A stretch of DNA of 64,000 nt, from NCBI GenBank assembly GCA_019352035.1, contig JABBNZ010000004.1, positions 36,193 through 100,192 on the forward strand, written 5' to 3'. Below are positions 1 to 64,000 of the stretch, in pieces. The notes below the pieces were generated by a model, which was given only the letters and a program-made list of their open reading frames with translations, was not told the DNA's origin and made no database searches. The position numbers and the translations under genes are program-made. The stretch is from Pseudomonadota bacterium (GTDB lineage: Bacteria > Pseudomonadota > Gammaproteobacteria > Steroidobacterales > Steroidobacteraceae). Numbering within the stretch: the stretch's first letter is position 1; each line of letters opens with the position of its first letter.

Positions 1-1
1 T

Positions 2-195
2 CTTGACCCGAGGAAGTTCACGGTCCGCACGGCACTGGCGCTGTTGGCGCGCAGCGCGGCGTGGGAGGAATACCCCGAATCCGCGCGGCCGCTGTTGCCC
101 GCGATCGAGAGACTCACGCACGGCGGCCGCCGTCACCGTCCCGGGGGCCGCGTGCCGCCGGCGGGCCGGCAGACGATGACTGAAGGGCGTGTCGA

Positions 196-199
<4 letters not shown>
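2..199 (+). CDS. C-terminal fragment of an upstream ORF, product unknown
   Basis: Open frame from the window edge (LDPRKFTVRTALALLARSAAWEEYPESARPLLPAIERL...) ending at TGA 197-199, which overlaps the ATG at 196. Confidence 0.4.
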
Positions 200-2811
<2,612 letters not shown>

Positions 2812-2941
2812 GGCTTTGATTCGGCCCGAACCACTGGCCTTCCGTCCGCGCAATGGCGCAAAATCGCGGGACGGCCACTCGACAGGGGGGCCCAGGGCTC
2901 TGGGTACCCGGTCACAAACGAAAAATCAACTGAGGAACGAC

Positions 2942-3157
2942 ATGGCTACCAAGCTCGAGAAGACCCTGAAGCGCGAGATCGACGTGGACGGCAAGGCCTA
3001 CATGCTGGCCATCTCCCCCGACGGCCTGAAGCTCACCGAGAAGGGCCGGCGCAAGGGCCAGGAACTCAGCTGGAAGGGCTTGCTCGACGGCCAGGCTGCG
3101 GCGCCGAGCGCGGCGGGCGCATCGATGGAGGAGGCGGAGACCGCGGCCGAGGAGTAG
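2942..3157 (+). CDS. Small hypothetical protein (about 71 aa)
   Basis: ATG at 2942; MATKLEKTLKREIDVDGKAYMLAISPDGLKLTEKGRRKGQELSWKGLLDG..., acidic tail. Confidence 0.7.
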   Translation: MATKLEKTLKREIDVDGKAYMLAISPDGLKLTEKGRRKGQELSWKGLLDGQAAAPSAAGASMEEAETAAEE

Positions 3158-3265
3158 GCGGGCGCGTCGGCCAAGCATCGGGGCCCAGGGGCGCGCGATG
3201 CGCGGGGACCGGGGAGCCCCCTGCCCCCATGGATGGCCAGCGGCGCGGTGCAGAATCACTGGCCT

Positions 3266-3718
3266 TTATCGCAGGCAGCCCGTGAGAGGGGCCCGAGGCT
3301 TGATGGTCTTCATGCAGACCGTCGTCTCGAGCCTCTGCACCCCGGGCATGCGCCGGACCTCCATGCGCAGCAGCTGATCGAGCTGCTCGATCTCCCCGAC
3401 CAGCACGTGCATCAGATAATCCGCCTGTCCCGCGGTGGTGAAGCACTGCAGCACGGAAGGGTGGCTCGCGGCGGCCGCTTCGAACTCCGCGTGGCGGGCC
3501 GCATTGATGGTCACGTGGACGAACGCGTGTACCCGCAACCCGAGGCCTTCGGCATCGACCTCCGTCCGGTAGCCGCGGATCAATCCCTGGCGCTCCAACT
3601 CCCGCACCCGCTGCCAGCAGGGCGTCTTCGAGAGTCCTACGCGCTCGCCCAGCTCCGCGAATGAGATGCGGGCGTCCTCCTCGAGCAGGCGCATGATCTC
3701 GCGGTCGATCTTGTCCAT
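3266..3718 (-). CDS. Lrp/AsnC family transcriptional regulator
   Basis: MDKIDREIMRLLEEDARISFAELGERVGLSKTPCWQRVRELERQGLI N-terminal HTH plus AsnC C-terminal domain. Confidence 0.93.
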   Translation of the reverse strand: MDKIDREIMRLLEEDARISFAELGERVGLSKTPCWQRVRELERQGLIRGYRTEVDAEGLGLRVHAFVHVTINAARHAEFEAAAASHPSVLQCFTTAGQADYLMHVLVGEIEQLDQLLRMEVRRMPGVQRLETTVCMKTIKPRAPLTGCLR

Positions 3719-3878
3719 GGCTGAATAACGGTCTGCGGCGTGGGCCTTTGCCAGGCCAAAGTTCTACCCGCAGTAATGTCTTTAGTCCAGCCGAGGCACC
3801 GCCGGCGCCAGGGCGCCAGTGGCACGCCCCGGAAGGGGGCGACTACAATGGCTACAACATGGCTGCGGATGGACTGAA

Positions 3879-4169
3879 ATGGGTGAGGAGCGCGTGAGCG
3901 AAGAGAGTCTGCGCGAGCTGCTTGCGCGCGTGCATGAGCGGCTGGGTCAGGCGGGATCCGTGGACCCGGAGTCGCGCAAGCTGCTGTCCACGCTGGTGCG
4001 CGACATCGATCGCGCCCTGGGACGGGGCGGGGCGGCCGGTACTGCCGGGGCGGCGGGCTCGCACGCAACCAGGCTGGAATCCCTGGCCGTGCGGTTCGAG
4101 GCGGATCACCCCGGCGTTGCCGAGGTGATCCGCGAAGTGATCGACGCGCTCGTTCGCGTCGGGATTTAG
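3879..4169 (+). CDS. DUF4404-like small protein
   Basis: MGEERVSEESLRELLARVHERLGQAGSVDPESRKLLSTLVRDIDRAL...; ATG 3879 preferred over 3819. Confidence 0.65.
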   Translation: MGEERVSEESLRELLARVHERLGQAGSVDPESRKLLSTLVRDIDRALGRGGAAGTAGAAGSHATRLESLAVRFEADHPGVAEVIREVIDALVRVGI

Positions 4170-4314
4170 CATAGGTACAGGGACGAGCGCCGCCGGCGCG
4201 CCGGGCCGGGCAGGCTGCGACTCATGCGTCGCACGGGTGGCCATGGACGGACACCCCGGAGCTTTGCGCGTAGCAGGGACTGCGCAGCGTAAAGCCCGGG
4301 TCCAGCGCTTTTAG

Positions 4315-6426
<2,112 letters not shown>

Positions 6427-6565
6427 CGGGAATTTTGGCGAAAAGAGTACCGATCCCCTATTTGCTGGCGGCGACGGGCCAACTCAAGAGGCGCCAAAGT
6501 AAAGCGCGCAATTCTATTGGACGCGGTCGAAAATACCAAATTCGTTCCTCCCACCCCGCACCGGC

Positions 6566-8395
6566 TCAGGCCTTCCGGCCGGCGTTTCGGAGCATAAGTT
6601 GCTGAAATTCCTTTAGTTCATCAGGGCTCAGGCTGCCGGCCTGGCTCCTGTCCTCGAGGGCCTTCAGGCGCCGCTCGATGACCTGGCCGGCGAGCTTGGC
6701 GAGGGCGGCCTTGAGCTCCAGGGCCGCAGCCTCGGCGTCTCCCAGCATTTCCTCGCGCTCGAGCAGCCGCCCCAGGTGCTCTCCTCCGCTCCTGTCGGCC
6801 CAGCGCTCCAGGACTTGAGCCGGAACTGAGACCGGGCGCGCGCGCAAATCGTCCAGCAGCTCGCGCAGGAGCGCGATTCCCGGCTCCTCGCAGGCGTCGA
6901 GCCCCGTGCGCTCCTCGGCGCTGATGGAGCCTGCGATGGAGGGGAATCCGACGAGGCGCGCGATGGCCTGGCGCACGAGGCTGCCGCGGCCGGCGGAGAC
7001 TCGGCCTTGGGCCCCCGGCCCGGCGGGTCCCGGGCGGGGGTTCGCCGCTTCGCGGCTGACCCTCTCGGCACCCTCAGCCGCCCTGCCGGTGCCGGCCCAA
7101 AGCGCCTGCAGCCGCTCGGCCGCGAGCCCCACGACCGCGGCAACTCTGGCGGTCAGAAGTTCCCGGTAGACGCCTTCGGGCACTTTGGCGATGAGCGGCC
7201 GGGCGCTCTCGGCAAAGCGCGCGCGGCCGTCGGCGTGGGTGAGGTCCGTTTGCTCGGACAACTCCCTCACCAGGTATTCCGAGAGCGGCAGCGTCGACTC
7301 CAGCCGCCGCTCGAACGCCTCGCGCCCCTCCGCTCCCACGAGGCTGTCGGGATCCTGCCCTTCGGGCAGGAAGAGAAAGCGGATCTCCCGGCCCTCGCGC
7401 GCTTCCGGCAGCGCATGCTGCAAGGCGCGCCACGCCGCGGCCCGGCCCGCGCGGTCGCCGTCAAAAGCAAACGCCACCTCTCTCACCAGTTGGAAGATGC
7501 GCCGGAAATGCTCGGGCGTCGTCGACGTGCCGAGGGTGGCGACGGCATACGGGATGCCGGCCTGATGCAGGCGGACGGTATCCATGTAGCCTTCGACGAC
7601 CAACAGACGCTCGAGCCGCGCGCGGGACCGGCGGGTCTCATGCAGCCCGTAGAGCTCGCGTCCCTTGTGGAAGAGAACCGTCTCCGGGGAGTTGAGGTAC
7701 TTTGGCTCCCCGCGGTCGATGACGCGGCCGCCGAAGGCGATGACGCGGCCGCGCGCGTCCCGAATGGGGAACATGATGCGGTCGCGGAAGCGGTCGTAGT
7801 AGCGGTCGCCTTCACGCGCCGCCGCCGTGGTGCGTCCAGCATCGCGCTCGATGATCAGGCCGAGATCGGCAAGCGCCCGGCGCTCCGCCTCGCTGCCGCC
7901 GAAACGCTTCAGCACGGCGTTCCAGGAATCCGGCGCGTAACCGATGCCGAACTGCGTGATCGTCTCCGCAGTCAGGCCGCGGCGCGTCAGGTAGTCGTGC
8001 GCCCGCGCGTCCCGCGACAGCGTCTCGGCGTAAAACTTGGCCACGCGTGACATGAGGTCGTGGAGCCTCTCGGAATCGCGGGTGGCGCCGGGGTGGCCGC
8101 CGCTTTCCTGCGGCACTTCGAGGCCGAGCCGGCCGGCCAGTTCCTCCACGGCCTCGGGGAAGGCCATGCGGTCGTGCTCCATCAGGAAGCGAAGCACCGT
8201 GCCGTGCGCACCGCAGCCGAAGCAGTGATAGAACTGCTTCTCCGGGCTCACCCAGAAGGAGGCGGTTTTCTCGTTGTGGAAGGGGCAGCAGGCCTTGTAC
8301 TCGCGGCCGGCCTTCTTCAGCTGCAAGCGTGAGCCGACCACCTCCACGATGTCCGCGCGGGCGATCAGCTCGTCGATGAAGCTCTGGGGGATGAT
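6566..8395 (-). CDS. dnaG: DNA primase DnaG (start codon ambiguous; see findings)
   Basis: Zinc-binding CCPFHNEKTASFWVSPEKQFYHCFGCGAHG and Toprim VVEGYMDTVRLHQAGI; the ORF-track start is GTG at 8347, but conserved N-terminal sequence IPQSFIDELIARADIV extends to about 8395. Confidence 0.95.
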   Translation of the reverse strand: MIPQSFIDELIARADIVEVVGSRLQLKKAGREYKACCPFHNEKTASFWVSPEKQFYHCFGCGAHGTVLRFLMEHDRMAFPEAVEELAGRLGLEVPQESGGHPGATRDSERLHDLMSRVAKFYAETLSRDARAHDYLTRRGLTAETITQFGIGYAPDSWNAVLKRFGGSEAERRALADLGLIIERDAGRTTAAAREGDRYYDRFRDRIMFPIRDARGRVIAFGGRVIDRGEPKYLNSPETVLFHKGRELYGLHETRRSRARLERLLVVEGYMDTVRLHQAGIPYAVATLGTSTTPEHFRRIFQLVREVAFAFDGDRAGRAAAWRALQHALPEAREGREIRFLFLPEGQDPDSLVGAEGREAFERRLESTLPLSEYLVRELSEQTDLTHADGRARFAESARPLIAKVPEGVYRELLTARVAAVVGLAAERLQALWAGTGRAAEGAERVSREAANPRPGPAGPGAQGRVSAGRGSLVRQAIARLVGFPSIAGSISAEERTGLDACEEPGIALLRELLDDLRARPVSVPAQVLERWADRSGGEHLGRLLEREEMLGDAEAAALELKAALAKLAGQVIERRLKALEDRSQAGSLSPDELKEFQQLMLRNAGRKA

Positions 8396-8497
8396 GGGGG
8401 AATTCTACTCGAAGCCGTAGACTGGTCGGAGCCTCGCCGCCGCTCGATTCGAAGCCGCGGGACCGTCGGGGCACTGCCAGTGCGCGGCCAGCACCCC

Positions 8498-8947
8498 TCA
8501 GCGTGAGGCCAGCTTTTCCTTCACGCGGGCGCTGACGGCGCCCATGTCGGCGCGGCCCTGCGCCTGGGATTTCACCAGCGCCATGACCTTCCCCATGTCC
8601 TTGGCGGAGCTCGCCCCGGTCGAGGTGATGGCGCCCGCAATCAGCGCGTCGAGCTCCGCATCGCCCATGCGGGCCGGCAGGTAGCCCTCGATGATCGAGA
8701 TTTCGGCGCTCTCCTTGGCCACCAGGTCGGCGCGGCCGCCGGCCTGGAACTGGACGATCGCCTCCTTGCGCTGCTTGATCATTTTCTCCAGTACCGCGAG
8801 CACCTGCGCGTCATCGAGCGTAATGCGCTCGTCGACCTCGCGTTGCTTGATGGCGGCGAGTGCCAGGCGGATGGTGGCCAGGCGCTCCTTCTCGCCCGAG
8901 CGCATGGCGCTCTTCATGTCCTCCGTGATGCGTTCCCTGAGAGTCAT
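8498..8947 (-). CDS. GatB/YqeY domain-containing protein
   Basis: MTLRERITEDMKSAMRSGEKERLATIRLALAAIKQREVDERITLDDAQVLAVLEKMIKQRKEAI; lies between rpsU and dnaG. Confidence 0.95.
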   Translation of the reverse strand: MTLRERITEDMKSAMRSGEKERLATIRLALAAIKQREVDERITLDDAQVLAVLEKMIKQRKEAIVQFQAGGRADLVAKESAEISIIEGYLPARMGDAELDALIAGAITSTGASSAKDMGKVMALVKSQAQGRADMGAVSARVKEKLASR

Positions 8948-8964
8948 GCCGCCGGCCGGGAGGA

Positions 8965-9174
8965 TCAGCGGGAGGCCCGCATGCCCTCGCGCGAGATGCG
9001 CTTCATGTGGCGCTTGATGGCAGCCGCCTTTTTGCGTTTCCGCTCCTGGGTCGGCTTCTCGTAGAATTCCCGCCGACGCAGCTCGGTGAGAATGCCGGCC
9101 TTCTCGCAGGCGCGCTTGAAACGCCGCAAGGCGGCATCGAAGTACTCATTCTCACGGATACGGACGCTCGGCAT
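8965..9174 (-). CDS. rpsU: 30S ribosomal protein S21
   Basis: [59 protein letters not shown]. Confidence 0.98.
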
Positions 9175-9287
9175 CGAAACCTCAAGGGCCTATCGGGGCC
9201 AGGTGAACGGGGGACCTTAAAAACGGGCGCGCAATTCTAGTTGAGGCTCGTGGCAAAGGCAAAAATCCATTTCTCTGAGACCCGTCA

Positions 9288-10367
9288 ATGCAAGCCGATA
9301 AGCCCCGGGGAGCCATCCTCGCAATCGAATCCTCCTGCGACGAGAGCGCCGCGGCCGTCCTGGACGAGTCCGGGGGGCTCCTGGCGCATGAGCTCTACAG
9401 TCAGGTGGAGCTGCACCGGACCTACGGGGGGGTGGTGCCGGAGCTGGCCTCCCGCGACCATGTGCGCCGGCTCCTGCCCCTCATCCGGCAGGCCCTGGAG
9501 CGCGCGGGCACCGCTCCGGAGCGGCTGGCGGGCATCGCCTTCACCGCGGGTCCCGGGCTGATCGGGGCGCTGCTCACCGGGGCGGCCCTCGCGCGCAGCC
9601 TGGCTTATGCGTGGCAGGTGCCCGCCGTGGGAGTGCACCACCTGGAGGGGCATCTGCTCGCCCCTTTGCTCGAGCCGAACCCGCCCCCGTTTCCGCATGT
9701 GGCGCTCCTCGTCTCGGGGGGGCACACCCAGCTCATCGAGGTCGCCGGGATCGGCCAATATGCCATCCTCGGGGATACCCGCGACGATGCCGCGGGCGAG
9801 GCCTTCGACAAGACCGCGAAGCTGCTGGGGCTGCCCTATCCCGGCGGCCCGGAGCTCGCGCGGCTGGCCCAGAGCGGCACCGCGGGCGTCTTCCGCTTCC
9901 CCCGGCCGATGCTCGACCGGCCTGGTCTCGAGCTGAGCTTCTCGGGCCTGAAAACGGCGGTGCTGCATTCGCTTCGCGGGCGGGAGCTGACCTCCCAGCT
10001 GCGGGCGGATGTCGCCCGCGGCGTCGAGGAAGCGATCGTGGGCACGCTCGCCGCCAAGGCGGTGCGGGCCCTGGAGGCCACCGGCCTCGATACGCTCGTG
10101 GTCTCCGGCGGCGTGAGCGCGAACCAGCGGCTGCGCGCGCAGCTCAGCGACGCGGTCGGCCGGCGGGGCGGCCGCGTGTACTATCCGCGCATCGAGTTTT
10201 GCACCGACAACGCGGCGATGATCGCGGTGGCGGGCCTGGCGCGGCTGCGGGCGGGCGAGCATGAGGGTCTCGCAATCCAACCGCGCGCGCAGTGGCCGCT
10301 CGAGACGCTATCCGCGGTTCCGTTGCAGCCCTCTGCCGCGATCCCTCGATGTATATCCCCCCCATGA
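9288..10367 (+). CDS. tsaD: tRNA N6-threonylcarbamoyladenosine transferase TsaD
   Basis: [72 protein letters not shown]. Confidence 0.98.
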
Positions 10368-10388
10368 GTTCCGTCACTGCGTAACGAC

Positions 10389-10790
10389 ATGCACCAGGAA
10401 ACTCTTTCACCCCCCGGCGACCATATCTTCCTGCGCGGACTCACCGCCGAATGCATCATCGGATTCATCGACTGGGAGCGGCGCGTCAAGCAGACCGTGG
10501 TGATCGATCTCGAGCTGCCGGTCGACTGCCGGCGCGCCTCGAGCAGCGACGATGTCGCGGATACCGTGGACTACAAGAGGGTCGCGAAGCGCGTCCTGGC
10601 CTACATCGAGGCCTCGGAGTTCAAGCTGGTCGAGACTCTGGCGCACCGGCTGGCCCTGCTGCTGCTCGAGGAGTTCGGGCTCGACTGGGTGCGCATCTGC
10701 CTCAACAAGCCGGGTGCCATCCGCAACTCCCGTGACGTCGGCGTCCTCATCGAGCGCAGCCGCGCCGATCTGGCGGCGGCGCGCGGCTGA
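10389..10790 (+). CDS. folB: Dihydroneopterin aldolase
   Basis: DHIFLRGLTAECIIGFIDWERRVKQTVVIDLELPVD...VDYKRVAKRVLAYIEASEFKLVETLA. Confidence 0.95.
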   Translation: MHQETLSPPGDHIFLRGLTAECIIGFIDWERRVKQTVVIDLELPVDCRRASSSDDVADTVDYKRVAKRVLAYIEASEFKLVETLAHRLALLLLEEFGLDWVRICLNKPGAIRNSRDVGVLIERSRADLAAARG

Positions 10791-10802
10791 TCCATCTCGC
10801 CC

Positions 10803-11297
10803 ATGCCTCACGTATACGTCGCAGCCGGAAGCAACGTCGAGCCCGAGCGGCACCTCGCGACGGCGGTCCGGGAACTCGAGCGGGAATTCCCAGGAGTGCG
10901 CTTCTCGCCCTGGTATCGCAACACCGCGGTGGGATTCGAAGGGGCGGACTTCATCAACTTCGTCGCCGGCTTTCCGACGCGGCTCGCGGTGGGCGAAGTG
11001 CTGGCGCGCCTGCACGCCATCGAGGCGCTCTGCGGACGGCCGCGGGAAGCCCCGCGATGGGCGCCGCGATCGATGGACCTCGATGTGCTCCTCTACGGCG
11101 ATCTGGTTTGTCAGGAGCCGCACCTGAATCTGCCACGCCCCGACCTGCTCAAGCGCGCTTTCATGCTGGGCCCGCTGGCCGTACTGGCCCCCGATCTCGT
11201 GCACCCGACCGAGCGGCAGACCATCGCAGCGCTGTGGCGAAGCTTCGATCGTGCGGCGCATCCGTTGGTGGAAGTGCCCAGCGCAACGGCGCGCTGA
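10803..11297 (+). CDS. folK: 2-amino-4-hydroxy-6-hydroxymethyldihydropteridine diphosphokinase
   Basis: MPHVYVAAGSNVEPERHL...PRWAPRSMDLDVLLYGDLV...LNLPRPDLLKRAFMLGPLAVLAPDLVHP. Confidence 0.95.
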   Translation: MPHVYVAAGSNVEPERHLATAVRELEREFPGVRFSPWYRNTAVGFEGADFINFVAGFPTRLAVGEVLARLHAIEALCGRPREAPRWAPRSMDLDVLLYGDLVCQEPHLNLPRPDLLKRAFMLGPLAVLAPDLVHPTERQTIAALWRSFDRAAHPLVEVPSATAR

Positions 11298-11331
11298 GGT
11301 GTTCTGCCCGGATCCAGCACCTCGCGCAGCG

Positions 11332-12108
11332 CTACCAGCCGATGCTCCTGCCGCCATCGACCGCGAGAATCTGGCCGGTGACGAAGGGCGCCTCGGCGGC
11401 GAAGAAGAGTACCGCGCGTGCGACGTCCTCCGCCGATCCGATGCGCTTCAGGGCGGTGCGGGCGATGATCTGCTCGCGCAGCGCCGCATCGACGCCGCTT
11501 TCCGGCCACATGACCGGTCCCGGAGCGATCGCATTGACCCGCACCTGCGGCCCGAGCTCCCGCGCCAGCGATTTGGTGAGCATGATGAGGCCGGCCTTGG
11601 CGATGCAGTACACCGGATGGCGGCGCAAGGGGCGCATGCCATGAATGTCGGTGAGATTGACGATCAGGCCGCCGCGCTCGCGCAGCGCCGGGGCGGCCGC
11701 TTGCGCCAGGAAGAGCGGCGCCTTGAGGTTGGTGCCGATCAGGTCGTTCCACTGGTCCTCGCCGATTTCTCCGAGCGGAGTCGGATAGAACGACGAGGCG
11801 TTGTTGACCAGAATGTCGAGGCTCCCGAAGGCGGCCACGGCCGTGTGGGCGAGCTGTGTCACGGCGGTGCTGGCGAGCAGGTCGCACGAGGCGAGCGTCG
11901 CCGAGTCTGGCCTGAGGCCATTGAGCTCCCGGGCCAGGGCGGCCGCTTCCTCCGCGGAGCTGTGGTAGTGAAGGACCACGCTTGCGCCAGCTGCGTGCAA
12001 GGTACGCGCGATGACGGCGCCGACACGGCGGGCGGCGCCTGTGATCAGCGCGGCCTTGCCGGCGAGAGGCGGGCGCCGGGCGGCATCGGTGTGGGTGGGC
12101 TCTGGCAT
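11332..12108 (-). CDS. SDR family pteridine reductase
   Basis: KAALITGAARRVGAVIARTLHAAGASVVLHYHSS...DILVNNASSFYPTPLGEI; convergent with folK. Confidence 0.85.
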   Translation of the reverse strand: MPEPTHTDAARRPPLAGKAALITGAARRVGAVIARTLHAAGASVVLHYHSSAEEAAALARELNGLRPDSATLASCDLLASTAVTQLAHTAVAAFGSLDILVNNASSFYPTPLGEIGEDQWNDLIGTNLKAPLFLAQAAAPALRERGGLIVNLTDIHGMRPLRRHPVYCIAKAGLIMLTKSLARELGPQVRVNAIAPGPVMWPESGVDAALREQIIARTALKRIGSAEDVARAVLFFAAEAPFVTGQILAVDGGRSIGW

Positions 12109-12122
12109 GAGGTGCCTACATT

Positions 12123-13313
12123 ATGACGCCCGCGCTGTCACCGGAAGAGCAGGCGCACTCGCGCGCGGTCACCGCGCTCATCGCAGAGCGTATCCGTGCG
12201 GCCGGAGGCTGGATCCCGTTCGAGCAATTCATGGAGCTGGCGCTCTACGCGCCGGGCCTCGGGTACTACAGCGCGGGCAGCGTGAAGCTCGGCCCGGGCG
12301 GGGACTTCGTCACGGCGCCGGAGATCTCCGATCTCTTCGGCCGTTGCGTGGCGCGCCAGTGCGCGCAGGTGCTCGGCCACGGCGCAGAGATCCTCGAGCT
12401 GGGCGCGGGGACCGGCCGCATGGCGGCGGTGATCCTCGAGAGTCTGGCGGCGATCGGGGCACTGCCCACGCGCTACGCGATCCTGGAAGTGAGTGCGGAC
12501 CTGTCGCAGCGGCAGCGAGAGCGATTGGGACGGCTGCCGCGCGAGATCCGCGAGCGAGTCGTGTGGCTCGACCGGTTGCCGGAACGGCCGATCAACGGGG
12601 TGATCCTGGCGAACGAGGTGCTGGACGCATTGCCCTGTCAGCGGTTCGTGCTGGTCGGCGGCGAGGTCCGTGAGTTGGGAGTGGCGCTCGCGGCAGAGGC
12701 GTCCCTGGAAGCCGGTGCCTCTGCCGCCGCCGTGAAGCTCACCGAGCGCGCTGCGGCGCCGGATCAGGCGCTCGAGAGCGCCTGCGCTGAATTGCTTCGC
12801 GAATTGCCGGCGCCGCTGCCGGAGGGCTACTCGTCGGAGATCTGCTCGAGGGTGGCACCGTGGATCGCCGGCATCGCGGATTGTCTCGAGCGTGGGGTAA
12901 TGCTGCTGTTCGACTATGGGTTGCCCCGGGCGCACTATTATCATCCGCAGCGGACTGCCGGAACCTTGCGCTGCCACTTCAAGCAGCGCGTGCACGACGA
13001 TCCTTATATCAACGTCGGCGTGCAGGACATCACGGCCTGGGTCGACTTCACGCGCGTCGCCGAGGCGGCGCTTGCGTCCGGATTGGACGTCAGCGGATTC
13101 GCGACACAGGCAGCATTTCTCCTCGGTACCGGCATCGAGAGCTATCTCGCGGAAGCTGTGGACCCCATCGCGCACGCGCGCCTGGCGGGCGAGGCGCGTC
13201 GGCTACTGCTGCCTGGGGAAATGGGCGAAGCGTTCAAGGTGATGGCGCTGACCCGTGAGTGCGATGCCGCCCTGGAAGGCTTCGCACTGCAGGACCTGCG
13301 CCACTCGCTATGA
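12123..13313 (+). CDS. Class I SAM-dependent methyltransferase, MidA/NDUFAF7 family
   Basis: IPFEQFMELALYAPGLGYYSAG...GDFVTAPEISDLFGRCVARQ...EILELGAGTGRMA...NGVILANEVLDALPCQRF. Confidence 0.93.
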   Translation: MTPALSPEEQAHSRAVTALIAERIRAAGGWIPFEQFMELALYAPGLGYYSAGSVKLGPGGDFVTAPEISDLFGRCVARQCAQVLGHGAEILELGAGTGRMAAVILESLAAIGALPTRYAILEVSADLSQRQRERLGRLPREIRERVVWLDRLPERPINGVILANEVLDALPCQRFVLVGGEVRELGVALAAEASLEAGASAAAVKLTERAAAPDQALESACAELLRELPAPLPEGYSSEICSRVAPWIAGIADCLERGVMLLFDYGLPRAHYYHPQRTAGTLRCHFKQRVHDDPYINVGVQDITAWVDFTRVAEAALASGLDVSGFATQAAFLLGTGIESYLAEAVDPIAHARLAGEARRLLLPGEMGEAFKVMALTRECDAALEGFALQDLRHSL

Positions 13314-14414
13314 GCGAGGCGGCGCGCCGGGCGCGCGCGGCGCCTGGCCGGCTCGAGCGAGGCCTTCGGCCGTGGGGTTGGCGCAGAGCTGGGCGTCCCG
13401 CTTCGCCTTCGGCTCGTGCGCGAGCCTGCGTGCCGCCGCGTAGAACCGCGGCAGGTCATCACCCTCTTGTCGCAGCAGGCGCTCGAATCCCGGCACACAG
13501 TCGTAATAAGTGCCCACTGAGACCAGATCCGCGTTGTTGAGTCCGTCGGCGATCCATTTGTCGTAGAGTGGCCAGCGGATTCTCAGGCGCTGCTCGAGCG
13601 AGCGGATGCTCCCCGCCAGCCCGGTGAAGATCTGCCGCTTGCGCCGCAGCTTCTCCCGCCGCGGAGCGGCCGAGGCATAGACGCGCGCCAGCCGGCCCCG
13701 GGTGCGCCGCAGCAGTGCGACCAACTGCCGGTCCTCGGTCCGCTCCTGCTCGAACTCCTCGATGCGCTGCGGGTGGCCCCGGTACTCGAGCCAGCGCTTC
13801 AGTCCCTCGTACTGCACGGTCACCGCGAAGGCCTCATCGAACCTCGAGTCATTCGGCACATAAAGAAGCTGGTGGGCGAGCTCGTGGAAAATCATGCCGG
13901 CCAGCTCCTCGCTCCCGTAGCGCATCATCGTGCTCATCACCGGATCGGGAAGCTTGCCGAGTGTAGAGTATGCAGGCACGCCCTCCACGACGACGTCATA
14001 GCCGCGGCGCTTCAACCCTGCCGCGAAGGCGCGGGCGCGCTGCTCGCTGAAGTAACCGCGATAGGCCACGCAGCCCGCGACGGGGAAGCACCATTGCTTC
14101 GGCTGCACCGACAGCGCTGGTGCGGCGACGACGTTCCATACGACGTAAGGACGGTCGATCCGAACGTACGTGCGATAGCTGTCGTTGTTCGGCAGCTTCA
14201 GCACGCGTGATGCGAAGTTGCGGGCGCTGCGGACCTCGGCGAGCTCGCGTATCAGCGGCTGTGATGTCTTCGGATCGTCGATCACTTGCACGATCGGCTT
14301 GCGATCGTGAATGACGTGCCATTCGCCGCCGGCGGCCTGTAGCAGATACATGGTGCTGGTGCAGCCGCAGATCGCGGCGAGCAGCACCGAGACGAGCGCC
14401 AGCCGAGAGGCCAT
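13308..14414 (-). CDS. Putative aminopeptidase (zinc peptidase, HELAH motif) with lipoprotein-like N-terminus
   Basis: ATG at 14414 gives MASRLALVSVLLAAICGCTSTMYLLQAAGGEW; ELAGMIFHELAHQLLYVPNDSRFDEAFAVTVQ. ORF-track extension to 15161 is antisense to cca and rejected. Confidence 0.88.
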   Translation of the reverse strand: MASRLALVSVLLAAICGCTSTMYLLQAAGGEWHVIHDRKPIVQVIDDPKTSQPLIRELAEVRSARNFASRVLKLPNNDSYRTYVRIDRPYVVWNVVAAPALSVQPKQWCFPVAGCVAYRGYFSEQRARAFAAGLKRRGYDVVVEGVPAYSTLGKLPDPVMSTMMRYGSEELAGMIFHELAHQLLYVPNDSRFDEAFAVTVQYEGLKRWLEYRGHPQRIEEFEQERTEDRQLVALLRRTRGRLARVYASAAPRREKLRRKRQIFTGLAGSIRSLEQRLRIRWPLYDKWIADGLNNADLVSVGTYYDCVPGFERLLRQEGDDLPRFYAAARRLAHEPKAKRDAQLCANPTAEGLARAGQAPRAPGAPPRS

Positions 14415-14468
14415 GCTGAGGGCGCGCGTGGGGGCGGGGTGGGCCTTCTCGGTTAACATGGGCGCATT

Positions 14469-15680
14469 ATGCAGGTGTATTTGGTCGGCGGTGCCGTGCG
14501 GGACCAGTTGCTCGGGCGTCCCGTTAAGGAGCGTGACTGGGTCGTGGTCGGCGCTTCGCCGCAGGAGCTCGAGCAGCAGGGCTTCGTTCCCGTGGGCCGG
14601 GAGTTTCCGGTGTTCCTGCACCCGCAGACTCACGAGGAGTACGCGCTCGCCCGCCTCGAGCGCAAGGTGGCGCCCGGGTATCGGGGGTTCACGACGCAGT
14701 TCTCCCCGGATGTGACGCTGGAGGAGGATCTGCGCCGCCGGGATCTCACGATCAATGCCATGGCCGAGACGCCCTCCGGCGAGATCGTGGACCCTTACGG
14801 CGGCCGTCGCGATCTCGAGGCGCGGCTGTTGCGGCACGTGTCCGACAGCTTCATCGAGGATCCCGTGCGGGTCCTGCGCGTGGCGCGCTTCGCGGCACGC
14901 TATGCGCAGCTCGGGTTTCGCGTGGCGGAGGAGACCGTCGCGCTCATGCGCACGATGACCGCGTCCGGAGAACTGACCGCGCTCGTTCCGGAGCGGGTCT
15001 GGCAGGAGACCGAGCGTGCGCTCGGCGAGGCGCGTCCCGAGGTTTTCTTCGAGACGTTGCGCGAGTGCGGCGCGCTGCGGGTGATCTTCCCGGAGCTCGA
15101 TGCTCTCTATGGCGTGCCGCAGCCGCCGCGCTGGCATCCGGAAGTGGACACGGGCGTGCACGTCATGCTGGCATTGCGCTATTCAGCAGCCACCGGCGCC
15201 CCCGCGACGGTCCGATTTGCCGCTCTCATGCATGATCTCGGCAAGGCGTTGACGGCTCCGGAGCGCTGGCCGAGCCATCGCGGACATGAGGAGGCCGGCG
15301 TGCCGCTGATCGAGGGGCTCTGCACACGGCTCAAGGTGCCGAACGGCTTCAGGGATCTGGCCGTCATGACGGCGCGGCATCATGCCGTCGTCCACCGCGC
15401 GGCGGAGCTGCGGGCCGCAACCGTGTTGAAACTCCTGGAGGCGACGGACGCGTTCCGCCGGCCGGAGCGGTTCGAGGAGATGCTGGCTGCGTGCGAGGCC
15501 GATGCGCGCGGACGCACCGGCCTCGAGGGGCAACCCTACCCCCAGCGCGACTATCTGCTCCGGGCACGCGCCGCGGCGGCTGCGGTGAGCCTGGACGCGA
15601 GCGAGCGTGAGGGTCTTGCCGGTCCGGCGATCGGGGAGAAGATCCGCGAGAAACGCCTGGCTGCGATTCGAGCGCTTTGA
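14469..15680 (+). CDS. cca: Multifunctional CCA tRNA nucleotidyltransferase
   Basis: [66 protein letters not shown]...[11 protein letters not shown]. Confidence 0.98.
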
Positions 15681-15692
15681 GCCGGCCCTGGC

Positions 15693-16646
15693 TCAATCGT
15701 TGGTCTTGCGGGCGGCGTTGAGCTCGGTCGGCCCGGTGAAAGGGCCCAGGTAGTAGGGCAGCGCCGCGATCATGTGGCGGGGTGAGATCCCGAGCCGCGC
15801 GAGACCGTTCTCGGTGCAGACGCAGTCCACGGCCAGTGAGCGGAAGTTGTCGAGGGTGAGCGGCTTCCCGGGCAACAGACCGAGGATCGCGGCCTGCAGA
15901 CGGCCGAGCGCATCCGGCAGCCTCAGGATGTGGCACGGGAGCTGGGCCACGGCCGAGGTCATGCGCACGATCTGCTCGAGCGTCAGAATTTCCGGGCCGC
16001 AGAGCTCGTATGTCCCGCCGAAACTGCCGCTGTCCTCCAGAGTCCGCACGAACGCCTCCGCCACATCCGCAACGTCCACCGGCGCGAAGCGCGCCTGAGC
16101 GCGCGCCAGTGGCAGAAACCCGCCTCCCAGCCGCAGGAGCGCCGCGAAGCGGTTGGTGAGGGAGTCGCGGGGACCGAAGATCACCGAGGGGCGGAAGATC
16201 GTGAAGTCGAGGTGCCCGGCGGCGGCGCGGATGTGCCCCTCCGCCTCGCCCTTGGAGCGCAGATAGCGGCTGGGGCCCCGATCCCGATCGGCGCCGGCGG
16301 CGCTCATCTGCAGCAGCCGGCGGATGCGGGTCCCGCGCATGGCGGCGATCAGCTTCGCCGCGAAATCCGCGTGAACCGACTGGAATGTGGCGCGGCCGCT
16401 CTCATTGAGGATGCCGATGAGATTGATCACCGCATCCATGCCGGTCAGGAGCTGGCCGAGGGTGCGCGGGTCGTGCACGTTCGCGGTGACGAGCTCGGCG
16501 GTCGAGAGGATCTTGAGATGGTGGGCGTGAGCCGGGCTGCGCGTCGGTACGCGGACCCAATGTCCCTGGCGGACGAGCCTCGTCACGAGCTCCGTGCCGA
16601 GGAAGCCGGCGCCGCCCAGCACACAGATGTTCATCGGTCGCGGCAT
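15693..16646 (-). CDS. NDUFA9-like NAD-dependent epimerase/dehydratase
   Basis: MNICVLGGAGFLGTELVTRLVRQGHWVRVPTRSPAHAHHLKIL...; starts possible at 16646 or 16634. Confidence 0.88.
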   Translation of the reverse strand: MPRPMNICVLGGAGFLGTELVTRLVRQGHWVRVPTRSPAHAHHLKILSTAELVTANVHDPRTLGQLLTGMDAVINLIGILNESGRATFQSVHADFAAKLIAAMRGTRIRRLLQMSAAGADRDRGPSRYLRSKGEAEGHIRAAAGHLDFTIFRPSVIFGPRDSLTNRFAALLRLGGGFLPLARAQARFAPVDVADVAEAFVRTLEDSGSFGGTYELCGPEILTLEQIVRMTSAVAQLPCHILRLPDALGRLQAAILGLLPGKPLTLDNFRSLAVDCVCTENGLARLGISPRHMIAALPYYLGPFTGPTELNAARKTND

Positions 16647-16647
16647 G

Positions 16648-17808
16648 TCATTGCCTCGAGCGAGCAGGTGGGCCGTCCGGCGCGCGAGCCGGGTTGCCGG
16701 CCGGGGCGCGGACGAGCGTGTTGGCGAGGATGGCGTGCCGCTGCTCCCGCCGGCCGTCGTGCAGCAGATCGATGGTGACTTCATCGCCGACCCGCAGGAA
16801 TGCGATCGCATTGCGCAGGTCGGCGTTGGACCGGATGTCGTGGCCGGCAATCGCCGTGATCACATCGCCTGCCCGGACGCCGGCCGCCTCGGCCGGAGAG
16901 CCGCGAACCACTTGCGTCACGAGTCCTCCCGCGGTCCTCTGCAGCCCGAGGGAGCGAGCCACTTCCGGGGTGACGGCATACACGCTGACGCCCAGCTGGC
17001 CGCGTCTGACGGCACCGTACTCGATGAGCTGGCGCATGATGCGCCTGGCGGTATCCACGGGTATGGCGAACCCGATGCCGATGTTGCCGCCGCTGCCCGA
17101 GAGGATGGCCGTGTTGATGCCGACCAGATGGCCGCGCAGATCGACGAGCGCTCCTCCCGAGTTGCCGGGATTGATCGAGGCGTCCGTCTGGATGTAGTCC
17201 TCATAATGGTTGGGGCTGAGGCCGGAGCGCCGCAACCCGCTGACGATGCCCGCGGTTGCGGAGTCCGGCAGCCCGAACGGATTGCCGATCGCCACCACGA
17301 AATCGCCCACCGCCAGCTTCGCGGAATCGCCGAGCGCGACCTGGGCCAGGCCGTGGGCGTGGACCTGCACCACCGCGACGTCGGAAGGAGGGTCGGCACC
17401 GACCAGCTTCGCTTTGAGTTTACGCCCGTCCTCCAGAGTGACGGTGATGCCGGTGGCGTGATCCACCACGTGGGCGTTGGTCAGGATGTAGCCGCGCCTG
17501 GCATCGACGATGACGCCGGAGCCCGCCGCTGCGAACGGTTGCTCGTCGTGATCCTGGCCCGGGAGGTTGCGAAAGAAGCGGTTGAAAAAGGGGTCGTCGT
17601 GCAGCGGATCGCCGCTGTCGCGCTCAGGCCGGACGCCTCGTATGGAGATCGTGACGACTGCGGGCGACACCCGGCGGATCATGGGGGCGAGCGAGGGGCC
17701 CCGCGTCCCGATCACGGCGGCGGGTATCGCGGCGGCTGCGGCCGCGAAAGGCATTCCTGCCGCGGCCGCGATGAGCAGGGCGGTGAAGGCAAGCTCCCGG
17801 GAGTTCAT
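16648..17808 (-). CDS. DegQ/Do-type periplasmic serine protease with one PDZ domain
   Basis: Signal peptide; YILTNAHVVDHA (His), INPGNSGGALVDL (Ser), GSPAEAAGVRAGDVITAI (PDZ). ATG 17808 preferred. Confidence 0.93.
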   Translation of the reverse strand: MNSRELAFTALLIAAAAGMPFAAAAAAIPAAVIGTRGPSLAPMIRRVSPAVVTISIRGVRPERDSGDPLHDDPFFNRFFRNLPGQDHDEQPFAAAGSGVIVDARRGYILTNAHVVDHATGITVTLEDGRKLKAKLVGADPPSDVAVVQVHAHGLAQVALGDSAKLAVGDFVVAIGNPFGLPDSATAGIVSGLRRSGLSPNHYEDYIQTDASINPGNSGGALVDLRGHLVGINTAILSGSGGNIGIGFAIPVDTARRIMRQLIEYGAVRRGQLGVSVYAVTPEVARSLGLQRTAGGLVTQVVRGSPAEAAGVRAGDVITAIAGHDIRSNADLRNAIAFLRVGDEVTIDLLHDGRREQRHAILANTLVRAPAGNPARAPDGPPARSRQ

Positions 17809-17820
17809 GAGATTATAGAA

Positions 17821-17979
17821 AAGCGCTGGATCCGGGCTCATGCCCGGCCCGACGCTGCTTTGGGCAAAGAGCGGGGTTTAGGCAGGACGCCGTGCCCAAA
17901 GCGCCGCCACCCGCGGCGGCGGGGCGCCTTCCTGGGCCTGGGGGCATGCGTTCGCTCCGCTTCATGATTCGGGATCGAC
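17821..17979 (-). repeat. Dispersed intergenic repeat copy A, immediately 5' of degQ-type gene
   Basis: AAGCGCTGGATCCGGGCTCATGCCCGGCCC...GCTTTGGGCAAA...TCATGATTCGGGATCGAC; matches the reverse complement of 61511-61767 at both ends. Confidence 0.75.
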
Positions 17980-18057
17980 CGTGTCGATGGATATCTACGG
18001 AGAGCCCATTCTACAAGTCCGCCGGGCCGGGGACGAAGTCCGTAAAAGCCCCGGTGA

Positions 18058-18086
18058 AGCTGCCGGGAGCGGGGCTCCCGGCAGCT
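18058..18086. terminator. Strong GC hairpin downstream of hsp20, terminator-like without a good U-tract
   Basis: AGCTGCCGGGAG-CGGGG-CTCCCGGCAGCT perfect 12-bp inverted repeat. Confidence 0.45.
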
Positions 18087-18103
18087 CGGGGGGATGGGGC
18101 CCT

Positions 18104-18538
18104 TCAGGCCGCGGCGACCTCGATGCGCCGCGGCTGCAGCTTCGCCTGCTTCGGAATCGTCACCTCGAGCACGCCGTGAGCATGCTTCGCGGTGATCGAC
18201 TCCAGGTTCGCGCTCTCCGGCAGGGTGAAGCGCCGCAGGAACCTGCCGCTGCGCCGCTCGAGACGCCGGTAGGCGCTCGATTCCCCCTGCGCGAGCGCAT
18301 GCCGCTCGCCCCGGATGGTGAGGACGCCCTTATCGGCAGTGATCTCGATGTCCTTCGACTCCACGCCGGGGACGTCGACCAACACCGCGAACCGCTCCGG
18401 CTCCTCGTAGACGTCGACCTGCGGGAGCCACCAGCCGCCCTCGGATTCGCCGGCGTCGGCGGTGGGGGGGAATGCCTCATCGAATTGCCGATGCAGGCGG
18501 TTGACGAGCGACCAGGGCTCGTAGCGCAGAATGGTCAT
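18104..18538 (-). CDS. Hsp20/alpha-crystallin family small heat shock protein
   Basis: MTILRYEPWSLVNRLHRQFDEAF...VDVYEEPERFAVLVDVPGVESKDIEITADKGVLTIRGERHA...GRFLRRFTLPESANLESITAKHAHGVLEVTIPKQ. Confidence 0.96.
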   Translation of the reverse strand: MTILRYEPWSLVNRLHRQFDEAFPPTADAGESEGGWWLPQVDVYEEPERFAVLVDVPGVESKDIEITADKGVLTIRGERHALAQGESSAYRRLERRSGRFLRRFTLPESANLESITAKHAHGVLEVTIPKQAKLQPRRIEVAAA

Positions 18539-18600
18539 GTTACAAACCTCCAAGCGAGAGTGGATGTCAGGCCGTCAGCCTCACTATGTCGTTGGAGGCG

Positions 18601-18629
18601 ATTTGCGGGCGGGCGGGCCGCGTTTCAAG
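18601..18629 (-). promoter_or_regulatory. Candidate sigma-32-like promoter for hsp20
   Basis: Minus strand CTTGAAA (18629-18623), then GC-rich spacer, then CCCGCAAAT (18609-18601); compared with CTTGAAA...CCCCATNT. Confidence 0.35.
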
Positions 18630-18774
18630 CGGCGAGCGCCCGCGCCCGACGCGCGGGCCGGGGGCCCTGCCGCCATGGATGGCCAGTGGCACGGCCCAGC
18701 CTGCTGCGTTGGCGAGTGGCAAAACCTGGAGCGCGGCATGTGGACATGCTGTGCAGAACATGTGAGCGGGCTGA

Positions 18775-18790
18775 GCACAATATATTGGGG
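18775..18790. promoter_or_regulatory. NrdR-box-like site 1
   Basis: GCACAATATATTGGGG, 13/16 to ACACWATATATWGTGT, upstream of class II RNR. Confidence 0.4.
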
Positions 18791-18950
18791 TTGCGCAAGC
18801 CGCGAAAAAGGGGCTTCCGAAAATTCTTAAGGATGTCCGTCGCGGCCCATTACGCTGTAAGTTATTGTTTTATAAGACTGCATTTTGACCGCTGAAATAT
18901 GTCCGAGAATCTTGACGCCTGCCGGGGTGCTCATTAGGCTCTGTACCCCG

Positions 18951-18966
18951 ACACAAGATCTTGTGC
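18951..18966. promoter_or_regulatory. NrdR-box-like site 2
   Basis: ACACAAGATCTTGTGC, 13/16 to ACACWATATATWGTGT with a perfect 14-bp palindrome CACAAGATCTTGTG. Confidence 0.45.
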
Positions 18967-19140
18967 CCGCGAGGCGGCTCCACGGGATCGCGCGTTCGGG
19001 GAGGTTCAGGGGGCGCCGGCTGCCAGAGCAGCGAGCGGGCAATCCCGCCGGCATAGGCCGCTTCGCGCGGCCGCGCGAAGCCGCATCCCCTGTGATCCGT
19101 AGGACAGGCGTGCTAAAGACAATCGGAGCGCCGCGGACAC

Positions 19141-22100
19141 ATGAATACCGTCGTGAAGATCGAGCCGAAGGATATCGATGCCATTCCGTTCCAGGAGGCA
19201 TCGCTTGACATCTGGGACAAGAAATACCGCCTGACCGCCAAAGACGGGACGCCCATCGATAGGACGATGGACGATACCTACAAGCGCGTCGCCCGTGCGC
19301 TCGCCGATGTCGAGCGTGAAGAGGTGCGCGAGCACTGGTACGAGCGGTTCCTCTGGGCTCTGCGCCGCGGCGCCATTCCCGCGGGACGCGTGACTTCCAA
19401 CGCGGGCGCGCTGGAGCACAAGCCGGCCACCTCCACGATCAACTGCACGGTGTCGGGAACGATCCGCGACTCGATGGACGACATTTTGCGAAAGGTCCAT
19501 GAAGCCGGCCTGACACTCAAGGCCGGCTGCGGCATCGGCTACGAGCACTCCACCCTGCGGCCGCGCGGCGCCTACGTCTCCGGTGCGGGCGCCTACACGT
19601 CAGGTCCGCTGTCGTTCATGGATATCTACGACAAGATGTGCTTCACGGTCTCCTCGGCCGGGGGGCGCCGCGGCGCGCAGATGGGCACGTTCGACGTAGG
19701 GCACCCCGACGCCATGGAGTTCATCCGCGCCAAACGTGAGAACGGCAGGCTGCGTCAGTTCAACCTGTCGCTCCTCATCACCGATGAGTTCATGGCCGCC
19801 GTGCGCGAGAACCGCGAGTGGAAGCTGGCGTTTCCCGTCATCCGCACGGAGATCGAGGGCGAACAGCCTGATCTGACCGACAGCGCCAGTTACGTCTGGC
19901 GCGAATGGCCGGTTCACGATGGCTACATCGTGAACGAGGAAGGCCTGGTCGCCTGCAAGGTGTACAAGACACTGCCGGCCCGGCGCATGTGGGACGTCAT
20001 CATGACGTCGACCTACGATTTCGCCGAGCCGGGATTCATCCTCATCGACCGCGTCAACGAGATGAACAACAACTGGTGGTGCGAGAACATCCGCGCCACC
20101 AATCCGTGCGTCACCGCGGATACCCGGCTGGCGACCCAGTATGGACTCGTGCGTATCGGCGATCTCCATGATGCGCGCGTGGACATTCAGGCCACGGTGG
20201 ATCGCCGGGCTCTCGGCGAGAGCGAAGGCGGAGTGGCTGTGCGTCCCGCGGTGCCCGCGTTCATGACGGCTCCATCGGCTGATGTATATCGAGTAGTCAC
20301 CGAAGCGGGTTACGAGATCAAGGCCACTGAGTGGCACGACTTCTACACCACCCGCGGCAAGGTCAAGCTCAAGGATCTCAAGCCCGGTGACGAGCTGCTG
20401 ATCCAGTCGGGCAAAGGACAGTTCGGCGGCTGCGGCGGCGCAGAGGTTGGCGTGTTGCTGGGCCTGATCACCGCAGACGGGCACATCACCAACCACGGCA
20501 AAGGGCGGCAAGCCGCCGTGGTGAACTTGTGGGGCGCGGACCGCGATTACGCTGATGTTCTGGTGTCCTACGTCAACACCATGATTACGGGTTGGGCTGC
20601 CGGGCCAAGGAATTACCGCGTGAGCGCGGTTGCGGTACCGGAGCGGAACCTGGTGATGATTCGCTCCGTGATCCTCATGCGCTACCTCAGGGAATTTTAC
20701 GGAATCAGCGTGGCGTGCAAGACCGCCGTGCCGGAGATCATCTGGCGCGGCAACGAGGAGTGCGTCAAGGGGTATCTGCGCGGATTGTTCCAATCTGACG
20801 GCACGGTGAACACGAGCGGAAACGCCGGTACCAGCTGCTCGGTTCGTCTGGCTTCCTGCCATCCGTCGCTCCTCAGGGACGTGCAGATGCTGCTCGCGAA
20901 CATCGGCATCTTCTCGAGCGTGCACAAGCGCCGTGAAGCGGGTGAGAGGCTTCTGCCGGACGGCAAGGGCGGCAAGAAGGCTTATGCATGCAAGGCCGAC
21001 TATGAGCTCATCGTCGACGGGGAGTCGCGTGAGCGCTTCATGTCGGAAATCGGCTTCCTCGCGGATCCGAAAAAGGAGAAGTACGAAAGATGGGCGGAAG
21101 GCAAAGCGCCGCGGAAAACCCAGCGATTTGCCAGCCGCATCGCTGAAATCGTGTACGTGGGCAAGGAGGCCGTGTTCGATACGACCCAGCCTGACCACAA
21201 TGCCGTGATCTTCAACGGCATCGTGACAGGGCAATGCGGAGAGCAGCCATTGCCGCCGTACGGGTCATGTCTGTTAGGTTCAGTGAACCTGACTCGCTTT
21301 GTGCGGGAGCCGTTCACCGAGCGCGCCAAGTTCGATTGGGAGGAGTACCGCGCGGTGGTGAAGGTCTTCACGCGCATGCTCGACAACGTCGTGGAGATCA
21401 ACGGACTGCCGCTCGAGAAGCAGCGCGAAGAGATTCTGCGCAAGCGCCGCCACGGCATGGGGTACCTGGGCCTCGGGAGCACGATGACGCTGCTGCGCAT
21501 GAAGTACGGCTCGTCCGAGTCGACCCGCTTCACGGAGGAAGTGTCGCGCGAGATGGCCCTGGCCGGCTGGGAAGCGGGGCTCGAGCTGGCGCGCGAGAAG
21601 GGGCCGGCACCCATCATGAACGAGGGTTTCAAGGTCACGAAGGAGATGCTGAGGAAGCGTCCCGAGATGGCCCGCGACGGCTGGAAGCCCGGCGACAAGA
21701 TCCCCGGGCGGATTCTGCACGCGAAATACAGCCGCTACATGCAGCGCGTTGCGCAAGTCGCGCCCAGGCTGGTGGAAGAGCTGGCGGAGACCGGCTCCCG
21801 ATTCACGCACCACACTTCGATAGCGCCGACGGGGACGATCTCGCTCTCGCTCGCCAACAATGCATCGAACGGCATCGAGCCCTCATTCGCACATTATTAC
21901 TTCCGCAACGTGATCAGGGGCGGCAAGAAGTCGAAGGAGAAGGTCGACGTCTACTCCTTCGAGCTGCTGGCCTACCGTGAGCTCATGAACCCGAAAGCGA
22001 AGCCCGGCTCGACCGCGGAGGGCGAGAGACTGCCGGACTATTTCATCGCGTCCGAGGACGTCAAGCCGAGCGAGCATGTGGACGTGCAGGCTGCGGCACA

Positions 22101-22416
22101 GAGATGGGTGGACTCTTCCATCTCCAAAACGGCGAATGTGCCGACGGATTTTCCCTACGAGAAGTTCAAGGACATTTATCTCTACGCTCACGAGAAGGGT
22201 CTGAAGGGCTGCACCACGTTCCGCTTCAATCCGGAAGCGTTTCAGGGCGTCCTGGTGAAGGAGCAGGACCTGAAGAATACGACTTACAAGTTCACGCTGG
22301 ATGACGGAACGGTCGTGGAGGCGCGCGGTGATGAGGAAATCGAGTACGACGGGGAGCTGCACACAGCGGCGAACCTATTTGACGCGATGAAGGACGGCTA
22401 CTATGGACGGTACTGA
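19141..22416 (+). CDS. nrdJ: Adenosylcobalamin-dependent (class II) ribonucleotide reductase, NrdJa-type, interrupted by an intein
   Basis: GRVTSNAGALEHKPATSTINCTVSGTI...GCGIGYEHSTLRPRG...IRATNP-[intein]-CGEQPLPPYGSCLLGSVNLTRFV...THHTSIAPTGTISL. Confidence 0.96.
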   Translation: MNTVVKIEPKDIDAIPFQEASLDIWDKKYRLTAKDGTPIDRTMDDTYKRVARALADVEREEVREHWYERFLWALRRGAIPAGRVTSNAGALEHKPATSTINCTVSGTIRDSMDDILRKVHEAGLTLKAGCGIGYEHSTLRPRGAYVSGAGAYTSGPLSFMDIYDKMCFTVSSAGGRRGAQMGTFDVGHPDAMEFIRAKRENGRLRQFNLSLLITDEFMAAVRENREWKLAFPVIRTEIEGEQPDLTDSASYVWREWPVHDGYIVNEEGLVACKVYKTLPARRMWDVIMTSTYDFAEPGFILIDRVNEMNNNWWCENIRATNPCVTADTRLATQYGLVRIGDLHDARVDIQATVDRRALGESEGGVAVRPAVPAFMTAPSADVYRVVTEAGYEIKATEWHDFYTTRGKVKLKDLKPGDELLIQSGKGQFGGCGGAEVGVLLGLITADGHITNHGKGRQAAVVNLWGADRDYADVLVSYVNTMITGWAAGPRNYRVSAVAVPERNLVMIRSVILMRYLREFYGISVACKTAVPEIIWRGNEECVKGYLRGLFQSDGTVNTSGNAGTSCSVRLASCHPSLLRDVQMLLANIGIFSSVHKRREAGERLLPDGKGGKKAYACKADYELIVDGESRERFMSEIGFLADPKKEKYERWAEGKAPRKTQRFASRIAEIVYVGKEAVFDTTQPDHNAVIFNGIVTGQCGEQPLPPYGSCLLGSVNLTRFVREPFTERAKFDWEEYRAVVKVFTRMLDNVVEINGLPLEKQREEILRKRRHGMGYLGLGSTMTLLRMKYGSSESTRFTEEVSREMALAGWEAGLELAREKGPAPIMNEGFKVTKEMLRKRPEMARDGWKPGDKIPGRILHAKYSRYMQRVAQVAPRLVEELAETGSRFTHHTSIAPTGTISLSLANNASNGIEPSFAHYYFRNVIRGGKKSKEKVDVYSFELLAYRELMNPKAKPGSTAEGERLPDYFIASEDVKPSEHVDVQAAAQRWVDSSISKTANVPTDFPYEKFKDIYLYAHEKGLKGCTTFRFNPEAFQGVLVKEQDLKNTTYKFTLDDGTVVEARGDEEIEYDGELHTAANLFDAMKDGYYGRY
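20107..21234 (+). other. In-frame intein (376 aa) with LAGLIDADG homing endonuclease, between NP and CGEQ of the RNR active site
   Basis: Starts CVTADTRLATQYGLVRIGDL (Cys1 at 20107-20109); block B-like ATEWHDFYTTRG; DOD motifs LLGLITADGHIT and YLRGLFQSDGTVN; ends VFDTTQPDHNAVIFNGIVTGQ before Cys+1 at 21235. Confidence 0.96.
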
Positions 22417-22464
22417 GCACGTTGTGATGCAGCGTATGCGGCCCCGTATACTGGAACTCAGACC

Positions 22465-23217
22465 ATGACCATCAAGATCGAGCGCAAAATCGTCAAGTAC
22501 CAGGTGCAGAAGCCGGAGGACACAGCGGCGGCGGCAGCGGCGGAACCTGCGAAAGCTGCGAAAGCGGCTCCGGCATCGCCGACCGAGGAGGTCTTTCGCG
22601 ACAAGAACGGCCGCACCGCGAAAGTCATCCGGATGCACGAGAAGCTCGAGCGTCCGGAGGTGCTGATCGGCTCCACTTACAAGGTCAAGACGCCGATCTC
22701 CGATCACGCGATGTACGTGACCATCAACGATATCGTGCTGAACGAGGGCACGGAGTACGAGCAGCGCCGGCCCTTCGAGATCTTCATCAACTCGAAGAAT
22801 CTCGACCACTTTCAGTGGATCGTGGCGCTGACGCGGATCATTTCCGCGGTCTTTCGCAAGGGGGGCGACGTCACCTTCCTGGTCGATGAGCTGAAGGCCG
22901 TCTTCGACCCCCGCGGCGGCTACTGGCAGCCGGGAGGCAAGTTCATGTCTTCCATCATCGCCGAGCTGGGCTATGTCATCGAGAAGCACCTGCAGACCAT
23001 CGGCCTCATGCGTAAGCCCCAGCTGGACGAGCATCAGCAGAAGCTGGTGGACGAGAAGCGCGCGGAATTCGAGGCGCGCGCGAAGCAGGCGGATGCCTTC
23101 GCGAAGTCTCACTTCCCTGAAGGCGCCCAGCTTTGCGGCAAGTGCAGCACCGCGGCGGTGGTCATGATGGACGGCTGCATGACGTGCCTCAACTGCGGCG
23201 ACTCCAAGTGCGGCTGA
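22465..23217 (+). CDS. NrdJb-type class II RNR subunit (TSCPD domain, C-terminal Cys motif)
   Basis: RPEVLIGSTYKVKTPISDHAMYVTINDIVLNEGTEYEQRRPFEIFINSKNLDHFQWIVALTRIISAVF...CGKCSTAAVVMMDGCMTCLNCGDSKCG; follows nrdJa by 48 bp. Confidence 0.9.
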   Translation: MTIKIERKIVKYQVQKPEDTAAAAAAEPAKAAKAAPASPTEEVFRDKNGRTAKVIRMHEKLERPEVLIGSTYKVKTPISDHAMYVTINDIVLNEGTEYEQRRPFEIFINSKNLDHFQWIVALTRIISAVFRKGGDVTFLVDELKAVFDPRGGYWQPGGKFMSSIIAELGYVIEKHLQTIGLMRKPQLDEHQQKLVDEKRAEFEARAKQADAFAKSHFPEGAQLCGKCSTAAVVMMDGCMTCLNCGDSKCG

Positions 23218-23275
23218 GGGTGTCGGGGCCGCGGCGCTGAAGCGGCGGGGCGATTTCGCGCCGCGCGCGTGAGCC

Positions 23276-24025
23276 TCAGCTCTGCCGCGTGCGACGCCGG
23301 CGGCCGAGCATCAGGCAGCCGAGGAGGCCCGCTCCGAAGAGGGCGAGCGAACCGGGCTCGGACGCCTGCACGACGCTGGTGTCGAAGCTGTAGAAGGGAT
23401 CCGGCACCGCGCTGGTGCCTGTCGAGAACGCGGCGGCGACGGTCAGCGAGTAAGACCGGATGGGATCCGGACCGCCGGTGAGTGTGGCGCCCGTGCTGCC
23501 GCTGCTCAGGTTGAGCGTGCCGATCAGATTGCTCGGGCCGCAGTTCGTTGCGGGGTTCCCGGGATCGCTCGGATTGCAGAAGTAGCTGCCGCTGGTGTCC
23601 CACCAGGCGGAGGTGGTCAACGCGCCGCTGTTGATCGTGCCGCCATACTGCAGCAGGAAGCCGTTCTCGCCGATGACCTGATTAAAGCCGGGGGCGCTGA
23701 TCACGATCGACAGGGGGTCCGTAGAGCAGCCGCCCGCTGCAGTCACGCATGTCGAGGCGACACCGCCCAGGTCGATGCCGGCATTGGTGTTGAGCGTGGG
23801 CGCATAGCTGATGGCGGCGAGGGCGACCGTCCAGCCATTCAGGGCCGTCGTGGTGGCATACGTCGCGATGGATGGGGAGCCGGTGGTGGAGGTGCTGCCC
23901 ATCACCGTGGCGGTCGCCGTGCCGCTTTGCAGGAATACCTCGATGGGATCGGCAAAAGCCGGGCTGGCGGCCATCGCGCTGGCGACGATCGCGCCAAGTC
24001 CAAGGGTGGCAATGCGGCTGAGCAT
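23276..24025 (-). CDS. PEP-CTERM sorting domain-containing exported protein
   Basis: Signal peptide MLSRIATLGLGAIVASAMAASPAFA; C-terminus ASEPGSLALFGAGLLGCLMLGRRRRTRQS. Confidence 0.85.
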   Translation of the reverse strand: MLSRIATLGLGAIVASAMAASPAFADPIEVFLQSGTATATVMGSTSTTGSPSIATYATTTALNGWTVALAAISYAPTLNTNAGIDLGGVASTCVTAAGGCSTDPLSIVISAPGFNQVIGENGFLLQYGGTINSGALTTSAWWDTSGSYFCNPSDPGNPATNCGPSNLIGTLNLSSGSTGATLTGGPDPIRSYSLTVAAAFSTGTSAVPDPFYSFDTSVVQASEPGSLALFGAGLLGCLMLGRRRRTRQS

Positions 24026-24280
24026 TTCTGGTCCTCGTCTGAGGCTTTTCCTGAACGGTAACTCCTGCCGCTGCAAGAACGGTTCCACCTCTGATGTCCT
24101 GTTCCATATCAATAAGTTAGCGTTATGCCCTCGCGCCGCGGCAGGCCTGTGTAAAAAACATCGACGCTCTTTGCAGCCCCGCTCGCCGGCCGCGGCGGTC
24201 AGCGTTTGTCATATTGGACGGGCACGCGAGGCCGGGCGTAGCATCGCGCGGATAACTACAAGGCTACGCCGCCGCAGACG

Positions 24281-25657
24281 ATGAACGCCGCAGCCCCCAT
24301 ACCGCCCGAGACGGCATTGGATGAGAACGCCTGGGAGGATCTCTTAAGCTTCATCGAGGAGCGCCGGGTCATCCCGATCGTAGGGCCGGAGCTGCTGATG
24401 GTCGCGAGCGAGGGTCGGCCACGTCTGCTCTACGATGTGCTCGCAGAACGCCTGGCGACGCGCCTCAATGTCGACATGCGAGAACTCCCCGAGCGCTACT
24501 CGCTGAACGATGTGGTGTGTCTGTTTCTCGCCCATCGCGGGCGGCGCGAGGAGGCCTACGTTCGGCTGCGCGGCGTGCTGAAGGACCTCGACGTCGAGCC
24601 GCCCGCGGCGCTGCGGCAGCTCGCGGCCATTACCGACTTCGACCTCTTCGTGTCCACCACTTTCGACTCGCTGCTCGAGACGGCGATCAATCTCGCCCGC
24701 TTCGAGGGGGCGCACTCGACGGAGGCGCTCTCCTACGCGCCCAATCGCGTGACGGACCTGCCGGTCGAGCGTGAGCGGCTCACCCGGCCAACGGTGTATC
24801 ACCTCTTCGGCAAGATCTCGGCCTCCCCGACCTACGTCATCTCGGACGAGGATCTACTCGAGTATCTGTGTGCGCTGCAGAACGAGCATCTGGCGCCCGA
24901 GCGGCTCTTCTACGAGCTCGAGCACAACCACCTGCTCGTGATCGGCGGGTCCCTCAGCAACTGGGTCGCGCGGCTCTTTCTGCGCATGGCCAAGCGCCAG
25001 CGGCTCTCGGCCCCGCGCGATGTCGGTGAGGTGCTCGCCGATGACCTGATCGGCGAGGAGCCGCACCTGGTGAGTTTTCTGCATCAGGTGAGCGTGCATA
25101 CGCGCATCTACCGTGGCGCGGAGCGCTTTGTCGCGGAGCTCCATGAACGCTGGCAGGCGCGGCGCAAGCCCGCGGATGCCGGCATGGATCCGGCCCGCTT
25201 CCTGCCGCCGGTGCGGGAGATGCCCGAGAACGCGGTGTTCATCAGCTACGCGCGCGAGGACCTGCCGGCGGTAAAGCGGATCAAGGCGGGACTCGAAGCC
25301 GCAGGCATCACCACCTGGTTCGACCTCGAGCGCCTGGAAAGCGGCGATGACTACGACCTCAAGGTACAGCGCAACATCGCCCGCTGCTCGTACTTCATTC
25401 CCGTGATCTCGCAGAACACAGAGCGTCGCCTCGAGGCGTACTTCCGTCGTGAGTGGAGCTATGCGCTAGACCGCACGCGCAACATGGCCGACGGCGCACT
25501 CTTCATCCTGCCGGTGACCATCGACACCACGAACCCGGTCGCAGCGCTCGTTCCGGAGCGCTTCCGGGCGCTGCACTTCGCGCCGCTCGAGGGTGGCGAG
25601 GTCACCCCCGAGTTCGCCCGCCGGCTGGCGGAGCTCATGAGGGCGCGCCGCGGGTGA
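24281..25657 (+). CDS. SIR2-like domain plus C-terminal TIR domain protein
   Basis: N-terminal RRVIPIVGPELL...FDLFVSTTFDSLLETAI...TVYHLFGKISASPTYVISDEDLLEYL; C-terminal NAVFISYAREDLPAVKRIKAGLEAAGITTWFDLERLESGDDYDLKVQRNIARCSYFIPVISQNT...FRREWSYAL. Confidence 0.88.
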   Translation: MNAAAPIPPETALDENAWEDLLSFIEERRVIPIVGPELLMVASEGRPRLLYDVLAERLATRLNVDMRELPERYSLNDVVCLFLAHRGRREEAYVRLRGVLKDLDVEPPAALRQLAAITDFDLFVSTTFDSLLETAINLARFEGAHSTEALSYAPNRVTDLPVERERLTRPTVYHLFGKISASPTYVISDEDLLEYLCALQNEHLAPERLFYELEHNHLLVIGGSLSNWVARLFLRMAKRQRLSAPRDVGEVLADDLIGEEPHLVSFLHQVSVHTRIYRGAERFVAELHERWQARRKPADAGMDPARFLPPVREMPENAVFISYAREDLPAVKRIKAGLEAAGITTWFDLERLESGDDYDLKVQRNIARCSYFIPVISQNTERRLEAYFRREWSYALDRTRNMADGALFILPVTIDTTNPVAALVPERFRALHFAPLEGGEVTPEFARRLAELMRARRG

Positions 25658-28600
25658 GTATCGCGTCCGAGTCTGCGAACGCTGCGGCCAGCTCCGACCC
25701 GCAGGCGACAGTCGATGCCCACAACCCCTATCTCGGGCTCGTCTCTTTCACTGAGGAGACGCGCGAGTACTTCTTCGGGCGCGATGAGGAGGTAGCGGAG
25801 CTCGCGCGGCGCGTGCAGCGCAAGCTCCTCACGGTGCTCTTCGGGAAGTCGGGGCTCGGCAAGACCTCGATCCTGCGCGCGGGCCTCGTCCCGAGGCTGC
25901 GCCAGCATGGCTGCTGCCCGGTGTACGTGCGCATCGCCTATGGCCGCGACAGCCCCGAGCCCGCCGAGCAGATCAAGGCGGCGATCCGGCGCGCCGCGAG
26001 CGTCTCGGGCGAATGGACGCAAGCGGGAGTCGCCGCCGCCGGGGAGACGCTCTGGGAATTCCTGCACCACCGCGACGATGTGCTGCGCGACGCCGCGGGC
26101 GCCCCGCTGCTCCCGTTGCTCATCTTCGATCAGTTCGAGGAGCTCTTCACCCTCGCGCAAAGCGATGACTTTGGTCGCGCGCGGGCGGCGCATTTCATCG
26201 AGGAGCTCGGTGACCTGGTAGAGAACCGGCCGCCGAAGGCGCTCGAGGCGAGGCTCGATGAGGACGACAGTGCCGCCGAGCGCTTCGACTTCGCGCGCAG
26301 CGACTACCGGGTGCTGATCGCGCTGCGCGAGGACTATCTCGCTCCGCTCGAGAGCTTGCGGCAGGCGATGCCCAGCCTGCTGCAGAACCGCGTCCGCCTG
26401 GCGCCGATGCGGAGCGCTCAGGCGCTCGAGGCGGTGCGACGGCCCGGCGGCCATCTGGTCTCCGAGGGGGCCGCGGAGGCCATCGTGCGCTTCGTCGCCG
26501 GCTCCGAGCGCGCCAACGCGGCAGTCGAGCCCTCGCTCCTTTCTCTCATCTGCCGCGAGCTGAACGATGCGCGCCTGGCGCAGGGCCGGGAGGCGATCTC
26601 GCTCGACCTCCTCGCCGGCTCGCACCAGAGCATTCTCGTCAACTTCTACGAGCGCTCGCTCGCCGACCAGCCTGCGGCCGTCCGGCGGGTCATCGAGGAT
26701 GAGTTGCTGACGGACTCGGGCTTTCGCGAGAATGTAGCCGAGGAGCGGCTGCTGAAGCGCTTGCAGGCGGCCGGCGCCGCCCCCGGGGCGCTCGCGATGC
26801 TGGTGAATCGCCGGCTGCTGCGCATCGAGGAGCGGCTCGACATGCGCCGGGTGGAGCTCACGCACGATGTGCTCTGCGGCGTCGTCAAGGCGAGCCGCGA
26901 TCAGCGCCTGGAGCGTGAGGCACGCGAGGCGGCCGAGCGCGTGCTCGAGGAGCAGCGCTCGCGCGAGCGCGCCGCGCGCCATGCCTTCCGGCGGGCGCGT
27001 TCCGTCGCGCTTGGCTGCATCCTGCTCGCAGTGCTCGCGCTCTCGGCCGCCGGCTACGCGTACGTGAACGCCGAGCGCGCGCGACGCGCCGAGCGCCTGG
27101 CGCAGCAGAACCGGGCACTCGCCGAGCAGGCGCGCAATCATGCCGAACACCTCCTCGGCTATCTCGCGGACGATTTCGAGCGCCAGCTCGAGAGCTTCGG
27201 GCAGCTGAAAATCATCGCCGAGTTCACTCAGCGCCAGATCGACTACTTTCATTCGCTCCCCCCGGAGCTGCGAAGCCCCGAGACCATCCGCTACGGCGCG
27301 CTGGCGCTGATCGAGCATGCTGAGACGCTGCGCCAGCTCGGCGATTACGACACGGGCATCCGCAATCTGAGTGAGGCCGTGCGGCTGCTGTCGCAATTGA
27401 GCCGTGGCGGTCACGCCTCGCAGGCGACCGACATCGCGCTCGGGCGTGCCGACACCGCGCGCTGCCTGATCCTCACCGTGCGTGATCCAACACCGGGCCT
27501 CGCCGCGTGCCGCCAGGCCATCGCGCTCCTTCGGCCGCTCGCCGAGCGGCCGGGCGCCTCGGTGCCGGCCCGGCAGGCGTACCTCGAGGCCCTCACAGGT
27601 CTGGGTTGGGCGGTGCAGAACTTCGGCGTCGATTATCAGGGGGCCGAGCAGGCTACGCGCGAGGCGATGCGGATCGCCACCGGCCTGGGGGCCGAGGACT
27701 TGAGGCACCTGCAGGTCAGCGCCGATTACGCCTTTGCGGGGGCCTGGCGCGTGAACGCGCTAGTCAACCTCGACCGCAATCAGGAAGCGCTGCGCGTCGG
27801 CAAGAAAGTCCTGGCCGTGACCGATGGAGTGCTCGCGCAACGCCCCTGGTACCGGCTGACGCTCGGCGCCAAGGAGATCACCGAGAGCACCCTGGCCCAA
27901 GCCGCCGGAGACGAGCTCGATCCGCGGGCGGGGGCGCGATTCGGGCGGGCGGAGCGGCAGGCGGCGTTGGCCTTTCTGCGACTCGATCCCAAGAACGTGG
28001 ACATGCGCAACAACCTCGGCCTGGCGATCACGGATGTCTGCGTTCCGCTCTGGGCTCAGGGGCATCTGCCGCAGGCCCTGGGCTGGTGCCGCAAAGCGCT
28101 CGATGCCTGGGTGCGGGTGTCGAAGAGCTTGAGCGGCGGCTTCCTGGTCCAGGTCCGCTACGTCGCCGGCCGTACGGCCGATTGGCAGGCCGTCGCAGGC
28201 GATCTGTCCGGTGCCCTGCGCACGGCCGCGACCGCCGAGCGTCTGGTCGCATCAAGTTCCCCCCACGAGCCGACGACGGGTGGTAGGTTCGGCATCTCCC
28301 TCGATGCGCGAGCCGTGGCGGCCGAGGTGGCCTTCGAGCGTGGTGATTTCGCCGCCGCGAGTCACATGGCGCAGGGTGCCATCCAGAGCTTGAGGGGCGC
28401 CAAGGTGGATGACGCCGGCAGGCTCGCGCGCGCGTATCTGCTCTACGCATTCGCGCGGGTCGGCGGCCGCGCCGAGTACCAGCTCGGCCATTTTGCCGCA
28501 GCGGCAGGCGCCGCGCGCCTCGCGCTCGATCAGGCCAAAATCGTCGCGCCGTTCTCCTCCTCGGTGCTGGCGAGCGAGCGCGACAGGGCGCGCACTTCGG

Positions 28601-29019
28601 AGCGGCTGGCGATGGCGCTCGCCCGGCAGGGCAAACTGCGGCAGGCCGCGCAAGTCATCGGCCCGGTGGTGATCTTCGAGGAGGGTCTTCTCCGGCGCAA
28701 TCATGGTGATGTCTGGGTGCCTTACGAGCTTGCGCGCGCACTCTACGCCCAATCCCTATGCGATCCGGTCCAGCACGCGCGCCTGCGCGGACGAGCGGCG
28801 ACGCTGCTCGAGCAACTGCCGCCGGACCTCAAGGTTCTGCGCGACGTGCGGCGCTTGCGGCAACGGGTCGCCGGCGGGTCGGCCCAGGCTGCCCGGCGCT
28901 CGAGCATCCGCGGGAGCCCCGCCATCCTCCGCCGCGACAGCGCCGCTTCAGGTCCGCGCCGTCTCGGCCTGACTCCACTTCTGCCAGGCGTACAACGGCA
29001 GGCCCGCGAGCATCAGTAG
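25654..29019 (+). CDS. STAND-type P-loop NTPase (nSTAND1-like) with a TM segment and TPR-like C-terminal region
   Basis: GTG at 25654 overlaps the upstream TGA (GTGA). NPYLGLVSFTEETREYFFGRDEEVAEL, Walker A GKSGLGKTS, Walker B LLPLLIFDQFEELF, TM SVALGCILLAVLALSAAGYAYV, then helical repeats. Confidence 0.9.
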   Translation: MSIASESANAAASSDPQATVDAHNPYLGLVSFTEETREYFFGRDEEVAELARRVQRKLLTVLFGKSGLGKTSILRAGLVPRLRQHGCCPVYVRIAYGRDSPEPAEQIKAAIRRAASVSGEWTQAGVAAAGETLWEFLHHRDDVLRDAAGAPLLPLLIFDQFEELFTLAQSDDFGRARAAHFIEELGDLVENRPPKALEARLDEDDSAAERFDFARSDYRVLIALREDYLAPLESLRQAMPSLLQNRVRLAPMRSAQALEAVRRPGGHLVSEGAAEAIVRFVAGSERANAAVEPSLLSLICRELNDARLAQGREAISLDLLAGSHQSILVNFYERSLADQPAAVRRVIEDELLTDSGFRENVAEERLLKRLQAAGAAPGALAMLVNRRLLRIEERLDMRRVELTHDVLCGVVKASRDQRLEREAREAAERVLEEQRSRERAARHAFRRARSVALGCILLAVLALSAAGYAYVNAERARRAERLAQQNRALAEQARNHAEHLLGYLADDFERQLESFGQLKIIAEFTQRQIDYFHSLPPELRSPETIRYGALALIEHAETLRQLGDYDTGIRNLSEAVRLLSQLSRGGHASQATDIALGRADTARCLILTVRDPTPGLAACRQAIALLRPLAERPGASVPARQAYLEALTGLGWAVQNFGVDYQGAEQATREAMRIATGLGAEDLRHLQVSADYAFAGAWRVNALVNLDRNQEALRVGKKVLAVTDGVLAQRPWYRLTLGAKEITESTLAQAAGDELDPRAGARFGRAERQAALAFLRLDPKNVDMRNNLGLAITDVCVPLWAQGHLPQALGWCRKALDAWVRVSKSLSGGFLVQVRYVAGRTADWQAVAGDLSGALRTAATAERLVASSSPHEPTTGGRFGISLDARAVAAEVAFERGDFAAASHMAQGAIQSLRGAKVDDAGRLARAYLLYAFARVGGRAEYQLGHFAAAAGAARLALDQAKIVAPFSSSVLASERDRARTSERLAMALARQGKLRQAAQVIGPVVIFEEGLLRRNHGDVWVPYELARALYAQSLCDPVQHARLRGRAATLLEQLPPDLKVLRDVRRLRQRVAGGSAQAARRSSIRGSPAILRRDSAASGPRRLGLTPLLPGVQRQAREHQ

Positions 29020-30255
29020 AGTGCCCCAGTAGAGGGTGTCCCGGCCGGCACCCGCGGCGGCCCATAACGCGAATGCGAACGCCAGGGAGGCGAGTGCGAT
29101 GTTGCGGCCGCGCGCCTTGTCGCGGCGTCCGAGCAACAATTCGGCCATGGAGCACAGCATGTACGGCACCAGCGTGTAGAACGTCGCAATCAGGATCATC
29201 ACGTTGAACATGCCCACCAGTCCCCGGCTGTAGCTCATCAGGATCGCGATGGTGGCGATGACGCTCGAGAGCACCAGGCCGGCGACCGGCGTGCCCCGGC
29301 TCCCTTCCGCTGCAAAAGGCTTCGGAAACAAATGATCCTTGGCCGCCGCCTGCGGAAACTGACCTGACATCAGGATCCAGCCGTTGAGCGCACCGAAGCA
29401 GGAGATGATCGCGGCGACAGCGACCAGTTTACCCGCCCAGCTGCCCCAGAGGAGTCTCGCAGCGTCGGCGAACGGGGCGTTGGAGTGAGCCAGTGAGCTG
29501 GCGGGGATGACGCCCATCACCACCGTGGTGCAAAGGATGTAGAAAACGGCTGCTATTCCCGTACCGATCCAGGTTGCACGGGGGATGGTCCATTCCGGAT
29601 CCTTCACGTGATCGGATGGAATCGTGGCGCACTCGAGACCGAGGAAAGCCCACATGGTGAGCGCAGCGCTCGCGTCGATGGCCGCCGGCGCGGACTGACC
29701 GGCGCCGCCGGAGGCGAGAATGTGCAGATTGAAGTGAAAGATTCCGAACAGGGCCAGCACGAGGAGCGGGGAGAGCTTCAGGATGACCGTGATGAGCTGC
29801 AGCCGTCCGGCAGCACGGACGCCCAGGATGTTCACCGCTGTCAGCGCCCAAGTGGCCGCCAGCGCGGCGCCCGCGCCTGCCAGGGGGCGGGCGGCGAGGA
29901 GCGGGAAGATCGTCGTCAGATAACTCGCGAAGGCTACGGCGATGGCCGCGACGGCTGCCGCGCAGCTGATCCAATACATCCACGCGAGCAGGAACCCTGC
30001 AAAGTCACCGAAGACTTCACGCGGATAGGCGTACGGGCCGCCGGCCAAGGGTGCGCGCCGCGCGAGCCGGCTGAAGACCCGGGCGAGGAGCAGCGCGCCC
30101 ATGGTGCTTACGATCCATCCCCAAAGGCTGTAGACGCCGTACACCGCCAGCGATGCCGGCAGCAGGAATATCCCGGACCCCACCATGTTGCCGATCACCA
30201 CCGAGGTCGTGGTCGCGAGCCCGAGGCTGCGGCGCGGTTCGCCAGGGGATTGCAT
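28948..30255 (-). CDS. APC family amino acid permease (basic amino acid/agmatine antiporter-like)
   Basis: LGLATTTSVVIGNMVGSGIFLLPASLAVYGVYSLWGWIVSTMGALLLARVFSRLARRAPLAGGPYAYPREVFGDFAGF; multiple TM segments. Confidence 0.92.
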   Translation of the reverse strand: MQSPGEPRRSLGLATTTSVVIGNMVGSGIFLLPASLAVYGVYSLWGWIVSTMGALLLARVFSRLARRAPLAGGPYAYPREVFGDFAGFLLAWMYWISCAAAVAAIAVAFASYLTTIFPLLAARPLAGAGAALAATWALTAVNILGVRAAGRLQLITVILKLSPLLVLALFGIFHFNLHILASGGAGQSAPAAIDASAALTMWAFLGLECATIPSDHVKDPEWTIPRATWIGTGIAAVFYILCTTVVMGVIPASSLAHSNAPFADAARLLWGSWAGKLVAVAAIISCFGALNGWILMSGQFPQAAAKDHLFPKPFAAEGSRGTPVAGLVLSSVIATIAILMSYSRGLVGMFNVMILIATFYTLVPYMLCSMAELLLGRRDKARGRNIALASLAFAFALWAAAGAGRDTLYWGTLLMLAGLPLYAWQKWSQAETART

Positions 30256-30323
30256 CTGGGTTTTCTGGTTTCCGGAGGCGAAATCCGATGCGATTACAGT
30301 ACCTGATATGCTCCCTGATTGGT

Positions 30324-31133
30324 ATGAGCGAGACCCACGTTCCTTCCGTGCCCGAGCCGCCCAAGCGCGAGCGCATTGCCCTGACGCGCGAGATCAGCTC
30401 CGCGCTGTCGCGGTGCGAGCTCACTCATCTGCAGCGCGCCGCCATCGATGTTGCCCTCGCCCGGGAGCAACATCGTGCCTACGAGCAGGCACTGCGCGAT
30501 CTCGGCTGGCGGATCGAGAGCCTCCCGGAGGAGCCCGAGCTTCCCGATTCCGTTTTCGTGGAAGACACCGCCATCGTTCTGGATGAGGTGGCGGTGATTA
30601 CTCGTCCCGGAGCACCCTCACGCAGAGCGGAGACGGCGTCGATCGCGGCCGTGCTCGGAAAATACAGGGACCTGGTCTGCATCGAAAGCCCCGGCACGTT
30701 GGACGGCGGTGATGTGCTGCGCGTGGGGCGGTCGCTTTATGTGGGCACGTCCAGCCGCAGCAACTCGACCGGCATCGGGCGGCTCGGCGCGCTGCTTCGA
30801 CCTTTCGGATATCGGGTGCTGCCCGTGCCGGTGCAGGGGTGCCTTCATCTGAAGTCCGCCGTCACGCAGGTCACCGCCGGCGACTTATTGATCAACTCCC
30901 GGTATGTCGAGCGGCGGCACTTCCCGCAAATGCGCTTCATTGAAGTGGACGAATCGGAACCGTCGGGCGCCAACGCCCTCATGATCGGCGCCGACGTGAT
31001 CTATTCCCGCTCGTATCCCCGCACCGCCGAAATCCTGCGCCAACGCGGTATCCGGGTGAGCACGGTGGAGATGTCCGAGACGGAAAAGGCCGAGGGCGCC
31101 GTAACCTGTTGCAGTCTCTTGCTTTCGCCGTGA
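30324..31133 (+). CDS. Dimethylarginine dimethylaminohydrolase/arginine deiminase-related amidinotransferase-fold protein
   Basis: LPDSVFVEDTAIVLDEVAVITRPGAPSRRAE...GTLDGGDVLRVGRSLYVGTSSRSN...CLHLKSAVT...GAVTCCSLL. Confidence 0.88.
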   Translation: MSETHVPSVPEPPKRERIALTREISSALSRCELTHLQRAAIDVALAREQHRAYEQALRDLGWRIESLPEEPELPDSVFVEDTAIVLDEVAVITRPGAPSRRAETASIAAVLGKYRDLVCIESPGTLDGGDVLRVGRSLYVGTSSRSNSTGIGRLGALLRPFGYRVLPVPVQGCLHLKSAVTQVTAGDLLINSRYVERRHFPQMRFIEVDESEPSGANALMIGADVIYSRSYPRTAEILRQRGIRVSTVEMSETEKAEGAVTCCSLLLSP

Positions 31134-31158
31134 TGGCGATTACGCTCTGGCCGGGCGC

Positions 31159-32010
31159 TCACGCGCGATGAGCTTTCGACCAGCAGGCGAGCCAGCTCAT
31201 GCCCGCCGGCCTGCCTTCACTGACGAGGAGCCAGCGGTCTCGCTCCGGCCAGTGCGGCAGCACTGCGGCCGGGTCTCGGGGGCCTGCGCCGATGACCGCC
31301 ACCTCGTGGGTGTCACGAAAACGCTGGATGAGCGTGTCCGTTACATTCGGCACGAAGCAGTCGTGCGTCTCCACGATGATGTCGCATCGCGCCAGCTCGG
31401 GCACCTTCGCCGGATCGAGAAGCACGCCTTCGCAGCCTTCGCAATCCATCACGATGAGCGCAAAGGGCGCTGATCCGACGATTTGCGACAGCGCTTCGCA
31501 GGTGGCCGCCCCTCTCACGGTGAGGCGATCGCCGACACCGTTCTTGCCCGCGGCCTCGGCGCAGACGGCGCGGGCCATGGGGTCGAGGTCAAAGGCGAAG
31601 ATCCTGGCGCCGGGCAGCATGCGTGCGAGGCCGACAGCGTAGTACCCTTCCGCGCAGCCGACGTTGATCACCCATCCAGGCGAGCGATCGCAAGCGGTGC
31701 GCAGCGCCGGATGGAGCTCCGCTTCGTAAAGTCCCGCGAGCTTCGAGGCCTTGTCTCCCCCGCGTGCCCACGAAGCCCTGTCCGTCAGGAGCATGCCGGC
31801 GAACGGACCGTGCTGGACCACGTTGCCGCACTCGGCGGCCATCTTGGCCGACAACTCGTTCCGGCGCAGCTGATAGACGACCTTGTAAGCCTTCTCGATG
31901 CCGACCAGGCGCGAGACGAGGCCGACCATGGAGTTCTTCAGCCCCATCCCGACTACCCGATCGAATGACTGATCAGTGGCAAGCTCCCCCCAGGATCGAG
32001 TGCACGGCAC
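31159..32010 (-). CDS. Class I SAM-dependent methyltransferase-like protein
   Basis: GWVINVGCAEGYYAVGLARMLPGARIFAFDLDPMARAVCAEAA...FALIVMDCEGCE; alternative ATG at 31947. Confidence 0.75.
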   Translation of the reverse strand: MPCTRSWGELATDQSFDRVVGMGLKNSMVGLVSRLVGIEKAYKVVYQLRRNELSAKMAAECGNVVQHGPFAGMLLTDRASWARGGDKASKLAGLYEAELHPALRTACDRSPGWVINVGCAEGYYAVGLARMLPGARIFAFDLDPMARAVCAEAAGKNGVGDRLTVRGAATCEALSQIVGSAPFALIVMDCEGCEGVLLDPAKVPELARCDIIVETHDCFVPNVTDTLIQRFRDTHEVAVIGAGPRDPAAVLPHWPERDRWLLVSEGRPAGMSWLACWSKAHRA

Positions 32011-32191
32011 CGCCCCCGCAGAGGAATCTGCGCTGATGCGGTCCGGCTCTTTCGGGAACTATAGGCCGATCAGCGGTCGCTGACCATAATGATGCCGGCC
32101 GCGTCAGCTGCGGCGCGGCGGATCAGAGTGCCGATCGCAGAGCCGCCGGTTGCTGCTGGCGCCGCGGGCCTCGGCCCGCGCGGAGCGGTGT

Positions 32192-33643
32192 CTAGAGCCC
32201 GCCCACGCAGACGTACTTGAGCTCGGTGTAGTCGAGAATCCCGTACTTGGAGCCTTCGCGGCCGATGCCCGATTCCTTGACGCCGCCGAAGGGCGCCACC
32301 TCGGTCGAGAACAGCCCCGTGTTGAGTGCGACCATGCCGCACTCGAGCGCCTCGGACACCCGCCAGCTGCGGGCGAGATCGCGGGTGTAGAGATAAGACG
32401 CCAGGCCGAACTCGGTCGCATTGGCGAGCGCGATCGCCTCGGCTTCGGAAGCGAATCTGAACAGGGGCGCGACCGGCCCAAAAGTCTCTTCGCGCGCGAT
32501 GCACATGTCCGTCGTGGCATCGGTGATCACGGTCGGCTCGAAAAACGTGCCGCCGAGCGCGTGGCGCTTGCCGCCCGTGATGACCTTGGCGCCCTTGGCC
32601 GTAGCGTCTGACAAGTGCCGCTCGACTTTGCCCATGGCCTTGGCATCGATCAGCGGTCCCTGATCGGTGGGGCCCGCGAGCCCATCGCCGACGCGCAGCT
32701 GCTCGACGGCTGCCTTCAGCTTGCGTGCGAACTCCTCGTACACCCCGTTCTGGATCAGAAAGCGGTTGGGACAGACGCAGGTCTGACCGGTGTTGCGGTA
32801 CTTGCCGGCCATCGCGCCCTGCACGGCCGCATCGATGTCCGCGTCGTCGAAGACGATGAAGGGCGCATTGCCGCCCAGCTCGAGGGACAACTTCTTCAGC
32901 GTGCTCGCGCTTTGCGCCATCAACCGCTTGCCGACGGCCGTCGAGCCCGTGAAGGTGATCTTGCGCACCAGGGGACTCGATGTCATCTCGCCCCCGATCG
33001 CGGCGGCATCGCCGGTGACGACGTTGAATACGCCCGGCGGGACACCCGCCCGGCATGCCAGCTCGGCGAGCGCCAGCGCGGAGAAGGGCGTCTGCGGCGC
33101 GGGCTTGCACACGAAAGTGCATCCGGCGGCGAGCGCCGCGCCAGCCTTGCGCGCGATCATGGCGGCCGGGAAGTTCCAGGGCGTGATCGCCGCCACGACA
33201 CCGATCGGCTGGCGCAGCACCATGATGCGCTTGTCGGCGGCGTGTCCGGGGATGATGTCGCCGTACACGCGCCGGGCTTCCTCGCTGAACCACTCGATGA
33301 ATGCGGCCGCGAAGGCGATCTCGCCGCGGGCCTCGGCCAGGGGCTTGCCCTGCTCGGCGGTCATCAGGATGGCGAGATCGCTCTGATGCGCCAGCATGAG
33401 CTCGAACCAACGGCGCAGGACGATGGCTCGCTCCCGGGCGGACCGCGCGGCCCATTGCGGCAGCGCGCCGGCGGCCGCCTCGATCGCCCGCCGCGTCTCG
33501 GCCGCGGCCATATCCGGCACCGTTCCGAGTGCCGCGCCGGTCGCCGGGTTGTGCACGGCGAGGGTCGCTCCTTGCGCCGCGTCCACCCAATCGCCGCCAA
33601 TGAGACACTGCTGCCGCAGCAGCGCCGGATCCTGGAGTTTCAA
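32192..33643 (-). CDS. NAD(P)-dependent aldehyde dehydrogenase; proposed sulfolactaldehyde dehydrogenase
   Basis: ALDH family: AAITPWNFPAAMIARKAGAALAAGCTFVCKPA, FTGSTAVGKRLM, LELGGNAPFIVFDDADID, NTGQTCVCPNRF. Substrate inferred from context. Confidence 0.93.
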   Translation of the reverse strand: MKLQDPALLRQQCLIGGDWVDAAQGATLAVHNPATGAALGTVPDMAAAETRRAIEAAAGALPQWAARSARERAIVLRRWFELMLAHQSDLAILMTAEQGKPLAEARGEIAFAAAFIEWFSEEARRVYGDIIPGHAADKRIMVLRQPIGVVAAITPWNFPAAMIARKAGAALAAGCTFVCKPAPQTPFSALALAELACRAGVPPGVFNVVTGDAAAIGGEMTSSPLVRKITFTGSTAVGKRLMAQSASTLKKLSLELGGNAPFIVFDDADIDAAVQGAMAGKYRNTGQTCVCPNRFLIQNGVYEEFARKLKAAVEQLRVGDGLAGPTDQGPLIDAKAMGKVERHLSDATAKGAKVITGGKRHALGGTFFEPTVITDATTDMCIAREETFGPVAPLFRFASEAEAIALANATEFGLASYLYTRDLARSWRVSEALECGMVALNTGLFSTEVAPFGGVKESGIGREGSKYGILDYTELKYVCVGGL

Positions 33644-34563
33644 CTGAGCGCATCCTTCACGGCGCGGGCGACCACCTGGCTGACGCGCACGTTCGATTCC
33701 TCGGTCACGCCGGCGATGTGGGGCGTCAGTACGAGGTTGGGCAGGTCTCGCCAGGCTTGCGCGGCGGCGGCCGTCAGCGGCTCGCTCTCGAATACATCGA
33801 GCGCCGCGCCGCCCAGCCGCTTCGAGCGCAGCGCTTCGATGACGGCGGCCTCATCGGCCACGCCGCCGCGCGCCGCATTGATCAGGATCGATCCAGGCCG
33901 CATCTGCTCGATGGCCCCCGCATCGATCAGGTGACGGGTTTGCTGCGTGAGCGGCGTGTGGAGGCTCACGACATCGCTCATCGCCAGGAGCTGGGGCAAC
34001 TCGAGGCGCTCGATGCCGCGCCAGGCCGCATTCCGCGGCTCCACGAACGGATCGTACGCGGCCACGGACATTCCCAGGGCGATTGCCTTTTGCGCCGTGA
34101 GACGCGCTATGGCGCCGAATCCGACCAGCCCGAGGCGCTTCCCGGCCAGCTCCTGCCCGATCAGCTCCATGCGGGGCCACTTGCCCGCAACGACCGCCTC
34201 GGTCGCGAACCATGCGCGGCGCAAGAGCAGCATGGCGGCGCAAATGACGTATTCCGCGACGGCCAGATCGTTCGCGCCGGTTGCGGGGTACACCCGGACA
34301 TTTCGGGCCGTGCAGGCGGCAACGTCTATGTTGTCCAAACCCACGCCGAGCCGGCCGACGACGCGCAGCCGCGGCGCCGACTCGAGCAGCGCTGCGCGCA
34401 CTTGCGTGCGGTTGCGCACCACGAGCGCACGGCAGTCGCTCAACGCGGACCCGAGCAGCTGCGGCTGATCGACGAGCTTCGGGTCATAGAGCACCTCGAA
34501 AGCGCCCAGGTGCTCGCGGATTGCCGCCTCATCCATGAATTCAGTGATCACGATGTCGGTCAT
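33640..34563 (-). CDS. slcC: D-isomer-specific 2-hydroxyacid dehydrogenase; proposed (S)-sulfolactate dehydrogenase SlcC-like
   Basis: MTDIVITEFMDEAAIREHL...RNRTQVRAALLESAPRLRVVGRLGVGLDNIDV...GKRLGLVGFGAIARLTAQKA; beside ComC- and SuyAB-like genes. Confidence 0.72.
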   Translation of the reverse strand: MTDIVITEFMDEAAIREHLGAFEVLYDPKLVDQPQLLGSALSDCRALVVRNRTQVRAALLESAPRLRVVGRLGVGLDNIDVAACTARNVRVYPATGANDLAVAEYVICAAMLLLRRAWFATEAVVAGKWPRMELIGQELAGKRLGLVGFGAIARLTAQKAIALGMSVAAYDPFVEPRNAAWRGIERLELPQLLAMSDVVSLHTPLTQQTRHLIDAGAIEQMRPGSILINAARGGVADEAAVIEALRSKRLGGAALDVFESEPLTAAAAQAWRDLPNLVLTPHIAGVTEESNVRVSQVVARAVKDALS

Positions 34564-35576
34564 CGGGTCGCCTCCGCCTGCTCCGCCAGTCCGATCAGCG
34601 TCGAGTGCAACGCCGCGGGGACATTCACGCCCTGCGCTTCGGCGCGCGCGCGGCTCGCCAGCCTCCGGTCGCCGGGAATCCTGACGCCGCTCTCGGATCC
34701 CATCGCCGCGAGCAGGTCCGACATCCGCGCGCCGAAGCCGTCGCCCGAAAGACTGTCGGCGTCCAACGCGATCAGCACCTGCCCCACGGCGGGAGGCGCT
34801 CCCCGCTCATCGAGGAACGAGCTGGCTTCCCAACCGTAGTGTCCGCCCGCGAGGGCACCGCACAGAATCTCGACGATCAGCGCCAGGGCGGCGCCCTTTG
34901 CTCCCCCGGCTCCCGTCAGTGCACCCGATAGCGCCGCAGCGGGATCGGTCGTGGGCCGGCCCGCACTGTCGATGGCCCAGTCCGCAGGAATCGTCTCGCC
35001 GGCTTTCTGGGCGGCGACGATGCGGCTGCGAGCCACCTGCGACAGCGCCATGTCGATGACCAGCGGGTCGCGGCCGGCGAGCGGCGCCGCGAAGGCGATC
35101 GGATTGGTTCCCATCATGGGCCGGATGCCGCCCGCGAACGCCATGGCGCGGGGTGTGTTGGAGCAAATGAGTCCCACACAACCCTGTTGCGCCAGACGCT
35201 CGACGGTGAGGCCCGCCGCGCCGATGTGATGCGACCGATGAATCGCGGCGGTGGCCACGCCATATTCCCGCGCCAGGCCGGGAAGAGTCTCGACCGCAAG
35301 GTCGAGCGCCGGGTAGGCGAAACCGCATGCCGCGTCGATGCGCACGGCAGCCGGCCGAATGCGCCGAAAGCTCGGAAGGGCCCGCCCGTCGACTTTGCCC
35401 GCGCGCACCTGGGCGGCATAGCTCGGGATGCGTCCGAGGCCGTGGCCGGACTGCCCGTCGATCTCGGCTGCCACCAGCGCGCGTGCGGTCGATGCGCTCT
35501 GGCCCGCGGCGGCGCCGCTGGCGGTGAGGGCGCACTGCGCGAGCTGTCGGCACTCGGCAATGCTGAGCGTCGGCAT
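34560..35576 (-). CDS. comC: Ldh family malate/L-lactate dehydrogenase-type oxidoreductase; proposed (R)-sulfolactate dehydrogenase ComC-like
   Basis: GQSGHGLGRIPSYAAQVRAGKVDG...GVATAAIHRSHHIGAAGLTVERLAQQGCVGLICSNTPRAMAFAGGIRPMMGTNPIAFAAP. Confidence 0.72.
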   Translation of the reverse strand: MPTLSIAECRQLAQCALTASGAAAGQSASTARALVAAEIDGQSGHGLGRIPSYAAQVRAGKVDGRALPSFRRIRPAAVRIDAACGFAYPALDLAVETLPGLAREYGVATAAIHRSHHIGAAGLTVERLAQQGCVGLICSNTPRAMAFAGGIRPMMGTNPIAFAAPLAGRDPLVIDMALSQVARSRIVAAQKAGETIPADWAIDSAGRPTTDPAAALSGALTGAGGAKGAALALIVEILCGALAGGHYGWEASSFLDERGAPPAVGQVLIALDADSLSGDGFGARMSDLLAAMGSESGVRIPGDRRLASRARAEAQGVNVPAALHSTLIGLAEQAEATR

Positions 35577-35588
35577 GCGCGCTGCGGA

Positions 35589-36764
35589 TCAGGCGCTGCG
35601 ATAGAGCTTGGTCATCACGAACTCGTGATGGCCCAGCGCCTCGGCGCAGGTGTAGCGCCCGTTCGCCGTCTGCACGATCGCCTCGATCAGCGCATCCCCC
35701 GCCTGAGCGATGGTCATCTCACGGCGCACGATGGCCGAGACATCCACGTCGATGTGCTCGCTCATGGTGCGCACGGTGCGCGGATTGCCGCTGATCTTGA
35801 TGACCGGCATGATCGGATTGCCGATGATGTTGCCCTGGCCGGTCGGGAAGCAGTGCACCACGTAGCCGGCCGCGGCCTGCAGCGTGCAGCACTCCGCCGC
35901 GGCGGAGGAGGTGTCCATGAAGTACAGGCCCGGTCCGCGCGCCGGCGCCTCGGCCGGCTGCAGCACGTCGATGAAGCTCACGCGCTTGCCGATCTTCTCG
36001 AGATTGCCGAGCGCCTTCTCCTCGATGGTGGTCAGGCCGCCCGCGATGTTGCCCTTGGTGGGCTGGCTGTCGGAGAGGTCGGAGGTCTTGTGGGCCTCGA
36101 TGACATCGTTCTGATACGCCGTCCAGGTGCGCATGAACTTCTCGGCGATCTCGGGGCTCGCGGCGCGGGCGGCCGCGAGGTGCTCGGCGCCGGTGAGCTC
36201 GGAGGTCTCGCCGAAGCAGCCGTACAGGCCCGCGGGGATGAGCTTGTCGTACATGTTGCCCACGGTCGGGCAGGAGGCGAGCCCGGTCGTAGTGTCGCTT
36301 TCGCCGCATTTCGCGGCCACCCACAGCTCCGCGAGCGGGAGTTCCTGTCGGACCTGACCGGTGGCGAAATGGACGAACTCCTTCGCCTTGCGCGACGCCG
36401 CGGCGACGGTCGCAATGTCGCCGTTGCCCTCGATCGAGAAGCCCGCGACGGGCTTGCCCGTCGCGGCGATGCCATCGACCACGCGCTGGGTCCACTGCGG
36501 CTCGATGCCGATGACGATGCAGGCCGCGACGTTCGGGTTGGCGCCCGTGCCGATCATCGTGCGGAAGTGCAGGTCCAGATCCTCGCCGAACTGCAGCCGG
36601 CCGTAGGCGTGGGGCAGGGCGATGGCGCCCTTGATGTGAGCGGCGACAGCCTCGCACGCCGCGTTGGAGATATCGTCGAGGGGCAGGATGGCGACGTGGT
36701 TGCGCACGCCGATGCGGCCGTTCTCGCGGCGATAACCCCAGATGGTCCGGTTCACAGTTGCCAT
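35589..36764 (-). CDS. suyB: UxaA-family large subunit; proposed (R)-sulfolactate sulfo-lyase subunit beta SuyB
   Basis: [72 protein letters not shown]...[23 protein letters not shown]. Confidence 0.82.
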
Positions 36765-36768
36765 GATC

Positions 36769-37059
36769 TCACCAGCGCTTCGTCTTCAGATTGTGGGTGT
36801 GCACGTGATCGCCGCGGCGGATCGGCGCGACGACTTTGCCGATGTCCTGGCCGTACTTGATCACCGAATCGCCGACGGCAAGGTCCCGCAACGCGACCTT
36901 GTGGCCGATCGGCACGTCCTGGTTGCACACGGCGCGAATTTCACTGTTATCCTCGGTCACGACACCCAGGATGTCGGGTCCGGCGGTGAGATTCTCGACC
37001 ACGACCACGCCGACGTTGTCGCGGTGGTCATGGACGAGCAATTGAGGCTGTCTCGGCAT
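36769..37059 (-). CDS. suyA: SAF-domain small UxaA subunit; proposed sulfolactate sulfo-lyase subunit alpha SuyA
   Basis: 96 aa, [91 protein letters not shown]; 4-bp gap to suyB. Confidence 0.82.
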
Positions 37060-37084
37060 TGCGGCGGATCCTCGGTGGCGCAGC

Positions 37085-37102
37085 TCTTATATAAGATATA
37101 AG
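37085..37102. promoter_or_regulatory. Operator-like 18-bp motif, copy 1 (suyA / IlvD-type divergent intergenic)
   Basis: TCTTATATAAGATATAAG, identical to copies at 43042 and 52157 (inverted). Confidence 0.8.
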
Positions 37103-37112
37103 ATATCGGAAT

Positions 37113-38846
37113 ATGGCAGACAGCACAAGGCTTCCGCTGCGCAGTGCCCGCTGGTTCGAGCGCAACGACATGCGCGGCTTCGCCCACCGCCAGCGGATGC
37201 AGCAGATGGGGCTGCGCCGCGAGGAATTCCTCGGCCGTCCGGTCATCGCGATCATCAATACGTGGAGCGACATGAGTCCGTGCCACGCGCACCTGCGTGA
37301 GCGCGCCGAGGCGGTGAAGCGCGGTGTCCTGCTCGCCGGCGGCTACCCCGCGGAGCTGCCGGCGCTCTCGGTAGGGGAGGTCATGGTCAAGCCCTCGACC
37401 ATGCTCTACCGGAACTTCCTCGCCATGGAGACCGAGGAGCTCCTGCGCTCGCATCCGGTGGATGGGGCGGTGCTGCTCGGGGGGTGCGACAAATCGATTC
37501 CCGGCATGCTCATGGGCGCGGCCAGCATGGACCTGCCGGCCATCATCTGCCCGGCCGGGCCGATGTCGAACGGACAGTGGCGCGGCGTGCGTACCGGTGC
37601 AGGGACGCACACGAAGAAGTACTGGGACGAGCTGCGGGCGGGAAACATCACCGCCGATGATTGGATCGAGCTCGAGTCGCGCATGACGCGCTCCATCGGC
37701 ACCTGCAACACCATGGGCACCGCATCGACCCTGAGCGCGATCGCGGAGGCGCTCGGCATGACCTTGGGCGGCGCCTCCTCGATCCCGGCGGCCGATTCCG
37801 GGCACGTGCGCATGGCGTCCGCATGCGGCGCGCGCATCGTGGCCATGGTCCGCGAGGATCTGCGGCCTTCGCGCATTCTGTCAGCGGCGGCATTCAGGAA
37901 CGCCGCCGCGGTGTACATGGCGCTCGGCGGCTCGACCAACGCGGCCATCCATCTCATCGCGATGGCGGGGCGGGCCGGCGTCGAGATGTCGCTGGATGAC
38001 CTTGCCGCAATCGCGCGCGAGATTCCGGTCTGCGCCAATCTCTTTCCCTCGGGCGATCGGCTCATGGAGGACTTCTTCTTCGCCGGGGGCCTGCCGGCGC
38101 TCCTCGCCAAGATCGCGGCCCGGCTCGATCTCGGCTGCCTCACCGTGGAAGGCCGCTCGCTCGGTGCCGTCATCGCCGGCGCGCAGTGTCACGACGACAC
38201 GATCATCCGTGGCCTGGACGATCCTGTCGTGCCGTTAAGCCGCGGCCGCACGCTCGATGTGCTGCGCGGCAATCTCTGTCCCGACGGCGCGGTCCTCAAA
38301 TCGAGCGCCGCCGATCCGCGGCTGATGCGCCACGAGGGCGCCGCGCTGGTATTCGATTCGCACGCCGAGCTCTCGGCGCGCATCGACGACCCGGCACTGC
38401 CCGTGGACGAGAGCACCGTCCTGGTGTTGCGCAACGCCGGGCCCGTCGGCGCGCCGGGGATGCCCGAATGGGGCAATCTGCCGATTCCGCGCAAGCTGCT
38501 CGCGCGCGGCGTGCGCGACATGGTCAGGCTTTGCGACGGCCGCATGAGCGGCACCCACTATGGCTGCTGCATCGTCCACGCCGCTCCGGAGTCGGCGATC
38601 GGCGGTCCGCTCGCGCTCTTGAAGACCGGCGACCGTGTCCGGCTGGACGTGCCCGCCGGCCGCCTGGACATGTTGGTGTCCGAGGAGGAGATCGCTGCCC
38701 GCCGCAGCGCCTGGCGCCCGCCGGCGCGGGAATACCTGCGCTCGTACGCGGCGCTGTACCAGGCGCACGTCACGCAGGCGCCGCAGGGCTGTGATTTCGA
38801 CTTCCTCACCGGACGCGCTCCCACCCCGGAGCCGCCGATTTTCTGA
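37113..38846 (+). CDS. IlvD/Edd family dehydratase; proposed sulfogluconate dehydratase
   Basis: FLGRPVIAIINTWSDMSPCHAHLRERAEAVKRGVLLAGGYPAELPALSVGEVMVKPSTMLYRNFLAMETEELLRSHPVDGAVLLGGCDKSIPGMLMGA; CRMSGTHYG-type C-terminus. Confidence 0.93.
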   Translation: MADSTRLPLRSARWFERNDMRGFAHRQRMQQMGLRREEFLGRPVIAIINTWSDMSPCHAHLRERAEAVKRGVLLAGGYPAELPALSVGEVMVKPSTMLYRNFLAMETEELLRSHPVDGAVLLGGCDKSIPGMLMGAASMDLPAIICPAGPMSNGQWRGVRTGAGTHTKKYWDELRAGNITADDWIELESRMTRSIGTCNTMGTASTLSAIAEALGMTLGGASSIPAADSGHVRMASACGARIVAMVREDLRPSRILSAAAFRNAAAVYMALGGSTNAAIHLIAMAGRAGVEMSLDDLAAIAREIPVCANLFPSGDRLMEDFFFAGGLPALLAKIAARLDLGCLTVEGRSLGAVIAGAQCHDDTIIRGLDDPVVPLSRGRTLDVLRGNLCPDGAVLKSSAADPRLMRHEGAALVFDSHAELSARIDDPALPVDESTVLVLRNAGPVGAPGMPEWGNLPIPRKLLARGVRDMVRLCDGRMSGTHYGCCIVHAAPESAIGGPLALLKTGDRVRLDVPAGRLDMLVSEEEIAARRSAWRPPAREYLRSYAALYQAHVTQAPQGCDFDFLTGRAPTPEPPIF

Positions 38847-38863
38847 CACGGGACCCTGACGCC

Positions 38864-39661
38864 ATGACAGTGAATGCCTTCAAAGCGGCCGTGCTCGATG
38901 CCCGTGTCCGCCCCGCGATCGGCTCCTGGCTGATGTCCGCCTCGGCCGCCGTGGCGGAAGCCATGGGGCATTGCGGATTCGACTTCCTGGTCATCGACAT
39001 GGAGCACAGTCCGCTGCACATCGCCAACACGATCGACCTGCTGCGAGCGCTCGCAGGCACGCGGGCAACGCCGCTGGTGCGCCTCGCGGGCAATGATCAG
39101 GTCACGGTGAAGCAGGTGCTCGATGCGGGCGCCACGAGCCTGATGTTTCCATTCATTCAGACGGCCGAGCAGGCACGGGCGGCCGTGTCGTACACGCGCT
39201 ATCCGCCCGCGGGCGTGCGCGGTGTGGCCGCCATGCATCGCGCCTCGCGATACGGGCACGCTCCCGATTACCTGCGGACGGCGAACGAACGGATCGCCGT
39301 CGTGATTCAGTTGGAGACGCCCGAGGCGATAGAGCGGCTGGAGGAGATTGCGGCGGTGCCCGGGGTCGACTCCCTCTTCGTGGGCCCGGGCGACCTGGCG
39401 GCGGCTCTGGGGCACATCGGCGATCTCGGACACGATGAGGTTCAGAAGCTGATCGCGCAAGCGGCCGCCCGCGCGCGCGCGGCAGGCAAACCCATAGGCA
39501 TCGTCGGCGGCAATCCGCAGATGGTGCGGCGGTTCCTCGAGTACGGCTACACCTGGAGCGCTGTCAGCTCGGATCTGGCGATGCTCACCGGCAGGGCCGC
39601 CGAGTGGCTGCAGACTTTGAGTGAGCGCGCCGGCGCGCCCGCGGGCTCCGCTCCTTATTGA
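38864..39661 (+). CDS. HpcH/HpaI aldolase family protein; proposed 2-keto-3,6-dideoxy-6-sulfogluconate aldolase
   Basis: IGSWLMSASAAVAEAMGHCGFDFLVIDMEHSPLHIANTIDLLRAL...VGPGDLAAALGHIGD. Confidence 0.9.
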   Translation: MTVNAFKAAVLDARVRPAIGSWLMSASAAVAEAMGHCGFDFLVIDMEHSPLHIANTIDLLRALAGTRATPLVRLAGNDQVTVKQVLDAGATSLMFPFIQTAEQARAAVSYTRYPPAGVRGVAAMHRASRYGHAPDYLRTANERIAVVIQLETPEAIERLEEIAAVPGVDSLFVGPGDLAAALGHIGDLGHDEVQKLIAQAAARARAAGKPIGIVGGNPQMVRRFLEYGYTWSAVSSDLAMLTGRAAEWLQTLSERAGAPAGSAPY

Positions 39662-39664
39662 GGG

Positions 39665-40567
39665 ATGACCCCGGCAGGACTCATCGCGCTCACCGCCGGC
39701 GCCTCGAGCGCGGTGATCGATCCACGTCTGGGCGGCGCATTGCTCGACTTGAGCCATGCCGGGGAGCCTGTCCTGCGACGCGCCTCGGAGGAGGCGCTGC
39801 GGACGCTGGGCGTACGTGCGGCCGCTTGCTATCCGCTATTGCCCTACGCCAATCGCATCGCCGACGGCCAGCTGCCTGCGGCCGGACGCACCTTCACGCT
39901 GCGGGCCAATTTCCCACCCGAGCCGCATGCGGTGCACGGACTCGGTTGGCAGCGTCCCTGGGAGGTCGTGCGCGCGGAGGCGTCCATGGCAGAGTTGATC
40001 CTGCAATACGAGGCTGACACGCCTGCGGACTGGCCGTTCGCGTTCGAGGCGCGGCAGTCCTTCGAGCTCGATGCGAGCGGACTCGCGATCGCGCTGTCGC
40101 TGACCAACCGGGACGTCTCGGCATGGCCGGCGGGCCTTGGCCTGCACCCCAACTTCCCGCTGCGCACGGGGGCGACTCTGCAGTTCGAGGCCGCTGGTGC
40201 TTGGTCCAACGGACCCGATCACCTACCCGCGGATCCAGTCTGCGGTGCCGTCTGGGATTTCACCAACGCCCGGCCCGTCGCGGCACTCGCGCTCGATCAC
40301 GACTTTCACGGCTGGCGCGGTCAGGCTCGCATCGGTACCGGCACCGGCTTCGGCTCCGCCGGCGCGATCCGCGTCTCGGCCAGTGAGGTGTTCTCGGTGC
40401 TGAGGGTGTTCACTGCGGCGGGAAGAGGATTCTTCGCGGTGGAGCCGATGACCCACATCACGGATGCCGTGCATCGCCCGGCGATCGCAGGGTCGGGGTA
40501 TCGGGTGCTGCAGCCCGGTGAGACGCTCACCGGCACCGTCGCGATCATGCTGGAGGAGGCCGAGTGA
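39665..40567 (+). CDS. Aldose 1-epimerase family protein; proposed sulfoquinovose mutarotase
   Basis: VLRRASEEALRTLGVRAAACYPLLPYANRIADGQLPAAGRTFTLRANFPPEPHAVHGLGWQRPWEV; LGLHPNFPL; DHDFHGWRG. Confidence 0.9.
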   Translation: MTPAGLIALTAGASSAVIDPRLGGALLDLSHAGEPVLRRASEEALRTLGVRAAACYPLLPYANRIADGQLPAAGRTFTLRANFPPEPHAVHGLGWQRPWEVVRAEASMAELILQYEADTPADWPFAFEARQSFELDASGLAIALSLTNRDVSAWPAGLGLHPNFPLRTGATLQFEAAGAWSNGPDHLPADPVCGAVWDFTNARPVAALALDHDFHGWRGQARIGTGTGFGSAGAIRVSASEVFSVLRVFTAAGRGFFAVEPMTHITDAVHRPAIAGSGYRVLQPGETLTGTVAIMLEEAE

Positions 40568-41433
40568 GCCGCTTCGAGCTCATCCATCCCGCCGCATGCC
40601 GGCTCGGCGAGTGTCCGGTGTGGCTTGCCGATGTCGGGCAACTGCTGTTCGTGGACGTGACCGGCCGGCGCCTGCACCGCTTCGCGCCCGCCTCGGGCAC
40701 CCTCACGACCGCCGCCACCGAGGAAGATATCGGATTCGTGGCACCGGCGCGCTCCGGCGGCCTCATTGCCGGTCTGCGCAGCGGCGTATGGCTGCTCGAA
40801 GATGACGGGCGCAAACGGCGCCTGCTGGCGCGAAACCCGGGCGATGCGCGCACCCTGCGCTTCAACGATGGCGGCATCGACCCGCGCGGGCGGCTGCTGA
40901 TCGGGACCATCGACGAGACGAAGCGCGAGGGGCGTGCCGGGCTGTACCGGCTCGACGCCGACGGACTGGCCGAGGTCGCTTCCGGCCTCATGACCTCCAA
41001 CGGCGTCGCGTTCTCTCCGGACGGCCGCAGGCTCTATCACTCCGACACGCCGAGGTTCGTCATCTACGAGCGCGATTACCGTCCCGACACCGGTGAGGTC
41101 GGGGAGCGGCGCATCTTTGCCCGCCTCGATCCGCAGGCTGCGGACCGCGGCCGGCCGGACGGCGCGGCAGTCGATCGTGCCGGGGACTACTGGTCCGCGC
41201 TCTACGAGGGCTCGCGTGTCAATCGTTATGATGCCAGCGGCAGCCTGGTCGCCGAATATCCGCTGCCGGTGCGCTCTCCGACCATGCCGGCCTTCGGCGA
41301 TGCGGACCTGAAGACCCTCTATGTCACCACCGCGCAGGCCGCCGACGGGTCCGGGGGCGGACTGTATGCGCTGCGTGTGGAGATACCCGGCCTCGCTCAC
41401 CAGCCGTTCGACGACGGGGGCTTTCAATCATGA
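40564..41433 (+). CDS. SMP-30/gluconolactonase family; proposed sulfogluconolactonase
   Basis: CRLGECPVWLADVGQLLFVDVTGRRLHRF...RFNDGGIDPRGRLLIGTIDE...MTSNGVAFSPDGRRLYHSDT. Confidence 0.93.
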   Translation: MSRFELIHPAACRLGECPVWLADVGQLLFVDVTGRRLHRFAPASGTLTTAATEEDIGFVAPARSGGLIAGLRSGVWLLEDDGRKRRLLARNPGDARTLRFNDGGIDPRGRLLIGTIDETKREGRAGLYRLDADGLAEVASGLMTSNGVAFSPDGRRLYHSDTPRFVIYERDYRPDTGEVGERRIFARLDPQAADRGRPDGAAVDRAGDYWSALYEGSRVNRYDASGSLVAEYPLPVRSPTMPAFGDADLKTLYVTTAQAADGSGGGLYALRVEIPGLAHQPFDDGGFQS

Positions 41434-42197
41434 CCGCCGACGCCTATTCCAGCGTGCGCTATCACTCATTGCGCGGACGCTCCGTGCTCATCACCGGCGG
41501 CGCCTCGGGCATCGGCGCCGAGCTGGTCCGCGCCTTTGCCGCGCAGGAGGCGCGCGTCGTCTTCCTCGATGTCGATCGGGAGCATGGTGAGCCGCACGCG
41601 CAGGCCACCGGCAGCCGCTTCCTGCCGTGCGACCTGCTCGATATCGATGCGCTGCGCGCGGTGGTCGCCCAGGTCGAAGCCGAGCAGGGCGGCATCGACG
41701 TGCTGGTGAACAACGCCGGACGTGACGACCGTCAGCCCCTGGCGGCGATCGAGCCGGCCGACTGGCGCCGCATGCTGGCCCTCAACGTCGATCATCAATT
41801 CTTCGCCGCGCAGGCGGTGGCCGCCGGCATGAGCCGGCGCGGGCACGGCTCGATCGTCATGCTGGGCTCGGTGTCCTGGATGCGCGGACGCCCAGGGATG
41901 GCCGGGTATACGACCTCGAAGGCGGCCATCAATGGGCTGACCCGGACGCTGGCGCGCGAGTTGGGTCCAGCCGGTATCCGGGTCAACTGCATCGTGCCCG
42001 GCGCCATTCTGACCGAGCGTCAGCGCGCCTTGTGGCTGACGCCGCAGCTCGATGCGGAATTCATCAATCTGCAGGCGCTGAAATTCCGGCTCACGCCCGA
42101 GCACGTGGCGCGCATGGCGCTGTATCTGGGCTCGGACGAGAGTGCCGGCTGCACCGGCGCGAATTTCATGGTCGACGCCGGCCTGACCCAGAACTGA
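41430..42197 (+). CDS. SDR family oxidoreductase; proposed sulfoquinovose dehydrogenase
   Basis: SVLITGGASGIGAELVRAFAAQEARVVFLDVD...IDVLVNNAGRDDRQPL...GYTTSKAAINGLTRTLARELGPAGIRVNCIVPG. Confidence 0.93.
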   Translation: MTADAYSSVRYHSLRGRSVLITGGASGIGAELVRAFAAQEARVVFLDVDREHGEPHAQATGSRFLPCDLLDIDALRAVVAQVEAEQGGIDVLVNNAGRDDRQPLAAIEPADWRRMLALNVDHQFFAAQAVAAGMSRRGHGSIVMLGSVSWMRGRPGMAGYTTSKAAINGLTRTLARELGPAGIRVNCIVPGAILTERQRALWLTPQLDAEFINLQALKFRLTPEHVARMALYLGSDESAGCTGANFMVDAGLTQN

Positions 42198-42201
42198 TCG
42201 C

Positions 42202-42921
42202 TCAGGTGAGGGTGATGGCGTACACGAGGTTGTCGGAGCGCACGCGGCTCAAGCGCCATTCGACCTTGCGCTCGGGCAGGCACACGGCGAGACGGTCGAT
42301 CACGAGGACGGGAGAGCCGATGTCGACCCCGATCTGCCGATGATCGTCGGCGGTGGCGAGCTGGGCGCTCAGCTCCTCGTGCGTGGTCACGATCGTGACG
42401 CCGAATTTCGCTTGATAGAGCGAGTACAGGCTGTTCGGCAGCTCGGTGATCTTCTCGATGCCTGCGAACAGATCCGCCGCCAGCACGATGAGCTCGCGGA
42501 TCGCCGGGACCCCATCGAGGAGGCGCACGCGGGAGATCTCGACGACGCGCGCCTCGCGCGCGAGCTCGAGCCGCTCGCGCTCCGGCGCGCGCGCGGCCCG
42601 CACGCGGACATTTTCGCTCCCGAGCGTGGGGCTGAGGCGTTTGCCGCCGGGGCGGGCCATCCGGAAGAAGCGGAACTGAGCGCGCTCCTGTGTGTTCTCC
42701 GCGATGAAGGTGCCCTTGCCCTGATGACGCACGAGAACCTTCTCCGCGGTGAGGGCATCCAACACCTTGCGGATGGTCCCCTGGCTGACCCCGAGCTCCC
42801 TGGCGAGATTCTGCTCGCTCGGCAGCGCTTCGCCGGGACGCCATTCGCCCTGGACCACGCGACGCACGACGATTTCGTAGACCTGGCGGTACAGGGGGCG
42901 AAATCCGGGGGTCTCGTTCAC
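42202..42921 (-). CDS. GntR family (HutC/UTRA-type) transcriptional regulator, likely cluster regulator
   Basis: PLYRQVYEIVVRRVVQGEWRPGEALPSEQNLARELGVSQGTIRKVLDALTAEKVLVRHQGKGTFIAE plus UTRA-like C-terminal domain. Confidence 0.95.
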   Translation of the reverse strand: MNETPGFRPLYRQVYEIVVRRVVQGEWRPGEALPSEQNLARELGVSQGTIRKVLDALTAEKVLVRHQGKGTFIAENTQERAQFRFFRMARPGGKRLSPTLGSENVRVRAARAPERERLELAREARVVEISRVRLLDGVPAIRELIVLAADLFAGIEKITELPNSLYSLYQAKFGVTIVTTHEELSAQLATADDHRQIGVDIGSPVLVIDRLAVCLPERKVEWRLSRVRSDNLVYAITLT

Positions 42922-43041
42922 GATGGTTCCTGGCGATGGGGCGGCCGTACGCCCGAAGGCGCTGGGAACGCTACTTTAACTGGTTCGTGTCAGTACGCGC
43001 GGAACATCCCTTTCAAGGTCGGTATTGTGAAGTCTATCAAC

Positions 43042-43059
43042 TCTTATATAAGATATAAG
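43042..43059. promoter_or_regulatory. Operator-like 18-bp motif, copy 2 (gntR / sulfoquinovosidase intergenic)
   Basis: TCTTATATAAGATATAAG, about 18 bp upstream of ATG 43077. Confidence 0.8.
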
Positions 43060-43076
43060 TCTACTCCGGGCCCGAC

Positions 43077-45092
43077 ATGAAGATCACTGAGTTTTCCGAC
43101 GGCTTCGATCTGGCACTGGGCGATCGGGTGCTGCTGCGCCACCGCCGGGACGCACCGTGCCTCTTCATCGGCACGGGGACGGCCGATTACCGGATGACCC
43201 GGGGGCATTTCCAGGTCGAGGATTACCTCAGCGAGCGCAGGCCTCTCTGCCATGCCGAGGTGCGCCGCGAGAGCGGGGGCCTGCGGGTCGTCCTGTCGCA
43301 GTCCGCCGCATCGGCGCCCGCGCTCGAGATCGTGATCAGCGGCGAGGGCGGCCGTGCAACGCTGCGGCTCGCATGCCATGAGCCGCGGGTGAACCGCTTG
43401 TGGCTGCGGATCCCCGCCGAGGAGGGGGAGCGCATCTGGGGCGGCGGCGAGCAACTCTCGTATTTCGATCTGCGCGGCCGGCGCTTCCCGCTATGGACGT
43501 CCGAGCCCGGCGTCGGCCGCGACAAGGCGACGCTCATCACCTTCCAGGCCGACCGGACAGGTGCCGGCGGCGATTACTTCACCACCAACTACCCTCAGCC
43601 CACGTACGTTTCCTCGCGCCGGTACGCGCTGCACGTGCAGACCACCGCGTTCACGGCCTTCGATTTCCGGCACGGGGAATTCCATGAGATCGAGTCGTGG
43701 GCCATCCCGGAGCGGATCGAGCTGTGGACCGCGCAGCGGTTCACCGAGCTCGTGAGCGCTCTGTCGAGCCACTTCGGGCGCCAGCCGCCGCTGCCGGACT
43801 GGGTGCGCGCGGGCGCGATCGTGGGGCTGAAGGACGGGGAGCGCAGTTTCACGCGGCTGGAGCGGTTCGAGGCCGCCGGCGCCGCCATCTCGGGACTGTG
43901 GTGCGAGGACTGGGTCGGCGTCCGTGAGACCTCCTTCGGCACCCGGCTCTTCTGGGACTGGAAATGGAACGCCCGGCGGTATCCGGGGCTCGATCAGCGG
44001 ATTGCCGCGCTGCGCAAGCGCGGCATCCGCTTCCTCGGCTACCTCAATCCCTATCTCTGTGTCGACGGGTCCCTCTATCCGCACGCGGCCGCCCGGGACC
44101 TGCTCGTCAAGCGGCTCGATCGGGACGAGCCCTACCTGGTCGACTTCGGCGAATTCACCTGTGGCATGATGGATTTCACGCGGCCGGAGGCGCTCGAGTG
44201 GTTCGAGGAGGAAGTCATCGGCCGCAATCTCATCGACTTCGGCCTCTCGGGCTGGATGGCTGACTTCGGCGAGTACCTGCCGGTGGACGTGCGGCTCGCC
44301 TCGGGAGAGGCCGGAGCGCTCGCCCACAACGCGTGGCCGGTGCTGTGGGCGCGGGTCAATGCCGAGGCGGTCGCGCGGCGCGGCCAGACCGGCGAGGCGC
44401 TCTTCTTCATGCGCGCGGGCTTCTCCGGCGTTCAGCGGCACTGTCCGCTCCTCTGGGCCGGTGACCAATCGGTGGACTTCAGCCGCCACGACGGACTGCA
44501 GACCGTCATCTGCGCGGCGCTGTCCTCAGGGCTCCTCGGCAACGCCTATCATCACAGCGACATCGGCGGGTACACGAGTCTCTTCGGCAATGTCCGAACC
44601 GCGGAGCTGCTGCAGCGCTGGGCGGAGATGGCCGCCTTCACGGCCGTCATGCGCTCGCACGAGGGCAATCGGCCGCGCGAGAATCTGCAAATCGATGAGG
44701 ATCCGGACGTGCTTGCCCACTTCGCGCGGATGACGCGCATGCACCGCCACCTGGCGCCTTACTTTCGCGCGCTCACCGCCGAGGCCGTCACGGCGGGACT
44801 GCCGCTGCAGCGGCCGCTGTTCCTGCACTTCGAAGACGACCCGGACGCCTATGCGGATCAAACGAGCTATCTTCTCGGTGCGGATCTTCTCATCGCGCCC
44901 GTGATCGAGGCGGGCGCGGTTCGGCGGCGTGTGTACCTGCCCGCGGGCACGCGGTGGCGCCATCTCTGGAGCGGCCGGGAGCTGCCGGGCGGCGCCGAAG
45001 CGCTGATCGAGGCGCCGATCGGGCAGCCGCCGGTATTTTTCCGTGCGGACAGTCCGCACGCGGCGCTCTTCGCCGGTCTCGCCGGCTGTTGA
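43077..45092 (+). CDS. GH31 sulfoquinovosidase (YihQ-like)
   Basis: WGGGEQLSYFDLRGRRFPLWTSEPGVGRDK; GLKDGE...WCEDWVGVRETSFGTRLFWDW (K-E-R-W residues); nucleophile GWMADFGEYLP; acid/base YHHSDIGGYTSLF. Confidence 0.93.
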   Translation: MKITEFSDGFDLALGDRVLLRHRRDAPCLFIGTGTADYRMTRGHFQVEDYLSERRPLCHAEVRRESGGLRVVLSQSAASAPALEIVISGEGGRATLRLACHEPRVNRLWLRIPAEEGERIWGGGEQLSYFDLRGRRFPLWTSEPGVGRDKATLITFQADRTGAGGDYFTTNYPQPTYVSSRRYALHVQTTAFTAFDFRHGEFHEIESWAIPERIELWTAQRFTELVSALSSHFGRQPPLPDWVRAGAIVGLKDGERSFTRLERFEAAGAAISGLWCEDWVGVRETSFGTRLFWDWKWNARRYPGLDQRIAALRKRGIRFLGYLNPYLCVDGSLYPHAAARDLLVKRLDRDEPYLVDFGEFTCGMMDFTRPEALEWFEEEVIGRNLIDFGLSGWMADFGEYLPVDVRLASGEAGALAHNAWPVLWARVNAEAVARRGQTGEALFFMRAGFSGVQRHCPLLWAGDQSVDFSRHDGLQTVICAALSSGLLGNAYHHSDIGGYTSLFGNVRTAELLQRWAEMAAFTAVMRSHEGNRPRENLQIDEDPDVLAHFARMTRMHRHLAPYFRALTAEAVTAGLPLQRPLFLHFEDDPDAYADQTSYLLGADLLIAPVIEAGAVRRRVYLPAGTRWRHLWSGRELPGGAEALIEAPIGQPPVFFRADSPHAALFAGLAGC

Positions 45093-46685
45093 ATGTCTGG
45101 CGCAAGCGCCAATCCCGCCGCTGCCGCTGCCCGGCCTCCCGCGCAGCCGCCGATCGATCTGGTCGTCATCGGCGGCGGCATCAATGGAGCCGGAATCGCC
45201 CGCGACGCGGCGGGGCAGGGTCTGCAAGTGCTGCTGCTCGAGCGGCGCGATCTGGCGGGGGAGACCTCTTCGGCCTCATCGAAGCTGATCCACGGCGGAC
45301 TCAGGTATCTCGAGCAGCGGGAGTTTCGCCTCGTGCGCGAGAGCCTCACGGAGCGCGAGGTGCTCTGGGCCGCCGCGCCCCACGTCATCCGGCCGCTGCG
45401 GTTCGTGCTTCCGGTCCGCAGCGGGCTGCGCAGCACCTGGCTCCTGCGTGCGGGTCTGCTCATTTATGACCATCTCGGCGGGCGCAGGCGCCTGCCGCCT
45501 ACCCGCGTGCTGCGCCGCGGCCGTGACCCGCAGCTCGATCCGCTCGATGCGCGCTACGGCCGCGCGTTCGAGTACTCCGACTGCTGGGCGGACGATGCAC
45601 GGCTGGTTGTCTTGAACGCGCTCGATGCGCACGAGCGCGGCGCGTGCATCGCAGTCGGCTGGAGTTTCATCGAGGCGCGACGTGACTCGGGCCTCTGGCG
45701 CATCGACATCGAATCGGAGCTGGGCGAGCGTCAAACGCTGCATGCGCGGGCGCTGGTGAACGCTGCGGGACCGTGGGTGGAGCAGGTGCTGGCGGGCGTG
45801 GGCGTGCCCAGCCGCAGCGCTTTGCGGCTGGTGAAGGGCAGCCACATCGTCGTGCCGCAACTCTATCCCGGCGAGCACGCCTACACGCTGCAGAGCCTCG
45901 ATGGGCGCGTCATCTTCACGATCCCGTTCCAAGGAAGATTCACGCTGATCGGCACGACCGACGTTCCCTGTGGGAGCGAGTCCCTGCCGGCGACGGTCAG
46001 CTCGGAGGAGATCGAATACCTGTGCCGCGCGGCCTCGGAGTACTTTCGCACGCCGGTGAGGCCGCAGCAGGTGGTGTGGCAGTATGCCGGCGTGCGGCCG
46101 CTCTACGACAACGGCGAGTCGAGCGCATCGACGGTGACCCGTGACTACGTGTTCGATCTGGATGCGCCCGCGGGCAGCGCACCGCTGCTTTCCGTGTTCG
46201 GCGGCAAGCTGACGACCTACCGCCGGCTCGCCGAGCATGCGCTCTCGGAGCTGCTGCCGTCCCTGAGAATCCAAGCCCGGCGGTGGACTCGCGGTGCCAC
46301 GCTCCCGGGAGGGGATCTTCCCGGTCGGGACGCTGAAGCCTTCAGCGCCGATCGGATCGCGTGCTACGCGTTCGCGCCCGCTGGGATGATCCAACGCATG
46401 TGCGCCGCCTACGGAACCCGTATTGAGCGCGTCCTCCACGGCGCGCGTCGCCTCGAAGACCTCGGACAGGAGATCGCGCCGCAGCTCTTCGAGGCGGAGC
46501 TCGAGTACCTGCGCGGCGCCGAGTGGGCTCGCGGGGGCCAAGACGTGCTGTGGCGCCGCTCGAAGCTCGGGCTCACTCTCGATAGCGGGGCCGTGCAGCG
46601 TGTCGAGCGCTGGCTCGCCGCGCATCGCGCGCCGCCCGCGATCCGCTGGCCCTCACCCCCCGGAGCGCAGCGTGCCAGCCGGTGA
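45093..46685 (+). CDS. glpD: FAD-dependent glycerol-3-phosphate dehydrogenase/oxidase (GlpD-like)
   Basis: DLVVIGGGINGAGIARDAAGQGLQVLLLERRDLAGETSSASSKLIHGGLRYLEQREFRLVRESLTEREVL; FGGKLTTYRRLAEHAL. Confidence 0.92.
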   Translation: MSGASANPAAAAARPPAQPPIDLVVIGGGINGAGIARDAAGQGLQVLLLERRDLAGETSSASSKLIHGGLRYLEQREFRLVRESLTEREVLWAAAPHVIRPLRFVLPVRSGLRSTWLLRAGLLIYDHLGGRRRLPPTRVLRRGRDPQLDPLDARYGRAFEYSDCWADDARLVVLNALDAHERGACIAVGWSFIEARRDSGLWRIDIESELGERQTLHARALVNAAGPWVEQVLAGVGVPSRSALRLVKGSHIVVPQLYPGEHAYTLQSLDGRVIFTIPFQGRFTLIGTTDVPCGSESLPATVSSEEIEYLCRAASEYFRTPVRPQQVVWQYAGVRPLYDNGESSASTVTRDYVFDLDAPAGSAPLLSVFGGKLTTYRRLAEHALSELLPSLRIQARRWTRGATLPGGDLPGRDAEAFSADRIACYAFAPAGMIQRMCAAYGTRIERVLHGARRLEDLGQEIAPQLFEAELEYLRGAEWARGGQDVLWRRSKLGLTLDSGAVQRVERWLAAHRAPPAIRWPSPPGAQRASR

Positions 46686-46722
46686 GCTCGCGCGCGACGG
46701 TGTCGATGGCGCTCGAGCGGTG

Positions 46723-47934
46723 ATGCCGCAACGGCGAACGGCCCTGCTCCTGCTGCTCGCCCTCATCGGGGTGATCAACTACGCCGACCTGCAGGCGATC
46801 GCGATCCTCAAGCCGCTCATCGAGCGCAGCGTGGGTTGGACCGATGCCGACTACGGCCGCGTCGTCGCCATGTTTCAGCTTGCGACGGCGCTGTCCTACC
46901 TCTGGGCCGGAACGGTGGTCGATCGCCTGGGCGCGAGGATGTCGATGCCCGTCGCCGTGACGGCTTTCAGCATCGCGGATGCCGCGCATGCCCTGGCGCG
47001 CACGACAGGCGGCTTCATGCTGGCCCGCATCGGGCTGGGCGCGAGCGAATCGCTCACCACGCCGGCGGTCATCCAGGCGGTCGGCGCCTACTTTGAGCCG
47101 GGACCCCGAGCGCGGGTGCTCGGCTGGGTCAACTCGGCCAACAGTCTGGGCGCCATCATCACCCCGCTGGTCATCCCCTCGGTGGCGCTCACGGTGGGCT
47201 GGCGCGCGGCGTTCGTGCTCCTTGGCGCCGTGGGCCTGCTCTGGACGGTCGCATGGGGGGTGTCGCTGCGCGGCAGTCAGCCGCTGCAGACCGGCACCGC
47301 ACGCGCGCCGAAGCCGACCCTGCGGGGGTATCTGCGCTTGCTGAGGGAGCGGGGTACCTGGGCGATCGTGGTCGGCAAGGCGCTCATCGATCAGGTCTGG
47401 TGGCTGTTGCTCTACTGGACGCCGGATCTGCTGCATCGCACGTTCCACCTGTCGGTGAGCGGCTACGGCGGCCCGCTGGCGGTGATCTATGGCGGCTCCA
47501 TGCTCGGCTCCATCGGGGGCGGGTGGGCCTCCTCCCGCCTGGTCCTGAGGGGGATGGGCGCCGTGCGCTCGCGCCTCACCGTCATGCTCGTCTGCTCGGT
47601 GATCGGACTCGCGCTGCTCGGTGTATCGCACGCGAGCGGCTTGTGGGGGGCGGTCGCGCTGCTCACGATCGGCATCACCGCCATGCAGGGGTTCTCGGTC
47701 AACATGTTCACGCTCATCACCGATGTCGTCGAGCCGGAGCGGGTCGGCACCGTCACCAGCCTGGGCGCCTTCGCCGGCAACATGGCCGGCATGGCTGTCG
47801 TGTGGCTGTGCGGTGTGCATCTGGCGGCGGGCGGCGGGTATGCGCCGTTCTTCGATTCCGCGGCGGTCTCGTTCGGACTGGCGTACGCGTGGCTGCGTCT
47901 GATGTTGCCCGGAGCCGGCGCGCGGAGCGCGTAG
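46723..47934 (+). CDS. MFS transporter, hexuronate-transporter (ExuT/ACS)-like
   Basis: ALLLLLALIGVINYADLQAIAILKPLIERSVGWTDADYGRVVAMFQLATALSYLWAGTVVDRLGAR...; ATG 46723 or GTG 46672. Confidence 0.88.
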   Translation: MPQRRTALLLLLALIGVINYADLQAIAILKPLIERSVGWTDADYGRVVAMFQLATALSYLWAGTVVDRLGARMSMPVAVTAFSIADAAHALARTTGGFMLARIGLGASESLTTPAVIQAVGAYFEPGPRARVLGWVNSANSLGAIITPLVIPSVALTVGWRAAFVLLGAVGLLWTVAWGVSLRGSQPLQTGTARAPKPTLRGYLRLLRERGTWAIVVGKALIDQVWWLLLYWTPDLLHRTFHLSVSGYGGPLAVIYGGSMLGSIGGGWASSRLVLRGMGAVRSRLTVMLVCSVIGLALLGVSHASGLWGAVALLTIGITAMQGFSVNMFTLITDVVEPERVGTVTSLGAFAGNMAGMAVVWLCGVHLAAGGGYAPFFDSAAVSFGLAYAWLRLMLPGAGARSA

Positions 47935-47935
47935 C

Positions 47936-48949
47936 ATGCCGATGCAGCAGCCGATACGTTGGGGGGTGCTGGGCGCCGCGCGGATCGCCGTCAAGCACGT
48001 CCTACCGTCGTTCAGATCCGCCAGGCGCTCTGCGCTGGCGGGGATCGCCGCGCGGGATCCGGACCGGGCGCGCAGCGTCGCGTCGCGGTTCGGCATCCCA
48101 CGGACGTACGCCTCCTACGAGGAGTTGCTCGCCGACCCGGCGATCGATGCGGTTTACATCCCGCTGCCGAACGACCTGCACTCGATCTGGACACTGCGCG
48201 CGCTCGCGGCAGGCAAGCACGTCCTGTGCGAGAAGCCGATCGCGATGAGCGCGGAGCAGGCACGAGCGATCGCCGAGGCCGCGGCCCGCTGCGGCCGGCA
48301 CGTCGCAGAAGCCTACATGATCAGATTCCACCCGCAGTGGCAGCGGGCGCGCGCGCGGGTTGCCGCGGGCGATCTCGGCGAGGCCCGCGCCGTTTACGCC
48401 TGGTTCTCGTATGACAACCCGCCGGGGGACAACCTGCGCAACAGCCCCGCCCACGGCGGCGGCGCCCTCTATGACATCGGCGGCTATGCGCTGGTGGCGG
48501 CGCAGTGGCTGTTCGGCACCCGGCCGGAGCGGGTCATCGGCCTCTTCGCGCGCGATGCCGCCGAAGGAGTGGATCACCTCACGAGCGGCATGGCCGACTT
48601 CGGCGGCGGGCGGCAGCTCGTCTTCACCGTCTCGACGGCTTTGCCCCGCGTGCAGTCGGTGATGTTGTATGGAACGCGCGGCCGAATGACGATCGAGACG
48701 CCGTTCAATCCGGCGGCCGATCTGCCTACACGGCTGCTCGTGGACGACGGCCGTGATCTCTACGGAGCCGGACTCGAGGTCGAGGTCGTGGCCGCTGCCG
48801 ATCAGTATGCCCTGCAGCTGGACGCCTTCTCCGAGGCGATCGCGGCCGATCGGCAGCCGCCCTTCGGCATCGACGATGCCATCTGCAACATGCGCGCGCT
48901 GGATGCGCTCTTTCGCTCGGAGCGCTCCGGCGCCTGGGAGCGGCCTTGA
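47936..48949 (+). CDS. Gfo/Idh/MocA family oxidoreductase
   Basis: IRWGVLGAARIAVKHVLPSFRSARRSALAGIAARDPDRARSVASRFGIPRTYASYEELLADPAIDAVYIPLPNDLHSIWTLRALAAGKHVLCEKPIAM. Confidence 0.94.
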   Translation: MPMQQPIRWGVLGAARIAVKHVLPSFRSARRSALAGIAARDPDRARSVASRFGIPRTYASYEELLADPAIDAVYIPLPNDLHSIWTLRALAAGKHVLCEKPIAMSAEQARAIAEAAARCGRHVAEAYMIRFHPQWQRARARVAAGDLGEARAVYAWFSYDNPPGDNLRNSPAHGGGALYDIGGYALVAAQWLFGTRPERVIGLFARDAAEGVDHLTSGMADFGGGRQLVFTVSTALPRVQSVMLYGTRGRMTIETPFNPAADLPTRLLVDDGRDLYGAGLEVEVVAAADQYALQLDAFSEAIAADRQPPFGIDDAICNMRALDALFRSERSGAWERP

Positions 48950-48995
48950 AGCGCGGCCCGCCTCGATCGATCCCATCCCAAGGGAGTGAGTCTCG

Positions 48996-49790
48996 ATGAT
49001 GAAGTCTCTGTGCACGTCTTTGGCGGCGCTCGCCTTCCTCAGCGCGGCGCCGGCGTTCGCCGCTTCGCGGCCGTGGCCGCCGCGCCAGCCCTGGCCACCC
49101 AATGACCTCAGCCGGCCGCAGCCGCCGCGAATGCCGGTTGCGGCAGCGCTCCTCGGCGTGCCGCCGCCGCCCGATGCGGTGGTGCTTTACGACGGCCGCG
49201 GGCTCGGGCAGTGGAATCTCGCCGCCGATCCGCGCAGCGGCTGGCACCAGTCCCGGGGCCGGATGCTGCCCGGCGGCAAGGTGTTCAACTGGCTCCTCAG
49301 CAAGCGCAGCTTCGGCAGCGTGCAGGTGCATCTGGAGTTCCGCGAGCCGGAACCGGCCGGCGGCAACGGCCAGGAGCGCGGCAACAGCGGCGTGCGGTTG
49401 ATGGGGGTCTACGAGATCCAAATCCTGGACGCCGACCACAACCAGACGTACGCCGACGGCCTCCCGGGCGCGGTGTATGGCCAGACTCCGCCCATCGCGG
49501 TGCCGGTGATGCGTCCCGGACAGTGGCAGAGCCTCGACATCCTCTTCGATGCGCCGCGCTTCCAGGGCAAGAGGCTCGTCAGGCCGCCTTACGTGACGGT
49601 GCTGCTCGATGGCATCGTCGTGCAGGATCATCAGGTGATCTTCGGCAATACCAGCGCCCACAAGGTCCCGCTCGGCTATGTGACGCGCACCGACCGCGGG
49701 CCGGTAGGGCTCCAGGACCATGGTGAGCCGAGCTCCATCGTGGCCTTCCGCAACATCTGGGTCCGGCCGCTGCATCCTCATGGCCGCTGA
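48996..49790 (+). CDS. Secreted DUF1080 (3-keto-disaccharide hydrolase-like) protein
   Basis: Signal peptide MMKSLCTSLAALAFLSAAPAFA; VVLYDGRGLGQWN...NSGVRLMGVYEIQILD...GLPGAVYGQTPP...GPVGLQDHGEPSSIVAFRNIWVRPL. Confidence 0.9.
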   Translation: MMKSLCTSLAALAFLSAAPAFAASRPWPPRQPWPPNDLSRPQPPRMPVAAALLGVPPPPDAVVLYDGRGLGQWNLAADPRSGWHQSRGRMLPGGKVFNWLLSKRSFGSVQVHLEFREPEPAGGNGQERGNSGVRLMGVYEIQILDADHNQTYADGLPGAVYGQTPPIAVPVMRPGQWQSLDILFDAPRFQGKRLVRPPYVTVLLDGIVVQDHQVIFGNTSAHKVPLGYVTRTDRGPVGLQDHGEPSSIVAFRNIWVRPLHPHGR

Positions 49791-51474
49791 GCCGTTCGAT
49801 GTGATCGTGGTGGGCTCGGGTGCGGCCGGGGGCACTGCGGCGCACGCGCTGACGGGGGCCGGCGCCCGTGTCTGCCTGCTCGAGGCGGGCCGATCTTACG
49901 ATCCGGGACGCGAGACACCCATGTTTCAGCGGACCGCGGCGGCGCCGCTGCGGGACGCGGGCACGCCCGACAAACCGTTCGGCTTCTACGATGCGACGGT
50001 GGACGGCGGTTGGGAGTTGCCCGAGGAGCCGTTCGCGACCGCGCCAGGCACGGAGTTCCGCTGGTTCCGGGCACGGATGCTCGGAGGCCGCACCAACCAC
50101 TGGGGACGGGTCGCGCTGCGCTACGCCAACCATGACTTCAAGGCGTACTCGCGCGACGGGCTCGGCGCCGACTGGCCGTTCACCTACGATGAGTTCGCGC
50201 CCTGGTACGACCGTGCCGAGCGATTGGTGGGCGTGTTCGGCTCCAATCCCGGTCTTCCCGACCAGCCCGATTCGCCGCCGGGTTGTCTGCAGCCGCCGCC
50301 GGTGCCCCGCTCCCACGAGCTGCTCATCATGGCGGGCGGCCGCCGGCTCGGCCGGCCCGTGGTCCCGAGCCATACGGCGGTCATCACACAGCCGATCGAT
50401 GGGCGCCTCGCCTGCTTCTACGCCACTCCGTGCCTTCGCGGCTGCTCGATCCGTGCCAATTTCCAGTCCACGACGGTGCTGTTGCCGCCGGCAAGGGCGA
50501 CCGGCCGGTTGACCACCCTCACGCACGCGCAGGCTTACGAGATCGAGATGGCGCCCGACGGGCGCGCGCGCGGCGTGCATTACCTCGACCGTCTCACCCA
50601 CCGCCATCACTTCATACCGGGGCGCGCGGTGATGCTCGGCGCGAGTGCGATGGAGTCGGTGCGATTGCTCCTCAACTCCCGCAGCACGCAGTTTCCCGAC
50701 GGCATCGGCGCCGACAGCGGACTGCTCGGCCGCGGAGTCATGGACAGCACCGGCAGCAATGTCTGGGGCCAGTTTCCGCAGATGGAGAATCTGCCGCCGT
50801 TCAATGACGATGGCGTCTGGCTGCCGCACGTTTACATTCCCTGGTGGGCGTGGCCCGAGCAGCGCGCCGGCCGGCTGCCGTTCACGCGCGGCTACCATCT
50901 GGAGCTCTACGGCGGCCGGCTCGAGCCGTCGGCGGATACCTTCGATTTCCTCGACGACGTCTCGCCCCTGACCTACGGGCGCCGTCTCAAGGAAGAAGCG
51001 CAGCGCTACTACGGCAGCTTCGTGCGCCTCTCACAGCGCGGGGAGATGATCGCCCGCGAGCACAACCGGGTGCAGATCGATCCGGTGCTGCGCGACCAGT
51101 GGGGCATTCCGAGCCTGCGGTTCGATGTGCGCTTCAGCGATCAGGAGCTGCGCCAGACCGCGCACGCGCAGCAGAGCATGGCGGAGTTCATCGAGGCGGC
51201 CGGCGGCAAGCTGGTCACTCCTCTACCGCGCAATCCGGCCGAAGCGATCCTGCCTCCGGGCCGGATCATCCACGAGGTCGGCGGGGCGCGCACGGGGGTC
51301 GATCCGGCCAGATCCGTCACCGATCCGTTCGGCCGCGTCTGGGGCGTACCCAACCTCTATGTCATCGATGGGGCGGTGTTTCCGAGCAGCGCGCACAAGA
51401 ACCCCACGCTCACCATCGTCGCGTTCGCCTCGCGCGCCAGCGAGCACCTGCGCAAGGCGCTGCGTCATGCCTGA
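49780..51474 (+). CDS. GMC family FAD-dependent oxidoreductase (gluconate/fructose dehydrogenase large-subunit-like)
   Basis: FDVIVVGSGAAGGTAAHALTGAGARVCLLEAGRSYDPG...CLRGCSIRANFQST...GGARTGVDPARSVTDPFGRVWGVPNLYVIDGAVFPSSAHKNPTLTIVAFASRASEHL; ATG 49780 overlaps upstream gene end. Confidence 0.93.
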   Translation: MAAEPFDVIVVGSGAAGGTAAHALTGAGARVCLLEAGRSYDPGRETPMFQRTAAAPLRDAGTPDKPFGFYDATVDGGWELPEEPFATAPGTEFRWFRARMLGGRTNHWGRVALRYANHDFKAYSRDGLGADWPFTYDEFAPWYDRAERLVGVFGSNPGLPDQPDSPPGCLQPPPVPRSHELLIMAGGRRLGRPVVPSHTAVITQPIDGRLACFYATPCLRGCSIRANFQSTTVLLPPARATGRLTTLTHAQAYEIEMAPDGRARGVHYLDRLTHRHHFIPGRAVMLGASAMESVRLLLNSRSTQFPDGIGADSGLLGRGVMDSTGSNVWGQFPQMENLPPFNDDGVWLPHVYIPWWAWPEQRAGRLPFTRGYHLELYGGRLEPSADTFDFLDDVSPLTYGRRLKEEAQRYYGSFVRLSQRGEMIAREHNRVQIDPVLRDQWGIPSLRFDVRFSDQELRQTAHAQQSMAEFIEAAGGKLVTPLPRNPAEAILPPGRIIHEVGGARTGVDPARSVTDPFGRVWGVPNLYVIDGAVFPSSAHKNPTLTIVAFASRASEHLRKALRHA

Positions 51475-52096
51475 TCGCCGGGAAACCCTCTCCTGGCTGC
51501 TGCGCGCACTGGCGCTGAGCGCGGCGCCGATCGCAGGGACCGAGCGCGCCGGCGCCCGGATACTTCGCCCCGGCGCCGGCGGCGCTCCCGGCGCAGAAGG
51601 CTACGGCCGCGATCCGAGCCTGCTGCATCCGCACATTCCGTGGCCTTCGATCCTCACTCCTCCCCAAAAGGGCGCGGTCGCGCGCCTGGCCGACGTGTTC
51701 CTGCCCGAGCACGGCGCCTCACCCGCGGCAAGCGCGCTGGGGGTGCCGGATTTTGTCGATGAGTGGGTCAGCGCTCCCTACCCGCAGCAGCAGCGCGACC
51801 GCATCGTCGTGCTGCAGGGACTCACGGACCTCGAGCGCGATGCGGGCGCACCGATCGGCGAGCTCGATGCGAGGCAGGCGGAGGATCTGGTCGCGAGGCT
51901 TCACGCGCGCGCCGCCGCCGGCGCCGCGCCGGAGGGGCGCTTCTTCAGGCGCTTTCGCCAGATCTGTCTGATCGGCTACTACACCACGCCCGCGGGTGTC
52001 GCGCAGCTCGGCTACGTCGGCTATCAACCCTCGGCCCGGTTCGCCGGGCCGCCGCCGCAAGTGTTGGCCAAACTCGGCATCGAACCGGGCGGCTGA
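51467..52096 (+). CDS. Gluconate 2-dehydrogenase subunit 3 family protein (Tat-like signal)
   Basis: MPDRRETLSWLLRALALSAAPIAG...LTPPQKGAVARLADVFLPEHGASPAASALGVPDFVDEWVSAPY...FFRRFRQICLIGYYTTPAGVAQLGYVGY. Confidence 0.9.
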   Translation: MPDRRETLSWLLRALALSAAPIAGTERAGARILRPGAGGAPGAEGYGRDPSLLHPHIPWPSILTPPQKGAVARLADVFLPEHGASPAASALGVPDFVDEWVSAPYPQQQRDRIVVLQGLTDLERDAGAPIGELDARQAEDLVARLHARAAAGAAPEGRFFRRFRQICLIGYYTTPAGVAQLGYVGYQPSARFAGPPPQVLAKLGIEPGG

Positions 52097-52156
52097 GGGC
52101 GCCGACCGCCTTCGCGCGGCACGGCCAGCGCAAGCTGCGCTGGGTTGCATTTTTAT

Positions 52157-52174
52157 CTTATATCTTATATAAGA
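52157..52174. promoter_or_regulatory. Operator-like 18-bp motif, copy 3 (upstream of TonB-dependent receptor, inverted)
   Basis: CTTATATCTTATATAAGA = reverse complement of TCTTATATAAGATATAAG; 29 bp upstream of ATG 52204. Confidence 0.8.
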
Positions 52175-52203
52175 CATAGCACAGTGTCCGTGAGGGGGAT
52201 TTC

Positions 52204-54531
52204 ATGACGCTTTTTCGCTCAGGCCTGCTGCTCCTGTCCGCGTCGCTTCTGTCCCTGCCGAGCTTCGCGCAGTCAGCCGCCACATCCAGTTCCGCCGACT
52301 CGACCGAGGCGGCACCGCTCGCCGAAGTCGTCGTCACCGCGGAAAAGCGCCGCGAGCCGCTCCATGACGTACCGGCCGCGGTCAGCGTGATCACCGGCTC
52401 GGCGCTCGCCGATGCCGGTATCCGCAACGCCGACAGCCTCGGGCAGCTGGTGCCGTCGGTCAGCTTCAAGCGCGGCTCGACCAACTCGAATTCCACGCTC
52501 GCTGTCAGGGGCATCGGTACCCAGTCGTTCTCGCCGGCCGCCGAGCCCAGCGTCGCCTTCGTCGTCGATGGGGTCGTGATGGGCCGACCTGGCATGACGA
52601 CGACCGAATTCACGGACATCAAGCGCATCGAGGTGCTGGACGGTCCGCAAGGGACCCTCTTTGGCATCAACGCGTCGGCGGGTGTCATCAACATCGTCAC
52701 GCCGGATCCGACGCGGCGGTTCGAGGGCAATGCCAGCGTCTCGTGGTTCGAAGGCCATCAATACGATGCGGCGCTGAATCTCTCGGGTCCCGTGAACGAT
52801 CACATCGGGTATACGCTTTCGGCGATCTACGATGATTACCCGGGAAACATCTACAACGTCTACAACCATCAGCAGACCAACGGGACCCGGCGTCAGGGCA
52901 TTCGCGGCAAGCTCGTCGACCGGATCAGCCATTCGCTCAAGGTCACCCTCGAGGGCGATTACGTTCATGCCAACGAAGACTGTTGCGCCGACGTGCTCGG
53001 CACGTACGTGCCGAACGCGCAGTGGACCAACGTCTTCCTCCCCGAGCTGAAGCCCTCGGTGCCGGGTCCCCATTCGCTCAACATCAACAACGACTTCGTC
53101 CCGAGACAGGTCGATACGAGCACCGGCGTGTCCGCGACCGTGGACTGGGCGCTCGGGGAAGATACTCTGACGTCGATTTCCGCTTTCCGCCGCTGGTACA
53201 ACTTCCAGGGCCGCGACGGCGACTTCCACGCCGGCTGCTGCAGCTACGTCGCGCCGCTCGACATCACGCTGCACGATCGAGGCGGTCTCGATTACAAGCA
53301 GTACAGCGAGGAGCTTCGGCTGGCATCGCCGTCCGATCAGCTGATCGAGTACACGGTGGGTGCGTTCATCTGGCACACGGATGAGCAGGACTACTTCATC
53401 CGCCACGACCGCTCCTGCACCGCCTCCACGCTGCCGCCGGACGCGACGGGATTCGCACCCTGCGCGCCGGGATTCAGCACCTACCTCGACACCCGCGGGC
53501 AGGCGAACTTCGACACCCGTGATGACAACCAGGCGCTGTTCGGGCAGGCGACCCTCCATGTCAACAAACGGCTCAGCCTGATCGGCGGCGGCCGATTCAC
53601 CCGCGACTACGTCGCCTACAGCTTCAACCGCTTCGTCGATCCGTCCACCGGGCCCGGCATCGGCGCGCCCTTCCAGGGCGCCGGCAACACCAGCCAGCAT
53701 GGCTGGTCGGCCAAGGGCGGCGCGCAGTACGACTTCTCCCGCGACGTCATGGGATATGTGACCGCCGCGCGCGGATGGAAGGGCCCGGCCTACAACGTGT
53801 TCTTCAACATGTCGGCCCTCAACACCGCGCCGATCGCGCCCGAGACCTCGACGGACTACGAGATGGGCCTGAAGAATCAGTTCTTCGGCGGGCGCCTGGT
53901 GCTCAACGTCGCGGCCTTCTACGAGACCTTCGACAACTTTCAGGCGAACAGCTTCGTCGTGACCAGTGGGGCCGTGACGACCAGCCTCACCAATGCGGGC
54001 ACGGTCCGCTCCAAAGGCGTATCCGTGGACTTCAACTGGCGGCCCATCGACAGCCTGACCATCACCGGCGGCTATGCCTTCGACAAGGCCTACATCGTGT
54101 CGTATCTGTGCGCGGGTCAGACGGGCGCGAAGCTCGCCTCATGCCGCAGCGTGCACGACGGCGGCATGCTGCCGTTCGCGCCGGAGAACAAGTTCGACAT
54201 CATGCCGAGCTGGCTGCTGCCCCTGCACAGCGAGTCGTATACCGCGAGGCTGAACCTCACCTATTCGTATACCAGCCTCACGAACTTCGACATCGATCAG
54301 AATCCGATCGCACGCCAGCCGGCTTATTCGCTCCTCGGAGCGTCATTGGTACTCGGTTTCCACGACGACGACTACCACCTCGCCATCATCGGCCGCAATC
54401 TCACCAACCAGTTCTACACGTCCTTCATCACTCCCACGGGCTCGGGCTACTCGCCCGGGGCCTATGCGCGGCTGCAGATTCCGCGCGATGCGACGCGGTA
54501 CTGGGGCGTGAGGTTCTCCGCCGACTTCTGA
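52204..54531 (+). CDS. TonB-dependent outer-membrane receptor
   Basis: Signal peptide; EVVVTAEKRREPLHDVPAAVSVITG, NADSLGQLVPSVSFKRG, VLDGPQGTLFGINASAGVINIVTPDP; terminal aromatic RFSADF. Confidence 0.97.
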   Translation: MTLFRSGLLLLSASLLSLPSFAQSAATSSSADSTEAAPLAEVVVTAEKRREPLHDVPAAVSVITGSALADAGIRNADSLGQLVPSVSFKRGSTNSNSTLAVRGIGTQSFSPAAEPSVAFVVDGVVMGRPGMTTTEFTDIKRIEVLDGPQGTLFGINASAGVINIVTPDPTRRFEGNASVSWFEGHQYDAALNLSGPVNDHIGYTLSAIYDDYPGNIYNVYNHQQTNGTRRQGIRGKLVDRISHSLKVTLEGDYVHANEDCCADVLGTYVPNAQWTNVFLPELKPSVPGPHSLNINNDFVPRQVDTSTGVSATVDWALGEDTLTSISAFRRWYNFQGRDGDFHAGCCSYVAPLDITLHDRGGLDYKQYSEELRLASPSDQLIEYTVGAFIWHTDEQDYFIRHDRSCTASTLPPDATGFAPCAPGFSTYLDTRGQANFDTRDDNQALFGQATLHVNKRLSLIGGGRFTRDYVAYSFNRFVDPSTGPGIGAPFQGAGNTSQHGWSAKGGAQYDFSRDVMGYVTAARGWKGPAYNVFFNMSALNTAPIAPETSTDYEMGLKNQFFGGRLVLNVAAFYETFDNFQANSFVVTSGAVTTSLTNAGTVRSKGVSVDFNWRPIDSLTITGGYAFDKAYIVSYLCAGQTGAKLASCRSVHDGGMLPFAPENKFDIMPSWLLPLHSESYTARLNLTYSYTSLTNFDIDQNPIARQPAYSLLGASLVLGFHDDDYHLAIIGRNLTNQFYTSFITPTGSGYSPGAYARLQIPRDATRYWGVRFSADF

Positions 54532-54609
54532 GGTCTTGCACCGTCCCCGCCGATCAGGCCCGATCGGCGGGGACGGCTCGAATCGCCGTGGCAAGGCTGA
54601 AGCTGCGCC

Positions 54610-54930
54610 TCAGCTGCGGCCGACCACGACCTCGCTGATCTGCAGGACGGGCGCCAGATCCGTGTAATTGGCGATGTCGGCCAGGATCTCGCTGGCGTGG
54701 GGGCCGAAGCCCTCCTGAAACGCCTCCACCGAATCGCAGAAAATGTGGCACATTGCGATATAGGTGGGGGGCTTGCCCGGTGCGTCGCCCGCGAGGCCCT
54801 TATCCACCGTGTAGTACTTGCACTTCTCGCCCATCCGGCTCTTGACCAGCGGCATGTGCCGATCGCGGTAGTAATCGTGATCGAACCGGGCTCCGGGCTT
54901 GTTCGGGTACATGACGCTGACTTTGACCAT
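54610..54930 (-). CDS. EthD family protein
   Basis: MVKVSVMYPNKPGARFDHDYYRDRHMPLVKSRMGEKCKYYTVDKGLAG...PTYIAMCHIFCDSVEAFQEGFGPHASEILADIANYTD. Confidence 0.88.
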   Translation of the reverse strand: MVKVSVMYPNKPGARFDHDYYRDRHMPLVKSRMGEKCKYYTVDKGLAGDAPGKPPTYIAMCHIFCDSVEAFQEGFGPHASEILADIANYTDLAPVLQISEVVVGRS

Positions 54931-55260
54931 CGTGCTCTCCGGGGGCGATCGGCGGCATGGCGCGCGCCGCCTCATGCTACCACCCGTGCCCTCGCACCGT
55001 TCCGCCCGCCCCGCTCAGCGCACGGTCCCGGGCGAACCCGGTCCAAATCGAGGACACCCCCCTGTCGAGGCCGTCCGGCCCGATCGAAGTCTCCGGCCCC
55101 CAATCGAAGCCGCGGTCCGCAAGCCAGGATTCAGCGGCCCAGAGCCCTCCGCTTGCCGGGGCAGCTCGGCTTGGCGCGGGCGGGTCTCGGAGGGCCGCCT
55201 GATCGAAGGCGGTCATCGGGCGGGCCGCTGCAAGCGGCGCGGGCGAGTTCGAGCCGCCCA

Positions 55261-55288
55261 AAAAAGAACCCCGCCGGAGGCGGGGTTG
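55261..55288 (-). terminator. Rho-independent terminator (minus strand)
   Basis: Minus strand AACCCCGCC-TCC-GGCGGGGTT-CTTTTTT: 9-bp stem, 3-nt loop, U-tract. Confidence 0.85.
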
Positions 55289-55437
55289 GTCTATTGGTCG
55301 CTTGCTTGTGTGGAGGAGTGTCGTTCTTCTTCTCTAAAGGGACACGGTGCAGAAGGTGCGCGATCCCGCGCATGATCCGGCCCGTGCTTTCTTCGTATTC
55401 CGCTAGCTGCTTCCTTCCGGGCTCTCTCAGCCCTCGT
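55261..55437 (-). ncRNA. Candidate small structured RNA ending at the terminator; identity unresolved
   Basis: No convincing ORF; -10-like TATATC (minus strand, about 55449-55444); hairpins GGGCU-GAGAG-AGCCC, GCGC-GGGAUC-GCGC, GUGUC...GACAC; contains CCGGAAGGAAGCAGC, also found in SRP RNA domain IV. Confidence 0.4.
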
Positions 55438-55721
55438 GGCTGTGATATAAGCAACGCCCGTGCCAGCCCGCCCGCGGCGGGCTCCGATGTGACATGTTGT
55501 ATCTGCGACGCGGTTCAATTGTGACGCAGTGCGCGCTGTGAGAAGTTATCGGCCCTCCGGAAGGGCGACCGCAGCACTCCGAAGGCCGCCCGCCAGGGCG
55601 TGCCGACGGGCCAGGTGTCAAGTTCATCGACACTTTGGCGGCGGTGAAGGCGGCTCCTGCCGGGGGTCGAACTCGTAATTTCATGATTATCAACGCGATT
55701 TTTCGGTGGGGCGGTGTGTAA

Positions 55722-57815
55722 ATGAACTCGACACGGGGTAGGGCCGCGCGGCGCGGGATGCGCTGGCTCTGGGCCGTCCTGTTGATGCCGCTCGCCGTGG
55801 CGCGGGCGCCGGCCGCCGATTCGGCTCTGCCCTATCCCCCGCAGTTGCAGCGGGATGTGAATTTCTGGGTGCGGGTCTACACCCGGATCGACACCAACTC
55901 CGGCTATCTCCACGACCAATACAATCTCTCCGTCATCTACGACACCCTGCACTTCGCGCCGGACAGCTCGCCGCGCGCGCGGCAGCTGCTGGTGAACCGC
56001 ACCCGCGACCGCTACATCGCGCAGCTGCGCCAGATCGCTTTGGGAAAGGGGCCGCTGTCGCCGCAAGAGGCGCGCATCAAGTCACTCTGGGGCGCGAAGG
56101 CCACGCGCGCGCGGCTGCTCGAGGCCACGCACGACATCCGGTTCCAGCTCGGGCAGTCGAACCGCTTCAAGGCGGGGCTGATCCGTGCCGGCGCCTGGCA
56201 GCACGCCATCGCAAGGGCGCTGCGCGAGGAAGGACTGCCGCCGCAGCTCGCCGCCCTGCCGCTCGTCGAGTCCTCCTACAATCCCCGGGCGTACTCGCGG
56301 GTTGGGGCCGCGGGCCTGTGGCAGTTCATGCCCGGGACGGGTCGCCGCTACATGCAGATCGGCCGGGCGGTCGACGATCGGATGGACCCGTTCATGGCGA
56401 CCAAGGCGGCGGCGCAGCTTCTGGCGTACAACTATCGGATTCTCGGTACCTGGCCGCTCGCGCTCACCGCTTACAACCATGGGCTCGCGGGCATGCGGCG
56501 GGCGGTGCAGCGCATGGGGACGACCAATATCGTCACGATCGTGCGCCATTACCACACCCGAATGTTCGGCTTCGCTTCCCGCAACTTCTACGTGTCGTTC
56601 CTGGCGGCCCTGAAGATCGATCGGGACCCACAGAAATACTTCGGCTCGATCGTGCCGATGAGGGAAGAGCGCTTCCGGGAAGTGAAGGTGCCGGAATACG
56701 TCGACATCGGGCCGCTCGAGCATGCGCTCGACATCAATTCCGAGGCGCTGCGGGATCTGAACCCCGCATTGCGCCCTGCCGTCTGGCGCGGCTGGCTCGC
56801 GGTGCCGCGAGGCTATGAGTTGCGCCTGCCGCTCCAGGAACCGACCCTGACCACGGCGATGCTCGCCAGCCGATTGAGCACTCAGACCCTGCTGGCGAGA
56901 GCCGCGACGCCGCGCAGAGCCGCGCCGCGAATGCGCGCGGTCCGCACAGAGGCCCACCGATTCCTGGCCGCGGTCGTGAAGTCAGCGCATGCGAGCGACG
57001 TCGCGCCGGCGCCGGCGCTGGCGCAAGCGCCCGCGGCGGCCTACGACTCGCGTGTGTCCTTTGCGCCTGCGCCACCGGCAGCCGCGGGCTTCGCGGCGAG
57101 CATGCCGGACGGCGATGCATCGCCGGAGCGCGGCTCGAAGTTCGGCTTGACGAACCAGGGACTGCTCGCCTACAGCGGCTTGGGGCGGGCCTCGCAGAGG
57201 CCGCGCGCCGCGCCCGATTCCATGCTCATGAGCTCGCAGGGCGCGGGCTCGGCCTCGCCCGGCTACCGCCCCTCCGTCTCGGGCGATACCGACGACGAGC
57301 AGCCCGTCTCGGCCGCGCAAGAGGATGCGATGAGCCCCTCGCTCGGGCCCGCGGACGGCTCCAGTCAGAACGAGGATCCCACCGACTACTCCGTCGCGCC
57401 CAATGGCACCATCGCCGTGGCGGCCGCGGAGTCCCTTGGCTATTACGCGGAGTGGCTCGGCGTAAGCGCCTGGGACCTGCGGCGGCTCAATCACCTGAGT
57501 TTCCGCCAGCCGGTGCGGATCGGCGAGCGGATCCGGCTCGACTTCCGGTATGTGTCGCCCCAAGCCTTCGAGGCGCAGCGCGTCAACTACCATCGGGCGC
57601 TCGAGGCGAGCTATTTCGCCGCGCACCGCATCGCCGGAACCGAGCCGTACGTCGCGCGGCGCGGCGATTCGCTGTGGACGGTGACGCAGCGCTTCTCCCA
57701 GATGCCGCTCTGGCTGCTGCGCGAATACAACCCGGATACCGATTTCGCGGACCTTCGTCCGGGCACGCAACTTGTGGTGCCGCGCGTCGAGGAAGTGTCT
57801 GGCGGCGGTGCCTGA
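55722..57815 (+). CDS. Lytic transglycosylase with C-terminal LysM-type repeats (MltD-like)
   Basis: LPLVESSYNPRAYSRVGAAGLWQFMPGTGRRYMQIGRAVDDRMDPFMATKAAAQLLAYNYRILGTWPLALTAYNHG; C-terminal YVARRGDSLWTVTQRFSQMPLWLLREYNPDTDFADLRPGTQLVVP. Confidence 0.95.
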   Translation: MNSTRGRAARRGMRWLWAVLLMPLAVARAPAADSALPYPPQLQRDVNFWVRVYTRIDTNSGYLHDQYNLSVIYDTLHFAPDSSPRARQLLVNRTRDRYIAQLRQIALGKGPLSPQEARIKSLWGAKATRARLLEATHDIRFQLGQSNRFKAGLIRAGAWQHAIARALREEGLPPQLAALPLVESSYNPRAYSRVGAAGLWQFMPGTGRRYMQIGRAVDDRMDPFMATKAAAQLLAYNYRILGTWPLALTAYNHGLAGMRRAVQRMGTTNIVTIVRHYHTRMFGFASRNFYVSFLAALKIDRDPQKYFGSIVPMREERFREVKVPEYVDIGPLEHALDINSEALRDLNPALRPAVWRGWLAVPRGYELRLPLQEPTLTTAMLASRLSTQTLLARAATPRRAAPRMRAVRTEAHRFLAAVVKSAHASDVAPAPALAQAPAAAYDSRVSFAPAPPAAAGFAASMPDGDASPERGSKFGLTNQGLLAYSGLGRASQRPRAAPDSMLMSSQGAGSASPGYRPSVSGDTDDEQPVSAAQEDAMSPSLGPADGSSQNEDPTDYSVAPNGTIAVAAAESLGYYAEWLGVSAWDLRRLNHLSFRQPVRIGERIRLDFRYVSPQAFEAQRVNYHRALEASYFAAHRIAGTEPYVARRGDSLWTVTQRFSQMPLWLLREYNPDTDFADLRPGTQLVVPRVEEVSGGGA

Positions 57816-57916
57816 TGCGCGGGACTCGGCCCCGCAAGGGGGAGCTTGACCGTGAACTGCCTCGAAGCGGCGCCGTCTGATACGAAAGGCTGCGGAACAC
57901 CCCTATAATCCAGTCC

Positions 57917-58519
57917 ATGTCGTCCTCGAGAGCGATATTCACCGCCATCGTGCTCGGCTGCGCGGTATGCGCGGCGCGCGCCAACACCGCGATGACCCCC
58001 AATATCCCGGCCACCACAGGCTCGGGGGCCATGATCCGCGGCGCACGGGCCGCCCTGGCGCCGCGCATCAAGCTGGTGCCTTCGCCCAGTCTGCCGTATG
58101 TGAATCGCATCGTGGTGAAGAAGGCCGAGCGCCGCATGTACCTCATGGACGGCGACAAAGTCGTGCGCTCGTACAAGATCGCCCTGGGCCGCGACCCGGT
58201 AGGGGCGAAGCAGCGCGACGGGGACCTGCGCACGCCCGAGGGCTGGTACCGCCTCAGCCGGCGCAATCCGCGCAGCGAATATTTCCTCTCGATCGAGATC
58301 TCCTATCCCAATACCGCCGACCTGCAGCGCGCGCGCCTGCACCACTGGCAGCCCGGCGGCTCGATCATGATCCACGGACTACCGAATCATTTGAACAACT
58401 CCCTCTGGTACTACCAGCACAGTGACTGGACGGACGGTTGCATCGCCGTCTCCGATGCGGACATGGTGCAGATCTGGTTGCTGACCCGCGACGGCATGCC
58501 GATCGACATCCGTCCGTAG
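57917..58519 (+). CDS. L,D-transpeptidase (YkuD) family protein
   Basis: RIVVKKAERRMYLMDGDKVVRSYKIALGRDPVGAKQRDGDLRTPEGWY...MIHGLPN...DWTDGCIAVSDADM. Confidence 0.95.
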   Translation: MSSSRAIFTAIVLGCAVCAARANTAMTPNIPATTGSGAMIRGARAALAPRIKLVPSPSLPYVNRIVVKKAERRMYLMDGDKVVRSYKIALGRDPVGAKQRDGDLRTPEGWYRLSRRNPRSEYFLSIEISYPNTADLQRARLHHWQPGGSIMIHGLPNHLNNSLWYYQHSDWTDGCIAVSDADMVQIWLLTRDGMPIDIRP

Positions 58520-58521
58520 CC

Positions 58522-59907
58522 ATGGACAGCAGCGTCGCCGTTCCCGAGTTCATCGACGCGCGCGTCGGTCCACGCGGCAGTCTGGAGAACCTCTCGCAGG
58601 CGGAGATCGAGAAGCTCCTCGATTCCGGGCAGGGAGGGCTGTACGCCCTGTTTCGCAAATGCGCGCTCGCGGTGCTCAACAGCGGCGCCAATACGGACGA
58701 TGCCAAGGAGATCTTCGACCGCTACCGCGACTTCGAGATCCGCATCGTGCGCCAGGCGTGGGGCATCAAGCTCGAGGTCCACAACGCTCCCGGCTCCGCC
58801 TTCGTCGACGGCCAGATGATCCGCGGCATCAAGGAGCATCTCTTCGCCGTCCTGCGGGATGTCGTCTTCATCGCCAATGAGATCGTGGCGAGCGACCGCT
58901 TCGCTCTCGATAATTCAGCGGACGTCACCAACGCGGTGTTTCACGTGCTGCGCAACTCCCGCGTGCTCGACTACAAGGCGCGGCCCAACCTGGTCGTGTG
59001 CTGGGGCGGCCATTCGATCGGCGGCGAGGAGTACAAGTACAGCAAGCGCGTCGGCTACGAGATGGGTCTTCGCGGCCTCGATGTCTGCACGGGCTGCGGG
59101 CCGGGCGCCATGAAGGGTCCGATGAAGGGCGCGACCATCGGCCATGCCAAGCAGCGCATCGAGCACGGCCGCTACATCGGCATCACCGAGCCCGGCATCA
59201 TCGCGGCGGAGCCGCCGAATCCGATCGTCAACCAACTGGTCATCATGCCGGACATCGAGAAGCGCCTCGAGGCCTTCGTGCGCTTCGCTCACGGCATCGT
59301 CGTGTTCCCGGGGGGCGCCGGCACCGCCGAGGAGATCCTGTATCTGCTCGGGATTCTGCTCGATCCCGCCAACCGGGATCAGCCGCTGCCGGTCGTTCTG
59401 ACCGGCCCGCGCGAGAGCGCCGCGTACTTCGAGCAGATCAGCCGCTTCATCGCCGGCACGCTGGGCGAGGCCGCGGCGAAGCGCCTCACGATCGTCATCG
59501 ACGATCCGACCGAGGTCGGCCGCCGCATGCTGCGCGGCATCGAGGCGGTGCGCGAGTTCCGCCGCGAGCGCAGCGACTCCTACAACTTCAACTGGCTGCT
59601 GTCGATCCGGCCGGAATTCCAGCGCCCGTTCGAGGTCACGCACGAGTCGATGCGCGCGCTCGAGCTCGACCGCGGCCAGCCGGTGCATCAGCTTGCCGCG
59701 GACCTGCGCCGCGCGTTCTCCGGGATCGTCACCGGCAACGTCAAGGAGCACGGCATCCAGGCGATCGAGCGCCGCGGCCCCTACGAGCTCGCGGGCGACC
59801 GCGGCATCATGCAACTGCTCGATGAGCTGCTGGCCGCGTTCGTCGCGCAGCGGCGCATGAAACTGCCCGGCACCGCCTACCGCCCCGTCTATCGCCTCGT
59901 CGCCTGA
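58522..59907 (+). CDS. ppnN: Pyrimidine/purine nucleotide 5'-monophosphate nucleosidase, LOG family (PpnN/YgdH)
   Basis: NLSQAEIEKLLDSGQGGLYALFRKCALAVLNSGANTDDAKEIFDRYRDFEIRIVRQAWGIKLEVHNAPGSAFVDG...VVFPGGAGTAEEILYLLGILL. Confidence 0.95.
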   Translation: MDSSVAVPEFIDARVGPRGSLENLSQAEIEKLLDSGQGGLYALFRKCALAVLNSGANTDDAKEIFDRYRDFEIRIVRQAWGIKLEVHNAPGSAFVDGQMIRGIKEHLFAVLRDVVFIANEIVASDRFALDNSADVTNAVFHVLRNSRVLDYKARPNLVVCWGGHSIGGEEYKYSKRVGYEMGLRGLDVCTGCGPGAMKGPMKGATIGHAKQRIEHGRYIGITEPGIIAAEPPNPIVNQLVIMPDIEKRLEAFVRFAHGIVVFPGGAGTAEEILYLLGILLDPANRDQPLPVVLTGPRESAAYFEQISRFIAGTLGEAAAKRLTIVIDDPTEVGRRMLRGIEAVREFRRERSDSYNFNWLLSIRPEFQRPFEVTHESMRALELDRGQPVHQLAADLRRAFSGIVTGNVKEHGIQAIERRGPYELAGDRGIMQLLDELLAAFVAQRRMKLPGTAYRPVYRLVA

Positions 59908-60058
59908 GTTCGCCTCGAGCGCGCCGCCGCGAGGGCGTGCGTTGGACATAACGCGCGCGATGCGCGGAAACTGTAGGCAACGGGCGACATGGCTGTGAAC
60001 CAGTTCCAGCGTGCCACGGCCAAAAGCCGTACCCTGCGGAAAAGCTTCAGGTACTTCC

Positions 60059-60337
60059 ATGAGCTCAACCGACAGGGGGCGAGATAGCGCGCCCGGCAAG
60101 CAGAAGGATCCGCCCTCCGGCGAAGCGCCGGCCGCGGACCCGGCGGAGCCATTCCCCGACTGGCTCGACCGCATGCAACGTGCGCGTGTACGCCACGCCG
60201 CCATCACGCGCAATCTCAACACCTGGTCGAGCTACAAGAACTGGGCGGACCGCATGCGCGAGTCCTGGGAAGACGAGGAGCGGCAGCCGCAAGCCGGCCC
60301 GCGCGGCTCAGGCGGCGGCAAGCCCCCGGGCCGCTGA
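60059..60337 (+). CDS. Small hypothetical protein
   Basis: MSSTDRGRDSAPGKQKDPPSGEAPAADPAEPFPDWLDRMQRARVRHAAITRNLNTWSSYKNWADRMRESWEDEE... Confidence 0.5.
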   Translation: MSSTDRGRDSAPGKQKDPPSGEAPAADPAEPFPDWLDRMQRARVRHAAITRNLNTWSSYKNWADRMRESWEDEERQPQAGPRGSGGGKPPGR

Positions 60338-60342
60338 TCAGC

Positions 60343-61044
60343 TCAAGGGACGGCGACGCTCGGCGGCGGACTCTCGGCCTGCGCGCACGTCGAGCCTGCG
60401 GTGGTCTCGATCCACTCGATGAGCGGGCGCCATTCCTCGACGTCCTCCCGGACGATATAGCTCTTCATCTCGTGCACGCCCACGCCGAGCTCCGCGGCGC
60501 GCAGGTAGTTCTGCGAGTCGCGCAGCGTCGCCACGATGGGAATCCCCAGCGTCTGCAGGAAGCGGATGAGTGACTGATAGGTGGCGGTGTTGCGGCGGAT
60601 GCGATTGGCCACCACCCCGATCCGGTTGTCCTCGCGGCGGACCTTCGCGACCAGCAGCAGGTCGCGAATGCAGCGCGAGCAGGCGTGAATGTCGATGTCG
60701 GAGGGCAGCACCGGAACGATGATCTTGCGCGCCTCGCGCGTGAGCTGCGGCAGCAGGTGCGGCTCCACCGCCGCCGGCGTGTCCAGGATCACGTGCGTCG
60801 TGCCGACGGGCGCGCGCAATTGGAACGATCGCGTCGTTCGCGAGTCTTTCTCGAAGGCGGCAATGATGTGAATCGGCGGCTGCGCCGCCTGGCGTTTGCG
60901 TACCCAGCGGAGCGAGGATCCTTGCGGATCGAAATCCATCAGGACTGGCCTTTGCTGCTGGGAAGCGAAGTAGCTCGCGAGGTTGGTCGCGATGGTCGTC
61001 TTGCCCGAGCCTCCCTTCGGGTTGAGGACGACGATGCGGTTCAT
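60343..61044 (-). CDS. ParA family ATPase
   Basis: MNRIVVLNPKGGSGKTTIATNLASYFASQQQRPVLMDFDPQGSSLRWVRKR...HVILDTPAAV; ATG at 61044. Confidence 0.93.
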   Translation of the reverse strand: MNRIVVLNPKGGSGKTTIATNLASYFASQQQRPVLMDFDPQGSSLRWVRKRQAAQPPIHIIAAFEKDSRTTRSFQLRAPVGTTHVILDTPAAVEPHLLPQLTREARKIIVPVLPSDIDIHACSRCIRDLLLVAKVRREDNRIGVVANRIRRNTATYQSLIRFLQTLGIPIVATLRDSQNYLRAAELGVGVHEMKSYIVREDVEEWRPLIEWIETTAGSTCAQAESPPPSVAVP

Positions 61045-61186
61045 GGCTGTCCTGTGTTCTCTGAACGCGGGCTGAACTGAACGGGCCGGGGCCAAGCCTA
61101 CGCACCCCACTGCGGTATCGCAAGCAGCCACGATTGTGATATTCCGCACGACAACAGCAGACTTCGGCGAGTAGAGTTGAGTCGGC

Positions 61187-61420
61187 ATGGAATTCTTCCT
61201 CCATTTTTGGGACGACCTGGACGATGCGGTGGGCGCCTGTCGCCACGTCGCGACGACCGCGCTCGCCGAGGCCGCGTCCGTGTCGACCCCGCTCCTCGCC
61301 TGGGCTTCCGCACTCGGTGTCTGGCTGCTCGTGCCGCAGCTGCGAGTCAATGCGGCATTGCTTGCCGGCAGCGTGACCTTCTTCGATCTCTACCGTCGAC
61401 TGCTGCGATTACCGGGCTGA
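61187..61420 (+). CDS. Small hypothetical protein with hydrophobic segments
   Basis: MEFFLHFWDDLDDAVGACRHVATTALAEAASVSTPLLAWASALGVWLLVPQLRVNAALLAGSVTFFDLYRRLLRLPG. Confidence 0.45.
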   Translation: MEFFLHFWDDLDDAVGACRHVATTALAEAASVSTPLLAWASALGVWLLVPQLRVNAALLAGSVTFFDLYRRLLRLPG

Positions 61421-61445
61421 TTTCCCTCGCTGCGCCGCCCCCGGT

Positions 61446-61474
61446 CTTGAAAATCGGGCGCCTGCGCCCAAGAT
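61446..61474 (+). promoter_or_regulatory. Candidate sigma-32-like promoter upstream of htpG
   Basis: CTTGAAA (61446-61452), 14-nt spacer, CCCAAGAT (61467-61474). Confidence 0.3.
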
Positions 61475-61510
61475 TCGCCCGCTCCGGCATCTTGGTTCCC
61501 ATGGACTCAT

Positions 61511-61767
61511 GTCGACCCCGAATCATCAAGCGGCGGGAACGCTTAGCAGGCACACGGAGGTGCCCCGCCGCCGCCGGGCGAGGCGGTGCTTTGCCCGGCC
61601 CATCCTGGGCCTCGCCCCTTCGGGACCGACGCTGAGCGTCGTCATGAATCGCTCCAGGCGATTCATTCAGCGAAGCACTGCTTCGCGCCGCCGGGCGAGC
61701 CTCGGGCAAAGCCACGCTTTTTGCCCAAAGCTGCGCTGGGCCGGGCACGAGCCCGGATCCAGCGCTT
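61511..61767 (+). repeat. Dispersed intergenic repeat copy B, 5' of htpG
   Basis: GTCGACCCCGAATCATCAAGCGG...TTTGCCCAAAGC...GGGCCGGGCACGAGCCCGGATCCAGCGCTT; inverted relative to copy A on the chromosome. Confidence 0.75.
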
Positions 61768-61805
61768 CATACTCAAAGACATAAAACAGGAGCGGAGCGC
61801 CAATC

Positions 61806-63737
61806 ATGTCGAGTACCGAGAACGTCACGGCCGCGGGCGCCGAGCGGCAGACACACGGGTTTCAGGCCGAAGTCCGTGAGCTGCTGAAGCTCATGATCCA
61901 TTCCCTGTACAGCCACAGGGAGATCTTCCTGCGCGAGCTCATCTCGAACGCCTCCGACGCGAACGACCGGCTGCGCTTCGCCGCCATCGGCGAGCCTGCG
62001 CTGCTCGCCGAGGATCCGGAGCTCGAGATCCGCATCGAGGCGGATCCGGCCGCGGGCACGCTGAGCATCACCGACAACGGGATCGGCATGACGCGTGAGG
62101 ACGCCGTTGCGAACCTCGGCACCATCGCCCGCTCCGGCACCGCGGAGTTCTTCCGCTCCCTGTCCGGGGATCAGCAGAAGGACTCGCAGCTCATCGGACA
62201 ATTCGGCGTCGGCTTCTACTCGGCGTTCATCGTGGCCGACCGGGTGGAGGTGCTCTCGCGCAAGGCGGGTCTGCCCGCGCAGAGCGGGGTGCGCTGGGAA
62301 TCGAGCGCCGACGGCGAGTTCGCCGTTGAGACGGTGACCCGGCCGCAGCGCGGCACTACGGTCACGCTCCACTTGAAGCCGGACGCGAAGGAATTCGCCG
62401 ATCCCTTCCGGCTGCGCGCGCTGATCCGCCGCTACTCGGATCACATCGCCTTTCCGGTGCGCATGCGCAAGGAAGGCGAGGCATCGCTCGAGTACGAAGC
62501 CGTGAATCAGGCGAAGGCGCTGTGGACGCGCCCGCGTACGGAGATCACGGACGAGGAGTACCGCGAGTTCTATCAGCACCTGGCGCACGACTTCACCGAT
62601 CCGCTCGCCTGGAGCCACAATCGCGTCGAGGGCAAGCGCGAGTACACGAGCCTCCTCTACATCCCCGGCCGCGCTCCGTTCGATCTCTGGCAGCGGGACG
62701 CGGCGCATGGACTGAAGCTCTACGTGCGGCGCGTCTTCATCATGGACGACGCGGATCAATTCCTGCCGCTCTACCTGCGATTCATCAGGGGCGTGGTCGA
62801 TTCGAGTGACCTGCCGCTCAACGTCTCGCGCGAGCTGCTGCAGCAGGAGCCGGAGGTCGAGGCGATCCGCAGCGGCCTCGCCAAACGCGTCCTCGACATG
62901 CTGACGAAGCTCGCCAAGGACGAGCCGGAGAAGTACGCCGCCTTCTGGAAGGAGTTCGGCAGTGTGCTGAAGGAGGGCGTGGGACAGGATGCCGCCAACC
63001 GGCCGGCGCTGCTGCAGCTGCTGCGCTTCGCGAGCACCCACGAGGCCGGCAACGAGCCGGCGGTGAGCCTCGCACAGTACGTGGAGCGGATGAAGCCGGG
63101 GCAGGACCGGATCTACTACGTCATCGCCGAGAGCGCCGCGGCGGCGCGTGCCAGCCCTTCCATCGAGCGGCTGACCAGAAGCGGGCTGGAAGTGCTGCTG
63201 CTCTCGGAGCGCATCGACGAGTGGCTCATGGGCCAGATCGTGGGCGAGGTCGAGGGCTTCCCCGGCAAGCGTTTCAAGGATGCCGCGCGCGGCGACCTCG
63301 AGCTCGGAACGCTCGAGAGCGAGGCGGACCGCAAGCGCCACGAGGAGGAGCTGAAGGAGAGCAAAAGTCTGCTCAAGCGGGTCAAAGACGCGGTCGGCGA
63401 CCGGGTGCTGGAAGTGCGGGTGAGCACGCGCCTCACCGACTCACCGGCCTGTCTGGTGCTGGGCGAGCACGACCTCGGCGCCGGCATGCGCCGGATCCTC
63501 GCGGCCGCGGGCCAGAGCGTTCCGGAATCGAAGCCGGTGCTCGAGCTCAATGTCGGCCATCCGCTGGTGAAGCATCTCGATGCCCTCGCCGATACGGGAC
63601 GCTTCAAGGAGCTGTCGCTGATCCTCTATGACCAGGCGCAGCTCGCCGAAGGCGGCCAGCTCGGCAATGCGGCCGAGTTCGTGCAGCGTCTGAACCGGTT
63701 GCTCGTGGAGCTCGCCGCCCCCCAGCCTGCGCCATGA
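61806..63737 (+). CDS. htpG: Molecular chaperone HtpG (Hsp90)
   Basis: [89 protein letters not shown]. Confidence 0.98.
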
Positions 63738-64000
63738 AGCGTTTCCCGGGGCACGTCCTCTCGCGTTCGCGGGTCTCGGAGTTGCGCGCGGAGCGCGTCA
63801 GGATTTCCGGTCCGGCCGGCGAGATCGAAGCGCTGGTGGAGATGCCCGCCGATGGCCCCGCCGGCGCGCCGGAGCGGTTCGGCGTCGTCTGCCATCCCCA
63901 CCCGCTCTATGGCGGCACGCTCGACAACAAGGTCGTCTACACGCTGGCTCGGGCGTTCGTGGAACTCGCAGTCCCGGCCATCCGCTTCAACTTTCGCGGG
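63734..64000 (+). CDS. Alpha/beta-hydrolase family protein, truncated by window end
   Basis: ATG at 63734 overlaps the htpG stop (ATGA); [42 protein letters not shown]. Confidence 0.85.

What the first reader, a model, noticed from the sequence alone, without database searches (positions are those of the whole stretch)
24281..29019. Candidate undescribed immune operon: SIR2-like/TIR protein coupled to a membrane-anchored STAND NTPase
Seen: gene 1 fuses an N-terminal SIR2-like domain to a C-terminal TIR domain; gene 2 starts at a GTG overlapping gene 1's TGA (GTGA) and encodes an nSTAND1-type NTPase (Walker A GKSGLGKTS, Walker B LLIFDQFEE), a single predicted TM segment and a long TPR-like region. 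Established: SIR2 and TIR domains are NAD-consuming effectors in systems such as Thoeris and Avs/STAND immunity, and STAND ATPases sense phage proteins and oligomerise. Inference: a two-protein system in which the STAND protein senses at the membrane and activates TIR NADase. The TM anchor and splitting of effector from sensor are unusual. No transposase or other defence gene is nearby.
Basis: partly seen in the sequence, partly recalled or inferred. Interest (0 to 1): 0.8.

Follow-up and report, generated by a model that had tools for sequence, protein, structure and literature searches.

The report
Membrane-anchored TIR/STAND immune gene pair
Two neighbouring bacterial genes, shared patchily by distantly related soil and water bacteria, look like a membrane-spanning alarm (a STAND switch with its probable sensor outside the inner membrane) wired to a separate TIR enzyme that would attack the cell's NAD, a build not found in the papers and defence catalogues searched.

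Summary
Gene 1 is a SIR2-like plus TIR fusion. Gene 2, starting in a GTGA overlap, is an nSTAND1 NTPase, one transmembrane helix and a TPR solenoid. Of 80 homologous loci, 74 keep gene 2 directly downstream and 58 of 73 keep the 4-nt start/stop overlap. The pair is patchy (about a third of the genus, about 1% of class or phylum samples) and nested across phyla.

One correction matters. In all 80 homologues, and in TIR-less or remote relatives, the SIR2 domain has lost the catalytic Asn and His, while the TIR Glu is invariant. So it is a pseudo-SIR2 adaptor, not a second NADase. The transmembrane helix is universal, and charge and Cys bias put the TPRs in the periplasm. Remote relatives swap the C-terminal sensor for WD40. 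One relative has pseudo-SIR2 without TIR and a STAND protein with a C-terminal membrane domain.

Half of the well-flanked relatives carry a SLOG- or SLATT-type gene within 1 kb, suggesting Thoeris-like signalling to a membrane effector. The window itself lacks it; homology to its closest relatives breaks at 28,896. No activity has been shown. Best filed as a new variant of TIR/STAND immunity.

The parts
24281..25657 (+). Gene 1: pseudo-SIR2 + TIR protein, 458 aa
   Evidence: 80 homologues at 63-91% identity
24317..25159 (+). pseudo-SIR2 domain (aa 13-293)
   Evidence: SIR2_2 hit at aa 122-243; AlphaFold model matches KomC, ThsA, Avs5, DSR2 SIR2 folds, E 1e-5 to 7e-8
24659..24661 (+). Thr127 where active SIR2 NADases have the catalytic Asn (TTN[FY]D -> TTFD)
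   Evidence: Thr in 80/80; aligned with canonical SIR2 proteins; ThsA N112 needed for NADase (PMC7272460)
24806..24808 (+). Phe176 where active SIR2 NADases have the catalytic His (KLHG -> HL[FL]G)
   Evidence: Leu 50 / Phe 30 of 80; ThsA H152
25229..25648 (+). TIR domain (aa 317-456)
   Evidence: TIR_2 E=3.5e-19
25451..25453 (+). Glu391, candidate TIR catalytic Glu in FRREW
   Evidence: invariant in 80/80; aligns to the Glu of the TIR domain of PDB 8j8h, a SPARTA-type protein (catalytic role of that Glu from general knowledge)
25654..25657 (+). GTGA start/stop overlap (translational coupling)
   Evidence: NTGA overlap in 58 of 73 loci
25654..29019 (+). Gene 2: nSTAND1-TM-TPR protein, 1121 aa
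25726..26952 (+). nSTAND1 NTPase module (aa 25-433)
   Evidence: PF20703 E=1.1e-34
25843..25869 (+). Walker A, GKSGLGKTS (aa 64-72)
   Evidence: G64, S66, G67, G69, K70, T71, S72 invariant in 55
26116..26142 (+). Walker B, LLIFDQFEE (aa 155-163)
   Evidence: aa 156-163 invariant in 55
26863..26865 (+). His404 of the invariant THDVL motif, resembling the winged-helix (MHD-like) His of STAND proteins
   Evidence: aa 403-407 invariant in 55; role by analogy
27004..27060 (+). Transmembrane helix (aa 451-469)
   Evidence: present in 58/58; more positive charge on the NTPase side in 54/58, reverse in none
27205..28878 (+). TPR-type solenoid (aa 518-1075), predicted periplasmic sensor
   Evidence: AlphaFold2 mostly pLDDT > 90; conservation 0.33-0.48 against about 0.8 in the NTPase
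28896..28897 (.). Junction: homology with L031/L032 ends here; there the native P2 stop and a convergent SLOG-SLATT gene follow, here a permease gene follows

Best explanation
A two-protein, membrane-linked cell-suicide or dormancy immune system. P2 is an inner-membrane STAND switch: the NTPase is cytoplasmic, one helix crosses the membrane, and the fast-evolving TPR solenoid is probably periplasmic and senses an infection- or envelope-related trigger. Triggering lets the NTPase exchange nucleotide and cluster. P1 docks on it through a catalytically dead SIR2 domain acting as adaptor or oligomerisation platform, which brings its TIR domains together so that they cleave NAD+. The outcome is either NAD depletion or, in lineages with an adjacent SLOG-SLATT, PGDYG-SLATT or TPR-S-SLOG-cyclase gene, a TIR-made ADP-ribose-type signal read by that partner, as in Thoeris. 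Shown by sequence: the gene unit, motifs, transmembrane helix, pseudo-SIR2, swapping of sensor and effector modules, patchy spread, recurrent partner. Inferred: topology, docking, NADase activity, signalling, trigger, anti-phage role.
For: Unit conserved in 74/80 loci with 58/73 NTGA overlaps. Walker A/B and THD motif invariant. TIR Glu invariant and aligned to the SPARTA-type TIR. Pseudo-SIR2 in 80/80 plus relatives. Core with swappable modules: pseudo-SIR2 without TIR plus nSTAND1 with C-terminal membrane segments (L174); WD40 or WD40-Sel1 sensors after the transmembrane helix (L184, L185). Transmembrane helix universal, N-in charge bias 54/58, Cys 0.70% on the NTPase side against 0.23% on the TPR side. 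Sensor half diverges faster. Patchy: about 11 of 36 other genomes of the genus, 1 of 273 others in a class sample, 2 of 398 others in a phylum sample; Verrucomicrobiota nested in Pseudomonadota. SLOG/SLATT-type partner within 1 kb in 20 of 40 well-flanked loci; SLOG-SLATT genes elsewhere in related genomes also adjoin TIR genes.
Against: No activity data. No hit to P2 in PADLOC and no homologue in the phage or viral collections searched. Classical defence-island enrichment is weak against control. The window copy lacks the SLOG/SLATT partner and has an altered P2 C-terminus, so it could be a decaying copy, though both frames are open and motifs intact. A periplasmic solenoid would be unusual for Avs-like sensors, whose known triggers are cytoplasmic. 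SLOG assignment rests on weak Pfam hits (best E=0.004) plus motif pattern.
Confidence: 0.6

Rival explanations
1. Simple Avs-like NAD depletion: the STAND protein senses a cytoplasmic phage protein, the transmembrane helix is only a tether, and TIR clustering depletes NAD. SLOG/SLATT neighbours are separate systems that co-travel.
For: Half of the well-flanked relatives have no such partner, nor does the window. Avs5 uses a STAND protein with a SIR2 effector (PMC12931631, listed).
Against: Charge and Cys bias argue for an extracytoplasmic solenoid. Partners sit within 1 kb in several lineages and orientations, and SLOG-SLATT genes adjoin TIR genes elsewhere too.
Confidence: 0.25
2. A regulatory or stress-signalling module (for example envelope stress or multicellular behaviour) rather than phage defence: a transmembrane receptor that controls NAD-derived signalling.
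For: The solenoid is predicted periplasmic. One recurrent neighbour carries a nucleotide-cyclase domain. No strong defence-island signal.
Against: Accessory, horizontally scattered distribution, fast sensor divergence and TIR/STAND/SLATT domain company favour conflict function.
Confidence: 0.12
3. Both SIR2 and TIR domains are active NADases.
For: The SIR2 fold is retained and the domain is strongly conserved; a shifted His (Y-H-L) is common in the main family.
Against: Asn to Thr and His to Phe/Leu in 80/80; the shifted His is Gln or Tyr in two remote relatives. ThsA N112A alone abolished NAD binding and cleavage.
Confidence: 0.04

Closest known systems
Avs / AVAST antiviral STAND proteins (incl. 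Avs5, SIR2-STAND)
   Same: STAND NTPase switch with C-terminal repeat sensor, tied to an NAD-targeting effector fold
   Different: Effector is a separate protein; SIR2 is catalytically dead and TIR is the likely enzyme; nSTAND1-type NTPase with no PADLOC Avs hit; a conserved transmembrane helix between switch and sensor
Thoeris (TIR ThsB + SIR2-SLOG or Macro-TM ThsA)
   Same: TIR enzyme; SIR2 fold; SLOG-containing effector genes recur beside the pair in relatives
   Different: No ThsA-type active SIR2-SLOG protein; a STAND switch is added; SLOG partner is absent in the window and in half of the well-flanked relatives
Predicted TIR + SLATT systems of Burroughs/Aravind (discussed in PMC9503650 and PMC7159879)
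   Same: TIR gene next to a two-helix SLATT membrane effector, thought to respond to ADP-ribose derivatives
   Different: Here the TIR is on a pseudo-SIR2 adaptor coupled to a transmembrane STAND protein; not described in the passages read
nSTAND1 effector-associated-domain systems (PMC8195603; PMC10907252)
   Same: nSTAND1 NTPase in predicted conflict systems
   Different: Those passages describe EAD, FGS or lectin fusions; no pseudo-SIR2-TIR partner gene, no TM-TPR
TIR-TM-TPR single proteins (common in the same genomes)
   Same: TIR with the same EGYFR.EW motif, a transmembrane helix and TPRs
   Different: No STAND NTPase and no pseudo-SIR2; one polypeptide

Membership tests
TIR NADase family | TIR fold with catalytic Glu | tested here: met
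   TIR_2 3.5e-19; Glu391 80/80, aligned to SPARTA-type TIR
TIR NADase family | NAD+ hydrolysis | not testable with these tools
   needs enzyme assay
SIR2 NADase effectors (ThsA, DSR2, Avs5) | SIR2 fold | tested here: met
   SIR2_2; Foldseek to KomC/ThsA/Avs5/DSR2
SIR2 NADase effectors (ThsA, DSR2, Avs5) | catalytic Asn and His | tested here: not met
   Asn to Thr 80/80, His to Phe/Leu 80/80; same loss in remote relatives
nSTAND1 STAND NTPases | nSTAND1 profile with intact Walker A/B | tested here: met
Avs (AVAST) systems | match to Avs family models; effector and sensor in one STAND polypeptide | tested here: not met
   no PADLOC hit for P2; effector is on a separate gene
Thoeris | ThsA effector (active SIR2-SLOG or Macro-TM) beside a TIR ThsB | tested here: not met
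   P1 SIR2 degenerate; no SLOG or Macro gene seen beside the pair in the window; weak ThsB-model hit of the TIR only, 0.0018
Thoeris | TIR-derived nucleotide activates the effector | not testable with these tools
   SLOG/SLATT-type neighbours in 20 of 40 relatives make it plausible
SLOG superfamily (the neighbour genes) | SLOG domain | tested here: inconclusive
   weak hits to YAcAr in 5/13, DprA in 3/13, cpYpsA in 3/13; motif pattern GHR, A.G.D, LP, GGTA; no PDB sequence hit
SLATT two-helix effectors (the neighbour genes) | SLATT profile | tested here: inconclusive
   E about 1e-5, just under the curated cut-off; three flank genes reached SLATT_3 at 1e-5 or better
Mobile defence-type gene | patchy, horizontally spread | tested here: met
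Defence-island gene | flanks enriched in known defence genes | tested here: inconclusive
   TIR_2 in 13 of 207 flank genes; other PADLOC hits not clearly above a random-gene control

The most novel reading that the evidence does not exclude
A modular immune class not seen in the sources searched: a true transmembrane STAND receptor with an exchangeable extracytoplasmic sensor (TPR, WD40, WD40-Sel1) that relays across the inner membrane to a pseudo-SIR2 adaptor carrying a swappable effector (TIR, or none when a membrane domain sits on the STAND protein itself), with the TIR product opening SLOG-SLATT membrane effectors: a bacterial analogue of a Toll-like receptor pathway.
Probability: 0.25. 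Interest if true: 0.85.

Novelty: new variant of a known kind. Interest (0 to 1): 0.6.

Why it matters
Known STAND and TIR anti-phage sensors are, as far as I know, cytoplasmic. A STAND switch with its sensor on the far side of the inner membrane would let a bacterium detect attack at the envelope, before or during DNA entry, and would be a bacterial receptor-type TIR pathway. The pseudo-SIR2 gives a clean case of a dead NADase fold kept as an adaptor, and it warns against reading every SIR2 hit as an effector. The recurrent SLOG/SLATT-type neighbours make the long-standing prediction that TIR products gate SLATT membrane proteins directly testable.

Tried and rejected
Active SIR2: rejected on motifs. 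PDB sequence search of P2: no hit. PDB search of the SLOG-like profile: no useful hit. hhalign of the pseudo-SIR2 profile against single canonical SIR2 sequences gave no alignment; the MAFFT alignment worked. One profile search of the class failed on the server, replaced. Viral contigs and phages: no homologue; plasmids: one distant 32% match in a Paraburkholderia replicon. Empty-site search: operon-free relatives keep the permease plus the next gene but not the upstream block, so no clean empty site. PADLOC island enrichment was not clearly above control once TIR and generic ATPase/helicase models are set aside. Paper searches for nSTAND1 with SIR2/TIR found no description of this pair; subscription journals and most preprints are not held, so novelty is not proven.

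Full report
OBSERVATION. P1 (24281-25657, 458 aa) carries SIR2_2 and TIR_2 domains; P2 (25654-29019, 1121 aa) carries nSTAND1. The GTG of P2 overlaps the TGA of P1. AlphaFold2 models show a SIR2-type fold for P1 (Foldseek matches KomC, ThsA, Avs5 and DSR2; mean pLDDT 73) and a confident helical solenoid at the C-terminus of P2.

CONSERVATION OF THE UNIT. A scan of 85,462 species genomes gave 80 homologous P1 loci at 63-91% identity, from Gamma- and Betaproteobacteria and Verrucomicrobiota, with single bins labelled Acidobacteriota and Actinomycetota. P2 follows in 74 of 80; five of the six without it end at or near the contig edge, and L068 is the one real exception. A 4-nt start/stop overlap is kept in 58 of 73. 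Walker A, Walker B and a THDVL motif are invariant in 55 P2 proteins. The NTPase half is about 80% conserved per column and the solenoid about 33-48%, as expected of a switch with a fast-evolving sensor.

THE SIR2 DOMAIN IS DEAD. Active SIR2 NADases need an Asn (TTN[FY]D) and a His (KLHG); in ThsA these are N112 and H152 (PMC7272460). Here the Asn is Thr in 80/80 and the His is Leu (50) or Phe (30). Three canonical SIR2 proteins from the same genus keep both residues and align with the family at these motifs. Remote relatives (L183-L185) and TIR-less relatives (L173, L174) share the loss. The TIR Glu (FRREW) is invariant and aligns with the TIR Glu of a SPARTA-type structure. So the TIR is the only likely NADase; the pseudo-SIR2 is best read as an adaptor or oligomerisation domain (inference).

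MEMBRANE TOPOLOGY. One hydrophobic helix lies between NTPase and solenoid in 58/58. Flanking net charge averages +3.4 on the NTPase side and +1.1 on the solenoid side; the bias goes this way in 54 of 58 and the other way in none; Cys is three times rarer on the solenoid side. This predicts a cytoplasmic NTPase and a periplasmic solenoid (inference, heuristic).

MODULARITY. In two distant, complete genomes (G422, G473) the same pseudo-SIR2-TIR gene is next to nSTAND1-TM proteins whose C-termini are WD40, WD40 plus Sel1, or a long TPR-like region (WD40 and Sel1 read from the repeat pattern, not from a profile search). In G232 a pseudo-SIR2 without TIR precedes an nSTAND1 protein with C-terminal hydrophobic segments that resemble a SLATT-type membrane domain by eye. 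The stable core is thus pseudo-SIR2 plus nSTAND1, with exchangeable effector and sensor.

NEIGHBOURS. In 20 of 40 loci with 2 kb or more on both sides, one of three gene types lies within 1 kb: a SLOG-SLATT protein, a TPR-S/SLOG/cyclase protein, or a SLATT protein with a PGDYG domain. They occur in different clades and orientations, which argues for repeated association; in G027 the PGDYG-SLATT gene directly follows P2 on the same strand. The SLOG call rests on weak but consistent Pfam hits and motif pattern. SLOG-SLATT homologues elsewhere in related genomes also sit beside TIR genes in six of the regions inspected (L135, L136, L138, L139, L141, L142). A SLATT membrane effector responding to ADP-ribose derivatives has been predicted by others (PMC9503650, PMC7159879).

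THE WINDOW COPY. Its closest relatives L031 and L032 have the SLOG-SLATT gene 51-72 nt downstream, convergent. In the window homology stops at 28896, the native P2 stop is replaced by ~40 unconserved residues, and an amino-acid permease gene follows. Either the partner was lost or a rearrangement occurred; a binning or assembly artefact in this 217-contig genome cannot be excluded.

DISTRIBUTION. About 11 of 36 other genomes of the same genus have P1 homologues with the SIR2 part, but only 1 of 273 others in a class sample and 2 of 398 others in a phylum sample. In the P1 tree Verrucomicrobiota fall in two groups within Pseudomonadota, and at least 4 label changes for Pseudomonadota are forced by supported branches; bins can be contaminated, so single-row phyla are not relied on. 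This is the pattern of a horizontally spread accessory system. Classical defence-island enrichment was not clearly seen (against control), apart from extra TIR genes (13 of 207 flank genes).

VERDICT. A real, conserved, probably immune two-gene system; a new variant of TIR/STAND immunity. Mechanism confidence 0.6; nothing biochemical has been shown.

Noticed in passing
window 19141-22416 (+): Ribonucleotide-reductase-like ORF of 1091 aa interrupted after ATNPC by an intein-like insert that ends ...HNAVIFNGIVTGQ before CGEQPLPPYGSC.
   Followed up: no
window 23276-24112 (-): PEP-CTERM-type secreted protein directly upstream; the same neighbour is kept in L031, L032 and L034, so the upstream side of the locus is shared while the downstream side differs.
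   Followed up: partly
L142 (G000:C134) 5732-8836: Elsewhere in the window's own genome: Tll0287-HAMP protein, small TIR protein and SLOG-SLATT-like protein in a row, possibly a separate haem/redox-sensor-linked TIR-SLATT operon; similar in G008 (L141), and G001 (L140) keeps the Tll0287-like and SLOG-SLATT genes.
   Followed up: partly
L122 (G000:C217) 762-4243; L120: SIR2 (canonical N/H) next to a HerA-like ATPase, resembling known SIR2-HerA defence pairs.
   Followed up: no
L086, L087, L088, L110, L055: TIR-TM-TPR proteins, sometimes several in a row, next to the operon in Opitutaceae and other genomes, suggesting local expansion of TIR receptors.
   Followed up: partly
L039 5227-5694, L151 13-1542: PGDYG domain (function unknown) paired with or fused to a SLATT protein directly after P2: a possible ligand-sensing domain equivalent to SLOG.
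   Followed up: partly
L053 13139-15034, L058 6009-7868: TPR-S + SLOG-like + guanylate/adenylate-cyclase-like proteins as recurrent neighbours of the pair.
   Followed up: partly
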